Origin: Candidatus Saccharimonadota bacterium | GTDB lineage: Bacteria; Patescibacteriota; Saccharimonadia; Saccharimonadales; Saccharimonadaceae | Direction of reading: 5' to 3' | Assembly (NCBI GenBank): GCA_017420185.1 | Contig: JAFOJM010000057.1 | Coordinates: 1-32,805 of the forward strand | Length of the DNA stretch: 32,805 nucleotides | Notes under the pieces: model-generated | The model's database searches: none | What the model was told of the DNA's origin: nothing | What the model saw: only the letters and a program-made list of their open reading frames with translations | Position numbers and translations under genes: made by a program | Shown: positions 1 to 32,805 of the stretch, piece after piece | Layout: each line of letters opens with the position of its first letter | How positions within the stretch are numbered: the stretch's first letter is position 1

Positions 1-1
1 A

Positions 2-505
2 AACACTAATAACTCATTGCTTCCTGCTACCTCACCTTCATTTAGCCAAGACTTTACGAATGGCTCACATAATAGTAGTTTCGATTCCAATGTAGTTTCA
101 TATAGTAATTACTACAACTGGTACTCTGCCACAGCTGCTAACGGTACATACAGCAAATCTTCTGGTGAAGTAGCTGGCGATATATGTCCTGCTGGATGGA
201 GTTTGCCGCTAGGTAGCAGCAATAACACTTCTGGTTCATTCTACTACCTTAACCAGCGAATGGGTGACGATACATCTGCCACAGGCTCCAACAACTGGCG
301 CTCTTTCCCAAATAACTTCGTTTATTCCGGCGGCTGGTACGGTTCGTCGGCGGACTATCGTGGCGGCTACGGCGGCTATTGGTCGTCTTCTGCGTACGAT
401 ACGAACTTCGCTTACTACCTACGCTTCTACAGAAGCGGCGTGGCTCCCGCGAAGAGCGAAGTTAAGGCCTACGGGTACTCTGTACGCTGTGTAGTGTCGC
501 AGTAG
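2..505 (+). CDS. FISUMP-domain surface protein, 3' part only
   Basis: The reading frame is open to the left edge of the window with no stop, so this is the C-terminal part of a longer gene; the TTG at 17 is not a credible start. The protein has the Fibrobacter succinogenes major paralogous (FISUMP) layout: a YYNWYSATA aromatic block, then CPAGWSLP, a glycine/tyrosine-rich stretch, GYWSSSAYD and the typical end G-Y-S-V-R-C-V. These domains belong to secreted or surface proteins of unknown function in CPR and Fibrobacteres; the signal peptide would lie outside the window. Unlike the two related sequences at 17401 and 28503, the visible part is intact with a canonical C-terminus. Family call is confident, function is unknown. 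Confidence 0.8.
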   Translation, partial: NTNNSLLPATSPSFSQDFTNGSHNSSFDSNVVSYSNYYNWYSATAANGTYSKSSGEVAGDICPAGWSLPLGSSNNTSGSFYYLNQRMGDDTSATGSNNWRSFPNNFVYSGGWYGSSADYRGGYGGYWSSSAYDTNFAYYLRFYRSGVAPAKSEVKAYGYSVRCVVSQ

Positions 506-524
506 CGGGTCGGTTTGAATTACT

Positions 525-623
525 CCCCATAAAGTGGACACGACTTTTGCGGCCATACCCCATTTAGTGGACACCTAAGTAAGGTGTCCTCCCCGTAAAG
601 TCAAACACGCTGCATACGCCTAT
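525..623. repeat. three degenerate 33-bp tandem units
   Basis: Blocks beginning CCCC start at 525, 558 and 591, exactly 33 bp apart: CCCCATAAAGTGGACACG, CCCCATTTAGTGGACACC and CCCCGTAAAGTCAAACACG. The second unit contains the inverted repeat GGACACC (569-575) / GGTGTCC (583-589). The GTGGACA motif resembles insertion-sequence ends, but no transposase is nearby. Confidence 0.5.
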
Positions 624-636
624 GTTTGCAGCGTGT
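605..636 (+). terminator. hairpin downstream of FISUMP gene, possible terminator
   Basis: ACACGCTGCA (605-614) pairs perfectly with TGCAGCGTGT (627-636), a 10-bp stem with a 12-nt loop, 100 bp after the FISUMP stop. There is no clear T-run, so termination is uncertain. Confidence 0.35.
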
Positions 637-660
637 CTTCCTATATACTTTGTCTAGCGT

Positions 661-690
661 ATGACAGTCATTACCGCAGTGTGATATAAT
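661..690 (+). promoter_or_regulatory. promoter of the 697 gene, predicted leaderless
   Basis: ATGACA (661-666), an 18-bp spacer and extended -10 TGATATAAT (682-690). Only 6 nt separate the -10 box from the ATG at 697, so transcription should start at or next to the start codon. No Shine-Dalgarno sequence is present. Confidence 0.65.
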
Positions 691-696
691 TACCTT

Positions 697-1572
697 ATGA
701 AAAGCTTTGTCAAGTACATCTTCAGTGGTATCAATCTCACCTGGCCCAAGCTTATCGGCTTTAGCATTGTTATGGGTGTCTACACTGCCTTGATGGCTAT
801 GCTAGTTCCAGATGGCAATTCTTTCCACGATATCGCCGTCACCGAGGAATGGTGGATTCTCCCGGCAGTTATCATAATATTCAATTCCAAAAAGCCCCTC
901 GAAGCTGCCCTCAAAACATTCGTATTCTTTCTCATCTCGCAGCCGCTTGTCTACCTTTTGCAAGTACCATTTAGCTATATGGGATGGGGATTATTCAAGT
1001 ACTATCCGCACTGGTTTGGGATCACTATTCTTACCTTCCCTGCTGCATTCGTCTGTTGGTTCATCACCAAAGACAAATGGTACTCTGGGGCTATCTTAGC
1101 AGTTGTCACTATATTGCTAGGCATAGAGGGTGTCAACCGCGCTTATGCCTTTATCGCATCACCGCCTAGTCATCTTATTACTGCTATTTACTGCTTCGCA
1201 ATGATACCGCTACTTATCTTCGCCACTCTCAAAGACAAGCTCCCGCGTGTTATCACAGCGCTTGCCACGGCAGCCGCGCTACTTATCTATATACCGTTCG
1301 CCTCGGTGCAGCCGTTCGAGACCTACAACAATTCATTTATCACAGATAACGAAATTGTCTTTGTGGGCGAACCCTACATTTCCTTCTGGTCCGGCGACGG
1401 CCAGGGCAATGTCGAAATAATACGCTACGACGGCGGCTACAATTTCAAAATATCAGGCGTCCAGGGTAAATCCTACCACTTCACCGTCTCCGACGACCAG
1501 CGAGAGTACCATTTTGAGTACTATTACGACACTGATTCTCAAACAGTCATAGTCAACAAGGTCACCCCATAG
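697..1572 (+). CDS. hypothetical multi-pass membrane protein
   Basis: A 291-aa protein that I do not recognise. About seven hydrophobic segments can be seen (roughly residues 16-36, 52-62, 68-90, 106-122, 128-145, 158-178 and 184-202). They are followed by a soluble C-terminal domain of about 85 residues rich in aromatic and acidic residues and likely beta-stranded. No catalytic motif is evident. The ATG at 697 is supported by the promoter directly in front of it. The gene stands alone, between a FISUMP gene and tRNA-Gln on the opposite strand. A surface-exposed C-terminal domain on a membrane anchor is a reasonable guess, nothing more. Confidence 0.8.
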   Translation: MKSFVKYIFSGINLTWPKLIGFSIVMGVYTALMAMLVPDGNSFHDIAVTEEWWILPAVIIIFNSKKPLEAALKTFVFFLISQPLVYLLQVPFSYMGWGLFKYYPHWFGITILTFPAAFVCWFITKDKWYSGAILAVVTILLGIEGVNRAYAFIASPPSHLITAIYCFAMIPLLIFATLKDKLPRVITALATAAALLIYIPFASVQPFETYNNSFITDNEIVFVGEPYISFWSGDGQGNVEIIRYDGGYNFKISGVQGKSYHFTVSDDQREYHFEYYYDTDSQTVIVNKVTP

Positions 1573-1607
1573 CGCCTCTATATTATATATCTCTCTACAT
1601 CAGAATG

Positions 1608-1636
1608 CGGGATTCGCACCAAAGGTCCGAGTCCCG
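1608..1636. other. tRNA-arm-like hairpin next to tRNA-Gln
   Basis: CGGGATTCG (1608-1616) pairs with CGAGTCCCG (1628-1636) with one G-T wobble, leaving an 11-nt loop. It lies just beyond the terminator of tRNA-Gln and looks like a tRNA stem fragment, but no whole tRNA can be drawn. Confidence 0.3.
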
Positions 1637-1639
1637 AAT

Positions 1640-1661
1640 AAAAAAGTCCCTCATAGAGGAC
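1640..1661 (-). terminator. terminator of tRNA-Gln
   Basis: On the minus strand, GTCC-TC-TAT-GA-G-GGAC (one bulged G) is followed directly by six T residues (complement of 1640-1645). It starts two bases after the tRNA 3' end. Confidence 0.65.
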
Positions 1662-1662
1662 A

Positions 1663-1737
1663 TGGCTGGGGATGAGGGATTCGAACCCCCGAATGGTGGG
1701 ACCAGAACCCACTGCATTACCACTTGGCGAATCCCCA
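1663..1737 (-). tRNA. tRNA-Gln (anticodon CTG)
   Basis: A 75-nt tRNA read on the minus strand. The acceptor stem TGGGGAT/ATCCCCA is followed by discriminator G and an encoded CCA. The anticodon stem GTGGG/CCCAC encloses loop TTCTGGT, giving anticodon CTG (complement of 1703-1705), which reads CAG. The T-arm contains GGTTCGAATCC. The D-stem is weak, pairing well at only two positions, as is common for glutamine tRNAs. It is transcribed alone, with its own promoter and terminator. Confidence 0.93.
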
Positions 1738-1749
1738 ACGTTTGTATAT

Positions 1750-1758
1750 ATTATATCA
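1750..1758 (-). promoter_or_regulatory. extended -10 box of tRNA-Gln
   Basis: TGATATAAT read on the minus strand, with the -10 hexamer at 1750-1755, 12 bp before the tRNA 5' end. Confidence 0.6.
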
Positions 1759-1786
1759 CATTCTTCGCCAAATTAGTACCAAAATT

Positions 1787-1960
1787 TAATGCCGTAGCAT
1801 TGTTGCATAATTAGCCTAAAGCCTGGTCGCAACCTCTAATATTGGGACCATAGGCTTGGCCGAACGGTCCTTGTTCGCCAAAGGCGCACGAAGTTGTGTA
1901 TCCCAAGAATAGAGGTGTGACCAGGCATCGTATAATTTATGCAACAACGCCTAATGCCGT
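1787..1960. mobile_element. MITE copy 1 with 9-bp target duplication
   Basis: The element spans 1796-1951 (156 bp) and is bounded by perfect direct repeats TAATGCCGT at 1787-1795 and 1952-1960. Its terminal inverted repeats are AGCATTGTTGCATAA and, from the right end, GGCGTTGTTGCATAA. Inside, the arms fold further (GCCTGGTC with GACCAGGC; CCTCTA with TAGAGG), so the whole element can form a long hairpin. There is no open reading frame of note. TIR sequence and 9-bp duplication match what is known for the IS903 group of the IS5 family, so this is most likely a non-autonomous derivative. A second copy is at 14869. Confidence 0.85.
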
Positions 1961-2068
1961 TCGTAATTACACTCCCTTCCTCATTTTTCTCTTGCAAAAA
2001 CGTAAAGATTATGTTAACATTATTTCACTTATAGTACCTTATTATTTCTAGGAAAGGATGATTTGTCC

Positions 2069-2671
2069 ATGAAATCCCGCAGACACCCATTCAGAAATAT
2101 TTTTTATAAAATATTTCAAAAAAAGTACATTGTTACCGACATCCCTATCGGCCACCACGATAAGACATTGTACCGCATTCGCGCACTTAGAGATATCCCC
2201 CTACACAACGTTCAGGCTGGAGATTTCGGCGGATATGTCGAAGGTTATCGTAATCTCTCTCAATTAGGCGACTGCTGGGTTGGCGAAAACGGCAAAGTTT
2301 ACGACTATGCCAGAGTTTCCAGCGACGCTATAGTGCGCTACCGAGCCGAAGTCTACGGCTACGCCAAGATTAGCGGCTCTGCGGTGGTTTACGGTTTTTC
2401 CGACATACACGACCACGCTCTTGTATGCGGCCAGACCGAAGTGTATTACAAGGCGGTAGTAAAAGACTACGCCTATATCGGCGGCAAATCACACGTACAC
2501 GGCCATGCTATACTGTCTGGAGAGTGCAAGATTATTAGCAGCACCATTCGTGACTTTTCTATAATCAGAGGTAATACTATGATTATAGACTCAGACATTT
2601 CAGGCGACTCCTACATTGATAGCGATGCCGTAATCGAAGAAGCTACCATCACAAGCGAAGCCTTTACCTAG
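2069..2671 (+). CDS. left-handed beta-helix repeat protein (YdcK-like)
   Basis: About 200 aa. After a basic N-terminal 20 residues, the rest is a series of hexapeptide-like turns of the form G-x-A-x-V-x-G with runs such as VYGYAKISGSAVVYG, typical of left-handed beta-helix proteins such as E. coli YdcK and related phage-borne or transferase-like proteins. No acetyltransferase active-site histidine context is clear, so it may be structural. The ATG at 2069 follows GGAAAGGA (2051-2058) at about 10 nt; a TTG at 2063 is an alternative start. It is monocistronic and ends in a strong terminator. Fold confident, role unknown. Confidence 0.75.
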   Translation: MKSRRHPFRNIFYKIFQKKYIVTDIPIGHHDKTLYRIRALRDIPLHNVQAGDFGGYVEGYRNLSQLGDCWVGENGKVYDYARVSSDAIVRYRAEVYGYAKISGSAVVYGFSDIHDHALVCGQTEVYYKAVVKDYAYIGGKSHVHGHAILSGECKIISSTIRDFSIIRGNTMIIDSDISGDSYIDSDAVIEEATITSEAFT

Positions 2672-2679
2672 CACATAAA

Positions 2680-2709
2680 GCCTCGTTCTTTAGCAGAACG
2701 GGGCTTTTT
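2680..2709 (+). terminator. intrinsic terminator
   Basis: GCCTCGTTCT (2680-2689) and AGAACGGGGC (2695-2704) form a 10-bp stem with one G-T pair around a 5-nt loop, followed by TTTTT (2705-2709). It ends the beta-helix gene and lies between convergent genes. Confidence 0.9.
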
Positions 2710-5700
2710 ACTCGCTCCTTAGCGCTTCTACTGGGTCTTTCTTGCTAGCGGCACGTGCAGGTATCAGCCCGCCTAGTATCGTTAAAACCACGCTAAGGAG
2801 TACTAGCAGCAAAGCTGTCCTAGGGTCTAGCGTAGCGTTCAGCGGTATGTCACCGGTAAAATGATGCAGCACCAGATTAATAATAGGAATAAGTGTATAC
2901 GACACGGCTATACCAATGATGCCGGATAGTAGCCCTATGATAAATGTTTCAGCATTAAATATCGAGGAAATATTATGCTTGCTGGCCCCCATTGCGCGCA
3001 ATATTCCAATCTCTTTTTTGCGCTCATACACAGAAATATACGTAATTACACCTATCATTATAGAACTTACCACCAAAGATATAGACACAAATGCTATTAA
3101 TACATAGCTCACCGCGTCTACTATAGTTTTTACTGACGACATCAATACGCCAGTAGTATCAGAATATTCTATCACCTTGTCATCCATATTGGCACTGCGC
3201 ATTTTTTCGTTGTATTCACTCAGGAAATCTATAAAATGCGTCTTCCCGTCAAAACTCCAAAAATAAAAATTTATCTCCGTAGGATCATTTAAGTCTTGAT
3301 ACCCCAAAGCCGACAAATTCGTAGCCAGGGTAGTCTTTTTCTTGGTAAACATCGCTGTTACTACGCGCGACAATTCATCCTCGGAAAAATTCAGCTTAAA
3401 CGCGCCTATTATTGCATTTTGGTCTACATGAAAAGCATCCGCAAAGCTACTAGTTAAATAAGTTGTGAGATTTCCGATCTTAGCCAGCACCTTTTGTTGC
3501 ATAGTCAAATTAGTCGCTGCGCCGACAAGAGTATCAAAAGTTGCGGCAATTTCAGCTTTTTTGAGATAATCATCCACAGATATCTCCTCGTGCTTTAGTT
3601 TAGCCTCCATATATATTGCCAGGTATCCTTTCAGTAGTCCATTGTATGCACTAGCAAAATTCTCCGCCGGGATGCTATAGGTCTCTTCCAAATCATTAAA
3701 ATTCTTCCCCGCTACAAATTCATCTACAAATTGTACAAGTATTTCCTGTGCTTTGTCCGGGTTCAACAAATCCATTACGCCTATTTCCCCGCTTTGTATC
3801 TTAGTTATAAATTCCGCGACCATTTCCTCGGCTAGCGCTTTAAATCTCTCTTCCAAGGTACTGCGTAGTCCGGGCATATCATTGATGCCGCTATTTATAT
3901 CTCCAGATATTTCACTCATATATTCATTAGTTTTGGAACTGACTGCATTTTGGTCTATATCCACTCCAAAAGCTCGACTAAGTGCCGCCTCATCTATTGA
4001 TACCAAATCCGAAAACTCGAAATTAAAATCATTACCTTCTTCTCCAAACTTTGTATTTGAAAAAATATCTATTTCTGGATTATCTAGCTGCCTCTGTACA
4101 ATCTCGGTTTTGGCTGATTTTTCTATTACATGCGTCACGAGTGACGGTAGATATGCTACCCCGCTGCGACTAGTTAGCATATCTGAGTTCATTACCGCTA
4201 CGCCAGTAATTTTTAGTTTTTCAGATTTGTCGTATATTTGTCGCATATACTCTGTATCACCAGTCATATCTTCATATACGTCATATTTATCATTATACTT
4301 ATATGTATCGGTCTCTGCCATCAATCTCAAATCCACATTCATCAGGTCTTCATACCCTAGCTCTAATGGCTCATTGTGAATATCGGCACTTTCTCCACTC
4401 ATAATCTTGGAGACAATTTTGTTAAGCTCATCCGTATCATGAAATCCCAGCGAGTAGGTTAGTAGCTCCGATATTTCGCCCTTATTACTTATCAGCACCA
4501 TCAATTCATCGTATTTTTCTGGATAGCGCCCTGCTAGTAGCTCCGTGTCTTCGAGCAGACTATCTCGCTCAAATTGCTGAAATACCGAAGTCATCGAAGA
4601 ATAATTCCTCAGCAAAGACGACTCCCCTACTAACGAGGTAAATAGCGTACTTGGATTCATCTTGGCTAATGCCCCAGTCGCATCCTCTGTATATATTAGT
4701 GGGTTCACGTTGTATTCGTATTCCATCATTTTGATGTCATCTTTTACCTCAGACTCATGTGTCTTAAGATACTCCGCAAAACTCGGCAAATCATTGTTGG
4801 ACACTGTGCCTAGCGTAGATGTCAATATCTGATTTTCTTTCAACTTGCCATTTCCCTGGTCGCTTGTATTGGCGCCCGTCAGACTCAGTAATATGCCAGT
4901 GAGGTCCGCTGATTCTTTTTGCAATGCGAGTGGGTACGATGTAAGAGTATCTTCTTCTATTTTATCAATATAATTTTGGAACCCAGTAGACACGGCCGAA
5001 ATCAGTGCTATGCCTATTATGCCTATGGATCCAGCCGCAGCTACCAGTATAGTTCTGGCCTTCTTCGTCAGCAAATTTTGCAAAGATAGTGCCAGCGCCG
5101 TCACAAAAGACATTTTAGTCCTCTTCTTATGGTTTGTTTTTTTCGAATCTAAATTAGCCTTTACTTTGCCATCATACGGATTAGAATCCGACGTTATTTT
5201 TCCATCTTTCAAAGTAATGATCCGCGTAGCGAATTTTTCGGCCAATTCTGGATTATGTGTCACCATTACTACTAGCTTGGTTTTAGAAATATCTTTCAAA
5301 ACATTCATTATCTGCAAGCTGGTCTCAGAGTCTAAGGCGCCAGTAGGTTCGTCTGCCAGTATTATGTCCGGGTCATTTACTAGTGCTCGCGCTATCGCTA
5401 CTCTCTGCATTTGTCCGCCAGAAAGTTGATTGGGCAGCTTATCTATATGTTCTTTTAGTCCCACATCTATTAAGGCTTGCTTTGCGCGGCGTATTGCCTC
5501 ACGTTTGGAAATGCCAGATAAAGTCAATGCTAGCTTTACATTGTTGAGCACTGTTTGGTGCGGTATTAGATTGTAACTCTGGAATACAAAGCCTATTCTA
5601 TGATTACGATAGCTATCCCAATCTTTGTCGTGAAATCTCTTGGTAGATTTTTCATTGACAGTCAAATCACCCGCAGTATATTGATCTAGTCCACCAACTA

Positions 5701-5848
5701 TATTAAGAAGTGTGGTTTTACCAGAGCCACTAGGACCAAGTATCGCCGCAAATTCACTAGCACGAAAATTCACACTTACTTTGTTAAGTACAGTACGGCT
5801 TATCCCACCAGTCTCATAGACCTTTTTTACGCCTCTTAACTCCAACAT
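2708..5848 (-). CDS. fused ABC transporter ATPase/permease, MacB-like
   Basis: A 1046-aa single-chain transporter. The N-terminal ATPase carries Walker A GPSGSGKT (38-45), signature LSGGQ (142-146), Walker B DIILADEP (161-168) and the H-loop VMVTHN. After a basic linker come TM1 (about 266-290), a long extracytoplasmic region of some 600 residues, and three C-terminal TMs with the FtsX/MacB pattern, ending in ARAASKKDPVEALRS. Such MacB-type mechanotransmission transporters move peptides, lipoproteins or signals rather than importing solutes. It is the third gene after the response regulator and kinase, 31 bp behind the kinase stop. A separate extended -10 box lies 9 nt before its ATG, so it may also be expressed on its own. 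Confidence 0.92.
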   Translation of the reverse strand: MLELRGVKKVYETGGISRTVLNKVSVNFRASEFAAILGPSGSGKTTLLNIVGGLDQYTAGDLTVNEKSTKRFHDKDWDSYRNHRIGFVFQSYNLIPHQTVLNNVKLALTLSGISKREAIRRAKQALIDVGLKEHIDKLPNQLSGGQMQRVAIARALVNDPDIILADEPTGALDSETSLQIMNVLKDISKTKLVVMVTHNPELAEKFATRIITLKDGKITSDSNPYDGKVKANLDSKKTNHKKRTKMSFVTALALSLQNLLTKKARTILVAAAGSIGIIGIALISAVSTGFQNYIDKIEEDTLTSYPLALQKESADLTGILLSLTGANTSDQGNGKLKENQILTSTLGTVSNNDLPSFAEYLKTHESEVKDDIKMMEYEYNVNPLIYTEDATGALAKMNPSTLFTSLVGESSLLRNYSSMTSVFQQFERDSLLEDTELLAGRYPEKYDELMVLISNKGEISELLTYSLGFHDTDELNKIVSKIMSGESADIHNEPLELGYEDLMNVDLRLMAETDTYKYNDKYDVYEDMTGDTEYMRQIYDKSEKLKITGVAVMNSDMLTSRSGVAYLPSLVTHVIEKSAKTEIVQRQLDNPEIDIFSNTKFGEEGNDFNFEFSDLVSIDEAALSRAFGVDIDQNAVSSKTNEYMSEISGDINSGINDMPGLRSTLEERFKALAEEMVAEFITKIQSGEIGVMDLLNPDKAQEILVQFVDEFVAGKNFNDLEETYSIPAENFASAYNGLLKGYLAIYMEAKLKHEEISVDDYLKKAEIAATFDTLVGAATNLTMQQKVLAKIGNLTTYLTSSFADAFHVDQNAIIGAFKLNFSEDELSRVVTAMFTKKKTTLATNLSALGYQDLNDPTEINFYFWSFDGKTHFIDFLSEYNEKMRSANMDDKVIEYSDTTGVLMSSVKTIVDAVSYVLIAFVSISLVVSSIMIGVITYISVYERKKEIGILRAMGASKHNISSIFNAETFIIGLLSGIIGIAVSYTLIPIINLVLHHFTGDIPLNATLDPRTALLLVLLSVVLTILGGLIPARAASKKDPVEALRSE

Positions 5849-5857
5849 GTTACTACT

Positions 5858-5866
5858 ATTATAACA
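5858..5866 (-). promoter_or_regulatory. internal promoter before the ABC transporter
   Basis: TGTTATAAT on the minus strand, with the hexamer at 5858-5863, 9 nt from the ATG at 5848. It lies in the 31-bp gap after the kinase stop; any leader would be about 2-3 nt. Confidence 0.5.
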
Positions 5867-5879
5867 TAATTATTATATT

Positions 5880-6803
5880 TTAAAATTTTACCACAAATTT
5901 TGTCGTATTATTTTCTGAGCTTGCTAAGATAGTCCATCCATTCCTCTCCGCTAGACCTTTAGCTATGGCTAACCCCAGCCCTACACCGTCTGCACTTTTG
6001 TCTACTTGGTAAAATCTATCAAATATATGCGTTAAATCTTTTTTAGCAATAGTTTTTCCATCATTTTCTATTGTTAATGCATCATTATTCAAGGTAATAT
6101 TAATGCATTTATCGGCATACTTTATGGCGTTATCCATCAATATTTCCAAAATCTGTACAAAATCCGCTTTGTTTATTTTTATCTTACCGTACGCATTAAT
6201 ATCTTCTGTAAAATGTTTTTGAGCTATACGTGGCATCATACTCTCCAGCGTCTTTTTTGTTAGTCTTTCAAGATTAGTTTCCTTCACTGTTACCTCTGTC
6301 ACCAAATCTATACGCGCCATATTTAATAATTCCCCATTGAGTTTGGCCAGCTTGGTAGTTTCCTTCTCGACATTATTTATCCACTTATTGCCTTTAATGT
6401 CTGCCGCCTCAAGATTAGCTGCTATTGCTGCAAGGGGAGTCTTTATTTCGTGCGAAGCATTAGCTATAAAAACTTTCTGAGCTTCATACGCTTCACGCAC
6501 CGGCTCAATGGCTTTTTCTGCTAGATAATACGAGACAATAGCTACTAATATTTCTATACTCACGCCAGACAATATTAATATCACAAGAAGCTCACGCGCC
6601 GCCACATCTCTTTCTTTCCTCACCATTATCTCGACAAAATCTTCCATCTCGTTGGTGTATCCCAACGAATTCTCTTGTATTAGCGGCCGCCTGTCTGCCG
6701 AATGTGTTGACGCCAAATATATAACAGTAAATACTAGCAATATTATCACCGACGTAATACCAAGATTTGTCAGTATTAATTTATTTCTTAATTTTCCAAA
6801 CAT
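5880..6803 (-). CDS. sensor histidine kinase
   Basis: 307 aa. TM1 lies at about 12-31 and TM2 at about 72-93, with a short outside loop between. The dimerisation/phosphoacceptor block is FIANASHEIKTPLAA with His118. The ATPase domain has the N-box EILMDNAIKYADK, the F-box FDRFYQ and the G-box GVGLGLAIAKGLAE. The G1 box is degenerate: ENDGKTI replaces the usual DxGxGI pattern. The start overlaps the response regulator stop by 16 nt, so the two are translationally coupled. The small sensor loop and the neighbouring MacB-like transporter resemble systems that sense peptides or membrane stress; the ligand is unknown. Confidence 0.93.
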   Translation of the reverse strand: MFGKLRNKLILTNLGITSVIILLVFTVIYLASTHSADRRPLIQENSLGYTNEMEDFVEIMVRKERDVAARELLVILILSGVSIEILVAIVSYYLAEKAIEPVREAYEAQKVFIANASHEIKTPLAAIAANLEAADIKGNKWINNVEKETTKLAKLNGELLNMARIDLVTEVTVKETNLERLTKKTLESMMPRIAQKHFTEDINAYGKIKINKADFVQILEILMDNAIKYADKCINITLNNDALTIENDGKTIAKKDLTHIFDRFYQVDKSADGVGLGLAIAKGLAERNGWTILASSENNTTKFVVKF

Positions 6804-7450
6804 AACTTATACCCCAGACCTCGTACTGTTTTTATTTTTACGTTTGAGCCAATATTTTTTATCTTTTTACGCAGATAGCTAATATATACTTCAACATAAT
6901 TATCTTCATATTCTATGCCATTGCCCCATATTCTTGCCAAGATTTGTTCTTTTGCCACCACCGCGCCTGGATTCTTTATTAACATTTCAAATATCCCAGC
7001 TTCTTTCTCTGTAAGCTCAGCCTCGTTCAGCATACGATTAGCGGAGTCGTATTCGAGTCCCTCATATTTTAGTATTTTCGCATTATTTAGCGGCGGTCGG
7101 CGCGATAACGCATGTAGTCTAGCTATCAGTTCTGCAGTCTTAAAAGGTTTAGCCAGATAATCGTCCGCACCAGTATCTAGGCCTTTAATTTTATCGTCCA
7201 CCTCGCTTAGTGCCGAAAGCATTATTATCGGCGTCTTAATGTTACGGCCACGTACAGCGGCCAGTATATCTAGACCCGACATCTTTGGCAACATTATATC
7301 TAGCACTATCGCATCGTAGTTTGGCTTTAACGCCAGCTCTAGACCTTCCTCGCCATCAGCCACCCAGTCCACGTCAATCTTTGCCTTCTTCAGTATATGT
7401 ATCACGGCTTCTGCCAAAAATTTTTCATCTTCTACATATAATATTCTCAT
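6788..7450 (-). CDS. OmpR/PhoB-family response regulator
   Basis: 220 aa. The receiver domain has the acidic pair D8/E9 region, phosphoacceptor D51 in VLDIMLP, and K101 in LAKPF. The C-terminal winged helix ends in VRGLGYKL, typical of OmpR/PhoB regulators. It leads a three-gene run with the kinase and the fused ABC transporter and probably controls that operon. A predicted leaderless promoter lies 7 nt before its ATG, and a perfect 7+7 palindrome at 7497-7513 lies upstream. Confidence 0.95.
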   Translation of the reverse strand: MRILYVEDEKFLAEAVIHILKKAKIDVDWVADGEEGLELALKPNYDAIVLDIMLPKMSGLDILAAVRGRNIKTPIIMLSALSEVDDKIKGLDTGADDYLAKPFKTAELIARLHALSRRPPLNNAKILKYEGLEYDSANRMLNEAELTEKEAGIFEMLIKNPGAVVAKEQILARIWGNGIEYEDNYVEVYISYLRKKIKNIGSNVKIKTVRGLGYKLCLEN

Positions 7451-7457
7451 ACTATAT

Positions 7458-7463
7458 ATTATA
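7458..7463 (-). promoter_or_regulatory. -10 box of response regulator, predicted leaderless
   Basis: TATAAT read on the minus strand, 7 nt before the ATG at 7450; no Shine-Dalgarno sequence in the gap. Confidence 0.6.
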
Positions 7464-7496
7464 TTATTGTAAACTTAAAAAATCCTAAAAATTTAG

Positions 7497-7513
7497 CAAT
7501 GATGTTATCATTG
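7497..7513. promoter_or_regulatory. operator-like palindrome in divergent promoter region
   Basis: CAATGAT (7497-7503) and ATCATTG (7507-7513) form a perfect inverted repeat with a 3-bp centre. It lies between the divergent response regulator and VTC genes, 34 bp upstream of the regulator's -10 box, so it could be a site for that regulator or another protein. Confidence 0.4.
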
Positions 7514-7552
7514 TGTAATTTACCAGTGCTAAAGAACATTAAGCCAAAACCT
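7513..7552 (+). repeat. repeat family 2, left-half copy
   Basis: About 40 bp resembling the left half of the element at 21052, including GAACATTAAGCCAAAA (7534-7549). The right half is absent. It lies upstream of the VTC promoter. Confidence 0.5.
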
Positions 7553-7608
7553 AATAATGCTTCCCTAAAAAACCTTACACATTTTAACATATTTTAAGCT
7601 AGACATAT

Positions 7609-7614
7609 TATAAT
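7609..7614 (+). promoter_or_regulatory. -10 box of VTC operon, predicted leaderless
   Basis: TATAAT followed by ATATAT and then the ATG at 7621, a gap of 6 nt. No ribosome binding site is present. Confidence 0.6.
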
Positions 7615-7620
7615 ATATAT

Positions 7621-8355
7621 ATGCACGAACAAGTATTCGACAGAGTTGAGAAAAAATATCTCATCACCAAACGCCAAAAAGCCAGGATCCTAAAATCCAT
7701 CAAAAAGCATATGTCCAAGGACAGCTATTTTCGCTCAGAAGTTTATAATCTTTATTTCGATAACGATAATTATGATCTCATTATTCAGTCTATCGATAGA
7801 CCAGAATTCAAAGAAAAGCTCCGCGCCCGTAGCTATGCAGGCTACGATAGAGTATTTCTAGAGCTTAAAACGAAGCTAAAAGGCAACGATGCCAATATAG
7901 GTTACAAACGTCGTGTGATGATTACCCGCGAAGATTTCGCTAAGTTCGCCAAGGGCCACACTACCCTAGTGGAGCTAGTACAGCATAATACCGGCAACTC
8001 CAACAACATGCAAATAGCCAAAGAAATAGATTACCTTGTTCAGTATTTTTCTCTTAAACCCAAGATTCTCATCTTTTATAATCGTGAAAGCTACAAAGAT
8101 GACAACAATTTACGCGTTACTTTTGATGAAGACTTACGCTTTCGTGACAAGAATTTAAGCCTAATTAAAGGAAAGCGTGATAAAATTTATTTTAAGGACA
8201 TTAAAAATACGATTATGGAAGTCAAAACGCAAGGCGCACTGCCGCTCTGGCTAGTAAATATCATGTCAGCAGAGCGTATCTACCCTCAGCAATTTTCCAA
8301 AATCGGTAAAGTCTATGCAAAATTAATCAACAACAAGAAGGGACAAAATGTTTAA
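7621..8355 (+). CDS. VTC-domain protein (polyphosphate polymerase-like)
   Basis: 244 aa with the CYTH-fold VTC domain along its length. It shows the paired basic strand EKKYLI near the N-terminus, LYFDNDNYD, the basic KEKLRARSY strand, VFLELKTKL, YKRRVMI and the acidic/basic strand IMEVKTQGALPLW. In yeast Vtc4 the equivalent tunnel residues polymerise phosphate from ATP; bacterial relatives are usually found, as here, next to DUF4956 membrane proteins and are often annotated as polyphosphate polymerases, mostly without proof. It is the first gene of a five-gene run and overlaps the next by 8 nt. Confidence 0.88.
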   Translation: MHEQVFDRVEKKYLITKRQKARILKSIKKHMSKDSYFRSEVYNLYFDNDNYDLIIQSIDRPEFKEKLRARSYAGYDRVFLELKTKLKGNDANIGYKRRVMITREDFAKFAKGHTTLVELVQHNTGNSNNMQIAKEIDYLVQYFSLKPKILIFYNRESYKDDNNLRVTFDEDLRFRDKNLSLIKGKRDKIYFKDIKNTIMEVKTQGALPLWLVNIMSAERIYPQQFSKIGKVYAKLINNKKGQNV

Positions 8356-9019
8356 TAGTATATTCGATTCCACCTCTACAGGCCTAGATGTCACCACTGG
8401 CCTTATATGTGCCGCGGTCGCTTTGGGGCTTGGCGTGGTAATAGCCATTACCCATATGAAAACATCTCAGACCAGCAAAGGCTTCCTTACTACTCTGGCT
8501 ACGTTGCCGCTGTTGGTAATGGCCGTAATGATTATGATAAATGGCAATCTCGGCACCTCCATTGCTATATTAGGCGCTTTCTCGCTCATACGTTTTCGCT
8601 CTATTCAGGGACAAGCCAAAGATTTGTTAAGCGTCTTTTTTGCTATGACAGTAGGGCTCGCATGTGGTATGGGGCATATCCTTTTTGCAGCCGTAGTCAC
8701 CATAATAGCAGTCGTAGCTATTATATTCTTCTCATATTCTCATCTCCTGGAGCCAAACAAAAGTCAGCGTGTGCTCAAAATAGTTATCCCAGAAGATTTG
8801 GATTATGAAGAAGCTTTTGACGAAATCTTCGCCAAATACACTACCAAGGCGGAGCTCACGCGTATGAAGACCATGAATATGGGCAGTCTCTACAAGCTTA
8901 CTTATGATGTAACATTAAAACCTGGCATCAAAGAAAAAGATTTCCTAGATGAGTTGCGTGTCAAAAACTGCAACCTCAAAATCCTCTTATCTCATCCATG
9001 TCTAGAAGAGGAGATCTAA
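8348..9019 (+). CDS. DUF4956 membrane protein
   Basis: 223 aa. Four hydrophobic segments occupy about residues 15-135, including the conserved block GNLGTSIAILGAFSLIRFRS, a hallmark of DUF4956. A cytoplasmic C-terminal domain of about 80 residues follows. The family nearly always sits beside VTC-domain genes and probably forms the membrane part of that system, by analogy with the eukaryotic VTC complex that moves polyphosphate across a membrane; that role is inferred. AGAAGGG supplies a ribosome binding site inside the upstream gene. The next gene starts immediately after its stop. Confidence 0.9.
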   Translation: MFNSIFDSTSTGLDVTTGLICAAVALGLGVVIAITHMKTSQTSKGFLTTLATLPLLVMAVMIMINGNLGTSIAILGAFSLIRFRSIQGQAKDLLSVFFAMTVGLACGMGHILFAAVVTIIAVVAIIFFSYSHLLEPNKSQRVLKIVIPEDLDYEEAFDEIFAKYTTKAELTRMKTMNMGSLYKLTYDVTLKPGIKEKDFLDELRVKNCNLKILLSHPCLEEEI

Positions 9020-10498
9020 ATGTCCAGCTACGACTCCGCGCCGAACGATTCTGCAGAGCCAACGCCTAGCCCCGCCAGCCCTCGCCGCTTCGATAAAAAA
9101 TGGCTCATCGCAGGCATTATTGTTGCATTAATTATAGCAATCGGCATAGTGGCAAATCTTATCTCTACCGACAACAGCGCCACCAAAGTCACAGGCCTAG
9201 TCGACGTAGATAATGGCGATCTCAAAATAAATTGGGCTCGCTATACTGAGGCTAATATTACGCTTAGCGACAGCCTAACTATTACTGATTCTGGGATATA
9301 CCATCTTACCGGCACACTATCCGACGGCGCCATTACAATTGACTCTGGCGTCAAAGGCGAGGTCAAGCTTATCTTGGATAACGTCAGTATTTCCAATAGC
9401 TCTGGTCCGGCCATTAGTTGTGTATCTGGAGATGACCTAGTAATAGAGTTGATAGGCAACAATGTCGTAAAAGACGACACCGACTACGCTAGCGATTTAG
9501 ACGAAGATATCACTGGCGCTATTTATTCCAAATCAGACCTCACATTCGAAGGTGATGGTTCGCTCACGGTTAAAGCCAGCTATCAAGACGGCATCGTTGG
9601 TAAAGATGATGTCAAATTCACCAGCGGTACTTATACGATTTCGGCTGCAGACGACGGTATTCGTGGTAAAGACAGCGTACATATCGTAGATGGTACTTTT
9701 GATATTACTGCTCAACAAGATGGCATCAAGTCTACCAACGATACCGATGCCGGCAAAGGTTTTGTGCTCGTAGAATCCGGCAAAATTCATATTTCTGCCG
9801 GCGATGATGGAATCCATGGCGAGCATTCACTTGCGATACAATCTGGCACTATTGACATTGCCAAAAGTTACGAAGGCATCGAGTCGCCCAAAATCATTAT
9901 CAACGGTGGAGATATATCTATAGTGGCGGCAGACGACGGAATTAACGCCGGCAGTAGCTCGAGTACCACCTCTGCTACATCTACGAGAGGCGCCTTTGAC
10001 GTAGACGAATCTTGCGAAATCACCATTAATGGCGGCATTATCCATATCAACTCTAGCGGCGATGGCGTCGATAGTAACGGCTGGGTGTATTTCAATGGCG
10101 GCTCTGTCACAGTAGATGGTCCATCCAACAACGGCAACGGCGCGCTCGATTCGGGCGCAGGTATTGTTATGACCGGCGGCACAGTTGTAGCTATAGGGTC
10201 CAGTGGTATGGCTGAGTCTATATCTACCACTTCCAGCATCCCAAGTCTAAGCGTATATTTCACTGGCACTTACTCAACCGGCACTCAGCTAACTGTTAAA
10301 GATTCCTCCGGCGCCACCATCGTCAGCCATACGTCTGCAAAAACTTTTTCACATGCTACCATCGGTTCAGCAGACTTTTCTATTGGCAGTTCTTACACTA
10401 TATATATAAATGGTGAAAAATACCAAACCTTCACTATCAAGGATATCGTCACTACTATTGGCAATGCTAATACCATATCGCCTCCTGGTCAAAAATAA
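9020..10498 (+). CDS. beta-helix carbohydrate-binding-type surface protein (DUF4353-like)
   Basis: 492 aa. After a cytoplasmic N-terminus of about 28 residues, one TM (about 29-48) anchors an outside domain. This is a right-handed beta-helix-like repeat: DDGI or DGI recurs about every 20-30 residues (for example in SAADDGIRGKD, AQQDGIKSTN, SAGDDGIHGE and VAADDGINAG). Proteins of this type are annotated as carbohydrate-binding domain-containing and commonly follow VTC and DUF4956 genes. A GAGGAG ribosome binding site lies in the end of the previous gene. It is probably the exposed part of the cluster, but its ligand is unknown. Confidence 0.85.
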   Translation: MSSYDSAPNDSAEPTPSPASPRRFDKKWLIAGIIVALIIAIGIVANLISTDNSATKVTGLVDVDNGDLKINWARYTEANITLSDSLTITDSGIYHLTGTLSDGAITIDSGVKGEVKLILDNVSISNSSGPAISCVSGDDLVIELIGNNVVKDDTDYASDLDEDITGAIYSKSDLTFEGDGSLTVKASYQDGIVGKDDVKFTSGTYTISAADDGIRGKDSVHIVDGTFDITAQQDGIKSTNDTDAGKGFVLVESGKIHISAGDDGIHGEHSLAIQSGTIDIAKSYEGIESPKIIINGGDISIVAADDGINAGSSSSTTSATSTRGAFDVDESCEITINGGIIHINSSGDGVDSNGWVYFNGGSVTVDGPSNNGNGALDSGAGIVMTGGTVVAIGSSGMAESISTTSSIPSLSVYFTGTYSTGTQLTVKDSSGATIVSHTSAKTFSHATIGSADFSIGSSYTIYINGEKYQTFTIKDIVTTIGNANTISPPGQK

Positions 10499-10522
10499 TC
10501 CTACGTCATTTTATAAAACTTA

Positions 10523-10546
10523 TGCTATAATTAAAAAAAAGGAGGT
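10523..10546 (+). promoter_or_regulatory. promoter and RBS of the 10549 gene
   Basis: Extended -10 TGCTATAAT (10523-10531), then a short leader with GGAGGT (10541-10546). In contrast to most promoters here, the transcript carries a leader and a strong ribosome binding site. Confidence 0.6.
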
Positions 10547-10548
10547 AA

Positions 10549-11496
10549 ATGCAACTAATCATTATATTACTAGCTACAGTTTCGGTACTTACATTTCTAT
10601 CCGGAGCAATCGTTTTTTTCGGTGCCAGCAAGGGAAACAAGCTCCGCTCGGCATGGTTTTTCTTGGCAGCAATTTTTGCTACTATATGGATGGCATCCAT
10701 CTCGCTATTCTTAGTGGCAGATCCAAGCTGGGCTAGCGCTATAGATTGGCATGTCAAATGGACATTTGTTAGTGCTATTCTTATAGATATAGCATTTCTT
10801 GGTTATGTTGCTTGGCGTGAAAAATACGGCCAAATTAGTACTTTTATCTTCTTGTTAGCTGGTTTTATTATTAGTATACTCATTTTCTGCGCTCCAGAAT
10901 TGTTATATCACAATGTCGTATTATCCAGGACGGGCAATAGCGTCAATATGAATATAGGGCCATTATACTATTCCTATATCGGGTTTTTCTGCGCTATTGT
11001 TCCTGTTATAGTTTTTACTCTACTCAAGCAATTCATCAAGACTCGCTCAGTACGCAAAAAAGGCGGCGATTTAGTCATAATGGTTAGCTTCGGCTTATCC
11101 AGCACCTTAGTGTTAATAGCTGACTTAATCTTACCGCTATTTGGTAACTGGGGCATGATTTGGCTTGGCCCACTTGCCCTGTCTGCCACCATTATCGCAT
11201 TTTACTATACCATTTTGCGCTACCGCTCACTCAACCTTTCCTCTATCTGGCTCAAAATTTTTTCATACATAGTTGTTGTGTCATCTATCGCTATCGTCTA
11301 TATGATAATATTCTTTGTAATTTTTGCTGCACTCTTCCGCGGCTCCGCACCGTCTACCGAGGTTATTATCTTAAATTTCATTATGATAGTCATCTTCTTA
11401 CTGCTTATGCCCGCTATGAATGAGCTCTTAGTATTTATCCGCTCTTTGATATCTAATCACGGTGTAGTCAAAAAGAAAGGCCCGCATGGACGCTAA
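10549..11496 (+). CDS. 7TM sensor-like membrane protein
   Basis: 315 aa with eight to nine hydrophobic segments covering nearly the whole length. The arrangement resembles the N-terminal seven-TM domain found in front of some histidine kinases (histidine kinase N-7TM type), yet no kinase or other output domain follows; the protein ends in a short basic tail. It may be a stand-alone sensor, an orphan signalling subunit or a transport-related membrane protein. It has its own promoter with a leader, and its end overlaps the CAP-domain gene by 11 nt, so the two are probably co-expressed. Confidence 0.7.
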   Translation: MQLIIILLATVSVLTFLSGAIVFFGASKGNKLRSAWFFLAAIFATIWMASISLFLVADPSWASAIDWHVKWTFVSAILIDIAFLGYVAWREKYGQISTFIFLLAGFIISILIFCAPELLYHNVVLSRTGNSVNMNIGPLYYSYIGFFCAIVPVIVFTLLKQFIKTRSVRKKGGDLVIMVSFGLSSTLVLIADLILPLFGNWGMIWLGPLALSATIIAFYYTILRYRSLNLSSIWLKIFSYIVVVSSIAIVYMIIFFVIFAALFRGSAPSTEVIILNFIMIVIFLLLMPAMNELLVFIRSLISNHGVVKKKGPHGR

Positions 11497-12442
11497 AAAA
11501 CCAAATCGGTCCCGACTCGCCGTTCTTCTTTCCATCAATGCTGCCGCTATCTTAATAGCAGGAGTGCTCGTGTCCAGTGCCATATGGCTAAACGGCGGTA
11601 TAGAGTTTCACGCGGTAGATGAACGTTCAGATATAGTCAAGGATACCACTGGTACCATGGAGCTACTCGAGTCCGTCTCGGATTCTGATGCTCACGTAAA
11701 TGTAGATATCATTAGCAATGATGATTATGTATCCACTACCAGCCACGAATTCGATAGCTCCGACGTAGCCTCTGGTGAACTCTGGAACGAAAATTCCATC
11801 ACTATCTATGCCACGCCAGACACCGATATCTGTATTGGCGGCGGTCTATCGGACCTAGGCGAAATGTACTGGCAAACTTCAGATACAAGTGTTATCACGG
11901 GATTTTACGACTCCGCCCGTACCTGGCTAGGCTATAGCAACGACACCTGCCGCTACCCAGTAATCAGCGGTACTGGCACCACTGTGATCACCGCTGGCAC
12001 CTACGATGGTCGGCGCAAAGATTCTATTACCGTCACAGTTATAGATCCACCAGTAGACCAATGGGAGCACGAAGTACTCACCTTGGTTAATAAGATTCGC
12101 ACCAAAAACAACCTCGGCAAATTAGCCTGGAGTGACACCTGCAACGACGCTGCTGATATCCGTGCTACCGAGTCAATGTCGCTTTATGCCCACACTCGTC
12201 CCGATGGCAGCAGCTGGTCTACCGTATGTCCGGCTCCAGACGCTGGCGGTATTAGCGGCGAAAATCTCGCCATTGGTAATGCTGCCGTATCACCCGCTAC
12301 AGTTGTTGCTCTTTGGATGGGGTCCGAATCCCACCGTGCCAATATCCTCAATCCAGAATACACCAATCTAGCAGTAGGGTTTATATTTGACGCAGATTCT
12401 ACCTATCGCACATATTGGTCACAATTCTTTAGCACTTACTAA
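11486..12442 (+). CDS. membrane-anchored CAP (SCP/PR1)-domain protein
   Basis: 318 aa. One N-terminal TM (about 13-36) is followed by a 170-residue beta-rich stretch and a C-terminal CAP domain from about 195. The CAP motifs are present: HEVLTLVNKIR, YAHTRPDG, GENLAIG, WMGSESHRANIL and YWSQFF. The His residues in HTRP and SHR and the Glu in GEN form the known CAP cavity. Bacterial CAP proteins are extracellular, of diverse and mostly untested function. It is translationally coupled to the 7TM gene. Its stop overlaps the end of the convergent hydrolase gene by 4 nt, leaving no room for a terminator between them. Confidence 0.9.
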   Translation: MDAKKPNRSRLAVLLSINAAAILIAGVLVSSAIWLNGGIEFHAVDERSDIVKDTTGTMELLESVSDSDAHVNVDIISNDDYVSTTSHEFDSSDVASGELWNENSITIYATPDTDICIGGGLSDLGEMYWQTSDTSVITGFYDSARTWLGYSNDTCRYPVISGTGTTVITAGTYDGRRKDSITVTVIDPPVDQWEHEVLTLVNKIRTKNNLGKLAWSDTCNDAADIRATESMSLYAHTRPDGSSWSTVCPAPDAGGISGENLAIGNAAVSPATVVALWMGSESHRANILNPEYTNLAVGFIFDADSTYRTYWSQFFSTY

Positions 12443-13398
12443 ATATTCTCGTTGAAATATTCTTCTAACATCGAGCCAAATTCTCTAATCTTTTGGTATG
12501 GCACTCCACTAGTCATTACTACTACCGCAAAATGCCTATTGCTGTCCACAAAGTCCACTATAGCTGCATCATTATATATATTCCACATTCCAGTCTCATC
12601 ATTATATTCCCAACCGACCTTATTGTAGACATTTACGTTCTCAGAAAATCCACTTGGCAATCCCTGCCGCCAGTTATACTCAGTCTCAGGCTGGTTAAGA
12701 AACGAGTCTTTCACCTGTGCTAGCAGAGTTGCGTCACTTATGGCTTTATGCTCGTAAAATATTTGCATCATTTTTGCTACATCAGTAGGCGTCGCCACAA
12801 AGTCTGAAACCAAAGAATCTTCTATTCTATACTCTTTTTCAAGTATTATGTCTAGCTCGTCTTCCCCAATCATGCTCCACAGAGTTTCTGCACACGGTGA
12901 ATAAGATTCTCGTATTGCTAGATCTAAGCATTCGCCTATAGTGTAACCAGTAAACCCTGCAGAGTCATCAATACTCCATTCACCAGACTCCACTCTACGA
13001 TACCCCTCATACACTATAAACAGTTTATATAATGAGGCGGTTGCGAACAATTCATCAGCATGGTAACCTCCGGCCATCTCATTGCGGTCTAAATCATATA
13101 CCACCACCCCCTTCTCTCCCCCTACAGTCTTTACCCATTTGTCTATTACGGGCTGAAAATCTATCTTTTCCGGCGCCACCTCTGTAATATCGGAATCTTC
13201 ATAGGCGCTTTCTTCGACAGTTTGCGTGCTTTCGTCAGCCTTATCACTCGCCGACATCTCTATGTCGCGACCATACCAAGCAATACATACACATAGTACC
13301 GTAGTAGCCACCAAAATCCCAAGTACGCCTATCAGTACTAAGTAATTTGTTCTCTTTAGTCCTAAGGTCGAGCCTTCACCAGTCTTCCTATAAACCAT
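12439..13398 (-). CDS. class A beta-lactamase-fold serine hydrolase
   Basis: 319 aa. An N-terminal TM (about 18-42) is followed by an acidic linker and a beta-lactamase2-type domain. The catalytic SxxK motif is S122-L-Y-K125. The second motif is unusual: SPC (167-169) stands where class A enzymes have SDN. The third is KVG instead of KTG. It therefore probably acts on peptidoglycan or another substrate, or has lost activity; resistance to beta-lactams is not implied. The ATG at 13398 has GGAGG six bases upstream, inside the end of the CapA gene, which it overlaps by 37 nt. Confidence 0.85.
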   Translation of the reverse strand: MVYRKTGEGSTLGLKRTNYLVLIGVLGILVATTVLCVCIAWYGRDIEMSASDKADESTQTVEESAYEDSDITEVAPEKIDFQPVIDKWVKTVGGEKGVVVYDLDRNEMAGGYHADELFATASLYKLFIVYEGYRRVESGEWSIDDSAGFTGYTIGECLDLAIRESYSPCAETLWSMIGEDELDIILEKEYRIEDSLVSDFVATPTDVAKMMQIFYEHKAISDATLLAQVKDSFLNQPETEYNWRQGLPSGFSENVNVYNKVGWEYNDETGMWNIYNDAAIVDFVDSNRHFAVVVMTSGVPYQKIREFGSMLEEYFNENI

Positions 13399-14816
13399 TC
13401 CGCACCCTCCGTATCCATTAATTTTGTTTGCATATTATTATCATATACTGTAGGCGTAACTCTGGTTTGTAATAATTTACCATTGTAAAAATAGTGTTCT
13501 AATATTAAGCTACGTGTAGTGCCGGGCCACCAAATCTGGTCAAAGAATAGATTTCCTAGCCCATAGTATATAGCTCCATCTCCATATAGTTCAAAAGTCT
13601 GCGGCTGGTGTGCACTAGTGCCTACCACAACATCTGCACCCAGATCTACCAAGTGCTGGAAGAATCCTACTTGGTCTCCGGCTGCCGAGTCGGCATAGTC
13701 ACAAGTGGTATCCTCTGTAGTAGAATCATAGCCGCTACATTCGTAATATTGCACGTCCACTATTACGAAATCACCCCTCGCTTTTGCCGCCGCTATATCG
13801 GCTGTCGCCACATCTTCATAGTATTGATTCGCTCCAGGTTCATTTCCATACGTAGCACCACCTGTAGACTGATTGTATGCTAGCATTGTAATACTTGTGT
13901 CCTTTTCATCTATCTCTAGAGATATAGCCGCCTCAGTAGCATTGCGTCCACCACCCACCGTCTTAATATTGTTTTGTTCGTATATGTCTATTGTATCTAG
14001 TGCAGCTGTATTTCCACAATCTTGATTGTGATTTCCTGTTAACTCCACTATATCTAGTCCTATAGCAGTAAGGGTATTAATAAATCTCGGGTCTGAGCAA
14101 ATATTATCACCCGTAGCTGCATCAGTAAAAGACGCCTCATTGGACGTGTGTGTCAAATCAAACTCAGCCAAATAATCTTTAACATACTCCGCAAAATATG
14201 TTGTATCCCCACCCACCGAGCCAAGCTTAGTATTCATGCCTCTGCTCAGTGCTGTTACGCCGGTCTGCGCCATCGTTAGCACGCTAGACTTATCTGGCCA
14301 AGATTTTGCAAAGATTGCGTCCACCAGCGGCGCAATCTCTTCAGCAAATCTATCAGAATCAAACTTTATTACCTGATAATACGCACCCTTATCAAAAGTA
14401 TCCAGATAGTATTCTCCATCAATGCTTAGTAGCTTCTTCGTAAAGTCCAGGTCTTCCACAGAAATCATATCCACCTCATCAAACTCGCTACTATCCGTAC
14501 GCGCATCATAGAAATCCGTCACAGGTACAGATATATTATATATATATTCGCCTTCAGCTAGCTGTGGCCTTTCTGTTCTATTTATTACCGATATATACAC
14601 ATCACTCTTTAGGTTTACATCGTCTGTAAATATTCCATCCAGTATCGCCACTTGCTCCGAGCTTAGACTTTCGTCATAATACACCTCGCCGGGCTTTTGA
14701 AATACTCCAGTTTTCGATAAAAACACCACACCACAAGCAACACCTACACCTACCAATACCAATACAGCAACTGTCCAAATCCTCATCCTGCGTCGACGCC
14801 GTTTTCGTATCTCCAT
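13362..14816 (-). CDS. CapA-family metallophosphoesterase-like protein
   Basis: 484 aa. A basic N-terminus and a TM (about 12-34) precede a linker of about 120 residues and the PGA_cap/CapA domain. Visible CapA landmarks are TSNEASF, IVELTGNHNQDCG, VDVQYYE, GADVVVGTSAHQPQ and YYGLGNLFFDQ. The family is named for poly-gamma-glutamate synthesis but contains calcineurin-like phosphoesterases that act outside the membrane, probably on cell-wall polymers. Residues N-H and H-Q are likely metal ligands. It forms an operon with the serine hydrolase. Its promoter (TGTTATAAT, 6 nt from the ATG) lies just downstream of MITE copy 2. Confidence 0.88.
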   Translation of the reverse strand: MEIRKRRRRRMRIWTVAVLVLVGVGVACGVVFLSKTGVFQKPGEVYYDESLSSEQVAILDGIFTDDVNLKSDVYISVINRTERPQLAEGEYIYNISVPVTDFYDARTDSSEFDEVDMISVEDLDFTKKLLSIDGEYYLDTFDKGAYYQVIKFDSDRFAEEIAPLVDAIFAKSWPDKSSVLTMAQTGVTALSRGMNTKLGSVGGDTTYFAEYVKDYLAEFDLTHTSNEASFTDAATGDNICSDPRFINTLTAIGLDIVELTGNHNQDCGNTAALDTIDIYEQNNIKTVGGGRNATEAAISLEIDEKDTSITMLAYNQSTGGATYGNEPGANQYYEDVATADIAAAKARGDFVIVDVQYYECSGYDSTTEDTTCDYADSAAGDQVGFFQHLVDLGADVVVGTSAHQPQTFELYGDGAIYYGLGNLFFDQIWWPGTTRSLILEHYFYNGKLLQTRVTPTVYDNNMQTKLMDTEGAEWFIGRLVKARP

Positions 14817-14822
14817 ATCTCC

Positions 14823-14831
14823 ATTATAACA
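14823..14831 (-). promoter_or_regulatory. capA-like promoter, predicted leaderless
   Basis: TGTTATAAT on the minus strand with the hexamer at 14823-14828, then GGAGAT and the ATG at 14816. The GGAG lies too close to the ATG for a normal Shine-Dalgarno interaction. Confidence 0.6.
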
Positions 14832-14859
14832 CGCTTTTCTTTATATAATAAGCAACTAG

Positions 14860-15012
14860 TTGCAAACAGGCATTGTTGCATAATTAGCCTGAAGACTGGT
14901 CGCAACCTCTATTATTGGAACCATAGGCTCGGCCGAACGGTCCTAGAGTGTGCCCAAATAATAGAGATGTGACCAGACATCGTATGATTTATGCAACAAC
15001 ACCTTGCAAACA
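14860..15012. mobile_element. MITE copy 2 with 9-bp target duplication
   Basis: The element spans 14869-15003 (135 bp) between perfect direct repeats TTGCAAACA at 14860-14868 and 15004-15012. TIRs are GGCATTGTTGCATAA and, from the right, GGTGTTGTTGCATAA. It aligns with copy 1 over most of its length, but the central loop is about 20 bp shorter. CCTCTATTATT pairs with AATAATAGAG inside. It lies between the divergent CapA and GH97 promoters and has no coding capacity. Confidence 0.88.
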
Positions 15013-15040
15013 TTTAAGATTATGCAATTAGTCTTCATAG

Positions 15041-15049
15041 TGATATAAT
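15041..15049 (+). promoter_or_regulatory. GH97 promoter, predicted leaderless
   Basis: TGATATAAT (15041-15049) followed by ATATTT and the ATG at 15056; 6-nt gap, no ribosome binding site. Confidence 0.62.
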
Positions 15050-15055
15050 ATATTT

Positions 15056-17008
15056 ATGTTTAAATTATTTGCGCGGAGTAATAGTGAAAGACATATCTTA
15101 TCGCCAAATGGTACCATAGAGTTTATTTTTATGTTAAAATCCGGTCATATTTCTTATTCCGTGCACAAAAATAGTAAACCTATCATCAAGCCGTCCGCTC
15201 TCGGCTTCAATATTTGTGGCGAAGCCGCCCTCACTAGCAATTTCAGGCTAGTCCGCGCTCACCTTCGTCGTCACACCGAGACCATAGAGCTTCCGTGGGG
15301 TGAGGACCATTATATCGACAATACTTATACAGAGGCCGCATTTTATCTCGCCGAAGACAAGCTCCCCCGCCGTATCATGACTTTTCGCGTACGTGTATTT
15401 GATAACGCCGTGGCTTTTCGGTACGAAATTCCACCCCAGCCCAAATTCCAGCGTCTCTCTATCAAAGATGAGCTCACCGAGTATAATATAGATATTAATT
15501 CTACCGTCTGGAAAATCCCTGCCTACCAGCCAGACCGCTACGAGTACAATTACGAACGTGCCAGCCTCTACGACCTCAAAGCCCCCGCTCACACGCCACT
15601 CACTATCCGCACACCAAATGGCTACTATTTGGCCATTCACGAGGCCGCGCTCTACGACTATGGCTCTATGACTATCAAGCTAGGCAACAAAAACATCCTT
15701 ACTACCGACATTACGCCTCTTTCAGACGGCACCAAAGCCCACGTTAATCTACCATTCCAGACCCCATGGCGGCTAATAATGCTAGCCGACTCAGCTATTG
15801 AACTTACTACCAATCGCGCTATGTATGCGCTAAACGACCCACCCAAGGGCGACTTCAGCTGGGTGCGTACGCTTAAGTTTATTGGTATCTGGTGGGCCAT
15901 GTATGTAGGCGAATGGACATGGGCACCCGGCGACCGTCATGGTGCCACCACCGAGCACGCCAAGCAATATATCGATGCCGCTGTGCGCTTAGGTATTTCT
16001 GGCCTTCTTATCGAGGGCTGGAACGAAGGCTGGGAAGGCGACTGGCTCGAAAACGGTATTCACAATAAATTCACCATCACCACTCCAGATTTCGACCTCG
16101 AAGACGTCGCCAGCTACGCGCGGCGCCACCATATCGAGCTAGTCGGCCATCACGAAACCGTAGGTTTCATCGACAACTACGAGCGCCAGCTCGAAGCCGC
16201 GTACAATTATTACGCTGCCAATGGTATTCACTATATCAAAACCGGCTACGCTGGCAGTATGATGCTTATAGGCGGTCACCGCGAATACCACCACTCTCAG
16301 CTTGGCGTTCGTCACTATCAAAAAACAGTAGAACTCGCCGCTCAGAAACATATCTGCCTAGATATCCACGAACCTATCAAAGGCACCGGCATCGAACGCA
16401 CTTGGCCCAACCTTCTCTCACGCGAAGGTGCCCGCGGTCAAGAATACGAAGGCGGCGCCCTTAGCCCTTCGCACGCTTGCTACTTACCTTATACGCGTTT
16501 ACTCGCCGGCGGGATGGATTACACTAATGGTATTTTTGACATCATGAACAGCGTCAAACGCCTGTCTACCACCCTGGCTCGCCAGATAGCATACTTCGTC
16601 ACTATCTACTCTGGCATGCAGATGGCAGCCGACCGCCCATTTATATACGAAGACCGTTTTCCGGAGGTATTTAATTTTATCCGCAATGTCCCCACCAGCT
16701 TCGAACGTACGCTCCCACTGCTTGGTGAAATCGGCGAATATTATATAGTCGCCCGTGAGGCTCGCGACTCTAGCAGCTGGTATATAGGTGGCGTCACTAA
16801 CGAAGCTCCTCGCCGCGTCCATCTTGGCCTAGACTTTCTCTCTGACGGCGCTTACGAGGCCACCGTCTATTCAGATGGCCACGACGCTCACTATCGCGAT
16901 AACCCCTTCGCTATCAATATCACCACTAAGCACGTCGGCAAAACCGATTCACTAGAACTCTACCTCGCCCCCGGCGGCGGCTTCGCCATCGAGCTGAAGA
17001 AGGTGTAG
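15056..17008 (+). CDS. GH97 family glucosidase, cytoplasmic
   Basis: 650 aa with the full GH97 architecture: N-terminal beta-sandwich (about 1-260), TIM barrel (WAMYVGEWTW onwards) and C-terminal beta domain. Catalytic-region motifs are DIHEPIKGTGIERTWPN with E439, REGARGQEYE, and GEIGEY. At the position where retaining GH97 enzymes have an aspartate nucleophile the sequence reads IKTGYAG, the pattern of inverting SusB-type alpha-glucosidases. Bacteroidetes SusB is periplasmic, but no signal peptide is visible here, so this enzyme probably acts inside the cell on maltooligosaccharides or glycogen. The glycosyltransferase and GH57 genes 4 kb downstream fit the same pathway. Confidence 0.9.
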   Translation: MFKLFARSNSERHILSPNGTIEFIFMLKSGHISYSVHKNSKPIIKPSALGFNICGEAALTSNFRLVRAHLRRHTETIELPWGEDHYIDNTYTEAAFYLAEDKLPRRIMTFRVRVFDNAVAFRYEIPPQPKFQRLSIKDELTEYNIDINSTVWKIPAYQPDRYEYNYERASLYDLKAPAHTPLTIRTPNGYYLAIHEAALYDYGSMTIKLGNKNILTTDITPLSDGTKAHVNLPFQTPWRLIMLADSAIELTTNRAMYALNDPPKGDFSWVRTLKFIGIWWAMYVGEWTWAPGDRHGATTEHAKQYIDAAVRLGISGLLIEGWNEGWEGDWLENGIHNKFTITTPDFDLEDVASYARRHHIELVGHHETVGFIDNYERQLEAAYNYYAANGIHYIKTGYAGSMMLIGGHREYHHSQLGVRHYQKTVELAAQKHICLDIHEPIKGTGIERTWPNLLSREGARGQEYEGGALSPSHACYLPYTRLLAGGMDYTNGIFDIMNSVKRLSTTLARQIAYFVTIYSGMQMAADRPFIYEDRFPEVFNFIRNVPTSFERTLPLLGEIGEYYIVAREARDSSSWYIGGVTNEAPRRVHLGLDFLSDGAYEATVYSDGHDAHYRDNPFAINITTKHVGKTDSLELYLAPGGGFAIELKKV

Positions 17009-17063
17009 AAAAATATGTGCGGACAGGACCCGCGTATATGGTATTCAAATAAATCTACATTTT

Positions 17064-17093
17064 TTAACACAAACGTTAAAAGTGTGCTATACT
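17064..17093 (+). promoter_or_regulatory. promoter of the structured RNA
   Basis: TTAACA (17064-17069), 18-bp spacer, extended -10 TGCTATACT (17085-17093). The predicted start, about 17100, coincides with the first paired base of the RNA closing stem. Confidence 0.6.
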
Positions 17094-17098
17094 TAAAT

Positions 17099-17244
17099 TG
17101 CAACAGTTTGATAGTAAAAGTACTAGCACATTTTATAATTATATTTCCAACAAAATATTGGCACCGTAAGGTAGCTGATTGTCGGAACTATACATAATAC
17201 TAGTACGATTATCAAGCTGTTGCACCCCTGACGGTGCCATTTTT
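17099..17244 (+). ncRNA. candidate structured RNA with a 6S-like rod fold
   Basis: Positions 17099-17115 pair continuously with 17208-17224 (17 bp, two G-U). After a small internal loop, GTACTAG (17120-17126) pairs with CTAGTAC (17200-17206). Next is a large A/T-rich bubble of 18 nt against 12 nt. Then TTCCAACA (17145-17152) pairs with TGTCGGAA (17180-17187, one mismatch). The apical stem (17158-17178) ends in a GUAA tetraloop closed by ACC/GGU. A short hairpin GCACC/GGTGC (17222-17237) and TTTTT (17240-17244) follow. One rod with paired ends and a central bubble is the plan of 6S RNA; that identity is inferred from shape only. The alternative pairing of 17160-17167 with 17231-17238 also allows an attenuator reading. 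Confidence 0.5.
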
Positions 17245-17285
17245 GTTAATTAGAACCTTCATGTCAAGGATGGCGCCGTCAGGGG
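17225..17285. repeat. 16-bp inverted repeat
   Basis: CCCCTGACGGTGCCAT (17225-17240) and ATGGCGCCGTCAGGGG (17270-17285) pair fully apart from one G-T position, around a 29-nt loop. The left arm includes the terminator-like hairpin of the structured RNA, so the two structures exclude each other. Confidence 0.65.
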
Positions 17286-17310
17286 AAATAAAAGCAAATT
17301 AACAAGTATT

Positions 17311-17400
17311 GTTACGTCATTTATTGTTATCGAGGAGCATTAAGCCAAAATCCACCTTTAGGTGCGGTTTTGGCGCCGAGGGGGCGAAGCTTCGATATAT
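17311..17400 (+). repeat. repeat family 2, copy A
   Basis: It aligns with the element at 21052 from GTTACGTCATT to CTTCGATATAT. Its stem is GCCAAAA (17344-17350) with TTTTGGC (17368-17374), topped by CACC/GGTG; outer arms ATCGA and TCGAT pair too. It abuts the remnant of a FISUMP gene that begins at 17401. Confidence 0.55.
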
Positions 17401-17975
17401 CAGACTTAGTACATGATAATACCGCTACAGAAGTACCTACAACCAACAAATTCAGCAGTATATCTACAACAGCAAGCCTAGAGCCTAGTCGCCTGTCAAG
17501 CAGCTCATTCAGATTGTAATGCTCATAATCACGCCGGCTACTATTACAGCTGGTCTGCTGCGGTGGCTAGCAACGATACCAATACTGTAGCTTTAAAGAC
17601 TCAATACAATAACGCCCCAGACTCTGTCTGCCCTGCCGGCTGGCGTCTCCCCACCGGGCTAGATAGTGCCAACACTGCTGCAAGTCGTGAATGGAATACT
17701 CTCTTGGTAGCAGAAGGCATTATGACTGACCCTACAGACTATGGCTATGCAGAAGGCGGTCTTGATAATATACGTATCTCGCCTTTATGGCTAGCTCGGT
17801 TTGACTACGTCAACTTGGCACACTACTCTCTGACGGCACCTACGGTTACTATCGGTCTAGCACGGTCTACGATAGTAAATCTGCGTACGCGTTACGCATC
17901 CGTTCTGTCGACCTCTACCCAACCATCACATATGGCAAGGACAGAGGATGTTCGGTCCGTTGCCTCGTAAAATAA
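17401..17975 (+). pseudogene. decayed FISUMP-domain gene
   Basis: Three frames must be joined to rebuild a FISUMP protein. The first (17403-17518) reads ...TTASLEPSRLSSSSFRL and runs into TAA. The second (from about 17519) reads CNAHNHAGYYYSW, CPAGWRLPTG and ISPLWLARFDYVN. The third (17814-17975) gives LGTLLSDGTYGYYRSSTVYD and the canonical end C-S-V-R-C-L. The simplest explanation is a 2-nt loss near 17517 and a 1-nt loss near 17814. The N-terminus with any signal peptide is missing; repeat family 2 abuts the break. The continuous frame 17563-17970 is therefore not a normal protein. Its end is 1 bp from the convergent metallopeptidase gene. Confidence 0.8.
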
Positions 17976-18548
17976 CTAGACTCCTGGGCTAAAGCCTTTT
18001 AACCTACGCTCATGCAGTTTGTAGTTATGATCGTGCCTCCCCACCTCCGCCCAAAAATCTTTCGAATGGTCCGGATGGTTGATATGCGCCAGCTCGTGCA
18101 ATATTACGTAGTCGCGTAACACTTCCGGTACATTCATCAGCCCTATATTTAGGCTAATAGTGATCGTCTCTGTGCTGCTCTCAGCATGCTTCCGGTGCGT
18201 GCACGATCCCCATCTGGTATTTGCATGTGAGAGCCGAAAATTATCATATTTATACCCATATAGCTTAGCATAATATTCCAATCTGTACGGAAGATACTCA
18301 TGCGCTTTCTTCATCAGCTGCTTTTTCTGATAATCCCTCGCTCGCTGCCCAGCCGGGTCTTTAACCGGCAATTTCTCTCGTATCATTTTGCGGTTAGCAT
18401 TCAAAAATCTCTTCGCTAGGAATTCAGAAGTGTATTTTGGCACGCTCATCGCCAGCCGCCCAGATGTAGATACCGAAAATTTCACGCCACGGCACCACGC
18501 ATTTTTGCGCACTATCACCTCGCCAAATTCTTTGTCTACAATAATCAT
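17976..18548 (-). CDS. YgjP-like (DUF45) metallopeptidase
   Basis: 190 aa. The zinc-binding HELAH motif with downstream HPDHSKDFW, and the TRWGSC motif, identify the YgjP/DUF45 family of M48-like metallopeptidase domain proteins, sometimes called SprT-like. The first 70 residues form the usual beta-rich N-terminal part. The protein has no signal peptide and is probably cytoplasmic. The substrate is unknown; some relatives accompany restriction systems or act on DNA-protein crosslinks, which nothing here supports. It starts 4 nt after the stop of the P-loop NTPase gene, without its own ribosome binding site, so coupled translation is likely. Confidence 0.9.
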   Translation of the reverse strand: MIIVDKEFGEVIVRKNAWCRGVKFSVSTSGRLAMSVPKYTSEFLAKRFLNANRKMIREKLPVKDPAGQRARDYQKKQLMKKAHEYLPYRLEYYAKLYGYKYDNFRLSHANTRWGSCTHRKHAESSTETITISLNIGLMNVPEVLRDYVILHELAHINHPDHSKDFWAEVGRHDHNYKLHERRLKGFSPGV

Positions 18549-18552
18549 ACAG

Positions 18553-19044
18553 TTAGCGCGCTTTAGCCAGGCCAGCTAGCACGTGCTTTGTTTGTGTATC
18601 AAAAGTATGCTTACCAGAAAGTATTACAGGTTTCTCAAAGTCTGCCGGCGTTTCCATTTCTGCTATGGCAGCATCGTACACTTCCTTGGCTTTTCTGATA
18701 GTCTTGTACTTAGACTTAAGTCGCACTTTTATAGTGGTAAAATCCGTCTGCACCCACACCAAAGTAGGCTTGTAATTTTGTGCACGCAGAATATTACGTA
18801 TCTCAGTGCGGTCTTGTTCTGTCTTTAGGCCACCTTCTATCACTATAGACTGTTTCGCCTTAGTAATTATTTCCAAGATAGATAATACCGCCTCGTGCGT
18901 AAATCCATACCCATCCTGTATTTCATCAAGATTATAATACGCAAGATTAAATTTCCTGGCAAATTTCTCTGCAAAAGTAGTTTTACCGCTACCTGGCGCT
19001 CCAAATACTAGCACCGCCCTAAGTTTCTTCCTATTACCTTCCAT
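18553..19044 (-). CDS. P-loop NTPase / small kinase (AAA_33-like)
   Basis: 163 aa with Walker A GAPGSGKTTF near the N-terminus, NLDEIQDGYG, and VLVWVQTDFTTIKVRLKS-type strands near the middle, typical of small AAA_33 or zeta-like kinases that phosphorylate nucleic acid ends or small molecules. No lid or toxin domain can be recognised. The start ATG at 19044 lies 9 nt after an extended -10 box and 5 nt after GGAG. That -10 box overlaps the TGA stop of the upstream DUF3137 gene. It is followed at 4 nt by the metallopeptidase gene. Substrate unknown. Confidence 0.8.
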   Translation of the reverse strand: MEGNRKKLRAVLVFGAPGSGKTTFAEKFARKFNLAYYNLDEIQDGYGFTHEAVLSILEIITKAKQSIVIEGGLKTEQDRTEIRNILRAQNYKPTLVWVQTDFTTIKVRLKSKYKTIRKAKEVYDAAIAEMETPADFEKPVILSGKHTFDTQTKHVLAGLAKAR

Positions 19045-19053
19045 ATTAGCTCC

Positions 19054-19062
19054 ATTATATCA
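19054..19062 (-). promoter_or_regulatory. promoter overlapping the DUF3137 stop codon
   Basis: TGATATAAT on the minus strand: its TGA is the stop codon of the upstream gene (19060-19062) and TATAAT covers 19054-19059, 9 nt from the next ATG. Confidence 0.5.
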
Positions 19063-20025
19063 TACTTTGCGGCTTAATTTAAGATTATCTACTATATTCG
19101 TTACCAAATTAATCTCACCTGCGATCCTGGTGGCCTCAGCCTTCTCGTCAAGCGGCCTATCAGGACTAGGTGGCTCAAATACATCATCACCGTCATTTAT
19201 CCCCACTATCATCTTATTGTCTACGAAATAAACCGAGACTTGGTTGTTGTGTAATCTGCCTAGCTCTTGTACGCGCTCCATAAAATCCGGCGTAAGTATA
19301 TATAGCGCTTCCATTCCATCCTCAGCGTGCACCAAAAATGTTTTATTAAATTCTACTGATTCTGTCTCTATGCGCCGCATCACCTTGCCAGTCTTTCTAT
19401 TAATGCCGTCTACCGGCTCACCGGCAAAAGACAGCATCATTCTCGACTCAAATTTCTTAGGAAGCTCAAATATCATAAATCTCCCCTTAAATATCGTCCT
19501 ATAGTGCGTATCACCTTCATTGTCCTTATACTCCTCCTCTATATGCACATCTGCCTGAACAAATTTCACATTTTTGTACTTTCCGGTAGTCAAATCATTA
19601 GAAAAATACCTATCTCCAGTATCTATTAAGCCAGTGCCACTCAGCACCGTCTTGTCTAACCCAGCCTCATGCTGATACCGTATTTCAGTAAAGTTTTTAG
19701 CTAGCTCTCGCCCTACAAAATACCCTTTATAAGCTTTTTTGTACTGCTCCAGCTCTTTCCTGGTAGTCACAGCCAGTATTATTTTTACAAATATTATCGG
19801 TAACAACACCAAAAATATCATAGCCATAAGTAGTGGAACCACCACCATCGGTCGCACACTACCAAAATTCTGCAGCACATCCTGAAATGTACGAATATTT
19901 ATAGCAACAAACAAAGCCACCAATGCTATCTCCGCTGCTACCACTATCAGTACGGTTTTTGTCCTTAGCCTCGACCGCTTTTCATTATATCCCCGCCGAG
20001 CTTTTTCTACATCTTCAAACTTCAT
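19060..20025 (-). CDS. DUF3137 membrane protein
   Basis: 321 aa. Two TMs (about 24-44 and 57-80 from the chosen start) are followed by a soluble domain matching DUF3137, with KKAYKGYFVGRELA, YFSNDLTTGKY, FKGRFMIFELPK and ILTPDFMERVQEL. Function unknown in the family. The start at 20025 (MKFEDVE) is preferred over an upstream in-frame ATG because a TGGTATTAT extended -10 ends 6 nt before it and would lie inside the longer version. It ends in TGA, the only TGA stop among the intact genes here, and is in frame with the next gene 15 nt downstream. Confidence 0.85.
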   Translation of the reverse strand: MKFEDVEKARRGYNEKRSRLRTKTVLIVVAAEIALVALFVAINIRTFQDVLQNFGSVRPMVVVPLLMAMIFLVLLPIIFVKIILAVTTRKELEQYKKAYKGYFVGRELAKNFTEIRYQHEAGLDKTVLSGTGLIDTGDRYFSNDLTTGKYKNVKFVQADVHIEEEYKDNEGDTHYRTIFKGRFMIFELPKKFESRMMLSFAGEPVDGINRKTGKVMRRIETESVEFNKTFLVHAEDGMEALYILTPDFMERVQELGRLHNNQVSVYFVDNKMIVGINDGDDVFEPPSPDRPLDEKAEATRIAGEINLVTNIVDNLKLSRKV

Positions 20026-20031
20026 ATATCT

Positions 20032-20040
20032 ATAATACCA
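20032..20040 (-). promoter_or_regulatory. DUF3137 promoter, predicted leaderless
   Basis: TGGTATTAT on the minus strand with the hexamer at 20032-20037, 6 nt before the ATG at 20025. Confidence 0.55.
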
Positions 20041-20083
20041 TAACCACAAACCAAGCATAGACTAAACATAGTTTTCACCTTTA

Positions 20084-20110
20084 TGGTATAATGTAACAAA
20101 TAATAAGGAA
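20084..20110 (+). promoter_or_regulatory. promoter and RBS of the 20118 gene
   Basis: Extended -10 TGGTATAAT (20084-20092), then a leader with AAGGAA (20105-20110), 7 nt before the ATG. Confidence 0.55.
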
Positions 20111-20117
20111 AAGCACG

Positions 20118-20834
20118 ATGAGTGAAATTATCAAAAAAGAAACCAAAAAAAATCCAGATTCAGATAAATGGAAAGGTGTTGAGACGGATACATACATACA
20201 ACAATACAATGATTCCGCGAAAAATGCGATGCTAAGCAGCGCATTAAAAGAAAACGTAAAAAAACAACAACAGAAAAAAGAGGAAAATATTTTTGCCGCA
20301 AAAGCTAAAGTCCTTCCATCTTATGGATATGGCCAAGCAAATAACGAGACAAAGAGTGATCAAGAAATATTCGAAGAAAAGCAAGCGGCAAAAGAAAACT
20401 ACGAAAAGTACGGCGAGGGTCTAACATCCGAAGCAGCTAAAAGATGTTTCTCTAAAGAATATATAGCACTAAAAAATCGATTCAGCAAAGTTAAACTGGC
20501 TGAAGAAAAAGAAAAGGACATGTCGCCAAAAAACAGACAAAAATCATACAAAAAACGCGTAAAAGAAGGTATTACGATGACCGAGGAGGACAGAAAGCAC
20601 CTCTTTGAAATGGACAGCATGAATACCTATCAAAGAGAAGAATACGGCCGAAAGAAACGTCGAGAATACAGACAAGCCCAAGAAATGCTTAAAGCACATC
20701 CATTTAAAACCAGGCAGCTATTAAGAAAACACAAACTATTAATTCCTAAAGAATGGGACGACCCAAACTGTAGTCTCAATCAACTCAAACAAATTAACTC
20801 GCTCTTTATATTATTGAGAGAAGATAAAAAATAG
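20118..20834 (+). CDS. hypothetical lysine/glutamate-rich protein
   Basis: 238 aa, not recognised. It is strongly hydrophilic and charged (runs such as KENVKKQQQKKEEN and KLAEEKEKD), mostly predicted helix, with no TM, no signal peptide and only two cysteines. Coding DNA is noticeably richer in A than its neighbours, which may point to transfer or simply follow from the lysine content. It has its own promoter, ribosome binding site and terminator, so it is a real single-gene unit. A nucleic-acid or scaffold role is possible but unsupported. Confidence 0.7.
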   Translation: MSEIIKKETKKNPDSDKWKGVETDTYIQQYNDSAKNAMLSSALKENVKKQQQKKEENIFAAKAKVLPSYGYGQANNETKSDQEIFEEKQAAKENYEKYGEGLTSEAAKRCFSKEYIALKNRFSKVKLAEEKEKDMSPKNRQKSYKKRVKEGITMTEEDRKHLFEMDSMNTYQREEYGRKKRREYRQAQEMLKAHPFKTRQLLRKHKLLIPKEWDDPNCSLNQLKQINSLFILLREDKK

Positions 20835-20879
20835 GTTCTCACTTTTATCTCAATTCTTGAATTAACTTATATATCAAAA

Positions 20880-20911
20880 AAGAAATCAGAATTCACTTCC
20901 GATTTCTTTTT
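20880..20911 (+). terminator. intrinsic terminator
   Basis: GAAATCAGAA (20882-20891) pairs with TTCCGATTTC (20897-20906) with one mismatch, followed by TTTTT (20907-20911). Confidence 0.75.
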
Positions 20912-20931
20912 CATACTAAATTCTTTTGCTA

Positions 20932-20954
20932 AACTTTTCTTTTAAAGAAAAGTT
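20932..20954. repeat. perfect 11-bp palindrome
   Basis: AACTTTTCTTT and AAAGAAAAGTT flank a single T. It lies 9 bp past the tRNA-Trp 3' end and may help end that transcript, but lacks a good T-run. Confidence 0.45.
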
Positions 20955-20962
20955 CAAGCCCG

Positions 20963-21038
20963 TGGCAGGGGTGGCAAGACTCGAACTCACGACACGCGGT
21001 TTTGGAGACCGCTGCTCTACCAACTGAGCTACACCCCT
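20963..21038 (-). tRNA. tRNA-Trp (anticodon CCA)
   Basis: A 76-nt cloverleaf on the minus strand: acceptor AGGGGTG/CACCCCT, D-arm GCTC...GAGC, anticodon stem GCGGT/ACCGC with loop CTCCAAA (anticodon CCA), T-arm GTGAG/CTTGC with one T-G and one G-T pair, discriminator G and encoded CCA. A CCA anticodon reads only UGG, consistent with UGA not being tryptophan. Confidence 0.95.
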
Positions 21039-21051
21039 TTATAAACATATA

Positions 21052-21183
21052 GTTATATAATTCATCAATATTGAGGAACATTAAGGCAAAATCTACGATT
21101 TTGCCGCTGAAGAGGCGGAGCTTTGATATATAATCTTTGATTACATCAAAGCGTAGCTTCCGAAATCTGATGAATTATGTAAC
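21052..21183 (+). repeat. repeat family 2, full copy B with TIRs
   Basis: The ends are GTTATATAATTCATCA (21052-21067) and the inverted TGATGAATTATGTAAC (21168-21183), 16 bp with one mismatch. Inside, GGCAAAATC (21085-21093) and GATTTTGCC (21097-21105) form a perfect 9-bp hairpin, and CTTTGAT/ATCAAAG (about 21134-21150) forms another. No coding capacity and no clear target duplication. It fills most of the gap between tRNA-Trp and the glycosyltransferase promoter. Confidence 0.65.
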
Positions 21184-21228
21184 GATCAAACTTATTATAA
21201 AGTACTATTACCATTTTACCACAAAATA

Positions 21229-21237
21229 TGATAAAAT
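21229..21237 (+). promoter_or_regulatory. glycosyltransferase promoter, predicted leaderless
   Basis: TGATAAAAT (21229-21237), 7 nt before the ATG at 21245; no ribosome binding site. This argues against the longer reading frame that begins upstream. Confidence 0.55.
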
Positions 21238-21244
21238 GGTAGTA

Positions 21245-22471
21245 ATGAAAATACTTATGTTAGGCTGGGAACTTCCACCGCACAATAGTGGCGGTCTTGG
21301 TGTTGCCTGCCTCAACATGGCCCGCGCACTCGCACATCAAGGCGCCGATATAGATTTTGTTGTGCCATACGAAGCTGCCCATTCTGACATCAATTTTATG
21401 AATATTCTTTCCGCCACACATTTAGACCCTATCTTTCGCTATGGTGACGGCGCATACGAATCTTCAAGGATATTAGACAAAATTATCCCCACTATAAATA
21501 AGTCAAAGCTAGTCTCTATTCGCGATATCCAGCATTCGTATTGTGACTTTGTCGAACAATACCTCATGGATTATAAGCCCGATGTAGTCCATGCCCACGA
21601 TTGGCTTACCTATGAGGCCGGCGTACTTGCCAAGCAAAAATACCACACTCCTCTCATAGCTCACGTCCACGCCACAGAATACGACCGCGCCGGTATGCAT
21701 ATGGGGAATCCCCTTATTCACGAGATCGAGCAAGAAAGTCTCATGCTCGCCGACGAAATTATCGCCGTCTCCGAAGCTACCAAGCGCATCATTCACGACA
21801 AATATCACATCCCGCTCAGCAAGATTAGCGTCGTTTATAACTCCCTAGACGAAGATTACAATGCCACCAAATACACTTTCGAAAGCAATACATACAAATA
21901 CCTCAAAAATCTCAAATCCTCCGGCTATACAGTAGTATCTACCGTAGGCCGCTTTACCGTACAAAAAGGCTTACAGCATCTTATGCGTGCCGCCGCCAAG
22001 GTTATCGCCCATAATCCTAATTTTGTCTTTCTCTTTGCTGGCGATGGCGAAGAGCGCAACGAGCTCATCAGCCTGGCCGCCGATCTTGGCATTTCCAAAA
22101 ATGTCATCTTCACCGGCTTCATCCGTGGCAAAAAGCTCCGCGATATTTATTCCATATCCGATATTTTCGTTATGAGTTCCATCTCTGAGCCATTCGGACT
22201 CACCGCGCTAGAGGCCGCACATCACGGCGATGTGCTTATTCTCACCAAGCAATCTGGCGTATCAGAAGTCATCTGGTCCGCTATGAAATACGATTTTTGG
22301 GACACTCACAAGCTTGCCGATGAGATCCTGGCTATCGCCGCCAATCCAGCCCTCAAAGAAACTTTACAGCAGAATGTCCGCCAAGAATACTGTAAAATTT
22401 CCTGGGATCAAGTTGCCAAAAAATGTCTAAAGATTTATAATAAAGCTATGAACCATAAGGATTTACGGTAA
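21245..22471 (+). CDS. GT4/GT5-type glycosyltransferase (glycogen synthase-like)
   Basis: 408 aa from the chosen ATG. A GT-B fold is clear: the N-terminal MLGWELPPHNSGGLGVA loop, DVVHAHDWLT, VSTVGRFTVQKGLQHL at the start of the second domain, and the nucleotide-sugar motif SEPFGLTALEA. The glycine-rich opening loop matches glycogen/starch synthase-type enzymes that add glucose from UDP- or ADP-glucose. Start choice: MKILMLGW follows a 7-nt gap after the -10 box, and the additional 36 upstream residues in the longer frame cover promoter and repeat sequence. The stop TAA overlaps the GH57 ATG (TAATG), so the pair is a tight operon for alpha-glucan metabolism. Confidence 0.88.
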   Translation: MKILMLGWELPPHNSGGLGVACLNMARALAHQGADIDFVVPYEAAHSDINFMNILSATHLDPIFRYGDGAYESSRILDKIIPTINKSKLVSIRDIQHSYCDFVEQYLMDYKPDVVHAHDWLTYEAGVLAKQKYHTPLIAHVHATEYDRAGMHMGNPLIHEIEQESLMLADEIIAVSEATKRIIHDKYHIPLSKISVVYNSLDEDYNATKYTFESNTYKYLKNLKSSGYTVVSTVGRFTVQKGLQHLMRAAAKVIAHNPNFVFLFAGDGEERNELISLAADLGISKNVIFTGFIRGKKLRDIYSISDIFVMSSISEPFGLTALEAAHHGDVLILTKQSGVSEVIWSAMKYDFWDTHKLADEILAIAANPALKETLQQNVRQEYCKISWDQVAKKCLKIYNKAMNHKDLR

Positions 22472-23685
22472 TGCGCGCTATATGTTTGTATTTACATATC
22501 CACCAGCCTATACGCTATCGCGAATATCCCATTTTTGACGTTTCCAATAATAGCAATTATTTCCACGACCATTACGATGGCCGCCAGTCCAATGAGCGCA
22601 TTTTTCGCAAAGTTGCCGACAAATCTTATCACCCTATGCTAGATTTACTAGAGCGCAACATGTCCAAATATCCAGGCTTCAAGATATCCATATCTATCAC
22701 CGGCACATGGCTAGAGCAAGCCGAGCAATGGGCCCCAGAGCTCATCGCTCAGATACGCCGCATGGTAGCTAATGGTCAAGTAGAAATAGTCGGCGAGACA
22801 TACTATCATTCGCTAGCATTCTTTTTCGACCTAAAGGAATTTAATTCCCAAGTACAGCGACATTCAGCCAAGATCAAAGAGCTATTCGGCGTTACTCCAC
22901 GAGTATTTCGTAACACCGAGCTAGCCTACAACGATTCTTTGGCCAAATGGGCCGAAGCTCACGGCTACAAAGGTATTCTAGCCGAAGGTTGGAATAAAAT
23001 ACTCGGCTGGCGCAGCCCCAATTATGTTTACCGCCCAGCCGGCTGCCGCCACCTCAAGCTGCTACTGAAGAATTATCGCCTTTCCGACGACATCGCTTTC
23101 CGTTTTTCCAATCGCAACTGGAGCGAATGGCCACTCACTGTGCCCAAATATCAGCGCTGGATTAACGACGACTGCCTCCGTGGCAACCTTATCAATCTTT
23201 TCATGGATTTCGAAACATTCGGCGAACACCAATGGGCAGACACAGGCATTTTTGATTTTATGAATCATTTTATTCCAAGTTGGCTAAAAGTTTACGACAA
23301 CAAATTCCTCACGGTCTCCGAAGCTTGCGACCTTATGCCTCCGGCAGACGAAATATCTATGCCAGAAACTATCACCTGGGCCGATACCGAGCGTGACCTC
23401 TCTGCCTGGCTTTCAAATTCCATGCAGACCTCCGCCATGAACGACCTCTACAATATGCGAGACGGTATCTTAGCCACCAAAGACCCCGGGCTCATCCACG
23501 ACTGGCGTCTTATGACCACCTCAGACCACCCATATTCTATGTGCACCAAGTACTGGAACGATGGCGACGTCCACGCCTATTTCTCAGCCTATGCCTCACC
23601 ATACGAATCTTTCATGTATTTTGAAAACGTCCTCCGCGACTTAGGCTACCGTCTCAGTACATACGGCAAACAAAAAACTCACTAG
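22471..23685 (+). CDS. GH57 alpha-amylase-like glycoside hydrolase
   Basis: 404 aa. The GH57 signatures are present in order: HIHQP (9-13), the nucleophile region FRNTEL with E150, and the acid/base region LFMDFETFGEHQW with D246. This is the short, single-domain form usually annotated as alpha-amylase. No signal peptide, so it is cytoplasmic. It is translationally coupled to the glycosyltransferase through TAATG. Together they could build and trim an intracellular glucan, with GH97 releasing glucose. Specificity (amylase, branching enzyme or glucanotransferase) cannot be read from sequence alone. Confidence 0.9.
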   Translation: MRAICLYLHIHQPIRYREYPIFDVSNNSNYFHDHYDGRQSNERIFRKVADKSYHPMLDLLERNMSKYPGFKISISITGTWLEQAEQWAPELIAQIRRMVANGQVEIVGETYYHSLAFFFDLKEFNSQVQRHSAKIKELFGVTPRVFRNTELAYNDSLAKWAEAHGYKGILAEGWNKILGWRSPNYVYRPAGCRHLKLLLKNYRLSDDIAFRFSNRNWSEWPLTVPKYQRWINDDCLRGNLINLFMDFETFGEHQWADTGIFDFMNHFIPSWLKVYDNKFLTVSEACDLMPPADEISMPETITWADTERDLSAWLSNSMQTSAMNDLYNMRDGILATKDPGLIHDWRLMTTSDHPYSMCTKYWNDGDVHAYFSAYASPYESFMYFENVLRDLGYRLSTYGKQKTH

Positions 23686-23794
23686 TAGAGATGCTCAGCG
23701 AGAAACGAGGAGTAGCGGAGTAAGTCGTACTTGACGTACGACGAACGAGCAACGCACCTCGTGACAAAGCTGAGCGTTCTAATAGCGAGTTTTT
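23672..23794. terminator. nested palindrome, bidirectional terminator
   Basis: A long stepped hairpin between convergent genes. Outer arms AAAAACTC... and ...GAGTTTTT pair with few mismatches. Then come GCTCAGC (23693-23699) with GCTGAGC (23769-23775), ACGAGG with CCTCGT, and GTCGTAC (23724-23730) with GTACGAC (23736-23742). T-runs flank it on either strand, so it can end both the GH57 and L33 transcripts. Its left arm covers the last GH57 codons. Confidence 0.7.
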
Positions 23795-24002
23795 AACGCT
23801 TCTTTTCTTTTACTTCGTTCCGACCTAGATTCTTCTTGGTCTCAGTAAAAACAACATGCTTGCGTAATACTGGATCATACTTGCGCAGGCTTAGCTTGTC
23901 GGGAGTATTCATGGTGTTTTTCTTGGTGTAATACGCACGAACACCAGATTCCTCTGACACTAGCCCTACCAATTTTCTTTTAGTATTATTCTTCTTTGCC
24001 AT
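23793..24002 (-). CDS. rpmG: 50S ribosomal protein L33
   Basis: 69 aa from [10 protein letters not shown], with the L33 core [20 protein letters not shown] and the conserved [18 protein letters not shown]. It has no cysteines, so this is the zinc-independent form. The basic C-terminal extension of about 15 residues is longer than usual. The start at 24002 is preferred over an upstream in-frame ATG because it gives the normal L33 N-terminus and lies 10 nt after a good promoter. It forms its own transcription unit. Confidence 0.93.
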
Positions 24003-24012
24003 AACTTCTCTC

Positions 24013-24041
24013 ATTTTACCACATATCAAAAAAAATAGCAA
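24013..24041 (-). promoter_or_regulatory. rpmG promoter
   Basis: On the minus strand TTGCTA (24036-24041), 17-bp spacer and TAAAAT (24013-24018), 10 nt before the ATG; a weak AGAGAAG lies between. Confidence 0.6.
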
Positions 24042-24043
24042 GG

Positions 24044-24069
24044 AAAAAGGGTGCGATAGAATCGCACCC
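24044..24069 (-). terminator. intrinsic terminator of the zinc-protein gene
   Basis: GGGTGCGAT and ATCGCACCC (24049-24057, 24061-24069) form a perfect 9-bp stem with a 3-nt loop, followed on the minus strand by five T (complement of 24044-24048). Confidence 0.9.
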
Positions 24070-24082
24070 TAGTCCGAGATGG

Positions 24083-24262
24083 CTAAACCTTACCTTTGCC
24101 GTGGCACAACGCACATCTAACAGCCGGGCCAAACGCCTGGACAATCTTTCCCGACCCAATACACATTGGGCATGTTGACATAAATCTGCCAATGCATACA
24201 TGCTTTTCATATTCCTCTTTTGTAAACAGTATTTTATTACATCTACTGCAAGTCCAAGTCAC
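24083..24262 (-). CDS. small CxxCxGxG zinc-finger protein
   Basis: 59 aa starting at GTG. It carries three cysteine pairs: C-S-R-C near the N-terminus (with His/Cys at KHVC), then CPMCIGSGK and RCALCHGKGK. The last two are the CxxCxGxG repeat of the DnaJ-type zinc finger. AGGTGGTGAG supplies a ribosome binding site, the codon before GTG is a stop in frame, and a strong terminator follows 14 bp after the stop, all of which support a real gene. It may be co-transcribed with the helicase gene 104 bp upstream. A protein- or RNA-binding role is likely but undefined. Confidence 0.75.
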   Translation of the reverse strand: MTWTCSRCNKILFTKEEYEKHVCIGRFMSTCPMCIGSGKIVQAFGPAVRCALCHGKGKV

Positions 24263-24365
24263 TCATCTCACCACCTTTCAAAGTACTATATTGTATACGG
24301 ACAATTCACCCATAGCGACACCATAGTATTTTATATACTAAATCATCAACTACACAATATATATA

Positions 24366-27300
24366 CTACAAAGCAGAATCTTTCGCAAGCAAAAGCCCGA
24401 TAAATTCCTTAATATCTTTTATCCCTAGCGAGCTATCCGCCGGGCGGAATATTTTTTCATCCCGAATAAAGTCTAAACTATGCACGATAGTATATACCAC
24501 CTGCATCAAATCAACTAGTTCTTTTTCGTCCTCGTCATTAAATTCATATACTTTATCATACACTTCATCATCCTTGTCTGGTGTCACGAATAGTATATGC
24601 GCTCGCTCCACCTTGTATTTACAATATTTTGAAGAATTGTTAAGAAGCAACTTGTAAAATCCTAATTGCAACATATACTTATATAGCGTAGCGTGCGATT
24701 TCCATTTGTCCTTGTGGTATCCACCCGTCTTAAAGTCATATATTTCTATAGTCTTCGCCTCATCATCTATCACGATATGATCTATTTTTCCAGTCACCGG
24801 CACATCTTCAATACGTAGTTTTTCCGGTGCAAAATCTACCTCAGCTTTCCCTTGCCTTAGTATTTTGCCAAACTTCTTCAGAGAAATTGCCAGATCTTCC
24901 GGCCCTTTCTCGCGCAATTTTTGTACTACATCCTGAGAAAGCTCCTTTTTCTCCAGTTCAGCCAAAAAATAACTTATCGCTTTCTCATCAGATATACCAT
25001 CATTTGTAACCTTTTCAAAGGTTTTGTGAATCAAATCACCAAAAGCCATCGCTTCCGTCTCTGGCTCACCCGGCGCATATAGCACATATCGCTTGAAAAA
25101 CTCCATCGGCCCACTATACGCCACATCTATAAACCCAGTCAAGCTAGACGCCGACATTTTCCACCGCTCTAGCCGTTCTCTGTACAATATTTGCATATCC
25201 GGAGTCAGCACAGCGTATGGCCTCAGCCAGTGTTTTACGCCCTCTACCCCTGTTTTATCGGAAGCTCGGTAGGCGCTAGCGTCGTAATAACAAGTTACCC
25301 TACCGCTAGGAATTAGTGGCGATATTACGGCATCGTCTTTATCTATATATTCTTCCAGATATTCCAACCTCTCCGGCGATTTACCATTAAAATCATGCAA
25401 CGAATTCGTAATATACAGCGTGCTCTTAGCCCTAGTCAAAGCCACATATAGCACACGGAGTTTCTCACCATCTGTTGTACCAGTATGACGTATTTGTATC
25501 AGGTTTTTCGGTAAAGCTAGCAAATTATTATTGCCCTTACCCTTACCCCATGCAGTGTGGTCTGCAGATATTATAAACACATATTCAAATTCTAGCCCCT
25601 TAGCCTTATGTGCGGATAGTATCTGCACCGCATCATCGGCGTCTTTATATGGGCTAGTCTTATTTATTGGTATTTCTGCCAGCTCATAATCATCCACCAT
25701 ATTTACTAAGTCATCGAGCTTCAAGTTTTTATCTCCAAAATGCCCACGCAGCTTGCCTCGCAACACTGCCAAGTTTTCGTACAGCAAGAACGCGCGATAG
25801 TCATCCCCGGTCGTATAGTATTCTAGTAGTGGTGATGTATAGCCATCCAGCTCCATCGCACCTATTATATAGTCCAACATTATCTCGAGCGGCTCCACAT
25901 ACGCTTTTGCTACCAAGTTACCTAGCCATGTCGCCACCTTACTTATCTTGCCATCGCCAGACTCCGCCAAGCATTCCAGCACAGCTTTGTGCTCAGACCT
26001 CGCCCGAGATATAGCCTTTATCACATCTAGCATAGGTAGTTTCCAGAATGGATACGCTAGTATTTCCATTACAGATATATCTTCTTTGCGAGAATTCTTA
26101 ATATTATACACGTACCGTGCTATTGTTAATATCTCATGTATTATCTCATCTTCCAACAGATTATCTTGTTTTTCATATGCGATATTCAGCCCAGGCTGCG
26201 CCTTCAGATACGGCAGTAACGGCATAAAATACTTTGTTTTATAAGAAATCACTGCAATATCACTTTGCTTTACTCCACTAGCAATAAGCCGCGATATCTC
26301 CTTGGCAATAAAATCATATTCCATATCCGACGCCAAAAATTCATACCTATATATCTGAGTTTTATCCGGCCCCGGCTTATGCGCCATCAGCTCCTTGTCT
26401 GCAAATCTATCTGGTGCCTGATTTATTACCTTACGCGAGAAATCCAATATTTCTTGCGTACTACGATAGTTCTCTACTAGTGGTATCACCGCCGCATTAT
26501 AGTGTTCCTGAAAATCCGTCAAATTAGTAGACAGGGCCCCTTGGAATTCGTATATCGCCTGGTCATCATCCCCCACGGCCATTATCATAGGATTCTCATA
26601 ATCAGTCAGATGCTTGATAATGGCGAATTGCGAAGGATTAGTATCTTGGAATTCATCCAACATGATATACTGATGTCTCTCCTGCAAAGACAGCCGAAAT
26701 CCCCTATCTTCACTTAGCGCACGCACGGCCTCTTCTATCATATCATCAAAATCATACAGTCCATTTTCACGAAGATGTGCATCGTACTCAGCCATCACCC
26801 GCGCAATGCTCGCCAATTTCTTATTCGCGATGCGGTCTTTTAGCCGATAATTCCCTTTTTCATCCTTTTCGAAATACACGTCCTTCCACTTAGTTAGTGC
26901 TGTAATTTTTCCGCTGCTCTCAGCCTCTACTATGGCCACTTTAAGATCCCTAGCGAGTCCACCAATAGACCTCTCTACATTTGGCAAAATCGGCTCAGTC
27001 TCGGCATACTTAGATAAAATCTCATATATGGGCTTATACGCGTTTTCATATGAAGCGCCAAATACTCTTGGTACTATATTTTGTAGTAGCGGTGATATCA
27101 CCTCGCTTAGTACATTAGAGTCTTCCATATTTTTTTCCGCAATTTGACGCAAATCGTCTGCCGTAAGCCTCGCCGACTTTGCCGAAGATATCACGCTTAT
27201 AATATCTTTCACACTATCGCCTCTAAGAATATCTCGCCCAGGCAGGGCTGCCTGTATATCGCGCACTATCTTGTACTGAGTCACTTCGTCTATGGCCGAA

Positions 27301-27617
27301 TCTATCACACGGTCATATGTCTCCGCGTAGTTTTTATATTGCATCAAAATATTCGTACCAAACGAATGGTACGTCCCAATATTCACTTTCGCGCCGTCTT
27401 TACCTACGATACTCTTCAGTCGCTCGCGCATATTGCTAGCACCAGTCTCGGTGAAAGTCAGACACAATATATTCTCCGGATTAGTATCAGTGTTTTTCAA
27501 TATATACGCCACTTTTTCCGATAATAACTGCGTCTTGCCAGTGCCTGGCCCCGCCAGCACCAGTAGCGGCCCATTTAGATACTCTACCGCCTCTTTTTGT
27601 TTAGCATTTAGCCCCAT
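24366..27617 (-). CDS. UvrD/PcrA-like helicase fused to PDDEXK nuclease
   Basis: 1083 aa. SF1A helicase motifs run in order: LAGPGTGKT (21-29), CLTFTETGASNMRERL, GTYHSFG, LDEFQDTN, VGDDDQAIYEFQGA, VENYRST, SAHKAKGLEFEYV and LRVLYVALTRAK. The C-terminal part from about 880 shows the RecB/AddB-type nuclease: GDLIHKTFEK, VTGKIDHI, IEIYDFKTGG and LQLGFYK. It is therefore a single-chain helicase-nuclease, likely for double-strand-break processing or defence, replacing a multi-subunit RecBCD or AddAB. GGAGG lies upstream of the ATG, which overlaps the gpsA 3' end by 17 nt. Confidence 0.92.
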   Translation of the reverse strand: MGLNAKQKEAVEYLNGPLLVLAGPGTGKTQLLSEKVAYILKNTDTNPENILCLTFTETGASNMRERLKSIVGKDGAKVNIGTYHSFGTNILMQYKNYAETYDRVIDSAIDEVTQYKIVRDIQAALPGRDILRGDSVKDIISVISSAKSARLTADDLRQIAEKNMEDSNVLSEVISPLLQNIVPRVFGASYENAYKPIYEILSKYAETEPILPNVERSIGGLARDLKVAIVEAESSGKITALTKWKDVYFEKDEKGNYRLKDRIANKKLASIARVMAEYDAHLRENGLYDFDDMIEEAVRALSEDRGFRLSLQERHQYIMLDEFQDTNPSQFAIIKHLTDYENPMIMAVGDDDQAIYEFQGALSTNLTDFQEHYNAAVIPLVENYRSTQEILDFSRKVINQAPDRFADKELMAHKPGPDKTQIYRYEFLASDMEYDFIAKEISRLIASGVKQSDIAVISYKTKYFMPLLPYLKAQPGLNIAYEKQDNLLEDEIIHEILTIARYVYNIKNSRKEDISVMEILAYPFWKLPMLDVIKAISRARSEHKAVLECLAESGDGKISKVATWLGNLVAKAYVEPLEIMLDYIIGAMELDGYTSPLLEYYTTGDDYRAFLLYENLAVLRGKLRGHFGDKNLKLDDLVNMVDDYELAEIPINKTSPYKDADDAVQILSAHKAKGLEFEYVFIISADHTAWGKGKGNNNLLALPKNLIQIRHTGTTDGEKLRVLYVALTRAKSTLYITNSLHDFNGKSPERLEYLEEYIDKDDAVISPLIPSGRVTCYYDASAYRASDKTGVEGVKHWLRPYAVLTPDMQILYRERLERWKMSASSLTGFIDVAYSGPMEFFKRYVLYAPGEPETEAMAFGDLIHKTFEKVTNDGISDEKAISYFLAELEKKELSQDVVQKLREKGPEDLAISLKKFGKILRQGKAEVDFAPEKLRIEDVPVTGKIDHIVIDDEAKTIEIYDFKTGGYHKDKWKSHATLYKYMLQLGFYKLLLNNSSKYCKYKVERAHILFVTPDKDDEVYDKVYEFNDEDEKELVDLMQVVYTIVHSLDFIRDEKIFRPADSSLGIKDIKEFIGLLLAKDSAL

Positions 27618-28386
27618 TTTTATATACCTCCATTATTTTATGCAAATATTTTGCCTCGTCCGGAACTTTTATCTCTCCACGCTCTATCCGCTTGAGCGCC
27701 GACAGCCCCTCTACGGTATTATCAGGCACACAGCCCGACTCTCGCCGGAGTTTCCGCCCATAGGTGTAGTTGCGCGATGGGTAGTCGCAGGTAAGCCGCA
27801 AATCGCCCTTGCCACATACCAAATTCACCGTATCAGGGTCGGCACCATTCGCTGATAATAGCGCCTGCATTTCTTCTGCCACCTCTGTTAGGAATTCTTC
27901 ATGCGCCTTAGTACCCGGCTCTAGCTCCAAGTATCCAGCTAGTATAGCATACACATTCTTCAGCGCTCCGCACATCAGTACACCACGCCTGTCACTAGTT
28001 CTGTCAAAGCTCAAAAATTCATTACCAAATAGTTCCACTATTCTATCGTCCGTAGCAGTCAGCTTGGTCGGCTTCGCCATCTTGATGTCCGCTGCAAATC
28101 CCGGCCCACTTAGCACCATATAGTCACTAAACCCATCAAATATATTATCGCAAAGTATGCCTTTGGTGGCTACTATCAGCGGTACATTATGCGGCAAATG
28201 CGGCAGTACATGCGGCGCCGCTGTAGACGGCACACACATTACTATACATTTCGCACCATCCACTACGTCAGATAATTTTTCACACTCTATCTGCGGGTCA
28301 TAATAGTCCACATCGTATCCATTGTCGGCCAGCACTCCTCCTAGCGCCGTACCAAACGCCCCCGCACCTAATATTGCTATTTTCAT
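27601..28386 (-). CDS. gpsA: glycerol-3-phosphate dehydrogenase [NAD(P)+], short form
   Basis: 261 aa, shorter than the usual 320-340. The Rossmann GAGAFGTALG, the CVPST strand, ATKGI, LSGPGFA, the catalytic-lysine block GALKNVYAI and the CGKGDLRLTCDYPSRN block are all present, so it is probably active; the deletions lie mainly in the N-terminal domain between the first strands. It converts dihydroxyacetone phosphate to sn-glycerol-3-phosphate, needed for lipid synthesis. The start MKIAILGAG at 28386 is preferred over an upstream in-frame ATG because TGGTATAAT ends 7 nt before it. It leads an operon with the helicase. Confidence 0.9.
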   Translation of the reverse strand: MKIAILGAGAFGTALGGVLADNGYDVDYYDPQIECEKLSDVVDGAKCIVMCVPSTAAPHVLPHLPHNVPLIVATKGILCDNIFDGFSDYMVLSGPGFAADIKMAKPTKLTATDDRIVELFGNEFLSFDRTSDRRGVLMCGALKNVYAILAGYLELEPGTKAHEEFLTEVAEEMQALLSANGADPDTVNLVCGKGDLRLTCDYPSRNYTYGRKLRRESGCVPDNTVEGLSALKRIERGEIKVPDEAKYLHKIMEVYKNGAKC

Positions 28387-28393
28387 ATACACC

Positions 28394-28436
28394 ATTATAC
28401 CATCCCTACATCCATTCTGTGTGACATTCCACACAG
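28394..28436 (-). promoter_or_regulatory. gpsA promoter with operator-like palindrome
   Basis: The extended -10 TGGTATAAT has its hexamer at 28394-28399, 7 nt before the ATG. CTGTGTG (28417-28423) and CACACAG (28430-28436) form a perfect inverted repeat just upstream of the expected -35, where a regulator could bind. Confidence 0.5.
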
Positions 28437-28447
28437 CCCCCCCTAGC

Positions 28448-28479
28448 CAAATATAGCCACTCTTAAGTGGCTATATTTG
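28448..28479. terminator. 14-bp hairpin, probable terminator of the FISUMP fragment
   Basis: CAAATATAGCCACT (28448-28461) and AGTGGCTATATTTG (28466-28479) pair perfectly around CTTA. It lies 24 bp past the 3' end of the minus-strand FISUMP fragment. The T content lies within the stem arm instead of a clean tail. Confidence 0.55.
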
Positions 28480-28502
28480 TTATATTCTAGCAGATTATTC
28501 AG

Positions 28503-28919
28503 TCAGGCAGCAGATAGAAAAACGAGATTCCTAGTGGGAGTTCTAGCGGGGCTAATAGTACTGGAAGAGAAGTCCAATCCATATGTAATGCTGTTACCTA
28601 CAACCGTACCAGACCAATAGTAACCCCGGCTACCAGTATAGCCAAGCATACTGCCGCAAACAACGCCGCCAGACTGAATCAAACACAAGGACACAGTGCG
28701 AATCTTCTTAAAGCCATCGACCATATAATATGGATCATCGACAGATTTACTTATGATATTCTCAGCTACTAGCATAGAACCAAATTCGCTATCAGTAATG
28801 CCACCTTCGTTGCCTATAATCTTTGGTAATCTCCACCCGGCAGGACAAATTGACCCTTCTGCATTGCGGAATTGTTCTGTTAGGCTAGATGTATCATTAT
28901 TTGCCACCGTAGCTTCCAA
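28503..28919 (-). pseudogene. FISUMP-domain fragment
   Basis: 138 aa in frame, beginning only in the middle of a FISUMP domain (EATVANNDTSS, then GSICPAGWRLPK and GYYWSGTVVG). Upstream codons still give HYVLEAT, which matches the usual YYxWxxAT block, but the frame is then closed by TGA and no signal peptide or N-terminal part is present. The canonical ending G-x-S-V-R-C is also lost; a shifted frame gives GISFFYLLPD instead. TTG at 28919 is the only possible start and has no ribosome binding site. It is a remnant or silent cassette rather than a working gene. Confidence 0.65.
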
Positions 28920-28970
28920 AACGTAATGAAATATGTAGCAACGTCAATGATTTAAGGTACTCGGTACCAT

Positions 28971-28992
28971 AAAAATGGCACCGCAAGGGTGC
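28971..28992 (-). terminator. terminator-like hairpin shared with the RNA at 17222
   Basis: On the minus strand GCACC, a 5-nt loop, GGTGC, then CATTTTT. The block TTGCACCC-T-T-G-CGGTGCCATTTTT is nearly the same as the one at 17221-17244. Both precede FISUMP remnants. Confidence 0.5.
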
Positions 28993-29044
28993 AAAACGCT
29001 CCTTGCGACTAACATTATGCTTGAGCCTAGCTATACCGAAATAC

Positions 29045-29072
29045 TTGTCTAATCCCCAAAAAATGCTAGTAT
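29045..29072 (+). promoter_or_regulatory. promoter of the 29080 gene, predicted leaderless
   Basis: TTGTCT (29045-29050), 16-bp spacer, extended -10 TGCTAGTAT (29064-29072), 7 nt before the ATG at 29080. Confidence 0.55.
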
Positions 29073-29079
29073 ATTATAT

Positions 29080-29937
29080 ATGGATACAAATTCTTTTAGC
29101 ATTATGCCCATGAGCCAGGAAATATCCCTTACACCAGGTGAGACATATGCCGGCACTATTACTATAGCCAATCCAGCATCTTCTACTAGCGATTTATCCT
29201 ATACCGCAGCTATTTCGCCATACGGAGTACTGGGTGCAGATTATAGCGTAGATTTACTATCCGAAAGCAGCCGCACTGAAATGATTAATTGGATCACTTT
29301 GCACAATGCAGCAGGCACTATAACTCCTAACGGTACCGCCGAAGTGCGCTTTACTATCGATGTGCCCAAGACAGCAACACCCGGTGGGCAATACGCCGCT
29401 ATCAAGGTTATCAAAAATACCGCCGACGCTGCTAGTGGCGAGCTTTCTATTAATAATATTTACGAGGTTGCCAGTATTATCTATGGCAATGTAGCTGGCG
29501 AAGTTGTGCACGATAGCACGGTTACATCGCAGTTTATCCCGAATTTTACCACTACACCAGAGTTCACTTCTACCGCCACTGCTGAAAATCACGGCACCGT
29601 CCACGAAGATGCGCTAGTAAATTTTACTATCACCAATGCATTTAATGGCAGTACTATCTATCCACATTCATCTTCGGATACCGGTATCAACGAAGTAATT
29701 ATGCCAGACACCACCCGCGAGTTATCTTACACGTTCAAGGACATGCCAGCCCTAGGCCCCATCAACATCACGCAGACCATAGATTATGGCGGCCAAGCAT
29801 ACACCCAGTCTCAGACATTATTCATCTGCCCAGTATGGTTTATGGTAATTATGGCTACACTTTTACTTAGCACGGCTGCGCTTATTGTTGCACATATCGC
29901 AAAATCCCGCCACCGCAAGCAAACCTCCAAATTATAG
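29080..29937 (+). CDS. DUF916/WxL-interacting-like surface protein
   Basis: 285 aa. The N-terminal region (ISLTPGETYAGTITIANPAS) and the block FTIDVPKTATPGGQYAAI match the immunoglobulin-like DUF916 domain of proteins that bind peptidoglycan or WxL proteins in Gram-positives. A second beta-sandwich follows, then a TM at about 251-272 and a basic tail, so the bulk should lie outside. However, no N-terminal signal peptide can be seen, and the promoter leaves no room for a longer start. Either it is inserted by its C-terminal TM in an unusual way or the annotation of its start misses something. It is convergent with nrdG, 8 bp apart. Confidence 0.72.
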   Translation: MDTNSFSIMPMSQEISLTPGETYAGTITIANPASSTSDLSYTAAISPYGVLGADYSVDLLSESSRTEMINWITLHNAAGTITPNGTAEVRFTIDVPKTATPGGQYAAIKVIKNTADAASGELSINNIYEVASIIYGNVAGEVVHDSTVTSQFIPNFTTTPEFTSTATAENHGTVHEDALVNFTITNAFNGSTIYPHSSSDTGINEVIMPDTTRELSYTFKDMPALGPINITQTIDYGGQAYTQSQTLFICPVWFMVIMATLLLSTAALIVAHIAKSRHRKQTSKL

Positions 29938-29945
29938 CCAGCGGG

Positions 29946-30497
29946 CTATTCTACGCTAAGTATTTCACCAGTACCACGCTTTAATCGTAGTAATCTTTGA
30001 TTTTTGGACCCGCGATATTTCAAGCTAAGATCTCGTTGCTTCAGTATAAAAGGCCCGTCTATCAGCGCATCTAGAGACTTTACAAATTCCCACGGCTCAC
30101 CACCATATTCTTTTATTGTCTCATAAGTAAAGCCAGAAAAGCTCCACACGTTCCAGCCTAGCTCATCGTGCACATAGTCGGCAATTTGCTTGCATGCTTT
30201 CGCCTGCACCATCGGCTCGCCACCACAAAACGTCAGCCCAGCCTGCCCCTTAAACGTAGCCAGTTGCCGTAAAATATCGCCAATTGGCATCACTACACCA
30301 GCGCAGTAGTCCCACGTCTCTGGGTTTTGACAACCAGGGCAGTGATTAGGACAACCTTGTGTCCATACCACCGCACGTAGCCCATCGCCGTTTACGATAT
30401 TGTCTCGCTCCAGTGGGCCCGAGAGCCGGATCATTCCATCCGGCACCTCTACCTGCTTGGCGAGCTTTTCCAAAGATATTTTATGATAATCTACCAC
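29946..30497 (-). CDS. nrdG: anaerobic ribonucleotide reductase activase
   Basis: 183 aa starting at GTG (30495-30497), which overlaps the nrdD stop by one base (TAGTG) and has AAAGGAG just upstream. Radical-SAM features are present: the CxxxCxxC cluster motif in GCPNHCPGCQNPETW and the SAM-binding FCGGEPM. NrdG uses a [4Fe-4S] cluster and S-adenosylmethionine to make the glycyl radical on NrdD. It is translationally coupled to nrdD. Its usual target residue cannot be found in the neighbouring NrdD. Confidence 0.92.
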   Translation of the reverse strand: MVDYHKISLEKLAKQVEVPDGMIRLSGPLERDNIVNGDGLRAVVWTQGCPNHCPGCQNPETWDYCAGVVMPIGDILRQLATFKGQAGLTFCGGEPMVQAKACKQIADYVHDELGWNVWSFSGFTYETIKEYGGEPWEFVKSLDALIDGPFILKQRDLSLKYRGSKNQRLLRLKRGTGEILSVE

Positions 30498-32692
30498 TAT
30501 TCTCCTTTGGCGCAATTACATACTTTTTCAAAAGGCACATCACCCTCAAGCCTTCCGCAATGTGGGCATCTCTCACCCGTAATGATACCAGAAAATCCAC
30601 AGATCGGGTCGCGATCTACCGGGTGGTTTACCGACCCGTAGCCTATGCCTTCATCATGCATTTTACGTATCACTGCTTCAAATGCCGCTAAGTTTTGCGA
30701 CGGATCTCCGTCTAGTTCTATATATGTAATATGCCCAGCGTTGCATAAGTTGTGATACGGCGCTTCTATTTCTATCTTCTCGAACGCCGAGATAGGATAG
30801 TATACTGGCACATGGAAAGAGTTGGTATAAAATTCTCTATCCGTTACGCCAGGTATCACACCATATTCTTTACGGTCTATCTTGGTGAAGCGCCCTGCTA
30901 TACCTTCAGCCGGCGTAGCTAGTAGCGAGAAATTTAGCTTATACTTTTTGCAGTATTGATCGCATTTCTCGCGCATAAATGTCACTATATCTAGTCCTAG
31001 CTCACGAGATTCTTCATCTTCACCGTGATGCTTGCCAGTCATAGCTACCAGCGTCTCAGCCAAGCCAATAAATCCTATCGATAATGTTCCGTGCTTGATC
31101 ACTTCGCGCAAAGTATCATTCCAGCCCAACTTCTCACTGCCAAACCAGTTCCCTTGCCCCATCAAGAATGGAAAATTCCTTACATGCTGATTCGCTTGGA
31201 ATTCAAATCTTTCTAGTAGCTCGTCCTTCACTAGATCCATCTTTTCACCTAGCTCATCATAAAATCCTTCCCAGTCTGCCTCTTTACGCTCGCCCAAACA
31301 TATGCCGTGTTTTATGCCTATACGCACTAAGTTTACCGTGGTAAATGACAAGTTACCACGCCCAGTCACTATGCCGTCACTCTCCGGGAATACAGACGCA
31401 AACACCCTTGTGCGGCAGCCCATCGTAGCTATCTCGGTACGATAATCGCCTTTTTTGTAATATTTTAGATTATACGGCGCATCCACAAAGCAGAAATTCG
31501 GGAACAGCCTTTTTGCCGATACTTCCATAGATTTCTGGAATAAATCATAATTCGGATCTTCAGGATTGTAGTTTATACCTTCTTTTACCTTAAATATAGA
31601 TATCGGGAATATTGGCGTCTCGCCCTTGCCTAGCCCATTTTCGGTAGCTTCTAGCAAATATTTAGATACCAGCCGCCCCGCTGGCGTAGTGTCGGTACCA
31701 AAATTAATCGAAGTAAACGGCACCTGCGCCCCCGCTCGGGAATGCATGGTGTTGAGATTATGGATGAAGCCTTCCATTGCCTGAAAAGTCTCGCGCTCCA
31801 CATCTTCATTAGATGCCTCTACTACCTCTTTTGGCCACTTGGCTTTTTTCAGCTTATCATCATCACCATATTCGTAAGTATCTTTTATCTCTAAGTCGAG
31901 CTTTTTGCCGGTAAATTTATTATATTTAGCAAGATTTCGCTTCAAAGCCTTACGAAAAGATTTGTTCACGCCCGGCGCCATTGCATAGTCAAAGTTCGGT
32001 ATAGACTGACCACCATGTTGCTCGTTTTGATTTGCTTGCAACAATATCGCCGCCAATGCACCATAGCTACCTATAGAATTCGGCGTGCGCAAGTGTCCAT
32101 GCCCAGTATTAAATCCACCGTTTTCAAATAGCACAAAAGGGTCACTCTGGCAACACGTCAGTGTACCAGTAGCATAAAAATCCAAGTCATGAATATGGAT
32201 ATCACCATTGTCATGCGCTGCAGCTATATCTGGCCGGAGCATCAGCGACTTTGCAAACACCTTCGACCCTTCCGCGCCAAATTGCAACATCTTACCCATA
32301 GCAGAGTTGCCATCTACGTTTGCATTTGATCTCTTCACGTCAGAATCTTCACTAGCATCTGCATGTGATATAGTGCGATATACTTGCATAAGGTCACTCT
32401 TGGCCTCGCGCCTACGCGACCTTTCTTGCCGATACTGTATGTATTCCTTAGCGGTCTTCTTAAAAGAAGACTCCATCAACACATCCTCTACTAAATCCTG
32501 GATTTGTTCTACATTTGGCGTACGCGCAGTAATTTCCGTCTCGGCTCGCTTTAGTACCTTATCAGTAAGCGCCTTAGCTCTATCATACTTAAACTCCTCC
32601 GTCTTTAGCCCTGCTTTTGCAATGGCATCGGTTATTTTTTCCGGGTCGAACTTCACTATCTTCCCATCACGTTTTACTATTCTTTTGAACAT
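30497..32692 (-). CDS. nrdD: class III anaerobic ribonucleotide reductase, glycyl-radical tail missing
   Basis: 731 aa. It has an N-terminal ATP-cone (IVKRDGKIVKFDPEKI onwards, about 1-95) and the catalytic barrel, with HDLDFYATGTLTCCQ, GQSIPNFDYAMAPG, SINFGTDTTPAGR and NLCNAGHITYIELDG. The C-terminus has NHPVDRDPICGFSG and CPHCGR, the usual zinc region. Related enzymes continue with an arginine-rich stretch and G-Y-L, whose glycine carries the radical, plus about 30 further residues. Here the protein ends in FEKVCNCAKGE, without any GYL-like motif, and nrdG begins at once. AAGGAGG precedes the ATG. Identity is certain; activity as a self-contained enzyme is doubtful. Confidence 0.9.
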   Translation of the reverse strand: MFKRIVKRDGKIVKFDPEKITDAIAKAGLKTEEFKYDRAKALTDKVLKRAETEITARTPNVEQIQDLVEDVLMESSFKKTAKEYIQYRQERSRRREAKSDLMQVYRTISHADASEDSDVKRSNANVDGNSAMGKMLQFGAEGSKVFAKSLMLRPDIAAAHDNGDIHIHDLDFYATGTLTCCQSDPFVLFENGGFNTGHGHLRTPNSIGSYGALAAILLQANQNEQHGGQSIPNFDYAMAPGVNKSFRKALKRNLAKYNKFTGKKLDLEIKDTYEYGDDDKLKKAKWPKEVVEASNEDVERETFQAMEGFIHNLNTMHSRAGAQVPFTSINFGTDTTPAGRLVSKYLLEATENGLGKGETPIFPISIFKVKEGINYNPEDPNYDLFQKSMEVSAKRLFPNFCFVDAPYNLKYYKKGDYRTEIATMGCRTRVFASVFPESDGIVTGRGNLSFTTVNLVRIGIKHGICLGERKEADWEGFYDELGEKMDLVKDELLERFEFQANQHVRNFPFLMGQGNWFGSEKLGWNDTLREVIKHGTLSIGFIGLAETLVAMTGKHHGEDEESRELGLDIVTFMREKCDQYCKKYKLNFSLLATPAEGIAGRFTKIDRKEYGVIPGVTDREFYTNSFHVPVYYPISAFEKIEIEAPYHNLCNAGHITYIELDGDPSQNLAAFEAVIRKMHDEGIGYGSVNHPVDRDPICGFSGIITGERCPHCGRLEGDVPFEKVCNCAKGE

Positions 32693-32761
32693 TTTACCTC
32701 CTTGTTCAATTATTTATGTATTTACCTTCCCTACATATCGCGCGCCTATAATATATTCTTC

Positions 32762-32778
32762 ACATATATATTATATGT
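32762..32778. promoter_or_regulatory. palindrome upstream of nrdD
   Basis: ACATATA (32762-32768) and TATATGT (32772-32778) form a perfect inverted repeat with a 3-bp centre, about 70 bp before the nrdD ATG and upstream of a TATTAT -10 candidate (32748-32753, minus strand). An NrdR box is possible but the match is loose. Confidence 0.35.
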
Positions 32779-32805
32779 AGTGGCAAATCTTTCGATTCCT
32801 ACGCC

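Follow-up and report, generated by a model that had tools for sequence, protein, structure and literature searches.

The question raised by this locus is which kind of RNA is encoded at positions 17064-17285 of the window, the 32,805-nucleotide stretch of Candidatus Saccharimonadota DNA analysed here, which is contig C57 of a genome assembled into 59 contigs (694 kb). According to the initial annotation, the region holds an undescribed structured RNA, either a 6S-like one or an attenuator with mutually exclusive folds. The description of the letters was borne out on re-reading. As judged from its sequence, the region is an extended -10 promoter followed by a hairpin of about 125 nt from the predicted start site and by a terminator, all on the forward strand. 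The promoter (17064-17093) consists of the -35 box TTAACA (17064-17069), an 18-nt spacer and the extended -10 box TGCTATACT (17085-17093), and ranks best among the 5 promoter-like sites found between 16900 and 17600. Its predicted start, at about 17099, is the base of the closing stem, as had been claimed. The paralogue on contig C54 has the same promoter, and TGnTAnnnT (consensus TGnTATAAT) lies at a constant distance from the stem in 83 of 94 family members.

The minimum free energy (MFE) fold of the RNA 17098-17250 has -46.9 kcal/mol (z -5.3), and none of 200 shuffled sequences was equally stable. The 17-bp closing stem P1 (17099-17115 with 17208-17224), the inner 7-bp stem (17120-17126 with 17200-17206) and the GUAA loop described originally are all present in it. 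The A/T-rich bubble survives in part: it is partly paired in this fold, and its U-rich 5' bulge ATTTTATAAT (17130-17139) is conserved, each column of its UUUUA (alignment columns 55-59) being kept in 75-92% of 99 members. The apical-loop strand GGCACCGTAAGG (17160-17171), referred to as R1, is complementary to a downstream strand, R2 (17227-17239), which forms the loop and 3' strand of an intrinsic terminator. Arm A (GCACC, 17222-17226) is the 5' side of that terminator and shares GCA with the end of P1, so that the terminator-like hairpin at 17222-17237 and its T run overlap the closing stem as annotated. In the U run (17240-17244), T is found in 98-99 of the 99 members at each position. Further downstream, the second R2 complement, R3 (17265-17285), forms an inverted repeat with 17225-17245. 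The annotation had placed a 16-bp repeat on the same arm; the repeat is there, with 21 bp in the MFE fold, and forms a second hairpin when the RNA 17095-17300 is folded (-83.7 kcal/mol, z -10.7). The minus strand folds as well (z -4.3), so the fold alone gives no strand.

A lack of covariation in relatives had been named as grounds for refutation, and P1 does covary. In a MAFFT alignment of 16 elements, made without fitting to structure, 97.7% of the P1 cells are paired, both sides have changed in 13 of 17 pairs, and the covariation score is 0.778, compared with 0.237 for shuffled and at most 0.168 for slid arms; among 99 distinct rows of a model-fitted alignment, 97.1% are paired and both sides have changed in 16 of 17 pairs, all these values being without phylogeny correction. 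Among 95 distinct elements, P1 contains 133 G-U cells and 8 A-C cells. Such a G-U excess is not to be expected of a DNA hairpin or of an RNA from the minus strand; therefore, the plus-strand RNA is the folded and selected form. By this comparative evidence, the structured RNA family is real and its strand is settled. Outside R1, R2 with the terminator, and the U-rich bulge, the letters of the hairpin are unconserved in the 99-member alignment; in the inner stem, each paralogue has its own letters and keeps the hairpin. GUUA, AUGA or ACGA takes the place of the apical tetraloop in relatives, and a GNRA tetraloop was rejected as a conserved feature. A search of the hairpin alignment for a conserved ligand-binding core, as in a riboswitch, found none.

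At the gathering cut-off, Rfam recognizes only two tRNAs in the whole window, and nothing credible matches the region of the element, where only chance matches occur (MicX, 28 bits on the minus strand, and animal miRNAs). The 6S RNA model RF00013 matches neither the window at gathering nor the region at E values up to 10, and nothing exceeds its cut-off in 198 genomes of the order. Candidates below its threshold are at other places and fail to match the model of the element, the best of them reaching 43.9 bits against a cut-off of 46.4. This best candidate (1501-1649 of locus L183, genome G329) is followed by a tRNA-like sequence. It and the other sub-threshold matches are probable divergent 6S RNAs of Saccharibacteria, a lineage that the Rfam model seems to miss. 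A search of the open-licence literature found no description of an RNA like the present element. The family is thus undescribed in the sense of being absent from Rfam 15 and from that literature, and the claim of an undescribed structured RNA can be upheld, given its covariation, promoter, terminator and lack of an Rfam match.

Related pieces were detected in contigs C54, C27 and C4 by a DNA search of the same genome. The paralogues share one plan, namely promoter, hairpin, a conserved apical R1 (GGCACCGTRAGG) and a conserved tail, GCACCCC..CGGTGCC-ATTTTT, which is the terminator with R2 as its 3' strand; the stem letters differ. A pattern of R1 followed by GCACCCC was positive in 5 of 60 genomes of relatives, with at most 6 copies each, and the reversed control pattern had 0 matches. 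A covariance model of the element was built from the 16 aligned sequences. Of 147 genomes sampled from the window's genus, Saccharibacteria of the ruminant gut, 64 have a match, many of them with 10 to at least 21 copies, and the remaining 83 have none. The highest count, about 39 dispersed copies with near-identical R1 and R2, was seen in genome G079; there, a short R2 pattern has 48 sites, about 39 in sense orientation, and most of the remainder fit the complement of R1. In a pattern scan of the genomes of 84,980 species, 76 stretches were obtained, many with isolate names from cattle, sheep or goat gut, and all titled Saccharibacteria except one metagenome-assembled genome (MAG) from rabbit. 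This exception (CANQHN010000002.1), titled Oscillospiraceae, carries a full element and a downstream ORF of Saccharibacteria type, and is probably mis-labelled or mis-binned. Scanning the viral collection IMG/VR with the R1...R2 pattern gave 0 matches; hence there is no sign of phage origin. Assemblies break where leaders and gene starts are nearly identical, and fragmented MAGs therefore probably show fewer copies than their genomes contain. Three contigs of genome G005 (C4, C22 and C24) all stop about 118 bp past the element.

Applied to the wider order, the same covariance model gives weak, mostly single matches, which represent a diverged relative of identical plan. This type has a closing stem beginning GUC(U)UAA, an R1 such as CGGCACCGCA or GGGCAACUCGCG, and the terminator GACACC-NNNN-GGUGUC-SUUUUU. 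With a second model, it was detected in 51 of 295 genomes of the order (some of these matches being genus-type copies), distributed over 30 of 143 genera and 10 families, mostly in 1-2 copies. Outside the order, a phylum-wide sample yielded one weak match. Close behind the diverged type, most loci have an ORF, which often encodes a small membrane protein.

Behind the genus copies there is mostly a gene for a FISUMP surface protein. Among the 58 copies with at least 1.5 kb of downstream sequence, 56 are followed within 450 nt by the start of an ORF of at least 200 aa (median distance 66 nt). At all 19 of the G079 loci that were read, the gene encodes one of a set of paralogues with a hydrophobic segment at the N-terminus, and a conserved (S/P)(I/V/L)RC(I/V/L)A(R/K) motif ends most of the G079 proteins. 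PF09603 (Fib_succ_major, FISUMP) is matched by 8 of the 9 downstream proteins that were tested, with E values of 2e-7 to 1e-4, all below the Pfam cut-off. Conversely, G079 has 38 PF09603 matches, and for 29 of them an R2 on the same strand lies 0.3-2.3 kb upstream; several of the other 9 are at contig ends. FISUMP genes also occur in genomes without the element. Two members of the same genus, G004 (36 PF09603 matches) and G002 (16), have many such genes and no element match. Exceptions among the elements include copies before glyS or a relA-like gene, or without a gene on the right strand.

In the window itself, the RNA is intact and the gene behind it is broken. A tblastn search with the intact C27 paralogue locates a FISUMP surface-protein gene without its N-terminus at 17340-17970 (+), with pieces in different frames (17340-17480 and 17524-17655); PF09603 matches it weakly (G000:C57:17488-17664). 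A second, degraded copy lies on the minus strand at 28971-29110, with R2, terminator and U run intact and the hairpin mostly lost, and is followed by a truncated FISUMP-like fragment (28503-28919, minus strand). Judging from these remains, the system has decayed in the window. The sequence past the U run of the degraded copy resembles the C4 and C5 copies. A separate repeated element of about 130-170 bp, with inverted arms such as TTACGTTATTCACT, is inserted in several leaders (window 17300-17400; L006, about 240-380, minus strand; L007, about 2880-3020; and the leaders of L074 and L082), and looks like a small non-autonomous repeat.

In many of the 25 cross-genome pairs with similar hairpins, identity is about 0.9-0.99 in the upstream flank and 0.94-1.0 in the hairpin, with the gene at background level. 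BLAST homology stops at the U run (0) or at +4, +30, +50 or +416, and in the pair L066/L106 it resumes at the end of the gene. It can be seen that the hairpin stays at its locus and the gene behind it is exchanged, which implies that hairpins belong to loci and that cassettes move between them. The variable breakpoints fit ordinary recombination within shared leaders. Within a genome, copies with near-identical leaders have only average hairpin likeness, 0.69-0.70 in G079, G127 and G124 (duplicate entries confound the corresponding G087 value).

Two strands can pair with R2 and exclude each other in doing so: the local arm A, which gives the terminator, and the apical-loop strand R1. In the window, the pairing of 17160-17167 with 17231-17238 had been described over 8 bp; it is longer than that, extending to 11 of 12 positions. 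At variable positions of the genus alignment, R1 and R2 are 98.1% paired, compared with 95.3% (maximum 96.6%) after shuffling of partners (0 of 1000), and for 42 distinct combinations from the whole order the corresponding values are 93.7% and 73.6% (maximum 81%), again without phylogeny correction. Because R1 had been picked as the best complement in the order-wide test, it was repeated with each shuffled R2 free to find its best site; the own R2 paired at 11.06 of 12 positions, compared with a permuted mean of 9.56 and maximum of 10.11 in 5000 permutations. The median energy of the R1 x R2 duplex is -25.9 kcal/mol, versus -8.8 with R1 shuffled. When R1:R2 is enforced in a nested fold, its stability falls short of that of the long hairpin by a median 9.9 kcal/mol; therefore, the two helices of R2 are alternatives rather than parts of one nested fold, and R1:R2 could form as a pseudoknot, in a dimer or transiently during transcription. 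For the helix with arm A, two distant members are the clearest cases: L250 has GACAACC / GGGCAACU / GGUUGUCC and L256 has GACGACC / GGGCGACU / GGUCGUCC, so that arm A and R2 change together (GACAACC/GGUUGUC versus GACGACC/GGUCGUC). With A:R2 judged from these changes, two mutually exclusive helices on one terminator strand both appear to be conserved, and the anatomy proposed for an attenuator is supported to that extent.

Most leaders with a surface gene behind them also carry R3. The R2 x leader duplex has a median of -24.6 kcal/mol, compared with -13.5 shuffled, and z is below -3 in 57 of 87 leaders. Copies without R3 include those before glyS and the relA-like gene and the single copies of genomes G035 and G061. 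By eye, the bases past the U run can pair with the Shine-Dalgarno or start region in several leaders. In L064-L082, another hairpin is often possible in the leader 3' of the U run, with the Shine-Dalgarno region in its 3' strand, which suggests an additional translational layer.

These observations are best explained by a cis-acting structured leader RNA, of attenuator type, of Saccharibacteria surface-protein genes, a reading to which a probability of about 60% is assigned. Every copy comes with an extended -10 promoter of its own, a start at the base of the long hairpin and an intrinsic terminator (A:R2 with the U run), and the order of promoter, leader, terminator and same-strand gene is found across the family, the gene being broken in the window. 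Since the genus copies almost always precede a swappable surface-protein gene, the element probably decides whether that gene is read. Most transcripts would end at the U run as an RNA of about 145 nt. When A:R2 is not formed, with A held in the closing stem or R2 captured by R1, transcription would read through into the gene, and in the read-through mRNA R2 would then be locked by R3. That attenuation takes place, and which state would be ON, we infer from the sequences. Ordinary antiterminators hold the 5' side of a terminator, whereas R1 pairs with the 3' side, adjoining the U run, and R1:R2 could itself terminate. This is the weakest point of the attenuator reading. The 9.9 kcal/mol deficit of the nested R1:R2 fold, the 83 of 147 genus genomes without a match and the copies before glyS, before a relA-like gene or without a gene on the right strand also count against it.

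Among the alternatives, action in trans is the least unlikely, though doubtful. The element might be a stand-alone small RNA or else a leader that acts in trans once terminated, with the R2 tail pairing with R3 in surface-gene mRNAs or the R1 loop pairing with R2 of other copies. A strong promoter and terminator of its own, the strong complementarity of R2 to the leaders and the existence of copies without R3 before unrelated genes would suit such an RNA, and cross-pairing is possible among the roughly 39 G079 copies that share near-identical R1 and R2. A precedent for a trans-acting product is the metZ SAM-II riboswitch of S. meliloti, predicted to end as the sRNA RZ (PMC9373788). Nevertheless, same-strand surface genes lie behind nearly all genus copies, and genomes with the diverged type hold few perfect R1 complements besides the element's own R2. 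For the diverged type, R1 as a trans-acting targeting loop was rejected on this count.

A more far-reaching form of cross-pairing, suggested by the interchangeability of R1, R2 and R3 between the roughly 39 dispersed copies, is speculative and unlikely. A terminated leader would base-pair with the leader of another copy, either nascent or read-through, and the choice of the surface cassette to be expressed would be made in this way. If true, an episymbiont would choose among exchangeable surface proteins by means of RNA. The Patescibacteria in cultivation live as obligate episymbionts on other bacteria, and their host recognition is described as largely unknown (PMC12206443).

It is improbable that the element is a passive 5' part of the mRNA, a stability element or start-site cap joined to a terminator, with alternative pairings that regulate nothing. 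Structured 5' ends protect mRNA, and the long hairpin is far more stable than its alternative; however, a passive hairpin needs neither R1:R2 covariation nor a conserved terminator before a gene. Far less credible is a DNA hairpin serving as a recombination site for surface-gene cassettes, like an integron attC site. Genes are exchanged immediately behind the hairpin, and the stems vary with the structure kept, but the G-U excess in P1 marks selection on the plus-strand RNA, the promoter and U run are conserved, the breakpoints are those expected of ordinary recombination in shared leaders, and diverged, mostly single copies occur in other families of the order; a DNA cruciform or recombination site was rejected for its conflict with the strand asymmetry. 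The 6S reading, an RNA polymerase decoy of this lineage, is hardly tenable in spite of the long hairpin, A/T-rich bulge and similar length, as 6S RNA usually has one or two housekeeping copies without a link to a gene family, whereas the element has no RF00013 match, is present in up to about 39 copies 5' of FISUMP surface-protein genes, differs from the order's own sub-threshold 6S candidates, and conserves its loop and terminator instead of a promoter-mimicking bubble.

The element belongs to an RNA family supported by covariation, not in Rfam 15, and distributed across 10 families within a single order. Its role in the window's genus has become that of leader to surface-protein genes that are dispersed and recombine and that number up to about 40 in a genome of about 0.8 Mb, which raises a testable question: is a surface protein chosen through an RNA leader in these cells?

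Compared with known systems, the element resembles 6S RNA (RF00013) in its long hairpin with an A/T-rich internal bulge, its length of about 150 nt and its own promoter; it differs in lacking a model match, in being multicopy and gene-linked, and in its conserved loop and terminator, and relatives have other candidate 6S RNAs. With integron attC sites it shares stem letters that vary within a kept hairpin and exchanged cassettes that adjoin it, whereas RNA-strand selection, a conserved promoter and U run and variable breakpoints set it apart, and no core sites were noted by eye. As in antigenic-variation systems in general, a fixed expression signal precedes an interchangeable surface gene; here, a structured RNA with a terminator lies between promoter and cassette, and one-at-a-time expression is not claimed. 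The closest likeness in design is to attenuators and riboswitch platforms such as the trp leader and SAM riboswitches, which also have their own promoter, carry an intrinsic terminator ahead of the gene and can form an alternative helix with one of the terminator strands. In contrast to these, the element has no conserved ligand pocket and stands in up to about 39 copies per genome before one protein family, and the strand that competes for the terminator comes from an apical loop and takes the 3' side as its partner instead of the 5' side, an unusual design for a switch.
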